A stretch of 64,000 bases of DNA, from positions 1-64,000 of the forward strand of contig CAILLX010000135.1 of the NCBI GenBank assembly GCA_903835185.1, written 5' to 3'. This document shows positions 1 through 64,000 of this stretch, piece by piece. The DNA is from an uncultured bacterium. Lineage in GTDB: Bacteria; Cyanobacteriota; Vampirovibrionia; Obscuribacterales; Obscuribacteraceae. Numbering within the stretch: the first letter of the stretch is position 1; each line of letters starts with the position of its first letter. The notes under the pieces are model-generated. The model saw only the letters and a program-made list of their open reading frames with translations. It did no database searches and was not told the origin of the DNA. A program made the position numbers and the translations under genes.

Positions 1-264
1 AAAAAAGGTGAAATCACAAACAAGGTGCTTCATTCCCCGAAGGAACAAATGATCGACAAAACTGTGCATTAGATCAGAATGGAGGATCAATCATAATCTC
101 ACTGTGGCTATCTGCAGTGACTGGCTGAATAATCTGGCGCGTCCGAACAGAAGATTGAGTGACTTGCTCGAGAACATAGTCGCTGCTGTGGGCGCAATGA
201 TATAGAGGCATGGTGCTGCTCAAGTAAGCTTAGTTCTTGAGAGTGTAATTATCCTTGTTGAGCC

Positions 265-2226
265 TTAACCAAGCGATATGATAGCTAACCCTCGTCCCAC
301 AACAATAGCTAGAGAATCTCTGATTGTGACTGCCGACGATGCTTCTACGGATGGCAATGAGGCAAGAGCTTTAGGAATGGCCGGCGTGGACAGATCGATG
401 ACGGTGGCGACATCTTTGCCTTCAGGAGTTCTGCCTACTACAATAGCTTTGTTGCCTGAGACAGCCAGAGCTATACCATCTTGCGGTAGATCAGTTGTAC
501 CAACGCGTGCCATGTCATTGGCTTCGCCAGAGAGAACAAATAGGAAACCTTTGGACGAATGATCAACAGCAGTGACGACTATGAGCTCGTCAGTCAATGC
601 GATGTCGCGGATGGCAAAACCATCCAGAGTATGCTTGCTTATCTGTTGAAGACTGCCGCCAACCTCATAAAGAGCTAAATCTTTAAGTCCGCTCAGTAGC
701 AGCTTGCCATTGTGAGCTACTATGCGGCGAAAGCTGGTTGCCAGTTCAAACTCTTTATCGGCAATAAGTTTGTTGGAGTATGCTTTGACTGGCGTGATTG
801 TTGTCTTTTTATCTTGAGAGCGAAGTACATAAACCGTCTGTTTCTTTTTGTCTAAAGACATATCCTGTCCGGTTAGATCTGTTGATGCGATTATATTGGA
901 CAGGTTGTCCATACGTCGTAACGCCAGGGCGCTTTTGCTCAGGCTAAGCAAGAAGACTCCAGCTGTCGCCACAGCTTTGACTGTTTCGCCACAATCAACT
1001 GTCTGGGACAAGAGAGGTCTGTCCGGTCGGGCAATGTTGTATAGCTTGTAATCTGCGCCTGCCAACACAACCAGATCGCCCCAGAGAGCGACTCCTGAGG
1101 CTGGAAAGCGTGGGATGGAATAGTTGAGTGTATGAGCCCAGTGCCCTTGCGTGAGTGCCAAAATGTCTACGCCCTGCCAGCCGGATGCTACATTGATAGT
1201 GCGGTCCTGTGCAGCTATGGCGGAGACAATTCCCGGTGCAACTTTTCCGCCAGGCAATGATACTGCCTGCTCTTGCGTGAGCTGTAAATCCTTCCTCATC
1301 CACAATTCAACTATCTTCCTTTCGCCGCCATCTTCTCCGAGCAGATAAAAGCGATCTTTGTGGGCTGAGGCGCTCAGTATGTTTGTAAGATTATCAATTC
1401 GCTGGCTTTGCATCACATGTGGTGCTGACTCAAGCGCGATTGTTTTGCACTCTAGTTCATTAGTGGACGCCGATTGCCCGGCTAACACCAGTATGTCTTT
1501 GCTGCGCGCCATGACATGATAGTCGCCGTCCAGTTTGATTGTCTTGCGCAGTTGAGGATTCAGGGGGTAGAAGAGGCTTACATAGTCAATCTGCGATGAG
1601 CCGGTAGATTCAAGCACAACCAGCTGTCTGTCTTGAAGGTCAAGTTTGACTATGGGAGCTTGTACAGTACAGGAAGATATAAAAGCAGGTTCAACTGATT
1701 TGCCGCGTGTGCTGAAGACTGCTACTTGATGATCGCCTCGCCCGGTGAGACCGCCTATGCAGATTAATTCGCCGTAGGCGCTGATGCTAGTTGCTTCTGT
1801 GAACTGGTTGAGCGCAGTCTGTGCAACTACAGTCGGTTCAGAAGCTGGTGCCAGAGAGATGGTAGTAAGACAGTATTGTGTGTCGCCTGTTGCCGACTCC
1901 TGGATTGTAAGAGCATAGGCACGCTGGCGAACAGTTGCAAAATCAACTACTCTCTTGACCGGTATATGCAGCTCGCCCATGACTTTCGGGTTGACAGTCT
2001 TTTTGAAATCGACTATTGCCACACGCCCAAACTGGTCGGCAAAGCAAGAGAGACCTTTATCAATGAAAGCAACATGATCGGGAACTATAGCCGGTGGCCA
2101 ATCCTGGCGGCTTAGAGCATAAACACCTGTCTTGACTGCTTTGCTGCGTCCAAAGCACTGTTGAAAAGGGAGAGCCTGGGTCAGACCGAGGCTGCCTAGT
2201 AAGAAGGCACGCCGAGAGATGTTCAT
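265..2226 (-). CDS. Secreted beta-propeller-like protein with Tat-type signal
   Basis: About 653 residues. The start at 2226 is preceded by a clear AGGAGG-type ribosome binding site, and gives an N-terminus MNISRRAFLLGSLGLTQA, which looks like a twin-arginine signal (SRRAFLLG). The rest is made of repeated short beta-rich units of the type 'G..L.V.....l.i.DL', such as DRQLVVLESTG, GDLVVLAGADYKLYNI and GNKAIVVGRTPEG, as in LVIVD/YVTN-like beta-propellers. No catalytic motif or heme motif is visible. Such proteins usually act outside the cytoplasm in binding or as scaffolds; the ligand here is unknown. It stands alone on the minus strand, 37 bases downstream of no partner other than yggT, which is also minus-strand and lies upstream. 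The function is not recognised; the fold assignment is inference from the repeat pattern. Confidence 0.7.
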   Translation of the reverse strand: MNISRRAFLLGSLGLTQALPFQQCFGRSKAVKTGVYALSRQDWPPAIVPDHVAFIDKGLSCFADQFGRVAIVDFKKTVNPKVMGELHIPVKRVVDFATVRQRAYALTIQESATGDTQYCLTTISLAPASEPTVVAQTALNQFTEATSISAYGELICIGGLTGRGDHQVAVFSTRGKSVEPAFISSCTVQAPIVKLDLQDRQLVVLESTGSSQIDYVSLFYPLNPQLRKTIKLDGDYHVMARSKDILVLAGQSASTNELECKTIALESAPHVMQSQRIDNLTNILSASAHKDRFYLLGEDGGERKIVELWMRKDLQLTQEQAVSLPGGKVAPGIVSAIAAQDRTINVASGWQGVDILALTQGHWAHTLNYSIPRFPASGVALWGDLVVLAGADYKLYNIARPDRPLLSQTVDCGETVKAVATAGVFLLSLSKSALALRRMDNLSNIIASTDLTGQDMSLDKKKQTVYVLRSQDKKTTITPVKAYSNKLIADKEFELATSFRRIVAHNGKLLLSGLKDLALYEVGGSLQQISKHTLDGFAIRDIALTDELIVVTAVDHSSKGFLFVLSGEANDMARVGTTDLPQDGIALAVSGNKAIVVGRTPEGKDVATVIDLSTPAIPKALASLPSVEASSAVTIRDSLAIVVGRGLAIISLG

Positions 2227-2316
2227 AAGACCTCCTGCACTAGGTGCTCGACCTGCCAGAAGAGCGCCTTGCCGGTGCACTTAGATAACTGTTCTTTGAG
2301 ATCTGACATCAAGCAC

Positions 2317-2574
2317 TTAAGGGATGAGACGGCGCACAAGTGTGGCCAACATCTGGAGTACAAAAATTGCCAGCATAGGAGAGAGATCTAGACCGCTTAT
2401 AGGGGGAATCAAGCGTCTGAACGGCATCACTATTGGACGCACTACCTGCTCAAGCGCCTTGAACGGCTGCTCATACCAGTTGATATTGGGAAACCAGCTC
2501 AGGAGGCACCAAACAACAATGAGCATTGAGACCAGTTGAATAATACCGGTTAGTAGTCCGCCAATGTCTAACAC
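2317..2574 (-). CDS. yggT: YggT family small membrane protein
   Basis: Eighty-five residues with two hydrophobic segments around a conserved middle, SWFPNINWYEQPFKALEQ, followed by RPIVMPFRRLIPP and a second membrane segment SPMLAIFVLQMLATLVRRL. This is the YggT (YlmG/Ycf19) pattern. The reading frame is open further upstream, but the GTG at 2574 has AGGAAAGG seven bases before it and gives the usual family length, so it is the likely start. YlmG/YggT proteins of cyanobacteria and plastids are linked to membrane or nucleoid organisation and cell division; the molecular role is not settled. It is divergent from thiL. Confidence 0.85.
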   Translation of the reverse strand: MLDIGGLLTGIIQLVSMLIVVWCLLSWFPNINWYEQPFKALEQVVRPIVMPFRRLIPPISGLDLSPMLAIFVLQMLATLVRRLIP

Positions 2575-2643
2575 GTCAATACCTTTCCTGGACTTTCGAC
2601 AATGCAAGATTGTAACATTGATTGGTGTCAGATGTGGTATGAG

Positions 2644-3606
2644 ATGAACGAACAGGCATACAGGCAGACTACTGAACATCGTTTGATTGAGTGGATTCGC
2701 GGTGTTGTTGGCAATAATTATATAGGTGACGACTGTGCTGTCTTGCCCGGACAGATGCTTGTCACGGCTGACACACTGGTTGAGGGGACACATTTCTTAC
2801 CTGAGCTCATTAAGCCAGCCGACTTGGGCTGGAAAGCAGTAGCAGCTAACCTGAGCGATATAGCTGCCATGGCTGGGTATCCGCGTCATATTATTGTTAA
2901 TTTGACCTTGCCAAGCCGTTTCAACTTCTCCGATTTTCGCCAGTTATTTCTTGCCATGGTTGATTGTGCGCGTACCTATCGGACCACTATAGCTGGAGGA
3001 GATCTTACGCGCGGTCCTGTGCTGGTTCTGACACTGACTGTGCTTGGGCAGACCAATGAGAATGGTTGCCTTCTGCGATCTGGGGCCTGTCCTGGCGATC
3101 TTGTAATTGTATCGGGTGATTTTGGTGCTAGTGCCGCTGGACTTTGGGCTCTCCGGGCTGAAAAGGAGGGATATGAAAAATTGAAAATGGCTCATCTGCG
3201 GCCCCGACCAAGACTGTCAGAAGCCTGGCAGCTTGTTGCTGCTACAGGTAGCCGTGGCTCTTTGATGGATGCTAGCGACGGGCTGGCTGATGCTCTGGTG
3301 CAGATTGCCAGGGAGAGCTCGGTTGGTATGGAGATTGATGCTGCTGCTGTGCCTGTTTGTCAGGAGACAGAGGAAGCTGCCAGGATAGCTGGTGCTAATC
3401 CTCTTGACTGGGCGCTTTATGGTGGAGAGGACTATGAACTGGTAGCAACAATACCGCCATCAGCCTGGGATGCTGTGCGAAAATCGCCTGATAACTGTTT
3501 TACAGCCATCGGTCGGGTGAAAGCAGGTTCAGGTATCTGCTTGAGGGCAGCAGAAGAGTCGGAGTTAGACCTCTCTAAGTGTTTTCAGCACTGGGGCGAT
3601 ATTTAG
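2644..3606 (+). CDS. thiL: Thiamine-monophosphate kinase ThiL
   Basis: Phosphorylates thiamine monophosphate to thiamine diphosphate with ATP, the last step of thiamine diphosphate synthesis in the cytoplasm. About 320 residues. Family motifs are present in order: the N-terminal IGDDCAVL, the metal/ATP region VTADTLVEGTHF, the GWKAVAANLSDIAAMAG motif, AGGDLTRGP, DASDGLADAL and the GGEDYELVA motif near the C-terminus. The frame stays open to 2602, but the ATG at 2644 (MNEQAYRQTTEHRL) fits the usual family start; no strong ribosome binding site separates the candidates. folD follows 17 bases later, so the two C1/vitamin genes are probably co-transcribed. Confidence 0.93.
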   Translation: MNEQAYRQTTEHRLIEWIRGVVGNNYIGDDCAVLPGQMLVTADTLVEGTHFLPELIKPADLGWKAVAANLSDIAAMAGYPRHIIVNLTLPSRFNFSDFRQLFLAMVDCARTYRTTIAGGDLTRGPVLVLTLTVLGQTNENGCLLRSGACPGDLVIVSGDFGASAAGLWALRAEKEGYEKLKMAHLRPRPRLSEAWQLVAATGSRGSLMDASDGLADALVQIARESSVGMEIDAAAVPVCQETEEAARIAGANPLDWALYGGEDYELVATIPPSAWDAVRKSPDNCFTAIGRVKAGSGICLRAAEESELDLSKCFQHWGDI

Positions 3607-3623
3607 CCAGGCGGGAGATTAAC

Positions 3624-4520
3624 ATGCAAGAAAAAACAAAAGCAAAGATTCTTGATGGCAAGCTGGTTGCAAATAAAGTGCGCGATGGGCTGAAGGTTCG
3701 TGTCGAGGCGATTTTGAGCCAGCGATTAAGGACCCCGGGTCTGGCAGTTGTCCTCGTAGGAGACAATCCAGCCAGCCAGATTTATGTCAAGAATAAGATC
3801 CAAGCTTGCAAGAAGGTAGGAATTGAGAGTTTTCTCGTGCAATTTCCAGCTGATGTTCCACAGGACGATGTCTTGGCTTCTATTGCCAAGTTGAACAGAT
3901 CTGAGGCTGTAGACGGTATCCTTGTACAGTTGCCGTTACCCAAACATTTAGCCACTGATGTTGTCCTGGACTCTGTTGACCCGGACAAAGATGTGGATGG
4001 GCTCCACCCGCTTAACCTTGGTTATCTGGCAGCAGGCAGGCAGGGGTTGAGGCCATGTACACCACAAGGAGTTATGGTTCTGCTTGAACATTACAATATT
4101 CAGGTCAATGGTGCGGCAGCTGTAGTCATTGGACGGTCAAATCTTGTTGGCAAGCCGCTGTCTCTCATGCTTCTTGAGAAGCACGCCACAGTGACAATCT
4201 GTCACAGCCGTTCTCAGAACCTTGAAGAGATAGCTCGTTGTGCCGATATATTAGTTGTGGCGGCCGGGCGCGAGTGTATGGTGAAACAGTCCTGGGTTAA
4301 GCCTGGCGCGACAGTGGTTGATGTGGGGATTCATAAGCGTGTTGTACCTGGAGTCTTTGGTGCAGGCGAAAGCGAGATTGTCGGTGATGTCGATTTCCAA
4401 GAGGTGGCGTCTGTTGCTTCTTTTATTACGCCTGTTCCAGGTGGGGTCGGTCCGATGACAATAGCGATGTTGCTGTCCAATACCGTATACGCTTATGAAC
4501 AGCGTGCAGCAAGCAAATAG
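3624..4520 (+). CDS. folD: Bifunctional methylene-THF dehydrogenase/cyclohydrolase FolD
   Basis: Interconverts 5,10-methylene-, 5,10-methenyl- and 10-formyl-tetrahydrofolate using NADP, supplying one-carbon units for purines and initiator tRNA. 298 residues, the normal length. Visible motifs: the catalytic YVKNKIQACKKVGI region with the key lysine, DGILVQLPLPKH, RPCTPQGVMVLL, the nucleotide-binding GRSNLVGKPLSLML and the C-terminal TPVPGGVGPMTIAML. The ATG at 3624 has GGGAG upstream and gives the family N-terminus MQEKTKAKILDGK; the longer frame from 3579 would overlap thiL. Downstream, a small CAGTG/CACTG hairpin with TTTT (4565-4586) could end transcription, but it is weak. Confidence 0.96.
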   Translation: MQEKTKAKILDGKLVANKVRDGLKVRVEAILSQRLRTPGLAVVLVGDNPASQIYVKNKIQACKKVGIESFLVQFPADVPQDDVLASIAKLNRSEAVDGILVQLPLPKHLATDVVLDSVDPDKDVDGLHPLNLGYLAAGRQGLRPCTPQGVMVLLEHYNIQVNGAAAVVIGRSNLVGKPLSLMLLEKHATVTICHSRSQNLEEIARCADILVVAAGRECMVKQSWVKPGATVVDVGIHKRVVPGVFGAGESEIVGDVDFQEVASVASFITPVPGGVGPMTIAMLLSNTVYAYEQRAASK

Positions 4521-4761
4521 CAGGCAGTAGCGCAGCTATGAGTAAAGTCAGTCTTGCGAGTTGTCAGTGAAACGGGCACTGGTTTTAGGACTAAGTGCTG
4601 CTTGAGAAGAGTTCGAGACATTAGTCTGCTACTACAGAGGCGTTGATGATCTATCTCCTGCCAGCGCTGGTGTGAACACAATCGGCGCAGTGTGAATAAT
4701 CCTGTTCGTAGTCTTATACTGATACTGAAGCAGATGGAAGTCACCAGAGGGAGGGTGCTGA

Positions 4762-5373
4762 ATGACAAGTGGCGAAAAGCGAGATGGGATGCCGACGTGG
4801 GCTAAAGTGTTAATAGCTCTTGTTGTTGTTGTTGTTGTCGGTGGGATTTCTCTGGTTGTCGGCGGCGTATTCTGGATGCAACGCACCATGAAAGAGGCTC
4901 AAGACCCAGCCGCGATTGCTCGAGTTGCTCAGTCTATTGCTGTTTTCCAAGACCCACTGCCTGCCGGATTTAAGTTTACCTTCGGCCTTGATATAGCAGG
5001 GATCAAGACTCTTACTGTTGAGCATCAGGATGATATGCAGAGGCTCATCCTCATGAGCTTCCCGAAAAAAGAGAAGACTGATCCTCAGGAGCTGGTCAAT
5101 GCTCTCTTCGAAAAAGGCATCAATACGCCGCAGGCAAATGCAAAGTTTGAGGCTGTAGAATCAAAGGGTGTTGAGACTGTTGCCGGTGCAAGAATGCCTT
5201 ACATGATTGGTAGCATGACTGACAAAGCTGGCAGTAAGTTTGAGGGGTTTGTGGCTTGTCTTGTCAGCCAGTCGCGAGAAGAGACTGTCTTTATTTATGG
5301 AATTCAGCCGCCTGGTGCTGCCTATAATTTAGCGGGAACCAGGTTATTCTTGCAATCCATGAAGAAAATATAG
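4762..5373 (+). CDS. Membrane-anchored protein of unknown function
   Basis: 203 residues, not recognised as a named family. A short basic N-terminus precedes one strong transmembrane helix (about residues 14-38) built on a run of valines encoded by GTT repeats. The remaining 160 residues would lie outside the membrane and look like a compact alpha/beta domain: DPLPAGFKFTFGLDIAGIK, QRLILMSFPKK and a C-terminal GTRLFLQSMKKI. No metal, heme or catalytic motif stands out. The start is well placed after GAGGGAGGG. It is separated from folD by 241 bases and followed by a region of gene decay, so context gives no hint of its job. Confidence 0.75.
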   Translation: MTSGEKRDGMPTWAKVLIALVVVVVVGGISLVVGGVFWMQRTMKEAQDPAAIARVAQSIAVFQDPLPAGFKFTFGLDIAGIKTLTVEHQDDMQRLILMSFPKKEKTDPQELVNALFEKGINTPQANAKFEAVESKGVETVAGARMPYMIGSMTDKAGSKFEGFVACLVSQSREETVFIYGIQPPGAAYNLAGTRLFLQSMKKI

Positions 5374-5660
5374 CTGCCCGGACCAGCAGTGTTTGGGATG
5401 TTCATTGACTTACAGATGTGCCAACTACCAATAGGCAATAATGACTGCTTGTGGTGCGTCAGCCGACAACCTGAGAACTAACAGCTTATCGATCCGGCAA
5501 ACGGATGAAAGTAATTCCAGTCAGAGCGTTGCTCGCTCGCCATGATGCGGACTGTGGTTGGCAGCAAACAACTTTGATAAAACTATGGCGTGCTTTCAGG
5601 CTGAAGTTAGTCCACCTTTTGAGCCGGTACCCGGCAATTGGACGATCGGCTGGTGCAGAT

Positions 5661-5900
5661 CTAATGGTTTAATTGCTCGTCGAGCTGAACCAAGCTGACA
5701 GGTTTGTTCAGGTAGCCGTCCATGCCTGCTTCTTTACTCTTCATAAGAGCCCAGTGTGCCTATTACCTGTCCTTTTCTGTTGTGCAGCGGAGCCTTGCTG
5801 GTGTCCAACCATGCTTGTCTGTCTCTGTGCCCTGGCATTGGCCTAAAAATACAGAGTCCAAGTCTTTCCACCAGATGCTGCCTGGCATTGCAACTTGGAA
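5661..5900 (-). pseudogene. Remnant of a PAS-domain / receiver-domain signalling gene
   Basis: No intact frame exists, but three pieces of a two-component type protein can be read on the minus strand. Around 5869-5840 is WWKDLDSVFLG, the start of a PAS domain of the 'FWKDLDSVFLGCN' kind. Around 5817-5734 in another frame is WLDTSKAPLHNRKG followed by QVIGTLGSYEE and a stop, the end of the same PAS type. From 5744 to the stop at 5661 is KEAGMDGYLNKPVSLVQLDE, the last strand and helix of a response-regulator receiver domain. The middle of the PAS domain and everything between PAS and receiver (a histidine kinase core would be expected in a hybrid kinase) are missing. This is a decayed hybrid kinase or PAS response regulator. 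Bases 5374-5660 next to it hold nothing recognisable. Confidence 0.7.
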
Positions 5901-5912
5901 CAGCCTGAAAAA

Positions 5913-6722
5913 TTAATATCCTGCAGTAGTGGTGTAACGGCCATGTCTGGCAGTGACAAGGTCAAGTACGGCAGCAGTTTTTAGTATGCGTTCACGAAGG
6001 GTCCGGTCGTGTTTGTCTTTCGAGTGAGCAAGATCATAGAGGAGAGGATCGCGCTGTAGAGCGTGCAGGAGCGAAAATTCTGCAGTGACAATATGTTTGT
6101 GCTCTTTGAGATCGTGAATCTGAATGCGTCGCCTGCCTATGTCGTCTGATTCCACAATTTCGCGATAGTTCGGGTCGTAATCAGTAAGGAGAGCTTCCTG
6201 TCCAGCAGTAAGGCAGAGCTTGCGATTATGAAAAACAATCACGACTGATTCCGGACCGCCATCCCACAGCACCATGCAACGTTCGTTCCCGCCCTGGATG
6301 CGAAAAAGCACAACTGCCTTGTGTGATAGCTGCGTTTCAGCAAGCGGAGTGGTGACGACAAGGCAATGAGATGGCTCAACTATCACTTCACCACGATCCA
6401 GTTGTAATCTGTCAGGCTGGAGCTCTTTAATCTCGGCACCCGGTGCGCAACGATAAAGTGCTCCCTTCTCGCCGTGCCAGCCTGGATCTGCTGTGGGCGG
6501 AGCAGGCTGGTGGTCGTTTAAGGAAGTGTCTTGGACCTTGAGCTCATCGGCTGGACTGTCGGCGGACCCGTTGGCTAATAGGACACGTGCTGTGTCTGAC
6601 CATCTGCCTAACTGAGGTGAGGCAGCAGAACGAGGATGGCACTCCTCAGCCAGTGATGCTTGGCAAACAGCGCTAACTGCTGCCGCCAGCACTATAGCTA
6701 AAATATTGCCCGTATTAGTCAT
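5913..6722 (-). CDS. Secreted protein of unknown function, possibly FecR-like
   Basis: 269 residues from the ATG at 6722, which has AAGGAAG just upstream; a GTG at 6740 is in frame but less well placed. A cleavable signal peptide is likely (MTNTGNILAIVLAAAVSAVCQASLA). The middle, around residues 85-175, is beta-rich (LQLDRGEVIVEPSHCLVVTT, then KAVVLFRIQGGNERCMVLWD and KLCLTAGQEALLTDY), which resembles the FecR-type sandwich where a 'gel' of beta strands follows an L.L..GEV motif. The C-terminus is helical and charged. No partner TonB receptor or sigma factor is adjacent, so a FecR role is only a structural guess. Its 3' end abuts the PAS/receiver remnant. Confidence 0.65.
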   Translation of the reverse strand: MTNTGNILAIVLAAAVSAVCQASLAEECHPRSAASPQLGRWSDTARVLLANGSADSPADELKVQDTSLNDHQPAPPTADPGWHGEKGALYRCAPGAEIKELQPDRLQLDRGEVIVEPSHCLVVTTPLAETQLSHKAVVLFRIQGGNERCMVLWDGGPESVVIVFHNRKLCLTAGQEALLTDYDPNYREIVESDDIGRRRIQIHDLKEHKHIVTAEFSLLHALQRDPLLYDLAHSKDKHDRTLRERILKTAAVLDLVTARHGRYTTTAGY

Positions 6723-6865
6723 ATGCTTCCTTTTGACCACTGCCTTTTCCTTAGTCTATCAGTGGGACAGTCAGGCAGGTAGTCTACCTTTAGGAAGTGG
6801 ATTGTATCAACCTGCGCTAATATTAAACAATCTTGGACAAACTAGTTGCATGTCAGGACCTGTAT

Positions 6866-8194
6866 ATGAAATCTTGTGGCGATAGACAACCCAGGGCTGA
6901 AATTCTTTCTATTGGGACCGAGCTTTTGCTTGGACAGATTCTCGATACTAACAGTCAATATCTAACGAGAGCGTTGGCTGGTATAGGGGTGGATTGTTTG
7001 TGGCACACTACTGTTGGTGACAATAAGAGCCGGATTGAAGATTGTCTGCGCATCGCTCTGGAGCGAGCTGATGTGATTCTGACTACAGGCGGTTTGGGTC
7101 CCACTGCTGATGATTTAACTAGAGAATGCCTGGCTGAGTTTTTTTCAGTGCCGTTACTCTTTGATCAATCTGTTGCCACAGCGATTGCAGAGCGATTTGC
7201 ACAGAGACAGATTGCTATGCCGGAGTCGAATCGTAAACAAGCACTATGTCCACATGGTGCTTGTCTTATTCCTAACTCGTGTGGCACAGCTCCGGGCATA
7301 ATCTGGAAAGTTGAAACTGAGCTGCTTGAGCAGGCTTCCATTAGCCAGGCGCAAGGCCCTCGCTACCTGATCACCTTCCCTGGAGTGCCAACTGAAATGA
7401 TCGCCATGTGGCAGGAGAGTGCCAAAGAGTTCCTGGTTGATACTTTCGGAAGAGCTGCTATCTGGTCCTGTGACCTCAAACATTACGGTATAAGCGAATC
7501 AGCACTGGCTGAAATGTATGCTCAACTGCTGGGGCTTAGCAATCCAACTGTGGCACCGCTGGCAGGCGGTGGCGAGTGTCGGCTTAGAGTTACAGCCAAA
7601 GCAGAATCAATAGATGAAGCTAAGACAATTGCCAGCCCAGTTATAGATCAGATCAGAAAAAAGAGCGGATATCTGTGCTACGGCTGTGATGACGATACCC
7701 TTGAGGCGGTTGTAGGAGCTCTTTTGACTAACAAGAGTCTTACTCTGGCAGTAGCTGAGTCTTGCACAGGTGGACTTGTAAGCAAGCGTCTTACTGATAT
7801 TCCTGGTAGCTCGCTGTATATCAAGCTAAATGTGGTAACTTATGCCGATTTAGCAAAAGAAAAGATACTGGGTGTTTCCCCAGATATTCTTGTAAACTGC
7901 GGAACTGTTAGCAGCGATTGTGCTCAAGCGATGGCTTACGGCATTGCCAAGTTGGCAGGCAGTGACATTGGGCTGTCCATAACGGGTATTGCCGGACCCG
8001 GCGGCGGTAGTGCTAGCAAGCCGGTCGGACTTGTTTATGTTGCCCTGTTTGCTGAGCATTTTCAGAGAGTACAAGAGTTGTGCTTACCACCCGATCTGCC
8101 CCGCTGCGAAATCCGCCAGCGCACGGCCAACGCAGCACTAAATATGGTGCGACTTTGTCTGCTTGACGACAGTGGAGTAGCAACTAATGGCTGA
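6866..8194 (+). CDS. cinA: CinA-like protein (nicotinamide-nucleotide amidase / competence-damage protein)
   Basis: 442 residues. The N-terminal half is a MoCF-like domain with the classic AEILSIGTELLLGQILDTN, VGDNKSRIEDCL and TTGGLGPTADDLTRE motifs (ADP-ribose pyrophosphatase type in this family). The C-terminal half (from about residue 290) is the PncC amidase domain with LAVAESCTGGLVSKRLTD, containing the catalytic serine, and ITGIAGPGGGSASKPVGLVY. The enzyme recycles nicotinamide mononucleotide to nicotinate mononucleotide for NAD. The ATG at 6866 with AGGA upstream is preferred over the TTG at 6833. Its last codons overlap the first codons of the broken kinase gene that follows. Confidence 0.93.
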   Translation: MKSCGDRQPRAEILSIGTELLLGQILDTNSQYLTRALAGIGVDCLWHTTVGDNKSRIEDCLRIALERADVILTTGGLGPTADDLTRECLAEFFSVPLLFDQSVATAIAERFAQRQIAMPESNRKQALCPHGACLIPNSCGTAPGIIWKVETELLEQASISQAQGPRYLITFPGVPTEMIAMWQESAKEFLVDTFGRAAIWSCDLKHYGISESALAEMYAQLLGLSNPTVAPLAGGGECRLRVTAKAESIDEAKTIASPVIDQIRKKSGYLCYGCDDDTLEAVVGALLTNKSLTLAVAESCTGGLVSKRLTDIPGSSLYIKLNVVTYADLAKEKILGVSPDILVNCGTVSSDCAQAMAYGIAKLAGSDIGLSITGIAGPGGGSASKPVGLVYVALFAEHFQRVQELCLPPDLPRCEIRQRTANAALNMVRLCLLDDSGVATNG

Positions 8195-9759
8195 TTCTCT
8201 GCCAGATAATAGCAGTCTCAGTGAATCTGCAGCTGCTGAAACAGCCGGACTTACTCTTGGGACAATACTCGACAGCCGCTACCTTCTGGAGTCGGTCATT
8301 GCTACAAGTGCAATGGCGACTGTATTTCGAGCTAAGCACATTCTGAGGCATTTGATTTTGGTGTTACCGAATCGGGGCAACCTTACCTGGTACTTGAGTA
8401 CCTGCAGGGGAAGAGCCTGGCTGATCTGATCAAGACTGAAGGTCCGCTCACCTGGCAGCGAGTCGTCAACATATTTGTTCAGGTTAGCACCGGACTGTCT
8501 GTAGCACATCGGTGCGGTGTGCTGCACCGCGATCTCAAGCCTAGCAACATAATGCTTACAAACAATGTGTCTGACTTTGTGAAGATAGTCGATTTCGGCA
8601 TTGCCAAGATTCTGCCGCAAGCAGGTCTTGATCTGCCGCGTCTGACCCAGACAGGCGAACTATTTGGCAGCCCTGTTTATATGAGTCCGGAGCAGTGCCA
8701 GTCCAAGGAGTTGACCGAGCGGAGCGATGTCTATGCTATGGGCTGTGTCATGTATGAGGCGCTCACTGGTAAGCCGCCTTTTGTAGCCGACAATCTCCTT
8801 GCTACTGTGTTTAAGCAATGCCACGAAGATCCAAAACCATTCGCAAGAGTTGCAGCTGGACGTAAAATTCCGGCAGAAGTTGAAGCTGTGATATTTCGCG
8901 CCATGGAAAAAGACCCGGACAAACGCTATCGGTCAGCAGAAGAGATGCGCGATAACTTGCATTATTATTGCTTCTTCTCTTGCCTGCGTGGTTGTGGATG
9001 GCTATCTTGCCTGGAGTTGTAGGGGAGCGACCGGTGTGGAAAAACAGTACATAACGCTTGAGCAGGCAGGGAAGGTTTGCTTTAGCCGGGAAGAGTATTC
9101 TGCTGCACTGGAAAAATTCAAGGAAGCTGCTCGCTTGGCAAAAACAAAGTTCGGCAGTGTTGATCCACGCTACAGTGAAGCGCTTCGCTATATCGCCTGG
9201 GTACTTGATGCGCAGTGGAAGTATATGAAAGCTGATCTCATTTATGCTGAGCTTAACAAGCTTGATAACGCAAAGGTCAAACAGCTAAAAGTTTTGCAAC
9301 TACCTTTGATCAGTACCAGATTGTCCGAGTTAAGGGAGTAGATCAAAAGTGGAGTTACTCAGGTTAATCCTGAAAAGAAACTTATGGAATTGCATACAGA
9401 TCTGAGCTCCTTAATAGGTGCCAGTCCTTGACACTCTAGGCGAGTATCAACGCTCTCAGGGTGAGTTCGGCAAGTCCCTTCCCTTTTATCAACGTATATT
9501 GGAGATCAGACAACAGACTGAGGGGACAATTTCGCTTGGCGCTGCCAGAGCCAATGTTGCCTTGGGTGATCTCTATGCCGATTGGGTCCGCGCTGCTAAT
9601 CCAGCGGCGCCAGCCGACGGTCTCAAGCAAGCACGCCAGTATTATCAAGAAGCAATCAGGCTTTTGCAGAGCACAGCTGCCAGGGCACTGCCAACTGTTG
9701 AGATCAATGAGATAAGAAGGAAGCTTGATGATCTGCATGATACGGCGGACAAGCCATAG
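8187..9759 (+). pseudogene. Broken Ser/Thr kinase with TPR tail (multiple frameshifts and a deletion)
   Basis: Fragments of one gene lie in successive frames. Frame 1 (8187-8429) starts with an acidic leader and TLGTILDSRYLLESVIATS, a worn glycine loop, then RAKHILR. Instead of the expected beta-3 lysine and C-helix, the sequence jumps to FDFGVTESGQPYLVLEYL in another frame (from about 8352). That frame continues through the catalytic loop VLHRDLKPSNIML, VDFGIAK and the APE-like MSPEQ to about 8965. A further shift leads to a membrane-like stretch and TPRs (to 9341), and another to more TPR sequence (9418-9759, LGEYQRSQGEFGKSLPFYQR). The loss of the ATP-anchoring lysine region means it cannot be an active kinase even if translated. 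Intact relatives have kinase, membrane helix and extracytoplasmic TPRs. Confidence 0.85.
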
Positions 9760-9845
9760 CCGGATAGTGACTTCGCCTTGCACAGCAGGATTGAAAGCCT
9801 GAAATAATCAGGAGGGAAAGATCTTGCTGCTGGAAAATTCTCTTA

Positions 9846-9863
9846 CCAGGAAAAGTTTCCTGG
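9846..9863. repeat. Short perfect inverted repeat, possible terminator of the oxidoreductase operon
   Basis: CCAGGAA-AAGT-TTCCTGG forms a 7-bp stem with a 4-base loop, 35 bases beyond the stop of the last gene of the minus-strand operon. Read on the minus strand it is followed after several bases by AATTTTCC, a poor T-run, so terminator function is only a possibility. Confidence 0.35.
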
Positions 9864-9897
9864 CTCAACCAACGTGGATGATGTTGACACTCCCGCC

Positions 9898-10662
9898 TCA
9901 AATTCTGCCCATTGCCAGCATCAACCCGTGAATAATGCTCCATGGGTGTGGCGGGCAACCAGGGATGTACACATCGACAGGCAGAAGTCCAGCTAATCCG
10001 TTAGCGGCAGCATACCCGCCTGCGTGAACTCCGCCAGATATAGCGTCGGTGCCGGCAGCGATGACGAGGCGCGGCTCTGCTGCCGCTTCGTACGTTCGCC
10101 GGAGTGCGTCTTGCATGCCGAGCCCTAGCGGTCCGGTAACAAGAATGGCATCGGCGGCACGAGGTGTTGCCACTACATGAATACCAAAGCGCTCCAGATC
10201 AAACACAGGGTTACCAGTTGTCGCTACTTCCGAATCGCAAGCGCTGCAACCTGTTGAAACTACACGTACAAAAAGTGATCTTCTGAAAATGTTTGCCTGT
10301 TCTGGCTGTTTTCCTACATGCGTGACTGGCGGCTGGTTGCTGAGCATAAGTGCTTGTCTGTTGCGCACTGCTGTTGCGGTGGAAAGATTCCGCACAAACA
10401 CGTTCTCTGGGCATTGGTTGAGGCAGAGTCCGCAACTTATGCAGCGACCGAGATCCAGGGACACCTGGTAAGTGCCGTTGTCGCCGGCAGACACTGTGAT
10501 GGCCGCTGTTGGGCAGACATCCTGACAGTGACGGCATTCTGTACCCTGGCAGTATGACCCTGGTGCTACCTCAGGTAGCCCGCTGTGATGCAGTGGCAGC
10601 TGTGGGAAGAGCTCCTTCTGGGTGACTGTACCGTGACTGAGAATATAGGAGAGCAGTCTCAA
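9898..10662 (-). CDS. Fused ferredoxin (HyfH/NuoI-like) and small (HyfI/NuoB-like) subunit of Ehr-type complex
   Basis: 254 residues from a TTG at 10662 that has GAGGA seven bases upstream, next to the end of the large-subunit gene; the frame itself is open to 10818. Residues 36-90 carry two 4Fe-4S motifs: C38-x4-C43-x2-C46-x3-C50-P and the classic C74-x2-C77-x2-C80-x3-C84-P. From about residue 128 comes the NuoB/HycG-like small subunit: STGCSACDSE (C139, C142), then PGCPPHPWSII (C236). The third ligand position of the proximal N2-type cluster, normally 'G.C...GG', reads GTDAISGG, so Asp206 stands where Cys is expected. In relatives HyfH and HyfI are usually separate proteins; the fusion brings the electron wire and terminal cluster into one chain. 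It is the last gene of the six-gene operon. Confidence 0.85.
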   Translation of the reverse strand: MRLLSYILSHGTVTQKELFPQLPLHHSGLPEVAPGSYCQGTECRHCQDVCPTAAITVSAGDNGTYQVSLDLGRCISCGLCLNQCPENVFVRNLSTATAVRNRQALMLSNQPPVTHVGKQPEQANIFRRSLFVRVVSTGCSACDSEVATTGNPVFDLERFGIHVVATPRAADAILVTGPLGLGMQDALRRTYEAAAEPRLVIAAGTDAISGGVHAGGYAAANGLAGLLPVDVYIPGCPPHPWSIIHGLMLAMGRI

Positions 10663-10672
10663 AACGTGGTCC

Positions 10673-12157
10673 TCACAGATCGACTCCGCTGTAGGAGAGG
10701 GAGAAACTTTTGTTACATACAGGGAAATCGGCAACAAGATTGCCGCCGGCTGCAATTGCCAGTGCGGTCCAGTTGTTGAAGCTCGGGTCTTTAATGCAAT
10801 AACGCTTGATGGCTCCATGCTTGTCAGTGAAGATAAGGTGGATGAGCTCGCCGCGGAAAGCTTCTACAATACCAACACCAATCGTGTCGCCTGGCAACTT
10901 GTTCGGAAGCTCGGAGGATGTTGTGCCGCTGGTGATATTATCCAGAGCTGTTCTGATCAAATCGAGGCTGCCGACTATCTCGGCACTTCGCACCTTTAGC
11001 CGGGAGAGTACATCACCGGCAGTTTCAACAGCCATTGCCGGCGCAAGGGCTGGATAGAGACCATGAGCAAAGTGTTGCCTTGCGTCATAGGCAATACCAC
11101 TGCCACGGGCTGCAACGCCGACCAAACCCAACTCCCGAGCTGCCGAACGGGAGATCTCACCTACCTTAACTGTGCGATCATGAACAGAAGAATTATCGAA
11201 GAACGCGTTGATTGGAACTTCCAGTTGCTTGCTCACTACTTCGGACATGCGCTTAAGCTCGCCGAGGCGGGCATCAGGATCAACGGATACTCCGCCTGGG
11301 CAGATAAAGTTACGCAAGAAACGTGATCCGCTCAATAAAGCAGCCATTTCTTGAGTCATGCCTCTAAGCCTGGACAGGTTTGCAGCCAACCAGGACCATC
11401 CCAGATCTACGCTCATGCCGCCCAGATCGTTTATGTGCATGGAGACTCGCTCCACTTCGAGCGCCAGAGTGCGCAAATATTGGGCACGTTCCGGTACTGT
11501 AATGTCGGACATTGACTCGACTGCGATAGCATGAGCGATAGCGCACGCGGCAGCAGCATCGCTGCTGGCTGCTTCGGCGACAAAACGGGCGGAGCGCCAG
11601 GGGATTTCGGTTAAGCGTCTTTCAACGCCCCGGTGCAAAAAACCAAGCCTGATCTCCAGATTGATAATGGTTTCACCCAGACAATTAAGCCGAAAATGTC
11701 CGGGCTCAATAATGCCGGCGTGTACTGGCCCGACTGGAATCTCATATACCCCCTCCCCGCTTACGTGAAGATAGGAGTTGTCGCTTTTGTGTCCGTGGTC
11801 AGGGTTGCCGCACTGAGCAATGCTGCGCAACGGATGAAGATTGCCCTTACAAGAAGATTGCTGGAGAACACTTTTCAGGCGGGGATGACCTGCAGCTCTA
11901 ATGCCGAAAAGATCGTTAAGTGCTCGTTCAAACCAGTGCGCTTGAGGAACAGATGGTGTAAGAGAGTGATAAACATCACTGTCAAGCGGTGTTAGCCAGC
12001 ACTGTGCAGATGCATCGGTACAATCGAGAACTAGTGTTACCAGCTGCCCGCCGTCCAGTGAGCTGATTAAACCAAGTCGCCTGTCTTCCACGTGCAGCCA
12101 GTCCACCAGATTGTCGGACAGCTGTGCTTGCGGCACCGGCACTAAGGAGATCTTCAT
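10673..12157 (-). CDS. Large (HycE/HyfG, NuoCD-like) subunit of Ehr-type complex lacking Ni-Fe cysteines
   Basis: 494 residues. Residues 1-120 are a NuoC-like domain (PQAHWFERALNDLFGI, with HPRLKSVL), fused to the NuoD/hydrogenase-large-subunit domain (GVYEIPVGPVHAGIIEPGHF, LEIRLGFLHRGVERRL, VERVSMHINDLGG). At the place of the first Ni-Fe motif (CGIC in hydrogenase 3 and 4) this protein has SSDAAAACAIAHA (about 198-210), and near the C-terminus DPSFNNW replaces DPCxxC. Without these four cysteines no Ni-Fe centre can form. This matches the 'energy-converting hydrogenase related' (Ehr) group rather than a hydrogenase. The ATG at 12157 overlaps the stop of the upstream antiporter-like gene (ATGA); the open frame to 12415 is upstream coding shadow. 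Confidence 0.88.
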   Translation of the reverse strand: MKISLVPVPQAQLSDNLVDWLHVEDRRLGLISSLDGGQLVTLVLDCTDASAQCWLTPLDSDVYHSLTPSVPQAHWFERALNDLFGIRAAGHPRLKSVLQQSSCKGNLHPLRSIAQCGNPDHGHKSDNSYLHVSGEGVYEIPVGPVHAGIIEPGHFRLNCLGETIINLEIRLGFLHRGVERRLTEIPWRSARFVAEAASSDAAAACAIAHAIAVESMSDITVPERAQYLRTLALEVERVSMHINDLGGMSVDLGWSWLAANLSRLRGMTQEMAALLSGSRFLRNFICPGGVSVDPDARLGELKRMSEVVSKQLEVPINAFFDNSSVHDRTVKVGEISRSAARELGLVGVAARGSGIAYDARQHFAHGLYPALAPAMAVETAGDVLSRLKVRSAEIVGSLDLIRTALDNITSGTTSSELPNKLPGDTIGVGIVEAFRGELIHLIFTDKHGAIKRYCIKDPSFNNWTALAIAAGGNLVADFPVCNKSFSLSYSGVDL

Positions 12158-13608
12158 AATGCACCGCCTATATGCAGGGTGCTGCTCACAAATCCGCCTG
12201 TAGTCAGCCCCAGTATAAAAAGGAAGCTCATGAGAGCTGCAGGAATGAGGCTGCCCAGAACAGGATGACGATAACTGCCTGGAGCTTTTGGTGTCCCTAG
12301 CAGGATGCGGCTTACATGTATGCTTACAGCAATGAAACTGAGGCTGATGCCGGACAGAAGGAGAAAGATTACTAGCCAACGGCCAGTGTCGGCACTGGCA
12401 CTTAAAATCAGCCATTCGCTAATAAAAGATCCAAATGGTGGCACTCCGGTGGCAGCACAGGCTGCAGCCACGAGAAGAACGCCCCACATTGGCGATAACT
12501 TAAGCAGACCGTGAATTTCGCTTAAATGCTTGCTGCCTGTGCTCTGAATGATATTGCCAGAGAGGAGGAAAAGAGTTGCTTTAGCAAAGCTGTGATTGAG
12601 AGCTTGCAGAAAAAACAGTCCTGGCGAGCCGAGCCCTACTGCCACAAGCATCAATCCTACATTCTCAATGCTCGAGTAGGCCCAGAGTCTCTTCAGTCCG
12701 TGCTGGCGTATCAGGAACAAGCTTGCTGCCACAACTGTAATGGTGCCCATCCAGATGGCCAGATTAGAACCAAATGCTGCTCGTCCGTGGTGGCAGGCAG
12801 AATCGACCTGGAGGAGCCTCCAGATGGCAAAGAGAGCTGTGTTGAGAAGAGCGCCTGAGAGCATTGCTGAAGCTGGAGCCGGGGCTTCAGCATGGGCGTC
12901 GGGCAGCCAGCTGTGCAGCGGGAAGACACCTGCTTTTGTGCCGTAACCAAGGAAGCAGAAGATGAACCCGAGTTTGAATAGTGGATAGTTGAGCTGTGGA
13001 GCCAACTGGATTAACTGTTGCAGGCTGAGAGATCCTGCAGACAAACTTGTATGCTGGCTGGAAGCAAAGATCAAGATAGTGCCTAGCAATGCAAAAGCGA
13101 TGCCTACGCTGCAAATAATCAGATATTTCCAGGTTGCTTCAATAGCGTGCCTGGTGCGGCTGAAGTATACCAGCGGGGCAGATAACAAGGTGGTAGCTTC
13201 AATAGAGATCCATAGAAAACCCAGGTTGTCGCACAGCAAAACGGCCGTCATGGCAAAGACAAACAAAGCTGCACAGGCATAAAACAGCCTTATATGAGTA
13301 GATTTAGGACGAGGCTCTCTTAGCTTTTCTTCCTGGAAAAAGAAATGAGAATGTGTCATGGCACCGGCTGCTATGGTGGCTGTCAGCATCATGAACCAAC
13401 TAGCTGTTGCATCAATCGAAAAGCCTGGCGCGAGAGTCACCTGCGGTTCGATCCCGAGGGACACAGGGGCTGCCAGAGTGCAGGTGATAGCCAGATAAAG
13501 CCAAGCCCAGCCTGCCGTGAGTATACCCAGCACCCTTGTGTTTTTAACTAGCACAGCGCACACTGCCCAGAGCAGGAGTGGAGCTGTCAGTAGTGCTAGT
13601 GAATTCAC
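12154..13608 (-). CDS. Antiporter-like membrane subunit (HyfF / NuoL-M-N type)
   Basis: 484 residues, about 13-14 hydrophobic helices. The proton-pump signature region is clear: TRHAIEATWKYLIICSVGIA, LPDAHAEAPAPASAMLSG (the conserved LHSWLPDAHAEAP loop), the lysine/histidine helix FGSNLAIWMGTITVVAASLF with RLWAYSSIENVGLM, and ALNHSFAKATLFLLSGNI. Such subunits move H+ or Na+ in complex I, Mrp antiporters and group 4 hydrogenases. The start is a GTG at 13608 with GAGG upstream; it follows the hyfE-like gene after 14 bases and overlaps the large-subunit start. It is the second antiporter-like subunit of the operon. Confidence 0.9.
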   Translation of the reverse strand: MNSLALLTAPLLLWAVCAVLVKNTRVLGILTAGWAWLYLAITCTLAAPVSLGIEPQVTLAPGFSIDATASWFMMLTATIAAGAMTHSHFFFQEEKLREPRPKSTHIRLFYACAALFVFAMTAVLLCDNLGFLWISIEATTLLSAPLVYFSRTRHAIEATWKYLIICSVGIAFALLGTILIFASSQHTSLSAGSLSLQQLIQLAPQLNYPLFKLGFIFCFLGYGTKAGVFPLHSWLPDAHAEAPAPASAMLSGALLNTALFAIWRLLQVDSACHHGRAAFGSNLAIWMGTITVVAASLFLIRQHGLKRLWAYSSIENVGLMLVAVGLGSPGLFFLQALNHSFAKATLFLLSGNIIQSTGSKHLSEIHGLLKLSPMWGVLLVAAACAATGVPPFGSFISEWLILSASADTGRWLVIFLLLSGISLSFIAVSIHVSRILLGTPKAPGSYRHPVLGSLIPAALMSFLFILGLTTGGFVSSTLHIGGAL

Positions 13609-13622
13609 CTTATTGCGCCTCG

Positions 13623-14273
13623 TTACTGCTCATTCAATCCTGTTAATCTGGTCACATCAATGTGCTTGAAATTCTTCTTAATCCTAAAGACTATAACGCC
13701 GGCAATCATGACAGCAGCAAGTACATCGAGAAGAACGCCCATTTCGACAATTACAGGCATGCCTCTTGTTTCATGCAATCCCAGTAAGTAAATGCCGTTT
13801 TCCATTGTCAGAAAACCGATAATCTGGCTGATGGCCAGCCGTCTGGTCATCATGAAAAGCAGCCCTGTAAAGACAAGTGATATGGAAGCAGTAGCGCCGG
13901 CTGCAGCAGAAAAGGTTCCGGCTGCTCCATCGAGGCTACTGGCCAGATAATAGCTTGTGGCAAAGAGGGCGATGCTGACATGCATTGAGAGCGGCACTGG
14001 CAGGAAGGCACCAGAGTCTGTGCGGACGTCGAGGCGTTTTACTACCCAGCCAAGGAAAAATGGTATGCCTACTGCCTTAGCCAGCACTACAGCCAGGCTG
14101 ATGTTGAGAGCTGGTCCTGTGTGCTCGCTAGCCGAGTAAACAAAGGCGATTGAAGCGACCAGCGCAGTTTGAACGGCATAAAGATAGATGGCCGAGCGAA
14201 CATGCCGGCAACCAGACATGAAAATGCCAAAGATTGCTGCAGCTGTTGCTAGAGTTTCTGCAAGTCCCAACAT
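13623..14273 (-). CDS. HyfE-like membrane subunit
   Basis: 216 residues with about six hydrophobic helices. The middle matches the HyfE/NuoK-like family: ALNISLAVVLAKAVGIPFFL, RLAISQIIGFLTMENGIYLL (the conserved 'Q..G.l..ENGi.l' motif with its membrane glutamate) and VVIVEMG-like PVIVEMGVLLDVLAAVMIAG. It is a small channel subunit between the hydrophilic arm and the antiporter subunits. The start codon overlaps the stop of the hyfC-like gene (TAATG at 14273), typical of translational coupling. Confidence 0.87.
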   Translation of the reverse strand: MLGLAETLATAAAIFGIFMSGCRHVRSAIYLYAVQTALVASIAFVYSASEHTGPALNISLAVVLAKAVGIPFFLGWVVKRLDVRTDSGAFLPVPLSMHVSIALFATSYYLASSLDGAAGTFSAAAGATASISLVFTGLLFMMTRRLAISQIIGFLTMENGIYLLGLHETRGMPVIVEMGVLLDVLAAVMIAGVIVFRIKKNFKHIDVTRLTGLNEQ

Positions 14274-15211
14274 TACGAACTAACCCCCGTGACCAGTGCG
14301 ACCAGGAGAGCCAGCAAGCTCATAGTCAGTCCGTAAGCAACAAATTCGGGAGCTCTGGTCCATTTGAGCCTGACTGAAACTGTCTCAATCAGAGAAGTGA
14401 CAACAGCCAGTGCAAAGATTATGCTGATGCTGAGCAGGATGCCGGCTGCTGATGCAAACGGCCAGATGCAGTGCAGTGCATGTAAGAAGCATTGACCAGA
14501 CAGTCCGTAAAGCACGACCAGTCTTAGCGCGCTGCTAAACTCAAGCAAGGCAAGATTTGGCCCTGAATTTTCCAGCATCATCGCTTCGTGCACCATGGTC
14601 AACTCCAGGTGTGTAGTTGGATCGTCTACAGGCATGCGGGAGAGTTCAACCAGGCTTGAGAGAAAAAGACCTGCTCCGGCCAGGAGCCACAGCGGCGCCT
14701 GGCTAATTGGAGTATTTGCCGTCAGGGCAAATACTAATGAGAGATTGCTTGTGTGGGCAGATAGAGCAACTGCTGATAAAGCAAGGATAATTGCTGGCTC
14801 AACCAAGACGGAGAGTGTTGCTTCGCGGCTGGCGCCAAAAGCACCAAAGGCGGAGCCAGGATCGAGAGAAGACAAAATGGCAAAGAAGCGGATGGCAGCA
14901 AATAAATAAATAAGAAGAAATAGATCGTCTGCTGACGTTGCTGGCTTAAAGGAGAGCCAGGGAGTGAGGAAGGCTAAAGTAATCATTATGGAGATGTTGA
15001 TGACAGTATTTACTCGCAAGATCCAGCTGGAATTCTCGCTTACTGTCTCGCTTTTCCGCAGCAGCTTGATCGTATCGAACAGGTGTTGCCAGAGCGGCGC
15101 ACCTACACGGTTTTGCAGCCTTGCCTTTGTCTTTCTGATTATGCCTATGGTTAAGCTAGGCAAGAAAAGCAGGCAGGAGAACGTTAGAAGCCACAATAAG
15201 ATCGTGCTCAT
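14273..15211 (-). CDS. HyfC/HycD-like membrane anchor subunit (NuoH type)
   Basis: 312 residues with about eight hydrophobic helices. It carries the NuoH/HyfC loop motif RKTKARLQNRVGAPLWQHLF followed by DTIKLLRKSETVSE, and the second loop DDPTTHLELTMVHEAMMLE with the conserved glutamates of the quinone/ion path. NuoH-type subunits dock the NuoB/NuoD hydrophilic arm to the membrane. It overlaps hyfB by ATGA (15208-15211) and hyfE by TAATG, so the operon is translationally coupled at this point. Confidence 0.9.
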   Translation of the reverse strand: MSTILLWLLTFSCLLFLPSLTIGIIRKTKARLQNRVGAPLWQHLFDTIKLLRKSETVSENSSWILRVNTVINISIMITLAFLTPWLSFKPATSADDLFLLIYLFAAIRFFAILSSLDPGSAFGAFGASREATLSVLVEPAIILALSAVALSAHTSNLSLVFALTANTPISQAPLWLLAGAGLFLSSLVELSRMPVDDPTTHLELTMVHEAMMLENSGPNLALLEFSSALRLVVLYGLSGQCFLHALHCIWPFASAAGILLSISIIFALAVVTSLIETVSVRLKWTRAPEFVAYGLTMSLLALLVALVTGVSS

Positions 15212-17181
15212 GTTGCAGCTCCTATGATTAGAAGTGCTACTGCAGCAATAAGCATATAGAGGAGATAAAGATGGATGGAACCGGCTTGCAGACGGGTTGT
15301 CTGCCGTCCCAGACGGCGTACTGCAGCAATTAAAGGCAGATATACCTTTGATTCCAGCAACGATGTCATGACAGCATCAGCCTTAATTCGTTCCGGGAAG
15401 TGCCGCTGGTGGGCTCCGCTGATTTCGCTTACTGTCTTGTAAAGGAGTACAGGTTTGAAGATCCTTGCAATCGGATGAGCAAAACTGGTAGCTGTAACCT
15501 GCATGCGGGGTGAGAGCTGTCCGAAACCGCACTCCCAGGTGCGGCATACTCGCGGAGGCGTCTGGCGGAGAGGTCCGAGAACAAAGAGATAAATCAGGCA
15601 AGCTCCGCCGGACAGTATGATAGCTAAAGGTAGCAAAGGCAGAGTGATGAGATTGCCTGTAGCAAGAGAGCCTGTAGCCGCAGCAGACAATGGAGTGAGC
15701 AGGCTGGCAAAGGCTGGCGCCAGAGCACCGAGCACAACACAGGTGGCAGCCAGGATTGCTTGAGCTACAAGCATTGCCGGAGCCGCCTCGCTGCACTGCT
15801 CTGCTTCGTGCGAACGTGGTCTGCCGAGAAAAGAGACACCAATGGCTTTAGTAAAACAAGCAACAGCCAGACCGCCGACAAGAGCAAGTACACCTACTGC
15901 TGCACAGGAAAGCCCCGCGCCCAGGCGTGAATGAGTTTGGCAAGCAAGTGTAAAGAGTCCTTGATAAATCAGCCATTTACTTGCAAAACCGTTTAGCGGT
16001 GGCAGGGCGCAGATAGCAGCGCTGCCTGTGACAAAACAAAGCATAGTGACAGGCATTGCTTTTGCCAGTCCACCTAGATGGCTCAAGTCGCGAGTATGCG
16101 CGCTGGCGTCTATTGCGCCGGCACCAAAGAATAACAATGATTTAAAAAGTCCGTGATTAACGCAGTGAAAAAGAGCTGCTGTAATTCCCAGGCAGGCAAC
16201 TGCAGGAAGATGCTGGCTCTGCCCATAAAGAGCCAGTCCGATGCCGATGACAATAATGCCGACATTCTCCACACTGTGATAAGCAAGCAAACGTTTGAGA
16301 TCATGTTGAACCAGGGCAAAGAGAACGCCCCAGAAAGCAGATATTAAGCCGATTGTGAGAAGTGTGATGCCAAAGGCGGGGAGCGTTTCTCCATGGAAAA
16401 GGAACAATCTGATAATGGCATAAAGGGCGATCTTGATCATTACTCCACTCATCAGTGCAGAGACTGGTGTGGGAGCCGACGGGTGTGCATAAGGAAGCCA
16501 GATATGGAACGGCCATACCCCTGCCTTAATAGATAAACCAATAAGAATAAGAATGGATGGGATAACAGTGGCAGCTGTAGCCAGATGCCAGTCGGCAAAG
16601 TTCCAGGAGCCAGTGTGTGCATGAAACCAGAGGAATCCGCCTGCCAGGGCAGCAGTGGCTAACCTGGTGGCACCAAGATAAATGAGAGCTGATCTGCGAG
16701 CCGCTGAGCTTGTGTGATCAGCTGCAACCAGTGCAGCCGAGCTCAAAGACATCGTCTCCCAGAAGACTAGAAATGTGAGCGCATTTGCTGCCAGTACGAC
16801 CAGCGCCATGCTGGTTACAAAAGTAAAGAGAGAGAACCAGTACAGTGAAAAATTGAGTCTTTGCTCAAGATGCTTGAGATACCCAGGCGAAAAAATGGCG
16901 GCACAAAATGTCACTGCCCCAAGCAGTCCGAGAAATAATGCCGCCAGCCTGTCCAGCCTTATTAGCAGAGGGGCTACACCAAAGTAGATTGGAAGAGACG
17001 CCTGCCAGATGAAGTCGACGTTCCATCCGGACAGAGCCGTAAAGAAGAGCGCAACACTTCCAGACAGTAAAATAACTGAGAAAAAAGTTTGAGAGAATCT
17101 GTGGCCGTAAACGACTGCTAGTCCGCAACCGGACAACCCGAGCACAAGGGCGGCTCGGAGCAGATCAATGCATGTGTTCAT
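15208..17181 (-). CDS. Antiporter-like membrane subunit HyfB (NuoL-type, long)
   Basis: 657 residues, about 15-16 hydrophobic helices; first gene of the six-gene oxidoreductase operon. Motifs: FLVFWETMSLSSAALVAA (conserved membrane glutamate), ASLIKAGVWPFHIWLPYAHP-type region (SIKAGVWPFHIWLPYAHPSA), LVQHDLKRLLAYHSVENVGI and CVNHGLFKSLLFFGAGAI. The C-terminal part has the HyfB feature RVCRTWECGFGQLSPRMQVT, a cytoplasmic cysteine-containing loop seen in HyfB/HycC proteins, then a final helix. Together with the HyfF-like protein it gives two ion-pumping modules. The start is ATG at 17181 without a strong ribosome binding site. The 236 bases up to queA hold no gene and probably the operon promoter. 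Confidence 0.9.
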   Translation of the reverse strand: MNTCIDLLRAALVLGLSGCGLAVVYGHRFSQTFFSVILLSGSVALFFTALSGWNVDFIWQASLPIYFGVAPLLIRLDRLAALFLGLLGAVTFCAAIFSPGYLKHLEQRLNFSLYWFSLFTFVTSMALVVLAANALTFLVFWETMSLSSAALVAADHTSSAARRSALIYLGATRLATAALAGGFLWFHAHTGSWNFADWHLATAATVIPSILILIGLSIKAGVWPFHIWLPYAHPSAPTPVSALMSGVMIKIALYAIIRLFLFHGETLPAFGITLLTIGLISAFWGVLFALVQHDLKRLLAYHSVENVGIIVIGIGLALYGQSQHLPAVACLGITAALFHCVNHGLFKSLLFFGAGAIDASAHTRDLSHLGGLAKAMPVTMLCFVTGSAAICALPPLNGFASKWLIYQGLFTLACQTHSRLGAGLSCAAVGVLALVGGLAVACFTKAIGVSFLGRPRSHEAEQCSEAAPAMLVAQAILAATCVVLGALAPAFASLLTPLSAAATGSLATGNLITLPLLPLAIILSGGACLIYLFVLGPLRQTPPRVCRTWECGFGQLSPRMQVTATSFAHPIARIFKPVLLYKTVSEISGAHQRHFPERIKADAVMTSLLESKVYLPLIAAVRRLGRQTTRLQAGSIHLYLLYMLIAAVALLIIGAAT

Positions 17182-17417
17182 TTATGTTTATGCATGACTC
17201 CTCAGGAGTGGGCGTACCACACCTGCAGCTCCTATGGTAACGACTAGTTTGCCTGGCTGTCAATCGGCATTAAGCTGGTGCTTAACTTACGTAAGAGTCT
17301 GGATTTGGGTTGAAAGCTGTCGCCAGGCAGCAGTCTGTGCGGTGAAAATGAAATGTTGCCTGTCATGTGGTTAATATGGCGCCACCTTGGCTGGTGAAAT
17401 TGCAAATGCAGCTGTCT

Positions 17418-18545
17418 CTATGTGATTAACATGGCGTCGCCGTAGCTGTAAAAACGGTAGCGCTGAGCAATCGCTTCGTTGTAGGCGCGCATAGTCAGTT
17501 CGTAGCCGGCAAATGTGGAGACAAGTACAAGGAGGCTGGAGCGGCTCAGGTGAAAGTTGGTGATGAGCCCGCTCAAGACACGGAACTTGTAGCCTGGTTT
17601 TATATACAAAGATGTTGACTGCGACCCTGTACTGATTAGATGTCCGTCGGCGCCGGCTGTCTCCAATGCCCGGCACGAAGTGGTGCCGACTGCAATTACG
17701 CGGCGTTTTTGGCTCAACGCGCAGTTGACCAGATCTGCTGTTCTTCTCGGGATTGAAAATATCTCTGGCTCGATTATATGCTCGGCAACTGATGTGGTGA
17801 TCGGTTTAAATGTGCCTGGTCCGACATGAAGCGTAATACTGCAAACTTCTATATGGCGTGAATTCAGTTGAGCAATTACTTCCTCGGAAAAATGCAATCC
17901 TGCTGTCGGAGCTGCCACCGCTCCTGGTGCATTGGCAAAAACAGTTTGGTAGCGATCGAGATCCTCAGATCGTTTAACAGTGTTGCTGTCGCGCTGAATA
18001 TAAGGTGGTAGCGGGGCAAATCCGTGCCCTGACAGAAGGCTGAAAACTTTCTCCGGGGCTCCGAGATCTACAAGCAGCCGTCTTTGCCCGTCTTCAGAAG
18101 AGAAAATAGCGGCAATTGTAATGTTGTGAACATTGTCTCCAGGAGACTCGACAGTCAAAATTTCGCCTGTTTTGAGTTTGCGCAAAGGTGTGGCCATTGA
18201 TTGCCAGAGACCGGAAGATTCGGGGCGAAGAAGGAGGAGCTCCACCAGTCCGCCGCTAGCCCGTCGTGCCCACAGTCTAGCTGGAATGACCTTGGTGTCG
18301 TTGACTACAAGCAGATCTCCTGCGCGCAAAAGGTCAGGGAGATTGCTGAAGCTGCAATGTGCAATAGTGTTTATGTCACGCCTCAAGTGAGCCAGGCGAG
18401 AAGAGTGCCTGACCGGCAGCGGTTCTTGAGCTATAAGCTCAAAGGGCAGAGTGTAAGTGTAAGCGTCCAGGTCGTTTGTAGCTTCATCCTGGCGTAGATG
18501 TTCGCTGGAACAGATACAATTGTGGTCTAAATTGGATTCAGGCAT
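17418..18545 (-). CDS. queA: S-adenosylmethionine:tRNA ribosyltransferase-isomerase QueA
   Basis: Transfers and isomerises the ribosyl part of SAM onto preQ1-modified tRNA to form epoxyqueuosine. 375 residues; the conserved part begins LDAYTYTLPFELIAQEPL, so there is an N-terminal extension of about 25 residues. Motifs: LRAGDLLVVNDTKVIPARLW, LPPYIQR, APTAGLHFSEEV, LHVGPGTFKPI, AVGTTSCRALETA and GLITNFHLSRSSLL. No other in-frame start codon lies between 18545 and the conserved core, so the ATG at 18545 is used. It overlaps head-to-head with the queG start; the shared promoter/start region joins two successive steps of queuosine synthesis. Confidence 0.95.
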   Translation of the reverse strand: MPESNLDHNCICSSEHLRQDEATNDLDAYTYTLPFELIAQEPLPVRHSSRLAHLRRDINTIAHCSFSNLPDLLRAGDLLVVNDTKVIPARLWARRASGGLVELLLLRPESSGLWQSMATPLRKLKTGEILTVESPGDNVHNITIAAIFSSEDGQRRLLVDLGAPEKVFSLLSGHGFAPLPPYIQRDSNTVKRSEDLDRYQTVFANAPGAVAAPTAGLHFSEEVIAQLNSRHIEVCSITLHVGPGTFKPITTSVAEHIIEPEIFSIPRRTADLVNCALSQKRRVIAVGTTSCRALETAGADGHLISTGSQSTSLYIKPGYKFRVLSGLITNFHLSRSSLLVLVSTFAGYELTMRAYNEAIAQRYRFYSYGDAMLIT

Positions 18546-19695
18546 GAATTTAAAAGAGACTATTGTAAGTATTTCTGAGGCTCTAGGTTTTCAACGGACT
18601 GTAATCGGTAGTATGGAGCCGATGGAAGCTGAAGGGGCGGAGTTTGCGGACTGGTTGTCTGCTGGTAATGCTGCTGGAATGGAGTATTTGAAGCGCAACC
18701 CGCAAGCAAGAAGCAGTCCGGCGGCACTTTTCGCTGGTGCTCGTTCGGCTCTGGTAGTGTCAGCAAGCTATTATACCGACCTGCCGAGCAATCCCGGAGC
18801 ACAGTGGGGGCGAGTTGCACGTTATGCAGTAGGGCAAGATTACCATACAGTGCTCTCTGCCAAACTAAGCGAACTTAAATGCATGATCGAGGGCGAGATT
18901 GGACGGCCGCTACTATCCAAGGCTTTTAGCGATAATGTTGCTTTATTTGAACAGGCTTATGCCAGGAGGGCAGGTTTAGGTTTTGTCGGCAGAAACACTC
19001 TGGTCATCTCTGGCAAGACGGCAGGATCTTATCAATATATTGCTGAGCTCTTCACAGATCTTGAGCTGGAGCCGGATGAACCTATTGTCGGCAGTTGTGG
19101 CGGCTGCTTCCGTTGTGCTGAAAGCTGCCCTACTGGAGCCATCAGTCGAAGCGGCGTTTTGAATGCTGGAGCCTGTGTTGCTTATCTTACAATTGAAAAC
19201 AAGGGTGGCATTCCGCTTGAACATAGAGCTGCTATAGGCGAGCGTGTCTTTGGGTGCGATATCTGTCAGGAAGTCTGTCCTTACAATAAGCAGCCACCAG
19301 AGGCGCGTTGGAAAGAGTTTCACAGCCACTCAGGCGTCGGTCATTATCTTGATCTTGTGAACTTGCTTGCTATCGGATCGCAAGATGAGTTTAAGCATAA
19401 ATTTGCGCACTCACCTCTTTTGCGCCCGCGCAGGCGTGGGCTGATCCGCAACGCTCTTGTGGTGCTTGGAAATCTTCGTCCGGATAGCGGGTTGGCAGAG
19501 CTTACGCAGTTTGCTTTAAATGAACCGGATATTATGCTGCGCGAGCACGCTGCCTGGGCTGTGGCTCAGTATGGAGATGAGTGCAGTGGCAAAGTACTGG
19601 ATAGTCTGTACCAGCGAGAGGAAGATCCTGGGGTTAAGAGCAAGATAGCCGACTACAAAGAACAGATGGGAACTCCCATTAAATCCCGGCTGTAA
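18544..19695 (+). CDS. queG: Epoxyqueuosine reductase QueG
   Basis: Cobalamin- and Fe-S-dependent reductase that converts epoxyqueuosine to queuosine in tRNA, the step after QueA. 383 residues. The N-terminal catalytic part has [35 protein letters not shown] and [11 protein letters not shown]. Two 4Fe-4S motifs follow: [16 protein letters not shown] and [11 protein letters not shown]. The C-terminal 100 residues form the HEAT-like tail found in this family ([24 protein letters not shown]). The ATG at 18544 starts inside the queA start region; a TTG at 18520 is the only upstream alternative. The 3' end overlaps the convergent SDR gene by 17 bases. Confidence 0.95.
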
Positions 19696-20461
19696 GTCCG
19701 CCGTCTACAGGGATAATAGCTCCCGTTATGTAACTGGCAGAATCTGAACAAAGGAATAGGACCAGCGGTGCTACTTCCTCCGGTTCGCCTACTCTACCCA
19801 TGGGAATCTGCTCCTGGGCAAAAGAGTCGAGAATTTCCTGCCCCGATTCTCCCGTGCGTGCTGCCATAGCGTCGTTGAAGCGCTCACACAGTGGTGTGCG
19901 TATGCAGCCTGGACAGATGGCGTTACAGCGAATACCGTGACCGGCATAATCAAGGGCGATTGATCTGGTGAGATTTATAAGTGCTGCTTTGGCCGAGCTG
20001 TATGCAGTGGTGAGCCTAATTCCTCTCATCCCAGCATCTGATGAATTGTTGATAATGACGCCAAAGCCGATTCGTATCATCTCCGGCAACACAGCGCGAG
20101 TCATAAGGTAATGACCCTTCAGGTTTGTATCAATAATTGTGTCCCACTCATCTTCGCTGGTCTCTGTTGCTGAGGCTATAAACTCTACTCCAGCGTTGTT
20201 GAAGAGATAATCAATGCGACCCCAGATGGAGGTTGTACTGGCAACAGCAGAATTAACAAAAGCAGCTTGAGCAATTGAGCCTGCAAAGCAGACGCAATCA
20301 GCGCCGGCAGCTTTCAACTCCTGTCCGGCTTGTTCCAGGGCGGCTTCATTAATATCAAGAAGTGCAAGCTTGGCTTTCTGCCTGGCAAATGCCAAAGCAG
20401 TAGCACGCCCAATTCCAGAGGCGGCGCCAGTTATGAAAGCTACTCTGCCGGCAAACGTCAC
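19679..20461 (-). CDS. Short-chain dehydrogenase/reductase
   Basis: 260 residues, classical SDR. The dinucleotide motif TGAASGIG, an acidic residue after strand 2 (LALLDIN, favouring NAD), NNAG, the catalytic serine region [11 protein letters not shown] and the YSSAK motif (Tyr and Lys) are all present, with the C-terminal [17 protein letters not shown] typical of the FabG/glucose-dehydrogenase branch. The substrate cannot be read. The GTG start overlaps the stop of the upstream MshEN-like gene (GTGA), so the two are coupled; the gene ends inside the last codons of convergent queG. Confidence 0.9.
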
Positions 20462-20751
20462 TGTTTCTTTGCTTTATCAGATAACTCTTTGACCGAGTCA
20501 AGAGTAACCTTATCGGACTGTTGCTGCAGTTCGAGCGCTTTGGCTAACTCTTCTCTGGACATCAGTCCTCTGGCAACCACGAGTTCGCCCAGTGTTTTGC
20601 CAGTTTTCTCCTGCTCGGATACAAGTTCTTCAAGCTGTTTCAAATTGAGCTTTCCAATTTTCAGCAGCAGTTCGCCGAGCATCTCGTGTCTGGCCAGTGC
20701 TTGCCATTTTTCTTCGTCGGTCTGTGTGGGAGGAGTATTTTCAGATGTCAT
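20458..20751 (-). CDS. Small stand-alone MshEN / T2SS-ATPase N-terminal-like protein
   Basis: 97 residues, acidic, cytoplasmic. Residues 25-75 ([18 protein letters not shown], then [20 protein letters not shown] and LAKALELQ) follow the pattern of the N-terminal domain of type II secretion/type IV pilus ATPases (GspE/MshE), including the paired 'LG..L...g.l....l..al' repeats. There is no ATPase domain after it. In MshE this module binds cyclic di-GMP; here it could be a free-standing receptor or adaptor, but the RLG-type arginine motif is not clear. It lies between secF and an SDR gene with which it overlaps. Confidence 0.7.
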
Positions 20752-20826
20752 CTTAATATTTCACCACTGAACTACACAGTAATTATTCCCAGCTGCCTTT
20801 TGAATCAACAGTGCAAACGATTAAAG

Positions 20827-21789
20827 CTAGGCGGGCTTAAGCTGCTTACGCTGACACTTGATCTCTCTCCAGTAAACAAGCAGGCAGCTTGCATTGAAGA
20901 TAGATGAATAGGTACCGGAGATGATTCCAATAAGCATCGCCAGGACGAAGTCACGGGTAGTGACACCGCCTAAGAGATACAGAGCTGTCAAAGTAATGAT
21001 CACCGTTAATGATGTGTAAATTGAACGAGCAAGTGTTTGATTTACGCTGTCGTTCGCAATATCGCCAAAATTCTTGCGGTACTCCTGCTTTGTTTTTGGA
21101 TCGATAGCTTTACTGCCTACATATTTAGAGTTCTCTCTAATGCGGTCAAAGACTACGATGGTATCGTGCACTGAAAAGCCGATTACAGTGAGAACTGCGC
21201 TGATGAACAAGCTGTCGACTTCTGTGCCGGCAACAAGTCCCATGATGGCGAAGATGCCGCACAGAACTAGTACGTCGTGTGCAAGAGCCACAATAGCGCA
21301 GATGGCATAGTCGAACATATAACGGTAAGAGATGTAAGCCACCATCATGGCAAAGGTCAAGAATAATGCCAGGAGCCCGCTGCCGAGCAGTTCCGGGCCT
21401 ATAGTTGCACTCACTTTGTCTACAGAGAGCACTTTGAAGTCGCCAAGTTTTGTGTGCAGGGCGTTGTCAAGCTTGTGTTTGACCGACTCGTCATCCAGAG
21501 CTTTAGTACGCATAACTATCACTTCTTTGCCTGAAATGATTGCTTCTTGCACTTGCGAGCCTTCCAGCCCTACTCCGGACAAGGTGTTGCGTACAGTTTG
21601 CAAGTCGGCTTTATGCTCGAACTGGTATTGAAGTATAGAACCGCCAGTGAAGTCTATTCCTGGCTTAAGCGGGGCATGAAACTGGAAACAGCACATAAGA
21701 ATTCCGAGGAACCCAGGGACTGTAATCAAGAGAGACAAGCCGAACCAGAGCCAGCGGTACTTGACAATATCAATCTTACGCCCGTTCAC
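20827..21789 (-). CDS. secF: Protein translocase subunit SecF
   Basis: 320 residues; helper of the Sec channel that uses the proton gradient to pull exported proteins across the membrane. Motifs: PGIDFTGGSILQYQFE after the first helix, the periplasmic domain (VRNTLSGVGLEGSQVQEA), and the RND-like membrane domain with ISAVLTVIGFSVHDTIVVFD, RIRENSKY and a final YSSIFNASCLLVYW. It starts inside the end of secD (ATGA overlap), as usual for this pair. Confidence 0.95.
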   Translation of the reverse strand: MNGRKIDIVKYRWLWFGLSLLITVPGFLGILMCCFQFHAPLKPGIDFTGGSILQYQFEHKADLQTVRNTLSGVGLEGSQVQEAIISGKEVIVMRTKALDDESVKHKLDNALHTKLGDFKVLSVDKVSATIGPELLGSGLLALFLTFAMMVAYISYRYMFDYAICAIVALAHDVLVLCGIFAIMGLVAGTEVDSLFISAVLTVIGFSVHDTIVVFDRIRENSKYVGSKAIDPKTKQEYRKNFGDIANDSVNQTLARSIYTSLTVIITLTALYLLGGVTTRDFVLAMLIGIISGTYSSIFNASCLLVYWREIKCQRKQLKPA

Positions 21790-23345
21790 AAAGCCTCCTT
21801 GCTAGCAAGTTTGGGTGCCTTCTTCTCATGCTTGACGCCAAAGAGAGCGAGCTGTTTAGGCAAAAGGTGCAGCAGCTCTCGGCTGGCAGTAATTGCTGTA
21901 AACATAGAGAGTAACACCCCGAGTCCGAGGGTTACGGCAAATCCCTTCACGATTGATGTGCCAAACATGATCAAGACAGCGCACGCAATTAAGCTGTTGA
22001 CGTTACTGTCAAAAATTGCCGAGAATGCTCGTCCAAAGCCGGCTTCAATTGCCGAATAAAGGTTCTTGCCAGTCTTGAGCTCCTCTTTTGTCCTCTCAAA
22101 AATAAGAATATTGGCATCGACGGCCATCCCAATGGAGAGGATGAATCCTGCTATACCTGCCAGTGTGAGCGTTACCGGCACCGCCTGAAAAACGGCCATG
22201 GTGGCAAGCGTATAGAGAATGAGGGCAGTATTGGCAACCAACCCAGGGAGACCATAAATTCCGACCATAAAGAGCATGACCATGGCGATACCTACCAGTC
22301 CGGCTATCAAACTCTTATGTATTGAGTCTTGTCCTAAGGTGGCTCCCACTGTACGCTCCTGCAGTATTTTTACCGGTACAGGAAGCGCGCCGGCGTTAAG
22401 TTTGACTGAAAGATCAACCGCCTGGTCCTTTGTAAAGTTGCCTGTAATTTCACCATTGCCGGCTAGAATCGGCTCGCGAACAGTGATTCCTCTGTACTGG
22501 TCAAGAGGGAGCGGGCGGCCGTCAGGACCGCGATCTGTAGGCTCGCCATCAAGAAAGATGCCTATCTGTTTGCCTACCAGCCGAGACGTGAGGTCGCCAA
22601 ATTTCTTGGCTCCTTCAGGCTTGAATTCAAAAAGGATGCGCCAGACACCGCCAGAAGAGACCATAGGTACAGCTTGAGCATGTTTGAACTCAGCTCCAGT
22701 CAAGCTGACATCTTTCCATTCAGGGCGTCCATCTAGACCTACTGCCAGCTCTTTAAACTCAAGCAAAGCTGTGGTCCCTATTCTGTCTTTAGCTTGCTGC
22801 GGGTCTTTGACACCAGGCAGTTCAACTATGAGGCGGTCGGAGCCGGCACGCTGCACGACTGTTTCAGAGACGCCCAGACTGTTGACTCGATTGTTAATGA
22901 CAGTTTCCACTCCACGCATAACTTCTGGAGTAATCTCAGGCACTGCTTTGGAAGGAAGAGCTTGCAGGAGTAGCTGACTGCCTCCACGCAGATCCAATCC
23001 AAGTTTAAAATTAGTGATTATTGCGCCTGTGTTGTAGCGGGAGAGAAAAGGGACTCTCGATACGCCGGCATTTTTCCACTGTACCAACAGCTGGATATTG
23101 TTGGCATATTGAGCTTCTTCAAAGCCGCGCTTAATCAGGTCTTCCTGCTCGAAATTGTTCAATTTGTCCCAGCCCGGCACAAGATGGACATTTCCGAGCA
23201 CTTCTCTTTGCAACTCTCCTGGTGCAAGGCTTGACAAATGCTGCAAGTGATCCAGTTCGGCTGCTGTGACAAGGTGGAATAAAGTCACAACTGACGCTGT
23301 CAGGACCCCAATTACGACCAGGAGTTTCCATTTTTTTCCAAACAT
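21786..23345 (-). CDS. secD: Protein translocase subunit SecD
   Basis: 519 residues from the ATG at 23345 (MFGKKWKLLVVIGVLTAS); an ORF extension to 23423 has no support. Motifs: LGLDLRGGSQLLLQA, NRVNSLGVSETVVQR with LIVELPGVKDPQQA, and the RND-like domain TLAGIAGFILSIGMAVDANI followed by LIFERTKEEL and SAIFDSNVNSLIA. Between residues 40-110 there is a long helical insertion ahead of the LDLRGG motif. It works with SecF in the inner membrane. Seven consecutive T/A bases near the start are the only oddity. Confidence 0.95.
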   Translation of the reverse strand: MFGKKWKLLVVIGVLTASVVTLFHLVTAAELDHLQHLSSLAPGELQREVLGNVHLVPGWDKLNNFEQEDLIKRGFEEAQYANNIQLLVQWKNAGVSRVPFLSRYNTGAIITNFKLGLDLRGGSQLLLQALPSKAVPEITPEVMRGVETVINNRVNSLGVSETVVQRAGSDRLIVELPGVKDPQQAKDRIGTTALLEFKELAVGLDGRPEWKDVSLTGAEFKHAQAVPMVSSGGVWRILFEFKPEGAKKFGDLTSRLVGKQIGIFLDGEPTDRGPDGRPLPLDQYRGITVREPILAGNGEITGNFTKDQAVDLSVKLNAGALPVPVKILQERTVGATLGQDSIHKSLIAGLVGIAMVMLFMVGIYGLPGLVANTALILYTLATMAVFQAVPVTLTLAGIAGFILSIGMAVDANILIFERTKEELKTGKNLYSAIEAGFGRAFSAIFDSNVNSLIACAVLIMFGTSIVKGFAVTLGLGVLLSMFTAITASRELLHLLPKQLALFGVKHEKKAPKLASKEAL

Positions 23346-23609
23346 ATTCTTATTGTCTAATCTATATAATGTTGTGCACGCACGTACAGCTTCAACTGGG
23401 TTGCAGTTGAACGGGATTACCAATTCTAACCTATTGGGATCCTCTTTTTGGCGGCTCAGTAAGTCGCCTGTCGGTGCTTCTATCTGTTTGCAGCTCTTCT
23501 CTCATCGCCATACATTACAGTCTAGTGGCGCCAGCGGACGTCTTTGTCTAAGATGCGCCACTATGCACACTACACTTACTAACTAACGCCAGCGGAGAGA
23601 ATGTCTGTA

Positions 23610-24305
23610 TTAAACAGTACACACCCGGTCGCCACCGCGCTGAACAGCCAGTTCTAGAGCTTGAATTGCTCTGGCTATAAGTTCATCATGCTCACGGGCA
23701 TGAGCTGGGAATGAGGCCAGTCCGATGCTAGCTGTTACTTTCAAGTTGTGCCAGTTATGCGTAACTGCTTGTGTACCAATCCTCTGCCGGATGCGTTCGG
23801 CAACGATAGCGGCGCCAGAGGCGTTTGTCTCTGGAAAGATAATGGCAAAGTCTTCACCGCTATAACGAGCCGGGATATCAACGTCGCGTACACATGAGCG
23901 CAGGACGGTAGCAATAATCTTAAGTACAGCGTCGGCTGTGAGTGCCCCATACTGGCGGCTGTGTTCTTTAAAGCCGTCGATAGAGAGCATGATAAGAGAG
24001 ACAGGACGTTTGTAACGCTTGGCTCTCTTGAGCTCGTCCTTGAGCTCCTTAATAAGAGTTCTCGAGTTGTAAAGCTCAGTGAGAGAGTCGAGCAATGCCA
24101 GCCGCTCCAGTTCATCTCCTTTGGCAGAGGTAAAAGACGCTTGTGTGCCTGTAAGGATAGTCCTTTGCTCCAGCTCTTTAACCCGCTCGAGCACCCCGTT
24201 GTCCAATGTGTTTCTCCCGGCAGCCTGCTTGTTGCGTTGCGGATTGTCGAGTACCCGGCAAAACATACAGGTAGAGCTACATATATGGTCTTGTATTCCT
24301 GCCAT
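23610..24305 (-). CDS. Diguanylate cyclase (GGDEF domain) with cysteine-rich N-terminus
   Basis: 231 residues. After a helical linker, the GGDEF domain spans about residues 70-231: DSLTELYNSRTLIKEL, LSIDGFKEHSRQYG (metal-binding aspartate), and the signature as ARYSGEDFAIIFPET, i.e. SGEDF instead of GGDEF/GGEEF, a tolerated variant. An RDVD inhibitory site lies five residues before the signature, so product inhibition by c-di-GMP is likely. The end, ASIGLASFP..A, is normal. The N-terminus has HICSSTCMFCRV, three cysteines in CxxxCxxC spacing, which could bind metal or sense redox state. No membrane helix is present. Confidence 0.88.
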   Translation of the reverse strand: MAGIQDHICSSTCMFCRVLDNPQRNKQAAGRNTLDNGVLERVKELEQRTILTGTQASFTSAKGDELERLALLDSLTELYNSRTLIKELKDELKRAKRYKRPVSLIMLSIDGFKEHSRQYGALTADAVLKIIATVLRSCVRDVDIPARYSGEDFAIIFPETNASGAAIVAERIRQRIGTQAVTHNWHNLKVTASIGLASFPAHAREHDELIARAIQALELAVQRGGDRVCTV

Positions 24306-24412
24306 GAGAGTTAAAACCTTTAATAGCGAGTTGAGAAATGTAACATTATGAACCAGGCCCTATGTGCCCTATCTACTTCTCGGCCAAACCTTTCATTTTA
24401 GGATAGTGTAAT

Positions 24413-25786
24413 TCATTGTCCGGGGCAAGGTGTCACACATTGTCTCTTGATAACGCCGGCTTCTACAACAGCTTCTCCACCGACAAAAAGGTCCTGAAGT
24501 GTGCAGTGTCCGTAAAGTAGAAGATCATACGGTTGGTTGCTGGCGGCAGGTGGTTGCTCCTTTATTGACCAGACAGCTATGTCAGCCAACTTGCCTGCCT
24601 CAAGGCTGCCTATTTGAGAATCTAAATTAAGAGCAGCAGCAGCGCGAAGAGTCATCATCTCGAGCGCCTCTGCCGAAGAGCGATTGAAGGAGCGGTTGGT
24701 TGCCCTGTGGAGATTCCAGCTAAAACGACCCTCTGAGACGAGGTCCAGATCGTCTGTACTGGCTGCACTGTCAGTACCAAAACCGACATTAATTCCCGAG
24801 TCCAGCATAGAGTCGAGCGGGGCTACACCGTTGCGCAAGCGGGCGTTGCTGCGGGTACAGTGAGCAACAGAGACTCCGGCAGCAGATAGAGTGGACAGAT
24901 CGCTTGATGTGGACCAGACGCAATGGGCAGCTACTGTAGTGGCAGTAAGCAGTTGATAACTTTGCAGAAGCTCGACTGGTGTCTGCCCTGCCTTCTCCCA
25001 ACAAGCTTCTTTAGTGGCCGGAGCGTGGGCAGGTGTGAACATTTTGTAGTATTCATCAATTTCAGAAGGAACGCCTGCTGCCCAGCGCGCTTCTGCTTCT
25101 GACTCACACAGGTGGGTTAAGACAGGCAGATGCCTGTCTTTTGCCCAGCCGATGGCTGCTCTCCAGAGACTGGGGGCTACTGTATAAATAGCGTGAGGCG
25201 AGACAGTCAGCCGTATGCGACCTGAAGAAAGTGCCTCAGATAGTTCCTGGTCGGCAGAGGCAACAAGCGACTGATAATTGTCCAGCCAGCTCTGCCATCT
25301 CTTGCCCGAATCTTTTTTGGAGAGCCCAAACAGTTCAAGAGCTACAGTGGCTCTCAATCCAATCTGGGCTATGGCCTCGGCAGAATAGCCGCTATATGAG
25401 GAATCGGCAAGGCAAGTTGTCCCGGATAGTGCAGCCTCCTGGGCTCCGGCAGCAGCAGACTGCTGCCAGTGCAGCTTCTTCCAGGATGCAGCTTCTTTTA
25501 CTAATCCTGAAATCCATCTTATAAGGTTGGAGCTGGTGTCAAAGAGACGCATAGCCGAGTAATCGAGGTGGGTGTGCAGATTAATAAGACCGGGAGTGAG
25601 GATAGCCCGGCCGTAGTCAGTAAAAGTGGAGCCGGGAAAGTGGAGGTAAAACTGATCACGCTGCAGTACAGCTTTTATTCTCTGCGCCTGAATGGCAACA
25701 ACCCCACCAGGGATTGGAGGCTCAGATACAGGCAGAACCCAGTTGGATGAGATAAATCGCACTTTTGGTGAGTTTGTTTGCGACAT
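24413..25786 (-). CDS. Amidohydrolase-family deaminase/chlorohydrolase-like enzyme
   Basis: 457 residues of the TrzN/MtaD/SsnA branch of amidohydrolases. Metal and active-site motifs in order: LINLHTHLDYSAM (HxH), SPHAIYTV, LTHLCESEAEA (metal histidine plus catalytic glutamate), VAAHCVW (second histidine) and GTDSAASTDDLDL (catalytic aspartate). The C-terminal sandwich domain is typical (GSLEAGKLADIAVW). Relatives deaminate adenosine derivatives, guanine or s-triazines; the true substrate cannot be told from the sequence. It is followed on the same strand by the GGDEF gene after about 110 bases. Confidence 0.88.
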   Translation of the reverse strand: MSQTNSPKVRFISSNWVLPVSEPPIPGGVVAIQAQRIKAVLQRDQFYLHFPGSTFTDYGRAILTPGLINLHTHLDYSAMRLFDTSSNLIRWISGLVKEAASWKKLHWQQSAAAGAQEAALSGTTCLADSSYSGYSAEAIAQIGLRATVALELFGLSKKDSGKRWQSWLDNYQSLVASADQELSEALSSGRIRLTVSPHAIYTVAPSLWRAAIGWAKDRHLPVLTHLCESEAEARWAAGVPSEIDEYYKMFTPAHAPATKEACWEKAGQTPVELLQSYQLLTATTVAAHCVWSTSSDLSTLSAAGVSVAHCTRSNARLRNGVAPLDSMLDSGINVGFGTDSAASTDDLDLVSEGRFSWNLHRATNRSFNRSSAEALEMMTLRAAAALNLDSQIGSLEAGKLADIAVWSIKEQPPAASNQPYDLLLYGHCTLQDLFVGGEAVVEAGVIKRQCVTPCPGQ

Positions 25787-25965
25787 GAGAAACTGGCAGT
25801 CTTTGCCTTGTCGAAGCGGCGCCGGAGAGACAGAGGTTTACAAACAGTGCACTTGGCAAGCCGTAAGTTCCAAGATCTACCTGTCTGAAAGCTTCCTGCT
25901 TGTTATAGCAATAGCCTAGTCTGCATCCCAGGCTGAAGTTACAATATGATATCCGACCCTGACTT

Positions 25966-26514
25966 GTGGCCAACGTAGTGAAGATAAGCTTAGATGAGCT
26001 GAGAAGCCAGCCGCAGCAACGGATGCTGATAGGTTTTAAAGAAACATTGACAGGGCTTGATGCTGTCAAGCCGGTTATTGGCGACGTTAGACTGACTCTG
26101 GGACATTGGGGAGTTTCAATAAGCGGCAGGGTACAGACGCTTCTAAAATTGACTTGCGATCGTTGCCTCAGAGCCTATTTCCTCAGCCTTAATGTGGATA
26201 TTGACGAGAAACTCGTTCATGACTTTGACAAAGGAAGCCATCGCCGGGATCGCGAACTGTTGAAAAAAGACTTTGTTGAGGTCATTCCTGCTGATGGCGT
26301 CCTTGACATCAGCGATATTGTGTATCAAGCTGTTACGTTAGCTGCTCCAACTTATTGTTTGTGTGGAAGCGATTGTCCTGGACCGTCTGGATCTCAGCGG
26401 GACAGCGATGGGCTTTCATTAGCTGGCGATAAGAAAGAAGCAGAAAAAGCAGATCCTCGCTGGAAGAACTTAAAGACTCTCTTTCCAAAAGAAGATTCTG
26501 GCGAAATTTCGTAG
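25966..26514 (+). CDS. yceD: YceD/DUF177 family protein
   Basis: 182 residues. The DUF177 core is visible: GRVQTLLKLTCDRCLRAYFL (CxxC), followed by the acidic D.dE.lvhDF stretch, LDISDIVYQAVTLAAPTY and a second cysteine pair CLCGSDCPG. The family is found directly before rpmF in most bacteria and is linked to 23S rRNA/large-subunit biogenesis. The C-terminus is charged (KKEAEKADPRWKNLKTLFP), as in relatives. Start: GTG at 25966 without a good ribosome binding site; a GTG at 25978 would be an alternative. Confidence 0.88.
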   Translation: MANVVKISLDELRSQPQQRMLIGFKETLTGLDAVKPVIGDVRLTLGHWGVSISGRVQTLLKLTCDRCLRAYFLSLNVDIDEKLVHDFDKGSHRRDRELLKKDFVEVIPADGVLDISDIVYQAVTLAAPTYCLCGSDCPGPSGSQRDSDGLSLAGDKKEAEKADPRWKNLKTLFPKEDSGEIS

Positions 26515-26558
26515 ATAATAATCCGTTCCAGGAACTATTTGTTGGAGGCTGCCTAGCG

Positions 26559-26750
26559 ATGGCACAACCTAAGAAAAAGACATCACACCAAAAACAGCAA
26601 TCTCGTAGGGCCCATTGGAAAGCAGTACCACAGACTATTGTGAGCTGCCTCAACTGTGCCAGCCCGACCAGAGCGCATCAAGTCTGCAAAATTTGTGGTT
26701 TTTACCGCGGGCGGCCTGCTCACCGAAGTGAAAATATAAGTGCAGAGTAA
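26559..26750 (+). CDS. rpmF: 50S ribosomal protein L32
   Basis: 63 residues. The N-terminus MAQPKKKTSHQKQQSRRAHW is the family signature, followed by a zinc ribbon CLNCASPTRAHQVCKICG (two CxxC pairs), so this is the zinc-binding form. It lies between yceD and plsX in the conserved order that couples ribosome and lipid synthesis genes. GGAGG lies upstream of the start. Confidence 0.96.
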   Translation: MAQPKKKTSHQKQQSRRAHWKAVPQTIVSCLNCASPTRAHQVCKICGFYRGRPAHRSENISAE

Positions 26751-26796
26751 TTTTTTGACGTGCCGTTGAAGTAGATTAGCGATTTGGGTGTCAGGA

Positions 26797-27813
26797 ATGG
26801 TTCGCATTGCAGTTGACGCCATGGGTGGCGACTATGCTCCACGTGAAGTGGTTTATGGAGCCGTGCTTGCCGCCCGTGAGTATGGCGTATCCATAAGATT
26901 AATCGGACCGCCCGCTGTTATCCAGCAGGAGCTTTCCCGCCATCAGACAGGAGGGCTGGATATCGCCATAGTACCGGCATCCGAAGTGGTCTCTATGGAA
27001 GAGAAGCCGACCCGGGCAATAGTCAAGAAGAAAGACTCATCAATAGTTGTAACTACCCGCCAGGTTTCAGAAGGCTTGGCCGACGGCATGGTTGCAGCCG
27101 GGTCGACCGGAGCAGCAGCAGTAGCTGCTCAAATTGAACTGGGAAGAATTCCCAATGTGGCGCGCTCGGCAATAGCCTGCGTCATGCCGACAGCAGTGTA
27201 CAGACCGGTGATTGTGCTTGATGTAGGAGCTAATGTGGAGTGCGATGCTCACCAGCTTCTGCAGTTTGGACTGATGGGTTCAATCCTTTCGCAGGGATTA
27301 TTTGGCACTAAGGATCCTAAGGTCGGACTGCTAAATCTCGGTAGTGAAGAGACGAAGGGTACCCAGCTAGTGCAGGAAGCTTATCGTCTTTTAAAGGGGA
27401 ATAAGCAGCTTAATTTTATTGGCTTTGTTGAGGGGCGGGATTTCCCGCTTGGCAAGGTGGACGTAGTTGTGACTGACGGCTTTACCGGTAATGTTGCTCT
27501 CAAGACAGCAGAAGGCATAGCCAAGATGGTCAGCATGATGTTGAAACATGAGCTTATGAGTTCTGTTCAAGGCAGGCTGGCAGCTGTACTGGCAAAACCG
27601 GCTTTTGAAGCGCTCAAGCGCAGGATTGACTACAATGAGTCAGGAGGAGCGCTTCTCATCGGTGTGAAGGGAGTATGTGTCATAGCGCATGGAGGCTCAA
27701 AGCATACAGCGATAAAAAATGCTATTCGAGTGGCGCGTGACATTGTGGCTGCCAATATACTCAAGCAGATTGAATGGACTCTAAACCTAGCGGCCACCGG
27801 GAGCAAATCGTGA
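26797..27813 (+). CDS. plsX: Phosphate acyltransferase PlsX
   Basis: Makes acyl-phosphate from acyl-ACP for phospholipid synthesis. 338 residues. Motifs: RIAVDAMGGDYAPREVV at the N-terminus, VVSMEEKPTRAIVKKKDSS, DGMVAAGSTGAAAVAA, DVGANVECDA, GLLNLGSEETKGT and VVTDGFTGNVALKTAEG. The ATG at 26797 gives the usual start; a GTG at 26788 is also in frame. The gene ends overlapping fabH (GTGA). Confidence 0.95.
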   Translation: MVRIAVDAMGGDYAPREVVYGAVLAAREYGVSIRLIGPPAVIQQELSRHQTGGLDIAIVPASEVVSMEEKPTRAIVKKKDSSIVVTTRQVSEGLADGMVAAGSTGAAAVAAQIELGRIPNVARSAIACVMPTAVYRPVIVLDVGANVECDAHQLLQFGLMGSILSQGLFGTKDPKVGLLNLGSEETKGTQLVQEAYRLLKGNKQLNFIGFVEGRDFPLGKVDVVVTDGFTGNVALKTAEGIAKMVSMMLKHELMSSVQGRLAAVLAKPAFEALKRRIDYNESGGALLIGVKGVCVIAHGGSKHTAIKNAIRVARDIVAANILKQIEWTLNLAATGSKS

Positions 27814-28838
27814 GCAGTCAAATTGGTGCGCGACTGATAGGTGTAGGAGCAGCAGTTCCTTCCGCCGTGGTAACAAATGCTGATCTGCAGAGGTTGGTTG
27901 ACACCTCTGACGAGTGGATTACTACTCGTACCGGAATCAAAGAACGCCGAATAGTCAGAGGCAATGAAACGGCCACCGGATTGGCAATTGGTGCTGCTAA
28001 AGAGGCCATTGCTTATGCCGGTATAGATCCTGGCGCAATCGATCTTATTATTGTTGCCACTTCAACTCCTGACAACCTCTATCCCTCAACAGCTTGTATG
28101 GTGCAGGTTGCTGTTGGTGCCACGAGAGCAGCAGCATTTGATCTTGAAGCTGCCTGTACGGGCATTATTTATGCCATGGCTATTGGGCAGCAGTTTATTG
28201 GGTCGGGAACTTATAAGACTGTCCTTATGGTTGGTGTCGATATCCACTCACGCTTTTTAAACTGGGAGGATCGCAACACCTGCATACTCTTTGGCGATGC
28301 TGCCGGTGCTTTGATAATGCAGGCTACGGATGGAGAGAATGAGATTTTATCCACATATTTGCGTGCTGACGGATCAGGCGGGCATCTCTTGAGCATTCCT
28401 AATTATGGAACTGCTTACCCGTTCTCAGGCGAAGAACCGCCCAAGGCCATGGACAGATATCTCAAGATGAATGGACGGGCAATTTACGAGTTTGCTGTGC
28501 ATGCAGTGCCTGAGGCTATGCGTGCTTCTTGTGCTAAGGCAGGCATCCGCATTGAAGATGTCGACTATTTTGTACCGCACCAGGCTAATCAGCGGATTAT
28601 AAATGCAGCAGCAGAGAGACTAGGTTTAAGACCTGAGCAGATAGTCAGCAATCTGGAAGAATATGGCAACACTTCAGCAGCATCTATCCCGCTTGCTCTG
28701 CGCGATGCAGTACGCCGCAAACAGATAGTGCCTCCTGCCACCTGTGCTCTTGTCGGTTTTGGTGGTGGTCTTACCTGGGGAGCTGCCATAGTGCGCTGGA
28801 CTGCTTCAGAACATATTGCAAACGGCGAGGCCGGTTAG
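27810..28838 (+). CDS. fabH: Beta-ketoacyl-ACP synthase III FabH
   Basis: Starts fatty-acid synthesis by condensing acetyl-CoA with malonyl-ACP. 342 residues from a GTG at 27810 that has GGGAG upstream and overlaps the plsX stop; the frame is also open from 27774. Catalytic triad motifs are seen: Cys in DLEAACTGIIYAM, His in VPHQANQRII and Asn in YGNTSAASIPLAL. DEWITTRTGIKERRI near the N-terminus and the final FGGGLTWGAAIVRW are diagnostic. Confidence 0.95.
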   Translation: MSSQIGARLIGVGAAVPSAVVTNADLQRLVDTSDEWITTRTGIKERRIVRGNETATGLAIGAAKEAIAYAGIDPGAIDLIIVATSTPDNLYPSTACMVQVAVGATRAAAFDLEAACTGIIYAMAIGQQFIGSGTYKTVLMVGVDIHSRFLNWEDRNTCILFGDAAGALIMQATDGENEILSTYLRADGSGGHLLSIPNYGTAYPFSGEEPPKAMDRYLKMNGRAIYEFAVHAVPEAMRASCAKAGIRIEDVDYFVPHQANQRIINAAAERLGLRPEQIVSNLEEYGNTSAASIPLALRDAVRRKQIVPPATCALVGFGGGLTWGAAIVRWTASEHIANGEAG

Positions 28839-28897
28839 GATAGTGAACAGTCAGAAGTGTCCAGCTCGTTAGGCGACAAAGCATAACGGACAATACA

Positions 28898-29027
28898 AAG
28901 CCGACGGAGAGTTATAGATTGAAAGGTGACGAGATACAGCGAAGCGGAGGAAAGCGAGGAGCTTTCCGGAGTGGAGCGTCTTGTCGCCCGGAGGAGGCGA
29001 GGGACGAAGCTGACGGAGGGCTTATAA
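28898..29027 (+). repeat. Imperfect direct repeat and possible 33-codon leader between fabH and fabD
   Basis: The 190-base gap between fabH and fabD contains two near copies of the same stretch: AAGCCGACGGAGAGTTATA at 28898-28916 and AAGCTGACGGAGGGCTTATA at 29006-29026. The second copy provides the fabD ribosome binding site. Between them is a purine-rich segment with a perfect GGAAAGC-GAGGA-GCTTTCC hairpin (near 28949-28967). A GTG at 28926 opens a 33-codon frame ending in TAA at 29025-29027, one base before the fabD start. It could be a leader peptide or only a by-product of purine bias. Confidence 0.4.
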
Positions 29028-29028
29028 A

Positions 29029-29979
29029 ATGACCAAACTAGCTTGCGTGTTTCCAGGGCAGGGTGCGCAAAGTGTCGGAATGGGCGCCGATCTTTTCGAC
29101 AACTATGAAATAGCCCGGGGCACTTTTGTTGAAATGGACAGTATTGCCGGGCGCTCTTTAAGCACGCTATGCTTTGTCGGTCCGGAAGAAGAGCTGAAGC
29201 GAACAATCAATACTCAACCAACAATTCTTGCCGTTTCTCTAGCTGCCTGGCGATGCTATGAGTCCGCTGGTGGCAGGCGTCCCGATTTTGTGGCCGGGCA
29301 CAGCCTGGGCGAATTTTCTGCTCTGGTGGCCTCCGGCGTACTTACACTCGACTCTGCAGTGGGACTTGTCGATAAGCGCGCTCAATTGATGGAAGTTTGC
29401 CCGATAGGCGCCATGTCTGCTGTTATTAACCTGGCTCCTGAAGCTCTGGAAAAATGTTGTGCTGATGTGCGCAGCGCTAGCCCCGACAACATTGTTGTCA
29501 TCGCTAACTTCAACACTCGAGAGCAACTTGTGATTTCGGGTAGTCCAGCGGCTGTTGCTGCTGCTGGTGATGCTGCCAAAGCTGCCGGTGCTAAAGTAAT
29601 TCCGCTGCCGGTCGGTGGTGCCTTTCACTCTCCTCTTATGGACTCGGCAGCTCGCGAGTTTTCTGCTGAGCTGACAAAATACTTATTTGTCGATGCGAGC
29701 ATTCCAGTAGTGCAAAATTGTGACGCTAAAGTAGCCACTGCTGCCGCAGAAATTAAGAACAAACTGAGCAAGCAGATGCCGAGCTCAGTGCGCTGGTGTG
29801 AGTCAGTTGAGTATATGCTCTCCCAGGGTGTTGATACATTTATTGAGATTGGTCCCGGCAAGGCATTAGCCGGCATGATCAAGAAGATTGATCGCAGTGC
29901 AAAAGTGTTTAACATCTTTGACGGAGCCAGCTTGAAGGCTACTCTAGAAGCGTTAGTTGGTGCTGTCTCTGTCAAGTAA
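29029..29979 (+). CDS. fabD: Malonyl-CoA:ACP transacylase FabD
   Basis: Loads malonyl groups onto ACP. 316 residues. Motifs: FPGQGAQSVGMG at the N-terminus, the nucleophile elbow AGHSLGEFSALV (catalytic Ser), the arginine region VDKRAQLME, and VGGAFHSPLMDSA with the catalytic His; the end has FIEIGPGKALAGMIKK. The start follows GGAGGG by nine bases. It closes the yceD-rpmF-plsX-fabH-fabD operon and is followed by a probable terminator. Confidence 0.96.
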   Translation: MTKLACVFPGQGAQSVGMGADLFDNYEIARGTFVEMDSIAGRSLSTLCFVGPEEELKRTINTQPTILAVSLAAWRCYESAGGRRPDFVAGHSLGEFSALVASGVLTLDSAVGLVDKRAQLMEVCPIGAMSAVINLAPEALEKCCADVRSASPDNIVVIANFNTREQLVISGSPAAVAAAGDAAKAAGAKVIPLPVGGAFHSPLMDSAAREFSAELTKYLFVDASIPVVQNCDAKVATAAAEIKNKLSKQMPSSVRWCESVEYMLSQGVDTFIEIGPGKALAGMIKKIDRSAKVFNIFDGASLKATLEALVGAVSVK

Positions 29980-29985
29980 CAGGTG

Positions 29986-30013
29986 TTGCAAAAGAGTTTT
30001 TTCTGCAATTTTT
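29986..30013 (+). terminator. Probable terminator after fabD
   Basis: TTGCA (29986-29990) pairs with TGCAA (30004-30008), extended by AAAG/TTTT pairs after one mismatch, and is followed directly by TTTTT (30009-30013). It lies eight bases past the fabD stop. The stem is AT-rich and weak. Confidence 0.5.
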
Positions 30014-30041
30014 CGGTGCAATCGGTATGGTGTCCTGGTTT

Positions 30042-31280
30042 TTAAGGTTGCTGTTTAGCTTTGGCCGCTCCATGATCAATCAAATAGGCGGCAATATCTT
30101 CGTGATTGTGATCTCTAGCCAGGCTTAGGGGGGTCTCGCCAAGCTTAGTAACTGTGCTAACGTTTGCGCCATGAGAAATAAGTAGTTTTACGATGTCTAA
30201 GTTTCCGGCGCGGCTAGCTGTGAGCATAGCAGCTTCTGTCCCAGGTGTCCTGTCTATGTCTGTTCCGTGTTCTACTAGCAATCGGGCAGCAGAAAGATCG
30301 TTGCCGCGGATTGCTTGCTGCAATGGGGTAACATGATTTCGTTCAGCTAGGTTTGGATCACATCCCGCTGCTAGTAACATCTCAAGGATTCTCTGTTCTT
30401 TGTCGCGGCTTGGGTTATCGTACATGCTTGGCGCCTGCAGAGCCAGGAAAATTGGTGTTGCTCTGTTCCAGTCTGATGTTAGTCGACAGTTGGCACCGTT
30501 TTCTAGAAGCAATTCCACAATGTCGAATTCAAGGAGTGAAGCCGCTAAACCGAGCGGAGACATACCATCTACCGAATAGTCCCACGTAGAATACGATTTT
30601 GAGCGTATGTTAAGTTTGGCTCCATGTTGAATCAGGACCTTACAAACGTCGTAGTATTGCCCCGGTTTTGTCGACTTAGATGGAAAACGTCTCTCAAGCG
30701 AACACCTGCTAATGGCAATATGAAGTGGCGTTTCTCCAACACCATTTCTAGCGTTGATATTAGCTCCCTTAAGAATTAAGAGGTTGCAAAGATCGGGATC
30801 GCCATTAGAGGCTGCTGAGTGCAATTTGGTCCAATGTTGACTTGCCGATATATGAGGACCCGAAAGAGCATAAAGGACAGGCGGAAGCCATAGGGGCAGG
30901 GTCAATAGCCCGACAGTTACCGCGATGTCCACTTCCAATTCACGCAATGGCGACTTACCGTGCCATTTGTCTGACTTCTTGAAATGCGTGCTTCCCAAAT
31001 CATTTGACGACGATCTGACGCTGGAAGTCACGTTGGTCGCCCTCCCAAAATGGATTGTTGGGTTTACAGACGGGTCGTTAGGGAACGTATTTGCGGCAGA
31101 TGAGACGGTGAATGTTTGTTTCGGCTGACTGATTATTATCTGGTCGTTGTGTGTTACTACTTTCTGAGTCGACAGACTTTCGTCACCCACTGAGCCATAA
31201 GATTCCTCCGCGCGACATGGACCGACTGTATAAGCTGCAATCATTAGGAGGGAAAGAAGTATGTGTTTGCATGATTCCAT
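30042..31280 (-). CDS. Exported/membrane-anchored ankyrin-repeat protein
   Basis: 412 residues. A signal peptide (MESCKHILLSLLMIAAYTVG) is followed by a low-complexity Ser/Thr-rich stretch, a membrane-like segment at about 108-130 (AVTVGLLTLPLWLPPVLYAL) and then at least six ankyrin repeats to the C-terminus, e.g. WTKLHSAASNGDPDLCNLL, GETPLHIAISRCSLE, MSPLGLAASLLEFDIVELLL, VTPLQQAIRGNDLSAARLLV and GETPLSLARDHNHEDIAAYL. Ankyrin stacks bind other proteins; the partner is unknown. It is a single gene, convergent with fabD, with a lower GC content by eye than its neighbours. Confidence 0.85.
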   Translation of the reverse strand: MESCKHILLSLLMIAAYTVGPCRAEESYGSVGDESLSTQKVVTHNDQIIISQPKQTFTVSSAANTFPNDPSVNPTIHFGRATNVTSSVRSSSNDLGSTHFKKSDKWHGKSPLRELEVDIAVTVGLLTLPLWLPPVLYALSGPHISASQHWTKLHSAASNGDPDLCNLLILKGANINARNGVGETPLHIAISRCSLERRFPSKSTKPGQYYDVCKVLIQHGAKLNIRSKSYSTWDYSVDGMSPLGLAASLLEFDIVELLLENGANCRLTSDWNRATPIFLALQAPSMYDNPSRDKEQRILEMLLAAGCDPNLAERNHVTPLQQAIRGNDLSAARLLVEHGTDIDRTPGTEAAMLTASRAGNLDIVKLLISHGANVSTVTKLGETPLSLARDHNHEDIAAYLIDHGAAKAKQQP

Positions 31281-31793
31281 TTACGAACACTCCCAAGTGT
31301 ATCGGCATAAAACTCTTGTACTATTGTCTACTCTGGTTACTGATACTGTGGCGACAAAGTGACAGTTGTCCTATTGTCACAGCGATGCTCCTTGGCATCC
31401 CATACTGCAACTCTCACTTTGTATCTAATATCAAATGCGGTAGCTTTGCCTAAATCGGGACACTTAAGTACAGTCAGCTCTAAATACAGTGGACTTTCAG
31501 AGCGGGAAGGTAATTTGAATTCCGACCAGTAGCGCAGGGTTGTAAATCCGCAGTTAAGCGGCGGAAAGCGCGGTTGTTAGCCGCTGACAAGTTCCCGGCA
31601 AGGAATTGTATGACGCCCTCATTATCAAGAATGAGATTATTTGACGCTGAGGGTTGTCCCATCACCGCGAGCTGCATACGGGATGCTCAAACGTGAGGTT
31701 CGACCAAGAATCCATAATGGAGATTGCTGAGATAGGCTTTTCTTGGCATTGTTATGATCTTCCCGGTACCGGTCGACTTTCTCGGTTGCGTAG
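31281..31793. other. Intergenic stretch without a supported gene
   Basis: 513 bases between the ankyrin gene and the MFS gene, both on the minus strand. Short open frames exist (for example 31480-31677 minus, 65 codons), but they show no family pattern, no ribosome binding site and no hydrophobic segment. The ankyrin promoter should lie in the first part. Nothing else could be recognised. Confidence 0.5.
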
Positions 31794-33173
31794 CTATGCA
31801 GTTAAGAGTTCACCTGCTGGTTTATCGTGTTCAGGCAATGGTACTTCCAATGCAGCTTCCACTTCGCCGTTTGTATGAGGCATGAAGAAAGAGACGACAA
31901 TTCCGACCAGGTAGAAGCCTGCCAGGCAAGCACCAGCATATGCGTAGGAGCCGCCAAAAAAGGCTATAAGTTGCCCTCCGCACAAAGCTGCGACAGCTGC
32001 TGCCAGTCTGCCAAATTGAACGCTAAAACCAAAAGCTGTGCCACGAATTCTGGCAGCAAAAAGTTCAGGAACGTACACGAAGAGAAAAGCAAACGGCACA
32101 GGTACAAAACATCCTACTGCAAATGCCCAGACAAGTAGCAGCGGTCCGAACGCCTTGACTGTTAAGAACATACCGGCGCAACAGACGAGTGCGCCCAGGA
32201 AGGCAAAACGAAAAGCGTTGCGACGGCCTAGCCACAGCACGATTGATCCGGATAGCAGCGAAAAAATAATTGCTCCGATATTCATGGCGATAGCAGCGGC
32301 ACTGCGCTCTGCCACTGCGCTAGTACCAGTCAGCTGATTAATCCATGGTGGCAGCCAGGCTAGAACTGCCCAGTAGCCTACAATAGTGGTGCTAGCAAGA
32401 GCAGCTACTACAGCTGTTTTGCCGCGAGTGCCTCTGGCGAAGATCTGACCGAAAGTAAAACGTAATAGCTCAGATTCTTGCGGTGAGAGCTTCTCTTTGG
32501 TTTTGCATTTAAGCCGCTTTTTGTATTCTCGCACCAGTTCAAACTGTGCAGGTTCTTTTAATTTGCAACGCAGATAAACAGTAAGCAGAGCAGGAATAAC
32601 TCCGGCTAAAAACAGCCAGCGCCAGCCAAAGTGTCCCAGCCAGAGATTAAGCAGTGCTGCTATCAGATAACCGCTGCCAAAAGAGCTGTTGACTATGCCG
32701 GCAGCATGGAGGCGTGAATTGCCCCGCCAGCACTCGGACAAAAGTACTGCTCCGGCACTAATCTCTCCGCCTATGCCACAGCCAACGAGAAAACGGTAGA
32801 CTGCCAGTTCAATCCAACTATGGCTGAGTGCACATAAGCCTGTGCATAATGCATAGAGAAGGATTGACAAGATCATGGTGCGGGTGCGGCCTATGTAATC
32901 GGAAAGAATTCCAAAGAGTATGGCCCCGGCTGCCCAGCCGACCATAAATGTCGCCAGCACTATTGAACCGTACACTCCTGCTGTACTGTGCGAGGTTGTT
33001 TTCAACAGTTCCGACATAGCAGGGAAAAGGACTAGGACAAAGATGGATGCATCCATACCATCGAACATCTCTCCCAACCAGGTGGCAAGAAGGACATGAG
33101 CTCGTGAATTATCTGCCGAGACTGTCTTGGAGGGAGCACCAGATATGGTGCTATTCGTTTTTGATGATCTCAT
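31794..33173 (-). CDS. MFS transporter (sugar/aromatic-acid:H+ symporter type)
   Basis: 459 residues with 12 hydrophobic helices split by a charged loop (about residues 215-245, EYKKRLKCKTKEKLSPQESE). The major-facilitator signatures are present: GILSDYIGRTRTM after helix 2, FLVGCGIGGEISAGAVLLSE in helix 4-5, and ELFAARIRGTAFGF in the second half (PESPR-like region). The N-terminus ATWLGEMFDGMDASIF resembles the acidic-residue entry of the AAHS/SHS families that carry aromatic or short-chain acids. The substrate cannot be read from the sequence. It is a single gene. Confidence 0.88.
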   Translation of the reverse strand: MRSSKTNSTISGAPSKTVSADNSRAHVLLATWLGEMFDGMDASIFVLVLFPAMSELLKTTSHSTAGVYGSIVLATFMVGWAAGAILFGILSDYIGRTRTMILSILLYALCTGLCALSHSWIELAVYRFLVGCGIGGEISAGAVLLSECWRGNSRLHAAGIVNSSFGSGYLIAALLNLWLGHFGWRWLFLAGVIPALLTVYLRCKLKEPAQFELVREYKKRLKCKTKEKLSPQESELLRFTFGQIFARGTRGKTAVVAALASTTIVGYWAVLAWLPPWINQLTGTSAVAERSAAAIAMNIGAIIFSLLSGSIVLWLGRRNAFRFAFLGALVCCAGMFLTVKAFGPLLLVWAFAVGCFVPVPFAFLFVYVPELFAARIRGTAFGFSVQFGRLAAAVAALCGGQLIAFFGGSYAYAGACLAGFYLVGIVVSFFMPHTNGEVEAALEVPLPEHDKPAGELLTA

Positions 33174-33342
33174 GGTTAGCCCACACTAATCAGGACGGTT
33201 GCCGTCAAATGTTTCCAGGTCTACCAGCAGGCACGGCGTGTCAATCATACGAGCGCCTGGGCTGCTATGAAATGGGGGAATCACGTAGATGGGTCTGCGT
33301 ATGCAGGCTCAGTGCTTCCCGATTTGGCTTAGACGAACGCTG

Positions 33343-34053
33343 CTAATCTGTAAATCGGAATTTGATTAAGGCCCAGATAGCACTAAAGCCGTCAATCCAG
33401 GTGATCTTTTTGCCTTCGCTATAATCACGTCCGAAGTATGAAATGGGAAGTTCGTAAAACCTGACACGTTGCTTTAAGACTTTGGCTGTAATTTCGGGTT
33501 CAAAATCAAAACGATTGGACTTTATGTTGACCTGCTGGAAGATTTCTGAGCGAAAAACTTTGTAGCAGGTTTCCATGTCGGTTAGTGTGCAGTCGTAAAG
33601 GATATTGGTCAGGAAGCTGAGAAACTTATTGCCCAGGTAGTGCTTGAAGTGAAAAGCTCTTGATACTTTGCCGCCGCTCAAACGAGAACCATATACGACA
33701 TCGGCCTTACCATCTGTGATTGGGCGGATCAGCTCAGGATACTCTTTGGGGCTGTATTCCAGATCAGCATCTTGAATTAAGATGATCTGTCCGGTGGCGT
33801 GTCCTTGTGCTGTTCTTAATGCAGCGCCCTTGCCCTGGTTCTTTGCGTGAAAGTAAACTTTAGCGTAGTACTTGGATGCGTCAAGCTTCTTAAGAATCTC
33901 TCTGGTACCATCTGTGGAGCCATCGTCCACAACCACAAGCTCCTTTTCAAGTCCAGATGTGTCAGCACTGGCAACCATCTCGAGAACCTGGATTAAGGTT
34001 GTAGCCTCGTTGTACACTGGGATCAATATGGATATTTTATTAAAGTGAGACAT
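33343..34053 (-). CDS. Family 2 glycosyltransferase (polyprenyl-phosphate glycosyltransferase-like)
   Basis: 236 residues from the ATG at 34053. GT-A fold motifs: ISILIPVYNEATTLIQV, VVVDDGSTDGTREIL (first Asp pair), ILIQDADLEYSPKEYPEL (DxD), DVVYGSRLSGG and, near the end, FDFEPEITAKVLKQRVRFYE with ELPISYFGRDYSEGKKI. This matches dolichol/undecaprenyl-phosphate mannose or glucose synthases without a membrane tail, so it probably charges a lipid carrier at the inner face of the membrane. It lies 69 bases after gatD on the same strand. Confidence 0.9.
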   Translation of the reverse strand: MSHFNKISILIPVYNEATTLIQVLEMVASADTSGLEKELVVVDDGSTDGTREILKKLDASKYYAKVYFHAKNQGKGAALRTAQGHATGQIILIQDADLEYSPKEYPELIRPITDGKADVVYGSRLSGGKVSRAFHFKHYLGNKFLSFLTNILYDCTLTDMETCYKVFRSEIFQQVNIKSNRFDFEPEITAKVLKQRVRFYELPISYFGRDYSEGKKITWIDGFSAIWALIKFRFTD

Positions 34054-34122
34054 CTTGGGTAATCGACCTTGTGTGCATGCCATTGCGGGAGTCTTGGTAC
34101 GAGTTGAATCAACTGAGCAGGC

Positions 34123-34851
34123 TCATGTCGGCAGACTCAACGCTCGCTTATGAGCTGATAGCTCGAGGGTATCATCCAGAGGATGGAGCTTAATCTCACC
34201 GTGACGTCTGGCAAGCGCCAGCGAGATCATCTCATCAGCCAGGTCCGGATTTTTCGGCAGCAGAGAGCCGTGCAGATAAGTGCCATATATGGTGCCGGAG
34301 TGCGTCCCTTCAAAGCCGTCTTCTCCGTTGTTGCCGTTGCCGGAGATTACTTTGCCCAGTGGTGGCAATCCGGGTCCGAGAAATGTTTTGCCGCTGTGGT
34401 TTTCAAAACCTACGAGCGTGCTGCCATCTGTTCGCTTCACAATCACGTTGCCGATCATCCGGCGGTTACCGGCTACTGTGAAGGCATCGATGAGAGAGAT
34501 TCCTTTTAGCTCTTCTCCTTCGGCTGGGCGGTAATAGTGTCCGAGGAGCTGGTAGCCGCCGCAGATGGAGAGAATGACTGCTCCGCTGTCGACTGCAGCC
34601 CGTAGTGTTGAGGCATGCCTCAACAGGTCAGCAGCGATAGTCTCCTGCTGCTTGTCCTGTCCGCCACCGATGAAATAGATGTCGTAGCGGTCAGCATCAA
34701 TTGACTCTCCCAGTCCTATCGATTCAACCTGGACCTCTATTCCTCGCCAGAGTGCTCTGTGTGTCAAAGAGAGGATATTGCCACGGTCGCCGTAAATATT
34801 GAGAAAGTGCGCGTAAAGATGTGCGATGCGCAGGTCCAGTACGTCATTCAT
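34123..34851 (-). CDS. gatD: GatD-like glutamine amidotransferase (lipid II amidation), without adjacent MurT
   Basis: 242 residues, type 1 glutamine amidotransferase of the CobB/CobQ-like group. The nucleophile Cys is in ILSICGGYQLLGHYY, and the catalytic His in YGTYLHGSLLPKNPDLAD; HLYAHFLNIYGDRGNILSL and the IYFIGGGQDKQQ motif are typical of GatD. In MurT/GatD the enzyme supplies ammonia to amidate the D-glutamate of the peptidoglycan stem. The ligase partner MurT is normally encoded next to it, but neither side has it here. No clear ribosome binding site precedes the ATG. Confidence 0.88.
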   Translation of the reverse strand: MNDVLDLRIAHLYAHFLNIYGDRGNILSLTHRALWRGIEVQVESIGLGESIDADRYDIYFIGGGQDKQQETIAADLLRHASTLRAAVDSGAVILSICGGYQLLGHYYRPAEGEELKGISLIDAFTVAGNRRMIGNVIVKRTDGSTLVGFENHSGKTFLGPGLPPLGKVISGNGNNGEDGFEGTHSGTIYGTYLHGSLLPKNPDLADEMISLALARRHGEIKLHPLDDTLELSAHKRALSLPT

Positions 34852-35518
34852 ATTAGTTGTTGTCTGCGGTTGGTCTTCTCGTTAATCAATTCTCGCATAC
34901 GCTGTGCCCCAGAGGCTAACCGTAGACAGTGGTGCTGAGCCACTAATCAGGCTCGGATGTCATTAGCTTGATAAACAGATAAACGAGCATTCTATATAAA
35001 CGAAGGATGTCGACTTTGAACAGTAATGGTGATGGAAAGTTCTGTATGGAGTTCATGTTGCTGGACACTGGTTGCAATACAGCAGAGATTAGAGCCGAAC
35101 CAATTGCTCTTGTCAGCTGCCACAAAGCACCACTCATGGTGCGTGCCAGCGGTTTTTGTGCAATGAGCTTCTTGATTACCAGTGCCTATCATTCTGCCCC
35201 GGAGCGCACAGATGCTGAATTATCAGCTACTGAATCGGTGCTGATTGGAAGTATAGACCCAGGCGAATTCTTGACGAGCGGTTGCCATGAACCGGCAAAG
35301 CGCTTGGGTCTTGAGGATTGCTTCTAGATATATTTGGGTGTCGATATGTTGAAACATTAACGTTATTTAAGATGGCGTTAATCGGCTGCAGATGCCGCTT
35401 CCCGAGCCAGTCCAGTTCGTCGTTCATCATTTCATGAACTTTGGTACTACTCGCAGCGTTTCTATTTGAGTTAAGATTGGCACATAGGATTCAGGTCGAC
35501 ACAAGGAGTGGTCAATTT
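34852..35518. other. Long intergenic stretch between gatD and the SLH gene
   Basis: 667 bases between divergent genes. It contains open frames of up to 106 codons (35007-35327 plus; 34943-35137 minus), none with a recognisable family, signal peptide or ribosome binding site. In particular no Mur-ligase sequence can be read that would represent a decayed murT. The last 100 bases should hold the promoter of the SLH-domain gene. Confidence 0.5.
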
Positions 35519-36103
35519 ATGAGGAAAGGGATTGCGACCTTTGCTACAGCAGTTGTTGCAGCTGCCTCAAGTCTGTGTGTAGGCTTTTCTCCCGCTTACG
35601 CGCAGGGAGCAAACGTCGGCGCCGGCGGCGCTACAACAATAAATGAGCTCACTGATGTTGTGGGCAACGAGTGGGCATACAACGCTCTTAAAGAGCTGGT
35701 TAATAACGAATGCCACGTCCTGGTCGGTTATCCAGACCGGACATATCGTGGACAAAAGTCAGCTACACGTTTTGAACTGGCTGCCGCATTGTATAAGTAC
35801 GAGCAGTGCATTACAGAACGTCTAGCCAAGAAGGCAGATAAAGCAGATCTGGAGAGATTTGCCAATTTGCTGGAAGAGTTTCGTGGCGAATTGAATAAGC
35901 TGAAATCGCGGGTCGATGATCTCGAACGGCGCATGAAGCTTGTTGAAGAGAAGAATGTTGAGCAGGATATGAGACTTGCGTATGCTGAAAGGCAGAAAGG
36001 TTTCTTGTTTGAACGCTTAGTCAAGGGAACGTTCATCGACGTGCGTGACATCGGAGTTGGTGTCGGACGCGGTGCGCGGGCCATCTACGACTACCTGTTC
36101 TAA
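35519..36103 (+). CDS. Exported SLH-domain, coiled-coil protein (porin-front-like)
   Basis: 194 residues from the ATG at 35519, which has AAGGAG upstream. A signal peptide ends near SPAYA. Residues 40-100 form one S-layer-homology domain: ELTDVVGNEWAYNALKELVN, GYPDRTYRGQKSATRFELAA. Residues 105-160 are a coiled coil (KADLERFANLLEEFRGELNK). Cyanobacterial outer-membrane porins (SomA/B, OprB type) begin with the same signal-SLH-coiled-coil layout and bind the cell wall, but continue into a 350-residue beta barrel. Here the protein ends soon after the coil with a short VGRGARAIYDYLF tail, so it may act as a wall-membrane tether instead. It has its own strong terminator. Confidence 0.88.
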   Translation: MRKGIATFATAVVAAASSLCVGFSPAYAQGANVGAGGATTINELTDVVGNEWAYNALKELVNNECHVLVGYPDRTYRGQKSATRFELAAALYKYEQCITERLAKKADKADLERFANLLEEFRGELNKLKSRVDDLERRMKLVEEKNVEQDMRLAYAERQKGFLFERLVKGTFIDVRDIGVGVGRGARAIYDYLF

Positions 36104-36133
36104 AGCAGACTCCTGCTTTGACCTGAAATCCAG

Positions 36134-36173
36134 AACCGCTCCCGGTGTCACTGACATACGGGAGCGGTTTTTC
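36134..36173 (+). terminator. Strong rho-independent terminator after the SLH gene
   Basis: AACCGCTCCCG (36134-36144) pairs perfectly with CGGGAGCGGTT (36159-36169) around a 14-base loop and runs into TTTTT. It lies 31 bases beyond the stop codon. Confidence 0.93.
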
Positions 36174-36290
36174 GTCAACTGGCAAATACTGACAAGCTGT
36201 GGCGCGCTCGATCTTGTCTGGCAGTAGAGACTTTTGTTATTACAGGCTAGCTGATGAGAGAATTATTAAAGCTAGCAGGCAGGAGAACAG

Positions 36291-37082
36291 ATGGCACAAA
36301 GTCAAGAACTTTCTTTCGCGCTTGACATTTGCGAACTTGCAGGCGCAACGGCGATGCGGTACCAGAAACTTGGTATCGGTTCTGAGATGAAGGATGATGG
36401 TACGCCGGTCACTGCAGCCGACAAAGAGTGCGAACGCCTGATTCGCCAGGGTATCAAGCAGACGTTCCCAGATGATGACATCCTCGGAGAAGAGGAGGGG
36501 GAAACAGTACAGAGTCGGTCAGACCGCAAGTGGATAATCGATCCAATTGATGGTACTTACAATTATGCTCGTGGAGTTCCAATCTTCTCTACGCTTCTGG
36601 CTCTAGAAGCAGGCGGCGAAATTGTCCTTGGTGTTGTCCATGCGCCAGCCTGCAATGACACTTTCTGGGCTGAAGCTGGCGCCGGCGCTTATAAGAATGG
36701 AGAGCGCCTGCGCGTATCGACGACAAGTCAGCTAGCTGAGTCACAGTTTAATTTTGGAGCTCCGAACAGGATACTTGAAAAGGGTTACTGGAACGGATTC
36801 ACCTTGCTGGTTGCCAGTACCTATCGCCAGCGCGGCTTCGGTGACTATCTGGGATTTTCTTTTGTCTTTGAGGGCAAAGCAGAAGCAATGCTCGAAATTG
36901 GGGTCAAGCCATGGGATCTTGCCCCGATGAAAGTCATTATTGTCGAAGCCGGCGGCAAATATTCAGACCTGGAAGGTGGATCATCTATTTATTCAGGCAG
37001 CTGCCTGGTAAGCAACGGATATCTTCATGAGACGATCTTGCAGATGTTGACTGACGGCAGATTGCGCCTTGGGGATAAGTAA
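36291..37082 (+). CDS. Inositol-monophosphatase-family phosphatase (histidinol-phosphatase-like)
   Basis: 263 residues, Mg-dependent, Li-sensitive phosphatase fold. Metal ligands are in GEEEGE and WIIDPIDGTYNYARG, and the third site in GVKPWDLAPMKVIIVEAGG. The N-terminal MKDDGTPVTAADKECERLIR is characteristic of the branch that includes HisN-type histidinol phosphatase and inositol phosphatases. The exact substrate is uncertain. The ATG at 36291 has GGAG six bases before it. A small frame and a histidine kinase follow. Confidence 0.88.
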   Translation: MAQSQELSFALDICELAGATAMRYQKLGIGSEMKDDGTPVTAADKECERLIRQGIKQTFPDDDILGEEEGETVQSRSDRKWIIDPIDGTYNYARGVPIFSTLLALEAGGEIVLGVVHAPACNDTFWAEAGAGAYKNGERLRVSTTSQLAESQFNFGAPNRILEKGYWNGFTLLVASTYRQRGFGDYLGFSFVFEGKAEAMLEIGVKPWDLAPMKVIIVEAGGKYSDLEGGSSIYSGSCLVSNGYLHETILQMLTDGRLRLGDK

Positions 37083-37124
37083 AAGAGGAGGTTTTAGTAT
37101 TAGGTACGAGTTAAGGAGAGTGCA

Positions 37125-37193
37125 GTGCAGCAAGGCAATGATGCTCTGGAATCGACGGGACGCCGGAGACTTTTGTATGAGGTGTACGGCTGA
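37125..37193 (+). CDS. Possible 22-residue leader peptide before the histidine kinase
   Basis: A GTG at 37125 is preceded by AAGGAG at ideal distance and opens 22 codons rich in Arg, Leu and Gln (MQQGNDALES... LLYEVYG), ending 19 bases before the kinase start. A second, overlapping frame runs to a TAA that directly touches the kinase ATG. It may set up translational coupling. There is no family match, so this is tentative. Confidence 0.3.
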   Translation: MQQGNDALESTGRRRLLYEVYG

Positions 37194-37212
37194 ACCGGTG
37201 GAGGAGTCATAA

Positions 37213-38364
37213 ATGGTTAAGTTTGAGTGGTCACGATCAATAAGAGCACGGATGGCTCTGGTCATGTCGCTCTCTGGCATTCTGCCTATTGTCATCTGCC
37301 ATGTCATTGTAGCCGGGGCGAACGGATTTAGACTTTCTGACCTGATCTGGTACTTACCTTTGCTGCCGATTCTTATTCTCATTAATTGGTCTTTGTCGGG
37401 ACTGGTGCTGATACCGCTTGTGCAACTGTTACAAGCAACAACAAAACTGGCCAACATGGATATCCGCCAGCGCCTTGAAGTTGATCCGCACGAGCCGTTG
37501 GAGGCTTTTGAACTGAGAAAATCATTTAACAGGCTGCTCAATCGACTCGAGGAGTCTTTGAATATTCAATGCCAGTTTGTGGCCGATGCCAGTCATGAGC
37601 TGCGCACGCCGCTCACATCTATTCAAGGGTATACGAAGCTGCTACAGAGACGGCGGGATAGCATTGACACGCAGCTTCTTTCGGAAGCTCTGCAGACAAT
37701 TTCAGATGAATCTGGACGTTTGATTCGTCTGGTATCAGATCTTTTGCAGCTGGCGCGAGCTGATGCCGGACAAGCTGTGCTCAATCAACTGGAAGTAGTC
37801 GATCTGCGTGACGTCCTCTCATCTGTGGAAGACACAGTGAGTGTAATTGCGCCTGAACAGATTGAGATTCAATGTCTGCTTCCACCCAAGCCGGTGTGGG
37901 TATTTGCTGATGGCGACAGGTTGAAGCAAGTATTTCTCAACCTGACCAATAATGCTATTAAGGCGACTCAAGGTGGAGGCAAGGTAACTCTGACAGCACG
38001 CCCGAGCAATCAGCAAGCGATTGTCAGAGTGATAGATACCGGGATTGGTATAGCTCCGGCAGATCAGCAAAGGATCTTTGACCGCTTTTATCGCATTGAA
38101 CGATCGAGGACGCGCAGCCGACTTTATGGCGGCGGCACAGGTCTGGGGCTGGCTATAGCTCTGACGATCATCAAAGCCCATGGCGGCTCAATTCAACTAG
38201 AAAGCGAGCTCAATAAAGGCTCTACCTTCTCAGTCAAACTTCCACTTGCCGACAAAGATCAGCTGGCTAAAGCCAAGAAGGAGACTCAAGCCAAGATTGA
38301 CAATGCTGCTTTCGATGACCTTCCGTCCAGTCAAACAGTAGCTCGTGAGCGGAGTGGCAGCTAA
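37213..38364 (+). CDS. Membrane sensor histidine kinase without adjacent response regulator
   Basis: 383 residues. Two hydrophobic helices (about 14-34 and 46-70) leave almost no periplasmic loop, followed by a HAMP-like linker (LLQATTKLANMDIRQRLEV). The HisKA box is FVADASHELRTPLTSIQGYT with His128 as phosphorylation site. ATPase motifs: NLTNNAIKA (N box), VIDTGIGIAPADQQRIFDRF (G1/F) and GGGTGLGLAIALTIIKAHGG (G2). The short loop suggests sensing within the membrane or of the envelope state. No receiver gene lies nearby. GGAGG precedes the ATG. Its end overlaps convergent rplY by four bases. Confidence 0.92.
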   Translation: MVKFEWSRSIRARMALVMSLSGILPIVICHVIVAGANGFRLSDLIWYLPLLPILILINWSLSGLVLIPLVQLLQATTKLANMDIRQRLEVDPHEPLEAFELRKSFNRLLNRLEESLNIQCQFVADASHELRTPLTSIQGYTKLLQRRRDSIDTQLLSEALQTISDESGRLIRLVSDLLQLARADAGQAVLNQLEVVDLRDVLSSVEDTVSVIAPEQIEIQCLLPPKPVWVFADGDRLKQVFLNLTNNAIKATQGGGKVTLTARPSNQQAIVRVIDTGIGIAPADQQRIFDRFYRIERSRTRSRLYGGGTGLGLAIALTIIKAHGGSIQLESELNKGSTFSVKLPLADKDQLAKAKKETQAKIDNAAFDDLPSSQTVARERSGS

Positions 38365-39014
38365 GCTTTTTTAGCTGCGGCAGCAGCTCCAGGAGCAGCT
38401 TCAGCGGCAGCAACTCCAGGCACAGCTTCAGCGGCAGCAGCTCCTGCTGGCTGTTCTGATTCAGACACTGCTCTTGGTGTCGAGACACGTACAACAATCT
38501 CATCGCCTGGATTGAGGATCTCAACTCCCCCAGGTGTCTGCAGATCGGAGAAGTGAATCCCTTGATCCAGCTCAGTGATGGCTGTGAGGTCAACTTCAAG
38601 ATAGGTGGGGATGTCTTTAGGCAGACACTCAACTTCTACTGTCTGGTGGAATTCAACAAGCTGCCCGCCCAGTTTCATCGCTGGCGAGAGTCCGATAAAC
38701 TTAAGTGGTACTTCGACAGTAAGTTTGCGATCTGCCTGCACTTGGTAAAATTCAACATTAAGAATCTGGTTGCTTGTGGCGCGGCGTTGCACCTGGCGTA
38801 CCAGGGCGCTTGTCGATCCGGCTGCCTGCCCGTCGAGAGTGATGATCTGAGAGAAAGCTGCTGCAGGAAGCCTTGAGAATTCATGAGCGTTAATCTGCAC
38901 AGAGCGGGAATCGATGCCACGGCCATAAATGGTGGCAGGAATCTTACCTTCGCGTCTCAGCTGATTTGGTGTCTTGGCTTCGCGAACTTCGAGCTGTAAT
39001 TTGAACTTTTCCAT
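38361..39014 (-). CDS. rplY: 50S ribosomal protein L25 (general stress protein Ctc form)
   Basis: 217 residues. Binds 5S rRNA. The N-terminal L25 domain starts KLQLEVREAKTPNQLRREGK with IPATIYGRGIDSRSVQINAH; the TL5/Ctc C-terminal beta domain follows (VEVPLKFIGLSPAMKLGG, VECLPKDIPTYLEVDLTA). The last 40 residues are an Ala/Pro/Glu-rich tail made of repeated units (AAAAEAVPGVAAAEAAPGAA), encoded by tandem 24-base repeats. AAGGAG lies nine bases before the ATG. Confidence 0.95.
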   Translation of the reverse strand: MEKFKLQLEVREAKTPNQLRREGKIPATIYGRGIDSRSVQINAHEFSRLPAAAFSQIITLDGQAAGSTSALVRQVQRRATSNQILNVEFYQVQADRKLTVEVPLKFIGLSPAMKLGGQLVEFHQTVEVECLPKDIPTYLEVDLTAITELDQGIHFSDLQTPGGVEILNPGDEIVVRVSTPRAVSESEQPAGAAAAEAVPGVAAAEAAPGAAAAAKKA

Positions 39015-39271
39015 TAGATCTTTCTCCTTCTAAGCGCCATACTCAAAAGTCCTATTGCACTTATGCAAAGAAATTTGAGCTAAGCGCGACCAGTCGCTCC
39101 GCTATCGAGTCTTCGATGCTTCGCTATTTGTCGACACCTTGCTTGCGCTTACAGGGCGCTGGGATGTCGGAGCCGCGCATAGCCGGCTGACACTCTCCAA
39201 GGTGCGGATTCATTACTGAATCCTTACTCAAGCTGCTGCCAGTATAACTGGGCAGACAGCAACAAGCTAAC

Positions 39272-39342
39272 TGGGGCGCAAGGATTCGAACCTCGGAATG
39301 CCTGGACCAAAACCAGGTGCCTTACCACTTGGCGACGCCCCA
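39272..39342 (-). tRNA. tRNA-Gln (anticodon UUG)
   Basis: 71 bases on the minus strand fold into a complete cloverleaf: acceptor TGGGGCG/CGCCCCA, D-arm with AAGTGGTAAGG, anticodon arm CCTGG-TTTTGGT-CCAGG giving anticodon TTG, and T-arm with GGTTCGAATCC. The 3' CCA is not encoded. The weak U1-A72 pair is typical of tRNA-Gln. Confidence 0.97.
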
Positions 39343-39407
39343 ACGAACATGAAAAGCCATTCTATATAAAGAAGGACACAGTCGTCAACTTGCCAAGATG
39401 GAAAGGT

Positions 39408-41108
39408 TTATATGACCTTACAGCTGCGCAGACGATTGCCATCTTCAATTAAGAGGCGAGCAAAGCGTAGAGCCTCTTCCTGGTCTGTCTGACCGCTGGC
39501 CATTTCTGCTAATGAAGTTGTTCGTTCTTCTTCACTGAGTGTGGAGACGCTAATTGAAGTGCTCTTAGCTGTCTGTTTCTTGCTGACCAGAATATGGTTG
39601 TCAGCAACTGATGCGATGATTGGCTGGTGAGTAATGCAAAGAATCTGGTGTGAAGCTGCCAGCCGTGCCAGCTTGTCACGCACTGACTGTAAGGTTCGCC
39701 CGCTCAAGCCTGTGTCTATTTCGTCAAAAACGACAGTAGCTACCCGGTCGGCGCTCGCAAAAATTGACTTGATTGCTAGCATTACCCGGGAGAGCTCTCC
39801 GCCAGATGCAATCTTGGCAACTGGCAATAACTGTTGTCCTGGATTAGGCGAGATGAGAAAGTCAATCCGATCGCCGCCGTTGGGTCCTATTTCGCTTACT
39901 TCACAAGAAATTTCGAAACGGCAACGCTCCATGCCGAGCTCAAATAGTACAGACTGAATGTCGCTGCCCAGTTTCTTAGCTAGTTTGTGTCTGGCTGTAG
40001 AGAGTCCGGAGGCTGCCCTGGACAGGCAGGCTTCAACAGTCGCCAGCTCTGCTGAGAGCTTCTCGATAGCATCCTGGGCACCGTCGAGCTTCTCAATCTG
40101 AGCGGTCAGATCATCTCTTCTGGCAATAGCATCTGCAATGGTTGGTCCATACTTGCGTTTAATGGCAGCCAGCTGATTAAGACGGGACTGTAGAGAGGAG
40201 AGTGTCTCTGGATCTGTGTCCAGCTTATCTTTGTAGCGGCGCACTGCCCGGGCCGACTCTGCCACAGTCTCCAGAGTAGCTCCAAGGGATTCAGCAATGT
40301 TGCTTAAACTGCTGTCCATCTGGCAGGCCCGTTCCATCTGTACGAGAGCCTCTTGCAAAATGTCGACAACACATGCTGCTTCAGCGGCATCGTCTCCTGC
40401 CAAAAGTCTCTGTGCTTCGCTGGCGCAACTTTCAAGCTCGCCTACATGCTCTAGAACACGGCAATCGTTAGCAACTTTCTCGTCTTCCTGCTGGTCGCTC
40501 AAGGTAGCGTCGTTAAGCTCGGTGAGTTGATAGCGTGCAAAATCTAGCAAGCGTATACGCTCATCTTCAGATATCTGCAGCTCTGCCAGCTGGAAGGAGA
40601 GCTCTTTCTTCCTGGCATAGAGTGTGCGTACTTTTTCTTTTAGTTTCAGATGCTCTTCGTTGCCCAGGTCATCCAGCATCTCTAATTGAGACTGTGGTGA
40701 CAGCAGAGTGCGAGCTTCATGTTGAGCGTGCATGGAGAGGAGCATCTGCCTCAGCTCGCTCAGAAGAGCTGAATTGACCAATGTTCCGTTGATGCGAGAA
40801 CGTGAGCCGTTCTTGCCAATCTCGCGACTGACTATCAAGCGGTCTAAATCTTCGCTTTTCAGTTCTTGCTGCTTTAGCCAGCCAGAGATCTCTGGTGTTT
40901 CAGCAAAAGTGGCTTCAATTGACGCTTTGTCTAAGCCGGGTCTCAACACGGCAGGGCCAACTTTGCCCCCCAATACTGCATTTAAGGCGTCAATCAAGAT
41001 GGATTTGCCAGCGCCTGTTTCGCCTGTAAGAACATTGAGCCCGCGAGTAAAACGGACTCTCAAATGCTCAATCAGGGCAAAGTCTCTTATCTCCAGCTCT
41101 TCGAGCAT
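39408..41108 (-). CDS. recN: DNA repair protein RecN
   Basis: 566 residues, SMC-like ATPase acting early in double-strand break repair. Walker A is in LTGETGAGKSILIDALNAVLG near the N-terminus (FALIEHLRVRF start), the middle is a long coiled coil (residues 150-370), and the C-terminal half carries the signature SGGELSRVMLAIKSI with Walker B VVFDEIDTGLSG and the D/H-loop ILCITHQPIIAS. Normal length. No clear LexA box was recognised upstream. Confidence 0.95.
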   Translation of the reverse strand: MLEELEIRDFALIEHLRVRFTRGLNVLTGETGAGKSILIDALNAVLGGKVGPAVLRPGLDKASIEATFAETPEISGWLKQQELKSEDLDRLIVSREIGKNGSRSRINGTLVNSALLSELRQMLLSMHAQHEARTLLSPQSQLEMLDDLGNEEHLKLKEKVRTLYARKKELSFQLAELQISEDERIRLLDFARYQLTELNDATLSDQQEDEKVANDCRVLEHVGELESCASEAQRLLAGDDAAEAACVVDILQEALVQMERACQMDSSLSNIAESLGATLETVAESARAVRRYKDKLDTDPETLSSLQSRLNQLAAIKRKYGPTIADAIARRDDLTAQIEKLDGAQDAIEKLSAELATVEACLSRAASGLSTARHKLAKKLGSDIQSVLFELGMERCRFEISCEVSEIGPNGGDRIDFLISPNPGQQLLPVAKIASGGELSRVMLAIKSIFASADRVATVVFDEIDTGLSGRTLQSVRDKLARLAASHQILCITHQPIIASVADNHILVSKKQTAKSTSISVSTLSEEERTTSLAEMASGQTDQEEALRFARLLIEDGNRLRSCKVI

Positions 41109-41232
41109 ATCTGTTCACACCTGCTTGGATTGCCAATATGATAGCTCGACTTCTTGCTGCCGGGATATGCATGTAGATTAAGCGTGTACAAAAAAGTGCA
41201 GCTGATTAAACAATGCGACTACCATTATTCGG

Positions 41233-42309
41233 CTATCCTACTGGCGAGAGAGCATGAATGCTTATCTGGGCTGCTATTTTTTTAGCACAGTCGAGAAAAG
41301 ATTTTGCTACTTGATGGTCAGGGTCGAGCACAGTTATTGGCCTGCCACAGTCGCCGCCCTTGCGCACGATGGTATCAAGAGGTATTTCACCCAGGAACGG
41401 CACTGACATTTCTTTGGCAAGGAGCTGTCCGCCGCCGTGGCTGAAAATATCAGAACGCTCCTGACAGTGAGGACAGATAAAATAACTCATGTTCTCAATG
41501 AAGCCGAGCACAGGCACAGACATCTGTTGGAACATAGCCAGTCCTTTACGCCCATCAAGCAGAGCTACATCTTGCGGTGTAGTGACAATTATCCCGCCTG
41601 ACAGTTCAACTGCTTGCACCATTGTTAATTGGGCATCACTTGTTCCTGGTGGCATGTCTACCAGTAAATAATCCAGCTCTCCCCAGATGACATCATGGAG
41701 AAACTGTCTGATCGCTTTGTCGAGCATCGGACCGCGCCATATGACCGGCGTGTCTTTAGAGACAAAAAAGGACATGGACATGCATTTAACGCCGTAATTC
41801 TCAGCAGGAAAGATCTTGCCGTCTTTGCTTGTCGGTTGATAACCTTCTACTCCAAGCATGAGAGGAATGTTGGGACCGGTTATGTCTGAGTCAAGCAGTC
41901 CTACCCTGGCGCCAAGCTGGCTCAAAGCCACAGCCAGGTTGACTGCGACTGTAGATTTGCCGACTCCGCCTTTGCCTGATGTGATGGCGACAATATGTTT
42001 AATCCCTTCCACCGGCTGTCGGCTGTGCACCTTGCGCTGCGAGGCAACTATCGCAGTTGACTCAATGTCAACTGCCGCAACTCCTGGTATCTCTGCTACG
42101 ACACGGCGTGACTCAGCTTCAAGCTTGTCCCTCACAGGGCAGGCAGGTGTTGTTAAGGTTAGTTTGAAATGTACTCTTTGATCTGCAATTTTAATATCGG
42201 AGACAAAGCCGAGGCTGACTATATCTGTATGCAAATCTGGATCCACCACTGAGCTCAGTGCGCGACGGACCTGTTCTTCTGTTACCTTTTGCTGATTGTT
42301 TGCCGGCAT
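41233..42309 (-). CDS. mrp: Mrp/ApbC-type Fe-S cluster carrier ATPase
   Basis: 358 residues from the ATG at 42309; the upstream 13 codons have no support. The N-terminal 85 residues are a MIP18/DUF59 domain (VRRALSSVVDPDLHTDIVSL, TTPACPVRD with its Cys), and the rest the Mrp P-loop domain: ITSGKGGVGKSTVAVNLA, LLDSDITGPNIP, VDMPPGTSDAQLT, and the cluster-binding CPHC in SYFICPHCQ. These proteins carry 4Fe-4S clusters to target apoproteins, of which this window encodes several (QueG, the Ehr-type complex). Confidence 0.93.
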   Translation of the reverse strand: MPANNQQKVTEEQVRRALSSVVDPDLHTDIVSLGFVSDIKIADQRVHFKLTLTTPACPVRDKLEAESRRVVAEIPGVAAVDIESTAIVASQRKVHSRQPVEGIKHIVAITSGKGGVGKSTVAVNLAVALSQLGARVGLLDSDITGPNIPLMLGVEGYQPTSKDGKIFPAENYGVKCMSMSFFVSKDTPVIWRGPMLDKAIRQFLHDVIWGELDYLLVDMPPGTSDAQLTMVQAVELSGGIIVTTPQDVALLDGRKGLAMFQQMSVPVLGFIENMSYFICPHCQERSDIFSHGGGQLLAKEMSVPFLGEIPLDTIVRKGGDCGRPITVLDPDHQVAKSFLDCAKKIAAQISIHALSPVG

Positions 42310-42417
42310 GATTTTCTTAATCCCACAATAGAGTCTCAGTGTCATCATAGTTGGAAAAGCCTCTTGAATTTAGGTCTCACTGACAATCTTTACTGAAAAT
42401 CTCAATTGAGAATTATG

Positions 42418-43905
42418 TTAGCTTGCAGGTGTGTTACGGCTGGATAGAAGTGCTGAGTTGAGGTGGTGTCTTGACTCAGTTACGAGCGGGTGTGCCGGAC
42501 CGAAAGCTTTAATTCTAATTGCGAGAGCCCGCTCTAGAGGGTCAATAGCTTCATTGTATTTTTTCTCAGCCAAGTAAAGGCGCCCTAGTCCATCCAGTGA
42601 GTTGGACAGGCTTGGATGCTCTGCAGGTAAGACTGTGGAATATGCTGCTAAAGTCTGCTTGAAGAGAGCTTCTGCCTTGCTAAATTGCTGCCTGCCCAGA
42701 GCCAGAGAGGCTTCATTAAGATGGCTGGTTGTCAGATCCGGGTGGTCTTGGGACAGTACCTGGCAGCGGATCGCAATGGCACGCCTAAGCGGTGCTTCTG
42801 CCTGCTGATAGTGCCCGGTGCTTATGTATAAAGAGGCGAGAGAATCTAAACCCGTAGCTATGTCCGGGTGTAACGGGCTCAAAGCTGCTTGACGCACTGC
42901 CAGAGCTTGCTTCAGTGCTTTTTCGGCTTCAGGATAGCGGTGTTGGGCTTGGTAAAGCTCTCCTAAGCCGTTCAAACTCTTAGCCACATAAGGATGCTCT
43001 GGGCTGAGCATCTTGCAGCGGATAGCCAGAGCCTGTTTGTAAAGAGGCTCTGCTTCTGTGTATCTGCCGAGATCTCTATAAAGACCTGCAAGGTTGTTCA
43101 GGTCTGTGGCTGTGTCGGGGTGCTGATTACCCAATATTTGCAGGTCAATTGCCAGCGCTTTTTTGTAAGTGGCTTCCGACTCGGCATATCTAGCTTCTTC
43201 TCTGTACAGCCCGCCTAAATTGTCCAGGATTGTGGCTGCCTGTTGTTGATTGGGTCCTAGGGACTTTTCACTTATCTTGAGTGCTTTCTTGTATACAGGC
43301 TCAGCCTCTCTGTACCTGCCTTCATCGCGATAAAGTTTGCCTAAACCGTTGTATATATTTGCCAGGTTGTAATCATCCGGTTGCTTAATATCGCACTCCC
43401 AAATGTGAATGGCTCGTTTGTAAAGAGGCTCTGCTTCTGAGTATCTGCCTTCATCACGCTTGAGCGCCGCCAGATTATTGAGACTCATCGGCAACCCCTG
43501 GTGCTTGTTGCCTAGCTTCTCGGTTATGGAGGCAAGGCGCTTGTAGAGAGGCTCTGACTGTGAGTATTTGCCTTGTGTGCGGTACAGCTCGGCCAGGTTG
43601 TTAATAGCTGCTGCCAGGCGTGGATCGCGCTCAGGACCACCGAGGTAATACCAGCCGAGTCCGCTTGCCTGTTCAAGCGCCAGCTTGAACTCCTTTTCAG
43701 CCTCTTTGTAGTGTCCTTTTTGATAGGCTTGTTTGCCGGAGCCGATATGTGTGTAATAAGGGATGCTCTGAATTCCTATCACTGCTGCAATAGTCACAGA
43801 CAAGGCCAAAGTGATGCGCTGGAACCACTTAAACCTTGGGTTGTCTTTGACATGACGGCGGGCAAACTCTTGCAGAGAGTCTATTGCTGCTCGTGCATTT
43901 ATCAT
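42418..43905 (-). CDS. Membrane-anchored kinesin-light-chain-like TPR protein
   Basis: 495 residues. A short cytoplasmic N-terminus precedes one membrane helix (about residues 30-48, ITLALSVTIAAVIGIQSIP). The remainder is about nine TPRs of 42 residues, the KLC type, with repeats such as LNNLAGLYRDLGRYTEAEPL, LNGLGELYQAQHRYPEAEKA and LDSLASLYISTGHYQQAEAP. The TPR array is probably outside the cytoplasm and serves as a protein-binding scaffold. It is divergent from ccs1 with 136 bases between them. Confidence 0.9.
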   Translation of the reverse strand: MINARAAIDSLQEFARRHVKDNPRFKWFQRITLALSVTIAAVIGIQSIPYYTHIGSGKQAYQKGHYKEAEKEFKLALEQASGLGWYYLGGPERDPRLAAAINNLAELYRTQGKYSQSEPLYKRLASITEKLGNKHQGLPMSLNNLAALKRDEGRYSEAEPLYKRAIHIWECDIKQPDDYNLANIYNGLGKLYRDEGRYREAEPVYKKALKISEKSLGPNQQQAATILDNLGGLYREEARYAESEATYKKALAIDLQILGNQHPDTATDLNNLAGLYRDLGRYTEAEPLYKQALAIRCKMLSPEHPYVAKSLNGLGELYQAQHRYPEAEKALKQALAVRQAALSPLHPDIATGLDSLASLYISTGHYQQAEAPLRRAIAIRCQVLSQDHPDLTTSHLNEASLALGRQQFSKAEALFKQTLAAYSTVLPAEHPSLSNSLDGLGRLYLAEKKYNEAIDPLERALAIRIKAFGPAHPLVTESRHHLNSALLSSRNTPAS

Positions 43906-44041
43906 TGATAACCTGCCTGGTGTACTTATTTATCAAGATTTACATCCGCAGAAGCGATGTTAATCAGTAAGATTCTAAGTATGACAGTAAAGTTGTCTTG
44001 ACATAACTGTAATTTGTGCGGAGGGCAGTACCTTATAGATA

Positions 44042-45304
44042 ATGAACAGCTCTGAAGGACCACCTCAATCTGCCTCAGTAAAATTCTCACCCATCCTCGC
44101 CTGGATAGCTGTTACCTGCCTGGTCGCAAACTCAATCCAGGTACTGTGTGATGGTGTTCGGGCACAGACGCTGCGGGCTGATGCAGCTGGTGTGGCCATT
44201 GTTGCGCTGGCTGTCGTAGCTGTCCTGCAGCTGTGGCAGAATTACAAAGCTTATTTCAGAATCTTGCCGGCAATGCGTTTTGCTGTTGTCATAATTGCTT
44301 TCCTGGCAACGTCCACAATTGCCGGGACTCTTATTTTGCAGACTGCCAATCAGGCTGTGTTTTTCTCGCGTTACAGTTTCCTGGCGCCTTTTATGACCTG
44401 GGCTCATCTGAATGACCTGTTTCACAGCGCCTGGTTCTACTGGCTCGAGACGCTCCTGGCAGCCGCATTAATTGCAGTGGTGGTACGCCGGCGCGGTTGG
44501 CGAGGGCGAGAGATAGGCTTTTTGTTCAGTCATGGTGGGATTGTACTCTTGCTGATAGCAGGAGCAATTGGGCAGCTGTTTGGTGGAGAAGGAATGCTTC
44601 ACCTGCAAGCAGGAGAATCTACTGGAAAGTATCTTGGCAGTGATGGACAGACTATGACTTTGCCGTTTCAATTAGTCCTTGACCGTTTTGCCATCGAGCG
44701 TCGCCCGCCGGATTTCCGTCTTTATGTAGTCGAGAAGGGTTCCGACAGCTATAAAGTGACAGCTGCCTTTAATCCTGCTAAACCAGGCCGGTACTCAGTG
44801 CCCGGGTACGGGCAGGTTGAGGTTGTCTCAACTCGTGTCTCTGTAGCAGATCCTGCTTCTGTAGAAGGATTGTTGAGTCGCAGTGCGCAGGCAGTAGCAC
44901 CGATTGTGCAGATTAAGCTTCACGATAATTCAGGTGGCTTTGAGGAGATTGCCTTGGGTGGTAGCGGCCAAAACATAGTGGCGCTAGGTAGTGAAACGCG
45001 CGAGTTGCGCCTGTCCAAGAAAGGAGATGATGTGTCCAACTTTGTCTCTACACTGGGCATCACAACTGCAGGCAGGCGAGTGGTGACAGCTAAAGTTTGT
45101 GTCAACCGTCCGCTCAGCTTTGGAGGTTACAAGTTCTACCAGGCCAGCTATGATCCGAAGAACCCGCGCTACAGCGGTATTCTTGTGGTGCGCAATCCTG
45201 CCTTGCCGTTGGTTTATATTGCTTTTGTGGCTATCCTTGTCGGTGTGATGCATATCCTCCTTGTGCGTCCGCGCCTTCTGCGGAGGCTGGAAGCTGCAGC
45301 ATGA
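44042..45304 (+). CDS. ccs1: Cytochrome c biogenesis protein Ccs1/ResB
   Basis: 420 residues. System II cytochrome c maturation: with CcsA it moves heme across the membrane and joins it to CxxCH motifs. Four hydrophobic helices (about 17-34, 48-70, 80-104, 150-170) precede a large periplasmic domain containing SVPGYGQVEVV and the ResB hallmark GGYKFYQASYDPKNPRYSGI, then a final helix. A GGAGGG lies 16 bases before the ATG, further than ideal. It overlaps ccsA by ATGA and begins the run of cytochrome genes. Confidence 0.88.
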   Translation: MNSSEGPPQSASVKFSPILAWIAVTCLVANSIQVLCDGVRAQTLRADAAGVAIVALAVVAVLQLWQNYKAYFRILPAMRFAVVIIAFLATSTIAGTLILQTANQAVFFSRYSFLAPFMTWAHLNDLFHSAWFYWLETLLAAALIAVVVRRRGWRGREIGFLFSHGGIVLLLIAGAIGQLFGGEGMLHLQAGESTGKYLGSDGQTMTLPFQLVLDRFAIERRPPDFRLYVVEKGSDSYKVTAAFNPAKPGRYSVPGYGQVEVVSTRVSVADPASVEGLLSRSAQAVAPIVQIKLHDNSGGFEEIALGGSGQNIVALGSETRELRLSKKGDDVSNFVSTLGITTAGRRVVTAKVCVNRPLSFGGYKFYQASYDPKNPRYSGILVVRNPALPLVYIAFVAILVGVMHILLVRPRLLRRLEAAA

Positions 45305-46404
45305 GTGAATGTGTTGTACTGTCGGTTTGCCTGCTTTGTTATCTGTTATCTGCTGTCAGCTATTCCTGGCTGTGGCGCAGGCAGCTCAGCAAGGTCAGGA
45401 ATTACACTCTTGTCTTTTTTGTTCTTGGCGCTCTTTTTGTAACAGGGGTAATAGCCGGCAGCTGGTGGAGCACAGGACGACCGCCGTTTAAGACGCTATA
45501 TGAGTCGCTTTTGCTTTTTGCCTGGTGTACTTCAGTTATCTATCTGGGTCTTGTCTGGGGGACAGGAGGCGTCTGTCAGGCAGTGCCTGGAGCAACGCCA
45601 TCTGGGCAGCTGGCCAATACTGTTAACTTGAATCGTAGGGGCGCGTCGGGACACGCCCGCTGGTTGCGGGCGGCTCTGCCCCTACAGCCCCTACAGCCCC
45701 TACAGCCGCCCGTGCAGCCGCCCGTGCAGCCGCCCCTACAACTATCCCAGAGGCTTAAGCTGACAATATTTGGAAAACCGGCTCGAAGCCTGAACTCTGG
45801 GGTTGTTTCTGTACGGGAGCCGCAACCAACTGGGTGTGGGATAGAACGTGCAGGTCCTATTCTTGGTGCCGGAGTATCAACTCTGCTGGCAGTGACCCTC
45901 GGGTATGCCATGACTCACCGCGATCTTGAGGCGGTGAGTCTGCCTCCGGCGTTGCAGAGCCCCTGGTTCGTACCGCATGTTCTCGTCTATTTTTTAGGAT
46001 ATGGAGCTTTGTTGGTGTCCGCTGTTGCTGCTGTCGCCTGCCTGGTGAAACCTTGTGGGGGGATTGGCGGTGGTGCGAACTGGCAAAGTAGAGCTGTCAG
46101 CTATGCCGGTTTGATGCACGGACTTATTGTTGCCGGCTACATCTTACTAACTGCTGGACTTATTCTTGGTGCTGTCTGGGCTAAAGATGCCTGGGGAAAT
46201 TATTGGGGTTGGGATCCTAAGGAGAATTGGGCTCTTATCTCGTGGCTGACATACACTCTTTATTTCCATCTGCGGCGGCTGTCTGGCTGGAATGAGAGGT
46301 CTTCAGCCTGGTGGGCTATTGGAGGCTTTGCTGTCATTATATTTACTTATCTTGGCATAAGCCTGCTGCCAACCGGCGATTCAAGCGTCCATACTTATCA
46401 GTAG
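45301..46404 (+). CDS. ccsA: Cytochrome c biogenesis protein CcsA, with an in-frame repeat insertion
   Basis: 367 residues. The heme-handling WWD motif is present as AKDAWGNYWGWDPKENWAL, with conserved periplasmic/membrane histidines, and the C-terminal helix ends in LPTGDSSVHTYQ. The N-terminal FKTLYESLLLFAW segment is also conserved. Between about residues 111 and 148, in the loop after the third helix, lies a Pro/Gln-rich insert (LQPLQPLQPPVQPPVQPPLQ) that comes from a repeated DNA element rather than from the protein family. The frame is kept through it, so the protein may still work. Together with Ccs1 it should serve the cytochromes encoded directly downstream. Confidence 0.9.
   Translation: MSECVVLSVCLLCYLLSAVSYSWLWRRQLSKVRNYTLVFFVLGALFVTGVIAGSWWSTGRPPFKTLYESLLLFAWCTSVIYLGLVWGTGGVCQAVPGATPSGQLANTVNLNRRGASGHARWLRAALPLQPLQPLQPPVQPPVQPPLQLSQRLKLTIFGKPARSLNSGVVSVREPQPTGCGIERAGPILGAGVSTLLAVTLGYAMTHRDLEAVSLPPALQSPWFVPHVLVYFLGYGALLVSAVAAVACLVKPCGGIGGGANWQSRAVSYAGLMHGLIVAGYILLTAGLILGAVWAKDAWGNYWGWDPKENWALISWLTYTLYFHLRRLSGWNERSSAWWAIGGFAVIIFTYLGISLLPTGDSSVHTYQ
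45635..45739. repeat. 105-base palindrome-ended repeat element inserted within ccsA
   Basis: The element begins GTAGGGGCG (45635-45643) and ends CGCCCCTAC (45731-45739), an exact inverted pair. Inside are GGGCGTGTCC-like and GCGGGCGGC arms and a mini-satellite of CCCCTACAG units (three copies near 45680-45704) and CCGCCCGTGCAG units (two to three copies). It keeps the ccsA frame open (35 codons). Similar GTAGGGGCG-type palindromes are known as dispersed extragenic repeats in several phyla; its presence inside a gene is unusual. Confidence 0.8.
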
Positions 46405-46659
46405 AACGCTTCCATCTGATAACCCAGGCTGGGCAACTGCTAGCTCGTAAATTTAGAGTTCACTCTTAGAGATTGGCTGCTCCAACTTTTCCTGGCAATG
46501 TTAGAGTGAACAGTCAGCATTTTGGCAGAGCAAGCCGCTTGTCTGGTTTTTTAACTTTTGCTAATATGCGGTAAAGGGTGCTGTCCATCGAACTGCAGTG
46601 GTCGGGGGTCCGTCTAGGCGATTTGCCAGATGCGTACTCCAGCAACAGAGGCGCGTCTC

Positions 46660-49600
46660 GTGAATAACCAGCGCACAACTATGACCTTAGCCACACTTCT
46701 TGTGGTTGCTGTCGTGGCAGCTCTGTCTGGTTGGGCGCACAGTCGCAGTCACGATTTTGCACGCAGCCGCTCTTTTGCTGTCTTTTGCAGTGATGTCTGT
46801 CCTATCCTTTCAGAGAACTGTTCGGCACGCGACGAAAAGGGCAACTTTGTCTGTCACGGTCGCCCAGCCGGCGCAAACGGTCAGGATGATGTTACCAGTC
46901 CGGCAGCTAAACTGCCTCATGTGGTGCCAGCTACAGCTTCTTCATGCGACCTGTGCCATGCTAAAAAAGGACAGATGCGCTTTACTTTTGCTGTCTCACC
47001 AGCAGGGAGGATTGAGACAGATCGTCAGCGTCTTCTGGCATACGAACAGGTGAAGGCTGTTTCTGCCAAGGTTCTCCGCATGCCGCTAGGAGCTCAAGCT
47101 GGAGGCTTTGGTCTTTTCCATCCTGGTGGAGAGGTTTGTGAGACCAGTTCAGATCCGGACTTTCAAAAGTTGGCTCGCTGGGTCTCTCTGGAACGTGCCG
47201 AGTCACGCGGACGGCAGGCGCCGCCTGGAGTGGCAGAGAGCTTTTTCCGGGATCATGTGCTGCCTGTTCTGGCACGAAGAACCTGCCTGGCGCCTTCCTG
47301 CCACACTTTCAACCACTCAAGTTTTGTTCCTGATCCTGGCACTCCAGGAGAGGACCTGACTTTGCCTATCTCTGAGCGTTTTTCTGCTGAGCAGGTAACT
47401 TATAACCGTAATGCAGCTAAAGGGCTTATTCAATCGCTGGTTTATTTAACTGGAGATGTCGAACAGAGCAGGTTCCTCAAAAAGATAATACCGATTGAAA
47501 GTGGGGGAGTGCTGCACAGAGGGGGCAATGATCAGTTTATTCAAGGCAAATCGGATCCTGACTATAAGATGATAAAGAGATGGCTGCAGCTGGAGCGGGC
47601 TGAAGCAGCCGGTAAGCTGCGCTCAGGTGGCAAACCGGTTATGCCAGCGTTGCTCGGGCAGGTGCGTGGCGTGGTCTTTGTCAGGACAAGAGCGGACAAC
47701 TACCGCCGTTATCTTGATGTCGGCAAGTATCTTCCTGGAGGCGATCTTTACCTTCTTAAGCTAAAGAAGGGAGAGACTCTCAGCACCGCTGGCGGTGTGC
47801 CTCTGAACCTTACTGCACGCTTCCATGCGGGCTCTGCCGCAGATATACGCAAACCGGTTGTCCGTTACGACGGCAAAGCAATCCTGTTTGCCATGCGTGC
47901 CGGCGTTGCCGATAATTTGAATATATATGAGATTAAGCTCGATGATAATCTCAATTATGTCGAAGGTAGCTTCAGGCGGTTGACATACGGTCCCCGGACG
48001 GTCAACGGCATTCCAGTCAACTTTACTGATCCTGTTTATGTGCCTGATCCCACTGATGAAAATGCTGGTGAAGGCGGTTATAACCTGGATCGTGTTGATG
48101 TTGTTTTTACTTCCAATCTGGCAGGACAGGTTATTCAGAGTACTGAACGCGGGATTATCGGTGAGGCTGATGGTGGTGACCTGAGGACAATTCTTGACCG
48201 GGACAGGCAGGAGCCTGATCACAGCTTTGTCGGCCGGCGCATTTATGTTGTTGATGGAACTAACAAAGGCGCTTGGCGTACGGTCACTTCTTTTGAGAAC
48301 CGGCTGGCAACTCCCAGACAGCAAACAGTCATCGCTGTTGATCGTCCGTTTGCCAAGCCGGTCGATCAGTCAACCGTATATGTAATTGAGCAAGCTTCTA
48401 GCGAGCAACCTGGTTTTCTGCCCAGCTACTCGGTCTATGGTATGAAGTATGCTTGTGCCGGGCAGGAGCGGGATATCTACAAGAGCACACTTACACGCAT
48501 TACATGGAACTTGGGGCAGGACATGGATTTAAGTGTAAGAACGACAGGGGAGGTCTTTTACGGATCGCAAAGAGCAGCTGTGGACAGGTTTAATCGTCCT
48601 GTCTTTCATATGACCAGCTGCCGGCGCCATCTGGACTCCCGCTTTAGCTTCCCTACACATCATGGCAATCGTTCTCACGTCCCTATCTATGCTGCTAATT
48701 ATGAGCTGCCCTCCGGTATCGATATCCATGTGGGCATGGATGCCGACAATCTGTGGCAGGCAGGTAATTTAATCGTCAGTGATCATCAATTTGGACCTGA
48801 TCTGGAGGCTAAGAATCCTAATCTTTTCAGCTGGGGCGTTTTTGATGAGAAAGGGGTGCCTGTGACTACTGGACAGGATATATCTAACACGCGCTTCAAG
48901 TATGAGCATATGCAGCCTTCACACCCGCGCTTTGTGTTTAAGACTATTCCACTTTATCCGACAGTTGGCGCTCATGCTGTCAGTTATACAGGTGTGTCGC
49001 CAGGCGGTGCTTTCCGTGATCCGACACCTTTGCCTGATGGCAGCTTGCTTGTCTCTTACTCTCGCTCTCCCATTAACAATTTTGATCCAAAGGCTAATCC
49101 CCATTTTGATCTTTATGTTCTGTCCGGGGCGCCTGCGCTGCAGCCCGCAGGCGGTAAAGGTGTGCCACAGGTGAGCCTTACGCCTGTGACTGCAGCTAAT
49201 AAGAAAGGAAGCAGTGAGGTTGAGGCGGCGGCAATCTTCGTGCGCATTAAGCCGAAAATAAATGCCGGCAAACGTCCTCGCAACGAACATACAATTCGTT
49301 ATCCGGGCGATTCGCCTGATACCAGACCAGCTACTTACCTGGAGAAGAACTATCCATTGATTGACGCCATCATGCGCGATCCATCACCGTCAGGCAAACG
49401 AGTTGCCTATGCTCGTGATCCTGTGACAGGAGTGCGACTTGATCCTTCTGAGCGGATCTACGCAGTGCGCTTTGTGGAGGCACTGCCTATGACACCAGCA
49501 CTGGCAGCAGCTGTTGATGTCAAACAGATTAGCAATCACGACCCGCAAAGTACTCTGGTGACAAACGGCATCTCGCCAGCAAAACGAGTGGTGGCAGAGG

Positions 49601-50394
49601 TGCCGCTGGAGAAGGATGGCTCGGTGTTCTGCCAGATCCCTTCTCGCACGCCGATGATTATCCAGAGTGTCAATGCTGACGGCATGGCTATGCGCCAGGA
49701 GGCACGTTACTACTTCTTTGCTCCCGGTGAGCCTTATGGTATATCGCCTTCGGCAAGTGAAACTTTCCGAACGTGTGGTGCCTGTATGGGCTCTATCACA
49801 GGACATCCTCAAGATCTCTTCGGTCCGATCCTGCCGTTTTCCGGCTCAGGCGGTATTGAGGCTGTAGCCCGCGCTGGCGGCAACCCGCCTGCTTACGGCT
49901 TGAAAGCGGAGGAGCGTGTCTCTGTAGACTTTGTCAGGGATATTCAACCGTTATTGGACAGGCATTGTGTCAGCTGCCACAGCGGTAACAGTCCTGCTGC
50001 AAGTCTCAATTTGAGCGGTGAAAAAACTCGTTATTACTCTTGTGCATATGAGAGCCTCATGAAACTTGAAGATCCGGCAAGCTCCTGGTGGGGGCATAAG
50101 AAATATGTGGATGAACGGGAGGCTCTGGCTATCAAAAGTTATCTCATTGCCAAGGTCTATGGACGGCAGTTGAAAGCTGATAAACAGCTGACCGGAGATC
50201 GACCTCATCCCAGTGCGGAGCTTTTTGCTGCCTCTGGGAAGCAACCTGCTCCGCTCACCGATCAAGAGCGTCATCTGTTAGCTTTGTGGATTGATCTTGG
50301 TGCTGCTTTCCGGTCAGCACCGCAGGCAGCACCACCGTTTGTGAAGCCAACTGTGGTGGCTAATTCAGATAAGGTCAGAGGTGCAACAAGATGA
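46660..50394 (+). CDS. Hydrazine-synthase-alpha-like multidomain c-type cytochrome
   Basis: 1244 residues from a GTG at 46660 with GAGG upstream (an ATG at 46630 is also in frame). A signal-anchor helix (about 9-27) is followed by an N-terminal heme region with CDLCH (C96-H100) and, further on, a C-x4-CH motif CLAPSCH (209-215). The middle (about 330-780) is a beta-propeller resembling the HZS-alpha middle domain: IRKPVVRYDGKAILFAMRAG, NIYEIKLDDN, RRLTYGP, DPVYVPDP and VVFTSNLAG. The typical closing part follows (VAEVPLEKDGSVFCQIPSRT, YYFFAPGEPYG), but the heme motif normally found there reads CGACM (C1039, C1042, M1043). A last domain has DIQPLLDRHCVSCHSGN (C1103-H1107). It probably acts outside the cytoplasm. 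The HZS relation is by pattern; activity is unknown. Confidence 0.72.
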   Translation: MNNQRTTMTLATLLVVAVVAALSGWAHSRSHDFARSRSFAVFCSDVCPILSENCSARDEKGNFVCHGRPAGANGQDDVTSPAAKLPHVVPATASSCDLCHAKKGQMRFTFAVSPAGRIETDRQRLLAYEQVKAVSAKVLRMPLGAQAGGFGLFHPGGEVCETSSDPDFQKLARWVSLERAESRGRQAPPGVAESFFRDHVLPVLARRTCLAPSCHTFNHSSFVPDPGTPGEDLTLPISERFSAEQVTYNRNAAKGLIQSLVYLTGDVEQSRFLKKIIPIESGGVLHRGGNDQFIQGKSDPDYKMIKRWLQLERAEAAGKLRSGGKPVMPALLGQVRGVVFVRTRADNYRRYLDVGKYLPGGDLYLLKLKKGETLSTAGGVPLNLTARFHAGSAADIRKPVVRYDGKAILFAMRAGVADNLNIYEIKLDDNLNYVEGSFRRLTYGPRTVNGIPVNFTDPVYVPDPTDENAGEGGYNLDRVDVVFTSNLAGQVIQSTERGIIGEADGGDLRTILDRDRQEPDHSFVGRRIYVVDGTNKGAWRTVTSFENRLATPRQQTVIAVDRPFAKPVDQSTVYVIEQASSEQPGFLPSYSVYGMKYACAGQERDIYKSTLTRITWNLGQDMDLSVRTTGEVFYGSQRAAVDRFNRPVFHMTSCRRHLDSRFSFPTHHGNRSHVPIYAANYELPSGIDIHVGMDADNLWQAGNLIVSDHQFGPDLEAKNPNLFSWGVFDEKGVPVTTGQDISNTRFKYEHMQPSHPRFVFKTIPLYPTVGAHAVSYTGVSPGGAFRDPTPLPDGSLLVSYSRSPINNFDPKANPHFDLYVLSGAPALQPAGGKGVPQVSLTPVTAANKKGSSEVEAAAIFVRIKPKINAGKRPRNEHTIRYPGDSPDTRPATYLEKNYPLIDAIMRDPSPSGKRVAYARDPVTGVRLDPSERIYAVRFVEALPMTPALAAAVDVKQISNHDPQSTLVTNGISPAKRVVAEVPLEKDGSVFCQIPSRTPMIIQSVNADGMAMRQEARYYFFAPGEPYGISPSASETFRTCGACMGSITGHPQDLFGPILPFSGSGGIEAVARAGGNPPAYGLKAEERVSVDFVRDIQPLLDRHCVSCHSGNSPAASLNLSGEKTRYYSCAYESLMKLEDPASSWWGHKKYVDEREALAIKSYLIAKVYGRQLKADKQLTGDRPHPSAELFAASGKQPAPLTDQERHLLALWIDLGAAFRSAPQAAPPFVKPTVVANSDKVRGATR

Positions 50395-53300
50395 TCTCGC
50401 TCAAGCTACCAGCTACATGGAGACAGAGATGCTTGTTAGGCGCAACTGTAGCAGCGCTGGCCCTTCTAGTCTGGGCAATGACAACGCAGGCTCCTCGCCG
50501 CACAGCCACCGTTGCTGGTTGTCCACAGTTCAGTAATCCATCTCGTTATGGTTTGCTCACGTCGGCACGCTGGGCGTATGGTGCGACATACAAGAGAGAA
50601 GATCTCAAACCTGTCGGCAATCCTAATCCGTATCCGGAGCCGCAACCGAGACGAGAGCATCCGTTTGGGCTGGCTCTAACGCCTGACGGGACAAAAGCTT
50701 ATATAACTTTGAGTGGTGGTGAGAATGATCCCGGTTCAACTGTGGCTGTCTTCGACGTTAAGCAGCGGCGGGTGATAAAGAAGATTCAAGTCGGTCTGTA
50801 TCCAGGCTGCATAGCTGTTCATCCGAGCGGCAAGTTTGCAATAGTGCTTAACCGCTTCTCCAACTATGCCTCTGTAATCGACACCGGTGCAGACAAAGTC
50901 GTATCAGAGATTCCACTGGATTTTTACTGCATGTGGCTTAAGTTCAACAAAACCGGCACGCAAGCCTATGTAAGCAATCGCTATCTCAACCAGGTTTTTG
51001 TCCTGGATGTGAACGCGAAGGCTGAGACTGCGGCTATGCGACTCCTTGGCGGCTTTGATGAGTCAGGTTTCTTGCCAACTGCCTCTTCCAGGAAACAGGG
51101 TAACGGGACCACTATCTATAAAACCCTGCGCACCTCATGTGGTACTGCGGCTTGCCACCAGCGAGACAGGGGTGGGTTTTATGCAGGACAGAATCCGCTT
51201 AAATGCTGGTTTTCTGCCATGGACAATTCAACGCCGGGAGACCCGTCTGAGAGCATACTGCTCAGGGCAGTTACATCTGTTGATGAAGGCGGCTTTGCTG
51301 ATAATCGTGCCGGCAACAACTTTCATGCTGGTGGTATGGTGGTGTGGCGAAAATCTGATCCTGCCTGTCAGAAGGTATCCAATTGGATAAGAACTGCTCG
51401 CTTCGGTCCTGGTATTCCAGTGGAAAACTTTGGTTCTAAACCTGGACCGATGGCTCTGTCTGCTAATGAGAAGTATCTGTATGTCGGCAATCAGAGTGCG
51501 CCGTCAGTTTCAATTATCGATCTGGAGAAGCTAGAAGAAGTAAGTGCCATTTACACTCAAAGCATTGTCACTGATCTGCAGACATACAAGGATAGCAACG
51601 GGCGCGAACTTCTTATTGTGACATCGCAAGGGCTGGGGTTCGGTGCTCCAAAGGAGAGAGATCCTTATGGAGGTGAAACTACAGACAAGAAGAACCCGGC
51701 GGCTCAGTACACTGTTTTGCGAAATATAGCCACCACAGAGCCGCTTCCTCTGCGCGACCAGTCAGTGTTAGGTCCGTTCGATGGTGTGGACGGAACAGCT
51801 GCTTTTAAGATGGGCGATATACAAAACGACGTTCTAGTAATTGATACCGGACGCCTGCACATTCCTGCCCCGACAAGTACCGGGCAGCTTCAGTACGCAT
51901 TGCTTGCCGATCGCTATCAGGCACATGATGGTTGGGTTCGTTATACATCTGATTCGGCAGAAGCCCTCTCTGCTGATGTCAAAGGAGATATTGCTCCTGA
52001 GTTGCAACGAGTGGTTGGCGCTTTTCCAGAAGCAGTAGCTGTAGCTGGCAACAAAGCTTATTTTGCCATGCTTGGGAGTTATCAATTGGTCGAGTGGCAA
52101 ATTGCAGCTCATCCACAAGAGACGTCAGATGCTATGGAACCGTTAGCTGTCTACGATACTGGTGTTATGCCGCGCCGGATTGCAGTCGGAGCAGCAGGCA
52201 CTCCTGCCGATGGGTTAGTCTTTGTCACCAACTATTTGGGTGAGACATTAAGTGTTATCGACACTAAGAACAAGACATCGAGAGAATACACCGTTGGAGA
52301 TCTCACCCGTCCGTTCCCTGACACCAATTCAGAGCGGGGCGATATGTTCGTCAACACGTGCATATTCTCTGCCGATCAAGATACTGCTTGTATGTCCTGT
52401 CATATTTATGGCACCTCTGATGGTCGTGGCTGGGGCGCGGGTCAAACTATTGCTGCTATGGCAAACGGGCGTTTTGCCAGTGGTGGCATGCTTGCTATTC
52501 CGCAGTTGCGCAATCTTTTTGCCATTCAACCGTTTTATTTTGAAGGGACACATACAGCTTATGATGCTCAGTTAGACGATGCTCGCGAACATGTACCGCT
52601 GCATGCATTTTTGAAGCCAAACCCACAGGGCGACTATACCGGCGTTTTTGATCCTCGCCCGGTCTCACAGCGCAAACCGGAACATGAAGAGGTCCAGGAC
52701 AAGATGTCCCTTAAGGCGTGGGGGTGCGAGTATTATGACCTGCAGGAGCGCCGAGATGAGATGATTCGCCAGCTGTCAATGAAATATTTTGGCAAGGCTT
52801 TTGACTTCCGCGACTTCCAACGCTTTATAGGTGAGTATCAGGTTGATGAGTCCAGGTTGCTGCCCAATCCTTATGATCAGAATAATCCATCAGTTAGGCG
52901 CGGCAGGCTGTTGTTTAACGATCTGGCTGTAGGTTGTGTCACTTGCCACAAGCCGCCGAACTTTACAGATAAGGATGAGCCGCTTTATCACAATCGCGAA
53001 CGTGTTTTACCTTCGCTTATCTCTTTTACTCCGCGTGAACGATCGTTTACTCTGGTTGGTCCTTCTTACATGGATACAGTCAATGGCTATAAACGAGATG
53101 TCGAGCCGTGGGAAGAAGGGAGGATTAAGCGTAAGCAGGGCTTTCTGACGACTTTTCAGCTGCGAGGTCTATTTGATCGCCCGGCAGCATTTTTGCATCA
53201 TGGCAAGGCGCTGTCTGTGCGTGAGACTTTTGCTGCACCTAATCATTATTCATTGCGTAAGTACAAATATAGTCCTCTTCGCGGTGGTGAAGATGTAAGA

Positions 53301-53441
53301 CCTGACGGAAGAGAACGAGGGTTTAATGAGCTCTCCTTCCTCAAAGAGAAAATGTATATGGTTGATACACATGGGGCTACCAGCCACCTGAGCGCCAGGC
53401 AGGTACAGGACCTGGAAAACTTCTTGCTCTCTCTGGAGTAG
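50391..53441 (+). CDS. Fused beta-propeller and di-heme peroxidase-like protein (hydrazine synthase beta-gamma-like)
   Basis: 1016 residues; start overlaps the previous stop (ATGA). A signal-anchor helix (about 13-33) leads into a YVTN-type propeller (GLALTPDGTKAYITLSGG, GLYPGCIAVHPSGKFAIVLN, KFNKTGTQAYVSNRYL), interrupted after three blades by an insert with C-x4-CH (CGTAACH, 250-256), then resumed (MALSANEKYLYVGNQSAPSV). From about residue 650 a di-heme cytochrome c peroxidase/MauG-like domain follows: CMSCH (667-671), CVTCH (849-853), AAFLHHGKALSVRETF and LSARQVQDLENFLLSL. In hydrazine synthase the beta subunit is a propeller and gamma a di-heme peroxidase relative; fusion of the two is known from some anammox bacteria. 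Alternative: a general propeller-peroxidase fusion. Confidence 0.72.
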   Translation: MISLKLPATWRQRCLLGATVAALALLVWAMTTQAPRRTATVAGCPQFSNPSRYGLLTSARWAYGATYKREDLKPVGNPNPYPEPQPRREHPFGLALTPDGTKAYITLSGGENDPGSTVAVFDVKQRRVIKKIQVGLYPGCIAVHPSGKFAIVLNRFSNYASVIDTGADKVVSEIPLDFYCMWLKFNKTGTQAYVSNRYLNQVFVLDVNAKAETAAMRLLGGFDESGFLPTASSRKQGNGTTIYKTLRTSCGTAACHQRDRGGFYAGQNPLKCWFSAMDNSTPGDPSESILLRAVTSVDEGGFADNRAGNNFHAGGMVVWRKSDPACQKVSNWIRTARFGPGIPVENFGSKPGPMALSANEKYLYVGNQSAPSVSIIDLEKLEEVSAIYTQSIVTDLQTYKDSNGRELLIVTSQGLGFGAPKERDPYGGETTDKKNPAAQYTVLRNIATTEPLPLRDQSVLGPFDGVDGTAAFKMGDIQNDVLVIDTGRLHIPAPTSTGQLQYALLADRYQAHDGWVRYTSDSAEALSADVKGDIAPELQRVVGAFPEAVAVAGNKAYFAMLGSYQLVEWQIAAHPQETSDAMEPLAVYDTGVMPRRIAVGAAGTPADGLVFVTNYLGETLSVIDTKNKTSREYTVGDLTRPFPDTNSERGDMFVNTCIFSADQDTACMSCHIYGTSDGRGWGAGQTIAAMANGRFASGGMLAIPQLRNLFAIQPFYFEGTHTAYDAQLDDAREHVPLHAFLKPNPQGDYTGVFDPRPVSQRKPEHEEVQDKMSLKAWGCEYYDLQERRDEMIRQLSMKYFGKAFDFRDFQRFIGEYQVDESRLLPNPYDQNNPSVRRGRLLFNDLAVGCVTCHKPPNFTDKDEPLYHNRERVLPSLISFTPRERSFTLVGPSYMDTVNGYKRDVEPWEEGRIKRKQGFLTTFQLRGLFDRPAAFLHHGKALSVRETFAAPNHYSLRKYKYSPLRGGEDVRPDGRERGFNELSFLKEKMYMVDTHGATSHLSARQVQDLENFLLSLE

Positions 53442-53446
53442 TGTCG

Positions 53447-54619
53447 ATGAAACTGCATGTTCTATCTTCTTATCACTTGTCTTGGGCTCTAGATGCTCAA
53501 GCGAGTGCTTTGCGGATATGGGGCGAGGAGCTTTTGAAAGATATCGGTCTGCGGCTGCGTCTCGCAGGCGCCGCGATTGACAAATTGTTGAGCTTGCAAT
53601 CTTTGTGCGCAGCAATGGTAGTGGCGGTCTGTTTGGCATTTTCTCCTGCTGTTTGGGCTGATACCGTTGACGGTGCTAGACCGTCTGCTCCGGAGCAGCG
53701 CCAGACAATACCGAAAGCAAGGATAACTGATATGGTGCTGGTGCCTTCTGGCACATGTATTGTCGGTGACGATCACGGCTTGCCAAACGAAAAACCGGCC
53801 CGAAAAGTTTTTGTCAAAGCTTTTTACATCGACCGAGGTGAAGTGTCCAACGGGCAGTATCGGCAGTTTCTCCAGTGGGTCAAGAAACATACTGATGCCT
53901 CAGTGCGGCACCCTGCCCAGCCTGCCGGCGCTGATCATACGCCACGTTACTGGAAGTCGTTCCGCCCAGCTCTGTTGCGGGCCACCGGAGTGGCTGTATT
54001 GCAGCCGTTTGACGAGGATACTTTCTGTCGTGACAACTATCCTGTGGTAGGCATCAACTGGTATGACGCCTATGCATATGCCCGCTGGGCCGGCAAGCGG
54101 CTTCCTGTGGAAGTCGAGTGGGAAAAGTCCGCCCGTGGGTGCGACGGCAGGAACTGGCCCTGGGGTAACGCCTGGGATTTCAAGCGTTGCAACAGCGGTG
54201 GTTATGAGGATAAATCAAGCACAAATGTTGCTTCCTGCTCTGCTAAAAAGGCATCGGCGCCGGTAGAGAAGGTTGTCCACCGCTGTCCAGCTGCGGATGA
54301 GGAGGGGGAAGTGCAGCCTGCAGTGAAGAAGGAATTTATTTATGCAACTCCGATAGACAGTTTTCCAGCCGGTGTCTCTGTCTTCGGATGCTTTAATATG
54401 GCAGGCAATGTTGCCGAGTGGGTAAGCGACAGATACGATCCTGCCAGCAAGAATGGGGAGGTCAGGCAATTTCGAGTAGTCAAAGGGGGCGGATCTGATT
54501 CTTATCCAAGTGCAGTGCGACCGGCTGCCAGGAGGGGCTTTGAACCGGATTTCCGGTATTTTAGTATTGGCTTTCGTTGTGCCGGCGATAGCCCTTTAGG
54601 AAAGGGAGTAGCAAAATAA
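53447..54619 (+). CDS. Secreted SUMF1-fold (FGE-sulfatase domain) protein without catalytic cysteines
   Basis: 390 residues from the ATG at 53447 (TGGAG upstream); a GTG at 53441 overlaps the previous stop. A hydrophobic segment near residues 53-72 (AAMVVAVCLAFSPAVWA) acts as a signal. The FGE-sulfatase domain follows: MVLVPSGTCIVGDD, KAFYIDRGEVSNGQYRQFLQ, GINWYDAYAYARWAGKRLPV with EVEWEKSARG, FNMAGNVAEWVSDRYD and KGGGSDSYPSAVRPAARRG. True formylglycine-generating enzymes carry two cysteines in the last motif; none is here, so it is not a sulfatase activator of the usual kind. Members of the fold also act as binding domains or in non-heme iron sulfoxide synthases. Confidence 0.85.
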   Translation: MKLHVLSSYHLSWALDAQASALRIWGEELLKDIGLRLRLAGAAIDKLLSLQSLCAAMVVAVCLAFSPAVWADTVDGARPSAPEQRQTIPKARITDMVLVPSGTCIVGDDHGLPNEKPARKVFVKAFYIDRGEVSNGQYRQFLQWVKKHTDASVRHPAQPAGADHTPRYWKSFRPALLRATGVAVLQPFDEDTFCRDNYPVVGINWYDAYAYARWAGKRLPVEVEWEKSARGCDGRNWPWGNAWDFKRCNSGGYEDKSSTNVASCSAKKASAPVEKVVHRCPAADEEGEVQPAVKKEFIYATPIDSFPAGVSVFGCFNMAGNVAEWVSDRYDPASKNGEVRQFRVVKGGGSDSYPSAVRPAARRGFEPDFRYFSIGFRCAGDSPLGKGVAK

Positions 54620-55872
54620 TGGTTTCACAGATGAGCGCACGAGAAGGAACTGGCATTGCAGGCGGCAGAATGACTGTAAGGACGCTTAAACGCGACTCTA
54701 TGTGGGAATGCTGGTTAACTGGAGTGCCTCGGCAGGAGCTGCCAGTGGAGCGAGCAGCTGAAGAGCTGTTTGGCAGTATTGCCAGTAAGCTCAGTGAATG
54801 CGCCATTCAGCCAATCCAAGAGAAGATTTATGGCACTATAAGCTGCCGAGAGGCTGTATTGTCTGCTCGCGCAGCAGCGTACCGGGCTGCCGGGCTTGAT
54901 CCGCTGCTGCCGTTTACTTATCTGGAAGGGTGCCCACCAGGCGGCGGTAGTTTGGCGGGCGTGCAGCTATGGGGAGTTACTTCCCAGGCTGATGAGCCGG
55001 CTGTGGTGACAGTCGGACATGGTAGTCGTGCTTGCGGGCGAGTCTTTTCTGGTCCAGGCTTTAAGGCTCTATATCTGCCGGCAGTGAGCGGTACTATGCC
55101 TGACGGGCAGCTGGCTGGTTCAGCTGCTGAGCAGGCTGAGCGCATGTTTATTAACGCTGAGTCCGCGCTTTCAGCTCATGGGATGAGTTATCAAGATGTG
55201 ATTCGCACCTGGATTTATCTGCCTCATATACTCGACTGGTATGGTGAGTTTAATCGCGTGCGTACCAGTTTTTACAAAAAGCATGGTATTGGCGACGAAA
55301 AAGCAGGACATATATTCCCTGCCAGCACCGGCATCCAGGCTAGCCCTGGTGTCCAAGAGTGCATTATTGATCTGCTGGCAATTAAGTGCGAGCCGGGGTC
55401 GCCTCTTGACGTGAAGCCGCTCCTTGGCAGCAGGCGGCAGGATCGAGCGTTTAAATACGGCTCTGCATTCTCACGTGGTATGTCAGTTAGCTGGGGGGGG
55501 GGGCAGACTGTTTTTGTCTCGGGAACAGCCAGCATCGGTCCTGATGGACAAACTCGTTATGTTCAATTGCCTGAAGCACAGATCATGGAGACTCTACTGA
55601 GTATTGCAGCACTTCTGGAACCGGTAGGTGGAGCGCTGGCAGATATCTGCTCAGCTACTTTGTTTTGCAAAGATCCCTCTATCTATCAGGCTTTCAAGGA
55701 GGTGACAGAGTTGCTGGGAGTTCCGGATTTTCCAGTGATTCCAGTTTTAGCTGATGTGTGTCGTTCTGAGTTGCTGGTGGAGATTGAAGCGATGGCAACA
55801 CCGGCCAATCGAGATCTCTCTGCGGCGTTTAGTCCGGCAGGCGGACATGTGCATGAGGGACTAAGATCATGA
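54619..55872 (+). CDS. Chorismatase-like enzyme (two RidA-like domains)
   Basis: 417 residues; TAATG overlap with the previous gene. Two RidA/YjgF-like halves. The first has HGMSYQDVIRTWIYLPHIL, WYGEFNRVRTSFYKKHGI and FPASTGIQASPG; the second has TVFVSGTASIGPDGQT, AQIMETLLSIAALLEPVGG and ELLVEIEAMATP, with the glutamate expected near the C-terminus. The FPASTGI and SGTASI motifs are typical of chorismatases (FkbO, Hyg5, XanB2), which hydrolyse chorismate to dihydroxycyclohexadiene-carboxylate or hydroxybenzoates. A DAHP synthase gene follows at once, supporting a chorismate substrate. No signal peptide is seen, so it acts in the cytoplasm. An 11-G run interrupts its second half. Confidence 0.7.
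   Translation: MVSQMSAREGTGIAGGRMTVRTLKRDSMWECWLTGVPRQELPVERAAEELFGSIASKLSECAIQPIQEKIYGTISCREAVLSARAAAYRAAGLDPLLPFTYLEGCPPGGGSLAGVQLWGVTSQADEPAVVTVGHGSRACGRVFSGPGFKALYLPAVSGTMPDGQLAGSAAEQAERMFINAESALSAHGMSYQDVIRTWIYLPHILDWYGEFNRVRTSFYKKHGIGDEKAGHIFPASTGIQASPGVQECIIDLLAIKCEPGSPLDVKPLLGSRRQDRAFKYGSAFSRGMSVSWGGGQTVFVSGTASIGPDGQTRYVQLPEAQIMETLLSIAALLEPVGGALADICSATLFCKDPSIYQAFKEVTELLGVPDFPVIPVLADVCRSELLVEIEAMATPANRDLSAAFSPAGGHVHEGLRS
55493..55503 (+). repeat. Run of eleven G within the chorismatase-like gene
   Basis: The codons for SWGGGQ contain 11 consecutive G. A gain or loss of one base would shift the frame and truncate the protein about 290 codons in. Tracts of this length are prone to slippage, so the gene could switch on and off, or the count could be a sequencing artefact; the present count keeps the frame. 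Confidence 0.85.
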
Positions 55873-56936
55873 ACTGCTCATACGAATCGATCATGATAGT
55901 TACCTTTGTCCCCGAGGTACCAAACACGGCAAGGCAGCATTTGCAAAAGTTGCTTGGAATAAGCGACCTGCCTGACCCGCGCTGGCGCTGTCATGGATCG
56001 AGCCTTGTGACTGTTCGTCTTGAAGCAGTCGACAAGGTTGTCCTTGAGCATGTTGGCAACCTGCCAGGAGTGCGCCGAGTCTTTTGCCTTTCTAATAAAG
56101 AGAGGCTGTACAAAAAGAAAGTAGGCAGTGTACGACAGCCTGTTGTAATAGGCGATCATGCAGTGGTAGGTGGCGACTGTCCGACTGTTATAGCTGGTCC
56201 GTGCAGCGTGGAGAGCCGCGAGCAGGTTATGGATATTGCAGAGATGGTGGCTGAAGCAGGAGCAGCAGCTCTGCGGGGTGGATGTTTCAAGCCGCGCAGC
56301 TCTCCGTATGAGTTTGCCGGACTAGGTGAGCTTGGGCTGGAGTATATGGCTGCAGCCAGGGAGAAGACCGGATTGCCTGTAGTTACGGAGGCTCTGGCTG
56401 TCTCTCAGGTGGAGACTGTAGCCAGTTGGGCAGATGTTATCCAGATTGGATCGCGTAATATGTCAAACTTCCCACTCCTGTTTGAAGCTGGCGCCAACTC
56501 GCTCGGCAAGCCTGTTTTGCTTAAGAGAGGGCTGGCTGCCAGTGTTAGCGAATTTCTCGAGGCGGCAGAATATGTCTTGCTTGGGCGCCTGTCCACTGAC
56601 AATTTACAACCGGGAGTAATACTGTGTGAGCGCGGGATACGCACTTTTGCCCCAGCGCAGCGGTTTACTTTTGATGTTGGAGTTATTCCTGTTCTGCAAC
56701 AGCAGACGCATCTTCCTGTGATAGGAGATCCCAGCCACCCGGCCGGCGAGCGATCCCTTGTTCCTGCTTTGGGTCGGGCAGCTATTGCTGCAGGGGCAGA
56801 TGGGCTTCTAGTTGAGGTGCACAGAGATCCTGATCATGCCTGGTGTGATGGTGATCAATCTCTGGATGCAGCCAGTTTCAAGACCTTGATGAAAGATATC
56901 AAGCGTTATTCTGCAACTGAGGTTACAGCGGGATGA
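55869..56936 (+). CDS. aroF: 3-deoxy-7-phosphoheptulonate (DAHP) synthase, type I-beta
   Basis: First enzyme of the shikimate pathway: phosphoenolpyruvate plus erythrose 4-phosphate to DAHP. 355 residues. An N-terminal ferredoxin-like regulatory domain (IMIVTFVPEVPNTARQHLQ to about residue 75) precedes the barrel: VIAGPCSVESREQVMDIAE, LRGGCFKPRSSPYEFAGLG, VVTEALAVSQVE, VIQIGSRNMSNFPLL, VLLKRGLAAS and VIGDPSHPAGER. This is the B. subtilis/Thermotoga-type enzyme. The usual GGAFKPR is GGCFKPR here. The start overlaps the previous stop (ATGA) with GAGGG upstream. Its place beside the chorismatase-like gene implies a dedicated flow of carbon to an aromatic product. Confidence 0.93.
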   Translation: MNCSYESIMIVTFVPEVPNTARQHLQKLLGISDLPDPRWRCHGSSLVTVRLEAVDKVVLEHVGNLPGVRRVFCLSNKERLYKKKVGSVRQPVVIGDHAVVGGDCPTVIAGPCSVESREQVMDIAEMVAEAGAAALRGGCFKPRSSPYEFAGLGELGLEYMAAAREKTGLPVVTEALAVSQVETVASWADVIQIGSRNMSNFPLLFEAGANSLGKPVLLKRGLAASVSEFLEAAEYVLLGRLSTDNLQPGVILCERGIRTFAPAQRFTFDVGVIPVLQQQTHLPVIGDPSHPAGERSLVPALGRAAIAAGADGLLVEVHRDPDHAWCDGDQSLDAASFKTLMKDIKRYSATEVTAG

Positions 56937-57952
56937 GTTTCTCGCTCTGTCAGACAAAGTTTATGATGGCGCGCCTGGTCGGTAGCGCTCTTGTCTGCGT
57001 CTCAGCAACCTTGCTGGTATTGCCAGTCGGGGCTGCACCTGCCGGACAAAGGCAGATATCTCTTCCGGCAGGAATCGTGCCTGTTGACGGAGAGTATCGT
57101 TGCAACAAAGATGACATGCCTATGGTGTTAGTACCGGCTGGCGAGTTTGTCATGGGAAGCAGCAATGGTAGCTATGATGAACGCCCTGTGCATAAGGTTT
57201 ATCTCGATGCATTTCTTGCTGATAAGCATGAGGTCACTAATGCTCAGTTTGCTCGCTTTGTTTCGCTAAGTGGCTATCGCCCGCAGGGACCGTGGAGGCG
57301 AGCGTTTGTAGCTGGTTGTGCAGATCAGCCTGTACGTTTTGTGACCTGGTATGATGCCCAGGCTTATGCTCGCTGGGCCGGGCGCCAGTTGCCCAGCGAA
57401 GCGCAGTGGGAAAAAGCGGCAGCCGGTCCTTCCGGACTGACTTACCCGTGGGGTAAGCAGTGGCAAGACCGGCTATCCTGTGTAGGCAGAGTTGCGCCAG
57501 AGCAAAAGGCTATTACAGTTGATCAGAGTCTGCCATTTGTGCCTAATCAGCTGCGTTCGAATACAACGTCCAGGTATGCAGGACCGGTGGCTGTTGGCTC
57601 TTTTCCTAAAGGTGCCAGCTCTTATGGTTGTCTTGATATGGCAGGCAATGTCTGGGAATGGGTAGCTGATTGGTATGATCGCTATTTTTATGTGAACTTG
57701 ACAGGAGTTGCCCGCAATCCCACTGGACCATCTGATGGAGCTGCTCCTGAACAGCGATTTGTCAAGACCGGTACGGCAGCAGGCAACGAGCGGTCGACAC
57801 GGAAAGCTATTCGCGGCGGAAGTTTCACCTCCAGACCTGACGATGCAAGGTGCGCGCGGCGGATGTGGGGAAATCCGCGTTACTGGTTTAATGACACAGG
57901 CTTTCGCTGTGCCGTTGTGCTTGACGGCAAGAAAGGACCAGGCGGGAATTAA
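56933..57952 (+). CDS. Second secreted SUMF1-fold protein without catalytic cysteine pair
   Basis: 339 residues; ATGA overlap with aroF. A signal peptide (ALVCVSATLLVLPVGAAPA) is followed by the FGE-sulfatase fold: MPMVLVPAGEFVMGSSNGSY, YLDAFLADKHEVTNAQFARF, VTWYDAQAYARWAGRQLPSE with AQWEKAAAG, DMAGNVWEWVADWYDRYF, and RGGSFTSRPDDARCARRMWG. Only one cysteine occurs in the last motif, and not in the CxxxxC spacing of formylglycine-generating enzymes. It is a distant paralogue of the protein encoded two genes upstream; both are exported, like the two cytochromes, so a structural or substrate-binding role in the same compartment is possible. Confidence 0.87.
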   Translation: MSFSLCQTKFMMARLVGSALVCVSATLLVLPVGAAPAGQRQISLPAGIVPVDGEYRCNKDDMPMVLVPAGEFVMGSSNGSYDERPVHKVYLDAFLADKHEVTNAQFARFVSLSGYRPQGPWRRAFVAGCADQPVRFVTWYDAQAYARWAGRQLPSEAQWEKAAAGPSGLTYPWGKQWQDRLSCVGRVAPEQKAITVDQSLPFVPNQLRSNTTSRYAGPVAVGSFPKGASSYGCLDMAGNVWEWVADWYDRYFYVNLTGVARNPTGPSDGAAPEQRFVKTGTAAGNERSTRKAIRGGSFTSRPDDARCARRMWGNPRYWFNDTGFRCAVVLDGKKGPGGN

Positions 57953-58103
57953 TTGCCTCGCCTGTGATGCTATCGTGAGCTCATGTAAAATGTTTCAAGT
58001 GTCGATGAGGTTGGGTTGCTCCAGGTGCCAGGGTCGATATACAGGCAGCAGCGCAGAGTTGTTTAAGTCAGGTGGAATTGTTTACAGTAAGGGGAGTTGT
58101 GTG

Positions 58104-58784
58104 ATGGCAGACATTACCAGACGCGAATTGCTTTATAAGGTATCAATGTTTGGTTCTCTGATGGCTACAGGCGGAGCTGTTTTTGCTGCTGAGAGCAAAA
58201 CAGAAAACAAGAATGCCAAGCCAACAGTGCTGGAGAATATCGGCCGGCAGCACGGATTAGTTTTCTGTATCCTGCTAGTTTATGCAACTGCAGCCAAACA
58301 GCTTCAAGAGAAGAAGGAAACTGATTTTGCAGCGTTGTCTGATACTCGTGATCTTGTCAGAGAATACATGGAGCAGTTCCACAACGATCTCTCTGAAGAG
58401 AAATATGCCATGGTGTGGCTCGATAAGGCAAACGTTCTTACTGCCGAAGTAGCTGAGTTGCGCAAGCAGCATACAGTTAGCAGACAGTTGACTGACAGAC
58501 TCGGTGTGGCAATCAAGAATAAGCAGGCGCAAGAAGCTGCAACTACAATCGGTCAGTTCATCAATATGTATCTCGGGCATGCTGCCTGGGAAAACGGCAT
58601 TGTCTTTCCGCCGGTGAAGAAGTTTGTCAGTGAAGCCCAGTATATTGAGCTTGGCGAGCGTCTCCTTGAAGAAGAGGACAAACTCTTCGGCAAAGGCGGT
58701 CTGGAGGTCGTCTATGATCGAGTAGCTAACTTAATGCGTCGCTTTGGTATTTTCGATCTATCAGCTTTTACGGCTAAACTATAA
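58104..58784 (+). CDS. Exported hemerythrin-like (HHE) protein
   Basis: 226 residues from the ATG at 58104 with GGGGAG upstream; the long open frame before it is not used. The N-terminus TRRELLYKVSMFGSLMATGG looks like a Tat-type signal. The rest is a four-helix bundle with iron-ligand-like spacing: NIGRQHGLVFCILLVY, EQFHNDLSEEKY and MYLGHAAWENGIVFPPVK (H..E...FP). Hemerythrin-like proteins bind O2 or NO at a di-iron site. It lies 150 bases after the second SUMF1 gene and is closed by a strong terminator, as the probable last member of the cytochrome operon. Confidence 0.82.
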   Translation: MADITRRELLYKVSMFGSLMATGGAVFAAESKTENKNAKPTVLENIGRQHGLVFCILLVYATAAKQLQEKKETDFAALSDTRDLVREYMEQFHNDLSEEKYAMVWLDKANVLTAEVAELRKQHTVSRQLTDRLGVAIKNKQAQEAATTIGQFINMYLGHAAWENGIVFPPVKKFVSEAQYIELGERLLEEEDKLFGKGGLEVVYDRVANLMRRFGIFDLSAFTAKL

Positions 58785-58833
58785 TACCGTCTGTGGTGCC
58801 CTCGCGGACACGTCGGTACAATTCTTGAAACTC

Positions 58834-58873
58834 TCGAGCAGTGTGTAATGTAAAACGCACTGCTCGATTTTTT
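58834..58873 (+). terminator. Strong rho-independent terminator closing the cytochrome operon
   Basis: TCGAGCAGTG (58834-58843) pairs perfectly with CACTGCTCGA (58858-58867) around a 14-base loop, followed by TTTTTT. It lies 50 bases past the hemerythrin stop. Confidence 0.93.
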
Positions 58874-59054
58874 GGCAGGACGCTGCCTGCTACAGCTGGG
58901 GCAGCATGCGCAGACAACCATAGCTGCAGGGAAATTGGCGGGTGCACCGCCCGAATCGCTGGAGGAGGCTCGCCGATTAAACCCTTGACATTTGCTTGTG
59001 CCAGCATTGACATGGGTTAACCATTCACGAGAAGTATACGGGGGGAGCTGTTCA

Positions 59055-61606
59055 GTGAACAGACTAGTGCTTTCGTGCGGTCAGGCACTGCGGCGCCGGC
59101 GGAATGTTTTGCTCTTTTCGCTTGCATGTGTCCTTGTCTTTTTCCAGCCCATGTTGTTTACTGTGGCCATCGGCATTGCGATTGGGTTTGCTCTGCTGCC
59201 GCTGTCCAGGCAGCTTGACACGCTTGCTCCCGAAGAGCGGCGCTTGGCGTATCAGGCACACCTGAAAAGCGCATACTGTCAAAGACTCATTCCGCATTTG
59301 GGATTACTTTGCTTTTTGTGGTTCTTGGGTTTGTGCTTTAGCAGAGGGCTGTTTGAGACAGATCCGATCGCTCGGCTAGCCACAACTGGATGGATCTTGT
59401 ATCCGCTGGCAGCCTATTGCCTGGCATTAGGTGCTTCACTTCTACTGAGGCAGCAACCTGCCCTAGGATCGGGAAACAAGCAGCATATAGGCACCACGCT
59501 TGCAGAAACAGCTGTGACTCAAACTGACGTCCCTGCTTGCCGGTCAAGCCGCCAGTCATGGGTAAATCTCAGCATGGGACTGTTTATGCTGGCATTCTTT
59601 GTAAGCTTGGAGGCAATTATCAGTGTTGAAAACGGACCAATCACCTGGCTGGCTAATTGGCTGCTGGCTTCAGCTCGTGATGCCAACCTGGCGGGAATAG
59701 ATGGTTTTACGCGTGATGTCATCAGTATTTATCCGACTACCGTCATAAGAACTCCGGCAGCATCTGGAGGTTTCTTCTCTCTGGTACGCATTATTACTCT
59801 GACGGGCTCTACGTTATTGTTCTGGGCACCGGCCACCAAACTGGCTGCTTTCCTCACAACATTCTCAGCTCGCTGCATGTCAGTGCGGTCATTAGTAGAA
59901 TCATTCGTAGAAACGATGCGCTTACCTTGCAGCCACATAAGTTTGTCTGAAGTCAATCCATGGCTGAGGAATATAAGTAGAACATTCTGGTGGTTGGCCA
60001 TTTGCTACTCAGTCCTGTTCTGGCTTGTAGGCTTCTGTGGCGGTCCTCTTGGCGAGACTATTAAAGGATGGATTGACTTTAGCTTGCGCGATGCTGGCTT
60101 TAAATATCTGTCAGTTGGCAACACACACAATTTGCGGCTGTTTATTGCGTCTGTTGTGGCTTTGTATGGAGCGGTGCCGGTAGCGGTTATGAGTTCGGTG
60201 TTCTTGCCTGCCGCCAAGCCAAAGCAGCTAATCATAAATCGTGATGGACTCCTGCTCGCGAACGGACCTTATGTCTGTTTGCACTTTCGCCAGTATCGCC
60301 TCTGGAGCGATTTGCAGAGCGTTGAATTCGAGAGTGGCGGGCAAGGGGATAGTTGGAAGTCACGTGGACGCCTCATACTTAAGTTTTTTAGTGGTGGGAA
60401 GTTAAAGTTAAGAGCATCCCAGTTGGCAGATGAAGATCTAGAGAGCCTCGTGAGCGCAATCGATGAGCATGCAGACTTTTGTAGCGCGTCCGATAATGTG
60501 CTGGCGCTGCGCAAAATGCTGAAGACGTCAGCCGACAGATACACTCCTGAGAAAGATCAATTTAGAGGGTTGGCACCAGATGCCTTTCGCTCAACTGTAT
60601 TTGTGCCGCTGGCTTCTGGAGACAAATTACCGGACAATAGAGGCAGAGTAGTCCGGCTAATCTCCAGTCGACCACTTTCTGCCGTCTACCTGGCTCGCCT
60701 GGCAGGCGGGCAGCTTGTTGTGGTCAAGCATTTCTGTCTGATACCAGCAGTGAAGCGCTATATGTAAAAAGGGCATTCGAGCGTGAATGCGAGCTGTTAA
60801 GACAGCTTAGCCATCCGAGTATTGCTAGAGTGCTTGACCAGTTCGACGATGCTCCATCGCACTATCTGGTGCTTGAGCATTGCAATGGAAAAGATCTGCG
60901 CAGTTTCGTTGCCGAGCACGGAGCCAGGTCGGAAAATGAAGTGATAGGCATTGCTAAACAGCTTTGCAAGATAATGATCTACCTGCACTCTCAATCTCCG
61001 GCGGTCCTGCACCGGGATTTGACTCCTGAAAACGTTATGCGCTCTGATGATGGTCAGATTCAACTGATCGACTTCGGTGCAGCTCATCAATTTCTGGAAG
61101 GAATTACTGGTACTGTTATAGGCAAACAGAGCTATATTGCTCCCGAGCAATTGCGTGGGCAGGCCAGCCCAAGAAGCGATATTTATAGTTTTGGCTGTAC
61201 TCTCTACTTTCTTCTTACCGGTCACGATCCACGCGCTCTATCTATTGCAGTTCCATCATCACAGGTGAAGGTCTCCCACGAGTTAGATGAACTTATCAGC
61301 TCCTTGACTGAATTTGAGGAGACTGAACGTCCCCAATCTTTCGGTGACGTGTTGGAAGAACTGAACCGGTTTGATCGCAATAAATTTACGACAATGCCTG
61401 TTAAGAGTCAGCAACAGGTATCGGAGCTGATTAAACCACCGGCTGGAGTGAATAAGGTCAATGAGGCTAATGTCTCAGTTGAGGCCGGTAACCAGGATGC
61501 AAGGGAGGTTCATGAAACACAGCCGCATCAAAGTGAAGAAATTCCCGCCTCAGGCGAGTCGTTGATAATCAAGATTGTCAGCCGCTCTAAGGAGCTGGTC
61601 GAATGA
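59055..61606 (+). pseudogene. Membrane Ser/Thr kinase split by a frameshift
   Basis: Starts at a GTG at 59055 behind GGGGGGAG. About seven hydrophobic helices span residues 15-400, followed by a PH-like region (LIINRDGLLLANGPYVCLHF, LQSVEFESGG, GKLKLRASQLADEDLESL) and the start of a kinase domain up to the beta-3 lysine (LVVVKHF). The frame then stops at 60767. The next frame carries the rest without a gap (SSEALYVKRAFERECELLRQ, HYLVLEHCNGKDLRSF, VLHRDLTPENVM, LIDFGAAHQF, SYIAPEQLRG) to the stop at 61606. A single-base deletion near 60735-60745 explains it. It may be a true pseudogene, a sequencing error or a programmed shift. The catalytic loop has Thr where HRDLK has Lys. The next gene is a paralogue and overlaps by ATGA. 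Confidence 0.72.
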
Positions 61607-63711
61607 AGAGGAAAACAGACAAGTGCAGGTTGTCGCCACCGGTCCACATTAAAACAGAATTGTCCAAGCTGACCAGTTCTTCTGAAAGAGCTCAGTTTCT
61701 AAAAGTCGAGGCGATGCGCACTGCCCTTCAGTTGCTGGCGGCACACAAAGTACCGCTGGTAGTTGTGTGCATCTTTGTCCTTTTTTTCCCCAGACTAATT
61801 CCTCTGTGGCTGGCAGTCATCTTGTTTCTCTATGGTGGCGAAGCTATTTACAATAAGCTCCCCTCAAAGGGGCAGCGCGCGGTGCGCCGCATGATACCGC
61901 TAGGGCTGCGGAAAGCCGAGTGGGTGTCCGAGCTGAGAGATGGATTGCGACAGATAAGGCCATTTATTCTTGGAGCAATTTTTCTTGTTTTCTTGCCGGT
62001 TACCATTTGTGCAATGTTGATCCACTGGATAACAAAAGCATCTAAACATGGTAAGCGGGAGGTTGCTACCAATCGCTATACCCCGGACTCGATTGCCTTT
62101 GTCCAGAACCGTGCAAAGGAAAACGTCGAGCTGGAGTCGAGCTTTATTTATTCTCCTGCCTTCTCTGTCACTATTCTCACCCTTTTTGTCCTGGGTGTGC
62201 CTGCAGCCGTAAGCTGGCAAATGTATCACTTACTTGGTGTAGATGCGGTGCTCGGCTTTCCATCACATAATCCGAAGTTTTACATGGTATTTGGGATTAT
62301 TGGTCTTTATTTGATGAGCATTGCCTGGTGCATTGGCACTCTGTTTCTGAGGGCATGGTTTACCTTTCCTCTCAATTTTGCCAGCCTAGAATATGAGCTT
62401 GAGCTCAACGCCAGAGAGATTCGCCGCCACGAATACAAAGGATGGTTTACTACAATTTACACCCTCAATGCGCCTTTCCGTGGAACCAGTGTACTCAAAT
62501 GGAATCAGGTGCGTAAGGTTTCCTATTCGGCCGGTGGCAGAATGAAGCTTTATCCATTGCCCAGTGCCGGCTTCTCCCAGGGCTCAGTAATCTATGAGGC
62601 ATTCAACAAACTTGCTGCTCTGTTCGATGGCATGGTTGATAAGCTCGGACGTACAGATTACATCGCCTTTATCGAGGATCCAGACTCTGAGTGCTCCGGT
62701 TGCGTTTATGTCAACTTGTGGGAACTGGATGCCGAAGAGCGGGCACGACTTTATTATGCCGTGCGCAAATGGGCGCCGCATGCCATTGTCGATGACGAAG
62801 CGCAAGAGAAGCTTCTCGGTTCTGTTGTGATGAAGGATGTCAGATACACACAGATCTGGTTTGACATTCTTACTGCTCATGATGATCGTAAGCGCATCTC
62901 GTCGCTGCAATCGCACGATAAGTTGCAGAATGGCAAACTGACAATTGTCGAACGTATTGCTTCTGGCGGACAGTCAAATACATATCTATCTAAAACTGCT
63001 GCTGGTGAACTGGTGGTGCTCAAGGAGTTTGTTCTCTCGCCGGCATCTGCTAGAGGAGCACAGGTGGAGTCAGCTGCAGACTTTGAGAATGAATGTACAG
63101 TGCTTTCGCAGTTGTCTCACGCCAAGATCGTGAAACTGCTGGGACTCTTTGCCGAGGATGGACGTGCCTATTTGATGCTCGAACACGTCTCCGGCAGCTC
63201 TCTGCGTCAGGTGGTCAAAGAGCAGGGACCTCTTGCGGAAAAGCATACAGTCGAGCTGGCTTTGCAATTATGTGAGGTCATGGAGTACCTGCACAGGCAA
63301 AATCCACCGGTAGTACACAGAGATCTCTCGCCTGATAACATAATGTTGCAGCCTGATGGTCTCATCAAGCTGATCGACTTCTCTCTGGCAAGCAGGAGTG
63401 ATCTCAGGAGTTCTGGCGAATGTGTAGGTAAGCACGCTTATACACCACCGGAGCAATTTCGTGAAGAAGCTTGCTCCCAAAGCGACATTTATGCTTTTGG
63501 GGCCACGCTGTATTACCTGCTCACAGGCACAGATCCAAGACCAATAAGTCAATCAAGCCCGAAGGTCAAAGTGCCGGCAATCTCAGAGAAGCTCAATGCG
63601 CTTGTAGAGCGAGCAACAAGTTTGGATCTGAACGAACGCTATGACTATGTGTGCTGGATTACCCTTGAGCTGGAGGCATTGATGAATGGTTTTTCCAGAG
63701 ACAATTCCTGA
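61603..63711 (+). CDS. Membrane Ser/Thr kinase with PH-like middle region
   Basis: 702 residues. Helices at about 50-85 and 125-150, then 185-210 and 222-255, surround cytoplasmic loops. A PH-like beta region follows (YELELNAREIRRHEYKG, VLKWNQVRKVSYSAGG, YIAFIEDPDS). The kinase domain occupies about 430-700: IVERIASGGQSNTYLSKTAA (glycine loop), LVVLKEFVLS (beta-3 Lys), YLMLEHVSGSSLRQVV, VVHRDLSPDNIML, LIDFSLASRS and YTPPEQFREEA. Two key positions differ from most kinases: Ser instead of Lys in HRDLS, and DFS instead of DFG. Catalysis may be weak or altered. It shares its layout with the frameshifted gene before it. Confidence 0.87.
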   Translation: MKRKTDKCRLSPPVHIKTELSKLTSSSERAQFLKVEAMRTALQLLAAHKVPLVVVCIFVLFFPRLIPLWLAVILFLYGGEAIYNKLPSKGQRAVRRMIPLGLRKAEWVSELRDGLRQIRPFILGAIFLVFLPVTICAMLIHWITKASKHGKREVATNRYTPDSIAFVQNRAKENVELESSFIYSPAFSVTILTLFVLGVPAAVSWQMYHLLGVDAVLGFPSHNPKFYMVFGIIGLYLMSIAWCIGTLFLRAWFTFPLNFASLEYELELNAREIRRHEYKGWFTTIYTLNAPFRGTSVLKWNQVRKVSYSAGGRMKLYPLPSAGFSQGSVIYEAFNKLAALFDGMVDKLGRTDYIAFIEDPDSECSGCVYVNLWELDAEERARLYYAVRKWAPHAIVDDEAQEKLLGSVVMKDVRYTQIWFDILTAHDDRKRISSLQSHDKLQNGKLTIVERIASGGQSNTYLSKTAAGELVVLKEFVLSPASARGAQVESAADFENECTVLSQLSHAKIVKLLGLFAEDGRAYLMLEHVSGSSLRQVVKEQGPLAEKHTVELALQLCEVMEYLHRQNPPVVHRDLSPDNIMLQPDGLIKLIDFSLASRSDLRSSGECVGKHAYTPPEQFREEACSQSDIYAFGATLYYLLTGTDPRPISQSSPKVKVPAISEKLNALVERATSLDLNERYDYVCWITLELEALMNGFSRDNS

Positions 63712-63749
63712 CGGTAAACAAAAACTCAATACTGGGGCGGGAGGTCACT

Positions 63750-64000
63750 GTGCCAGATAGAGAAGACAATAAAGGATTAGATGCAGGCGGCAGCACCAAT
63801 GGCAATGCACATACAGCTGCTATTCCAGGGGCGGCAGGGTGGACAGTGTTCTCGCGCATAGCAACTTATATGCTTTGTGGGCTTGTTGTGCTTGTTGTAT
63901 GTATTGTGGTCCTGGCTGCTCTTTCGATCATATATATCCGTCCGACAATCGCCCTGGTGGATCAAGCGTTGCAGAAATATCCATATGCAGCCATTCCCTT
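63750..64000 (+). CDS. Membrane protein, partial (runs off the window)
   Basis: A GTG at 63750 with GGGAGG a few bases upstream opens a frame that stays open to the end (83 codons seen). A hydrophilic, Gly/Asn-rich leader of about 35 residues (MPDREDNKGLDAGGSTNGNA) is followed by one long hydrophobic helix (MLCGLVVLVVCIVVLAALSI) and then a polar segment starting YIRPTIALVDQALQKY. No family is recognised. It lies 38 bases after the kinase gene and is likely in the same operon. Confidence 0.7.
   Translation, partial: MPDREDNKGLDAGGSTNGNAHTAAIPGAAGWTVFSRIATYMLCGLVVLVVCIVVLAALSIIYIRPTIALVDQALQKYPYAAIP

Follow-up and report, generated by a model that had tools for sequence, protein, structure and literature searches.

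The 157-bp insert within ccsA, on the 64,000-nucleotide stretch of DNA analysed here (the window), is most probably a MITE-like selfish element containing a REP core, which inserted into the gene and is tolerated there as a translated, disordered loop. We propose that the insertions would be the work of a DDE-type transposase supplied in trans and acting at the outer ends, and that a RAYT may have spread or seeded the inner palindromes. An insertion that kept the frame would then be translated, through the open phase of the consensus, as a polar linker rich in Pro, Gln, Arg and Ala. In ccsA the insert falls between two transmembrane helices, in what is predicted to be a disordered loop, and it presumably survived selection because this site leaves the CcsA fold and its conserved motifs unharmed. 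Other than being tolerated, the element most likely does nothing for CcsA.

Host gene and architecture of the insert

The host is a ccsA/ccsB-type cytochrome c assembly gene on the plus strand (45301-46404), a 367-aa ORF; its start and the stop of a ResB-like gene (44042-45304) overlap. Its translation matches the profile PF01578 (Cytochrom_C_asm; E 3.6e-38) and scores 166.3 bits against TIGR03144 (CcsB), which is under that model's cut-off of 187.6. The ORF is uninterrupted across the insert, and in an alignment with 14 homologs the protein keeps both its WGNYWGWD stretch and the conserved histidines; for this reason the gene looks functional, as predicted from its sequence. A pseudogene is rejected on the strength of the intact ORF and motifs, and an intein is judged unlikely from the size of the insert (~53 aa).

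A first-pass annotation of the window had described a palindrome-ended repeat at 45635-45739, inserted in frame in ccsA and enclosing GC arms and a small satellite. The exact 9-nt inverted ends (GTAGGGGCG at 45635-45643 and CGCCCCTAC at 45731-45739), the internal GC arms of 8-9 nt, the satellite and the reading frame were all borne out. These limits (105 bp) are nevertheless too narrow, since outer arms extend the element to 45615-45771 on the plus strand, and it contributes ~53 residues to CcsA (aa 105-157) where ~35 had been proposed. The whole composite is matched at 76 bits, over the full length 1-113, by R1, a covariance model built from nine copies, among them the ccsA copy with part of its satellite left out; this is the only R1 place in the window.

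The element begins with a left outer inverted end (CAATACTGTTAACTTGAATC, 45615-45634), which aligns with other copies. The first REP follows (45635-45658, plus strand), a GTAG head and a hairpin, GGGCGCGT-CGGG-ACACGCCC, that is common to many copies and is predicted to fold at -11.2 kcal/mol (45635-45660). A second, facing REP lies on the minus strand (45667-45685, its GTAG head at 45685) and is degenerate here. An in-frame satellite occupies 45678-45735 of the plus strand and consists of a 9-nt unit, GCCCCTACA, repeated 3.3 times (45678-45707), then a 12-nt unit, CAGCCGCCCGTG, repeated 2.8 times (45703-45735). The plus-strand right outer inverted end (AACTATCCCAGAGGCTTAAGCTGACAATATTT, 45740-45771), aligned with other copies and by R1, completes the unit. 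All five occurrences of GTAGGGGC in the window are at the ccsA insert, against an expectation of 1.01, and none of 100 shuffles reached five.

Copies in the genome and their mobility

Searching the genome with the insert by BLAST returned 52 matches, itself included. R1 gave 137 hits at E<=1, and by-hand removal of hits above 0.01 and of opposite-strand duplicates left 91; merging those that lie within 150 bp of one another gives 81 places. Most of these places are outside long ORFs (16 of the 81 have a hit in one). The view of the insert as a dispersed palindromic repeat is thus upheld. Many oriented copies carry a GTAG palindrome pair, with CAATACCGTnnAnTTAAG to the left and its inverted counterpart to the right, and the outer inverted ends, CAATACCG and CGGTATTG, are ~17-20 bp long; the satellites vary from copy to copy. 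The outer-end pattern was found at 44 sites versus 2 for the reversed control, and GTAGGGGCG at 123 sites versus 25 for its reversed form. The family combines traits of GTAG REPs and BIMEs (a GTAG head then a short palindrome, facing pairs, high copy number) with those of MITEs (short length, terminal inverted repeats, no transposase gene of its own).

Some copies are parts of larger arrangements. At C67:54342-54508 (L022) and C139:1378-1532 (L026), the copy forms the inside of a bigger composite that has a second pair of outer ends and an additional palindrome module; ORFs on C139 and C165 also carry this composite in frame. At C233:1549-1751 (L164), two near-identical copies are in tandem, with AGAAACGATGCC at the junctions.

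Short flanking duplications are the footprint of DDE-type transposases. In the 19 copies whose ends could be placed, left and right flanks have a mean best 9-mer match of 7.26, compared to 4.80 for permuted flanks (0 of 2000 permutations). Removing the tandem pair and the coding copies leaves 13 non-coding copies, for which the values are 7.62 and 5.18 (0 of 5000). These 13, with both ends visible, have target-site duplications of 9-10 bp, such as TGGCTAGCC/TGGCTAGCC (C147) and AGCCTAAGTC/AGCCTAAGCC (C13). Of the four coding copies in the set of 19, which score 4, 5, 5 and 7, three lack a visible duplication, the ccsA copy (best 9-mer match 5/9) being one of them. With its degenerate second palindrome and expanded satellite as well, the ccsA copy gives no support to the suggestion that the insertion is recent. 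Among six PF01609 transposase matches in the genome, whose assembly is 85% complete, none carries the element's ends; these ends may resemble those of IS4.

The single RAYT gene found in the genome (C105; L031:243-803, minus strand) scores 79.7 bits against NF047646, where the cut-off is 80, or 80.1 when joined, and carries an NHLHAI motif. On either side of it stand inverted copies of a single palindrome of the element, the second one. On the same contig (L031 1-2087), a minisatellite of GTAGCGGCGGCTACC-like units adjoins the RAYT gene and seemingly grew out of the REP stem. Because the RAYT gene is flanked by the element's palindrome, and duplications are found at the ends, the core looks to be of the GTAG REP/RAYT kind and the ends look MITE-like.

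Could a RAYT alone account for the insert? In such a scenario, ccsA would have received a pure REP/BIME insertion, the outer ends would be one more piece of a mosaic, and ccsA would never have been the target of a DDE transposase. The RAYT gene with its flanking palindromes, the absence of a visible duplication at ccsA, and the satellites and mosaics, which are typical of BIMEs, all agree with this. However, the outer inverted ends are common to the copies, lie at their edges and are accompanied by duplications in the 13 non-coding copies, and a 49-bp copy (C124:12440-12488) has the outer ends but is missing the REP core. We consider insertion by RAYT alone unlikely, and favor a MITE-like element, with a REP core, that would be mobilized through its outer ends.

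In-frame copies in CcsA and other proteins

Counting as coding only those hits that have 50 aa or more of open frame to either side, and 200 aa or more in total, 18 of the 91 hits are in frame in 15 long ORFs, ccsA included; a 213-aa ORF on C218 fell outside this rule and was left out of the count. The hosts include ComEC (two copies), a TIGR03960 radical SAM protein, CbiX-CbiC, CbiG, TPR and TPR-CHAT proteins, and several membrane glycosyltransferase-like proteins. With the element in frame in 14 ORFs besides ccsA, both descriptions offered at first pass, a tolerated insertion and a protein-coding repeat, fit the data. The core is read in one codon phase in all 18 coding hits, in both orientations, typically as NLxRRGASRRARWAALEPPLQLSQxLKLT or NTVNLxxxDDxRGGSRAAQRARPDAPLH. 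The phase relative to the hit start is identical in 17 of them, and the other (C233:32423) is a shifted hit start with the core peptide unchanged. In the consensus, assembled by eye, each strand has a single phase that is open throughout, and it is the same phase on both. To some extent this is forced: in intact copies, stops in the outer arms close the remaining phases. At least one of the six frames is open throughout in 62 of the 73 non-coding hits. Shuffled elements preserve the long ORF in 1262 of 3600 trials; an open frame is therefore weak evidence by itself, and it is the comparisons with homologs that carry the argument.

The radical SAM protein has ~45 extra residues relative to 10 homologs. 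Within the glycosyltransferase-like pair on C233 and C171 (1527-4046), one protein carries its element where the other has an alignment gap, the two being strongly diverged (31% identity). The element in the CbiX-CbiC fusion (L161; C139:19519-21183) lies in the linker between the two domains, at the position of a conserved NCSLCKYRV segment that is present in 8 homologs and lost here; a clean insertion is ruled out, and the alignment points to a replacement, or an insertion plus a deletion. In a CbiG-like protein (C139:23887-24939) and the TPR protein on C228, the element is upstream of all recognised domains and is possibly untranslated, because a downstream start codon could skip it.

The one phase shared by both strands, the ccsA satellite units that are multiples of 3, and a peptide that would make a soluble, disordered linker raise the further possibility, which we hold only tentatively, that the element evolved to be translatable. 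If so, it could have spread through coding as well as intergenic DNA, and would be a source of loops and linkers for CcsA, ComEC, the TIGR03960 radical SAM protein and CbiX-CbiC.

A role at the level of RNA would require hairpins that, between the two parts of ccsA, adjust translation or the decay of the mRNA, with the peptide incidental. The hairpins predicted for 45635-45690 are strong (-35.2 kcal/mol), and REPs have been treated as RNA-level elements (PMC3733652). Yet the repeat is inside an ORF, where ribosomes would unfold such hairpins, and the element resides in many unrelated genes and on either strand, making this role quite improbable.

The loop between helices 66-89 and 181-205 is 98 aa in CcsA and 0-17 aa (median 9) in 43 homologs, these being the members of a set of 55 with ORFs of 200-420 aa; the value of 0 comes from a 226-aa open frame (L064), probably that of an incomplete gene. 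None of the 43 has a long loop at this position, in keeping with an insertion; of the two findings that the first-pass annotation named as refuting it, conservation of the insert in distant relatives and a lack of copies elsewhere, neither was made. An AlphaFold model (15-sequence alignment, mean pLDDT 75.1) predicts both helices well and gives residues 91-180 a block mean pLDDT of 40-50. The loop is therefore predicted to be disordered, and its location between two helices agrees with the first-pass annotation. No membrane segment was detected by hydropathy within the insert. Approximately 45 of the extra loop residues are outside the element, and their DNA matched no repeat among the stretches fetched from the same genome. 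No close ccsA ortholog without the insert was found, the best homologs being 36-45% identical over the C-terminal part. That the loop would be long without the element, and that the comparison includes no close ortholog, could be taken to indicate that this CcsA lineage has a Pro-rich loop or small domain of its own whose likeness to a repeat is superficial, but the presence of the same DNA at 81 places, mostly outside long ORFs, contradicts this reading and leaves it with next to no probability.

Relation to known elements and distribution

Rickettsia is the best-known source of palindromic elements that code for protein. The family described here, with MITE-like ends and a REP core, occupies 15 ORFs in frame in a genome of 4.35 Mb, and so bears on whether such elements are a quirk of reduced intracellular genomes. 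It also joins, in one element, the REP/RAYT, MITE and Rickettsia palindromic element literatures. Both REPs inside ORFs and Rickettsia palindromic elements are documented (PMC3733652, PMC10969869). The latter are ~150-bp palindromic sequences, in frame in unrelated genes and encoding a conserved peptide (reviewed in PMC10969869). Our element, too, resides in the reading frames of unrelated genes and encodes one conserved peptide there, and by this analogy of behavior it may work in the same way; it differs from them (PMC10969869) in its lineage, its GTAG-REP core, the RAYT gene in the genome, and the target-site duplications at non-coding copies.

The closest described architecture, judged from its published description, is that of QMITE2 of Coxiella burnetii, which is 150-190 bp long, with terminal inverted repeats and 7-11 nt direct repeats, and encloses a GTAG REP (PMC5896051). 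Its shorter versions are bare REPs, and it is found mainly in 3' untranslated and intergenic regions, with two in-frame cases in hypothetical proteins, whereas 18 of our 91 hits are in frame in long ORFs, with conserved enzymes among the hosts (PMC5896051). Units of GTAG REPs and RAYT have a GTAG head, facing dimers and a RAYT gene between inverted REPs, and intragenic GTAG REPs encode 20-30 aa in frame, or 43-82 aa for clusters in two species (PMC3733652, PMC2817692). The GTAG head, facing pair, REP-flanked RAYT and in-frame copies are shared with our element, in which, unlike in those, MITE-like ends with duplications enclose the REP pair and the whole unit is found in ORFs (PMC3733652, PMC2817692). 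A literature search did not find this element described, which is not proof of absence, nor the combination of MITE ends, a REP core, frequent in-frame residence and one phase on both strands; the element looks new.

The element is nearly restricted to one lineage. Among 60 genomes (its own and 59 relatives), R1 matched its own genome and, at 40 bits, one place in one genome of the same family, and among 292 genomes of the phylum it matched its own and none of the 291 others; both searches used stricter filters, by which weak matches are lost. Neither the exact 24-nt REP in viral contigs nor a 102-nt copy in plasmids was found. RAYT-like genes are more widespread than the element, occurring in 17 of the 60 genomes, its own included. 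Since the element is nearly absent from the relatives searched, its insertions are datable and their effects on proteins can be tested against uninserted homologs.

Two further observations concern the window. Directly downstream of ccsA, at 46630-50394, is a gene for a 1254-aa protein that matches PF18582 (hydrazine synthase alpha middle domain; E 2.4e-09), contains CxxCH haem motifs in its translation and may be a client of the ResB/CcsA pair. At 38377-38444 there is a tandem repeat with a 27-bp unit, present in 2.5 copies that match at 90%.
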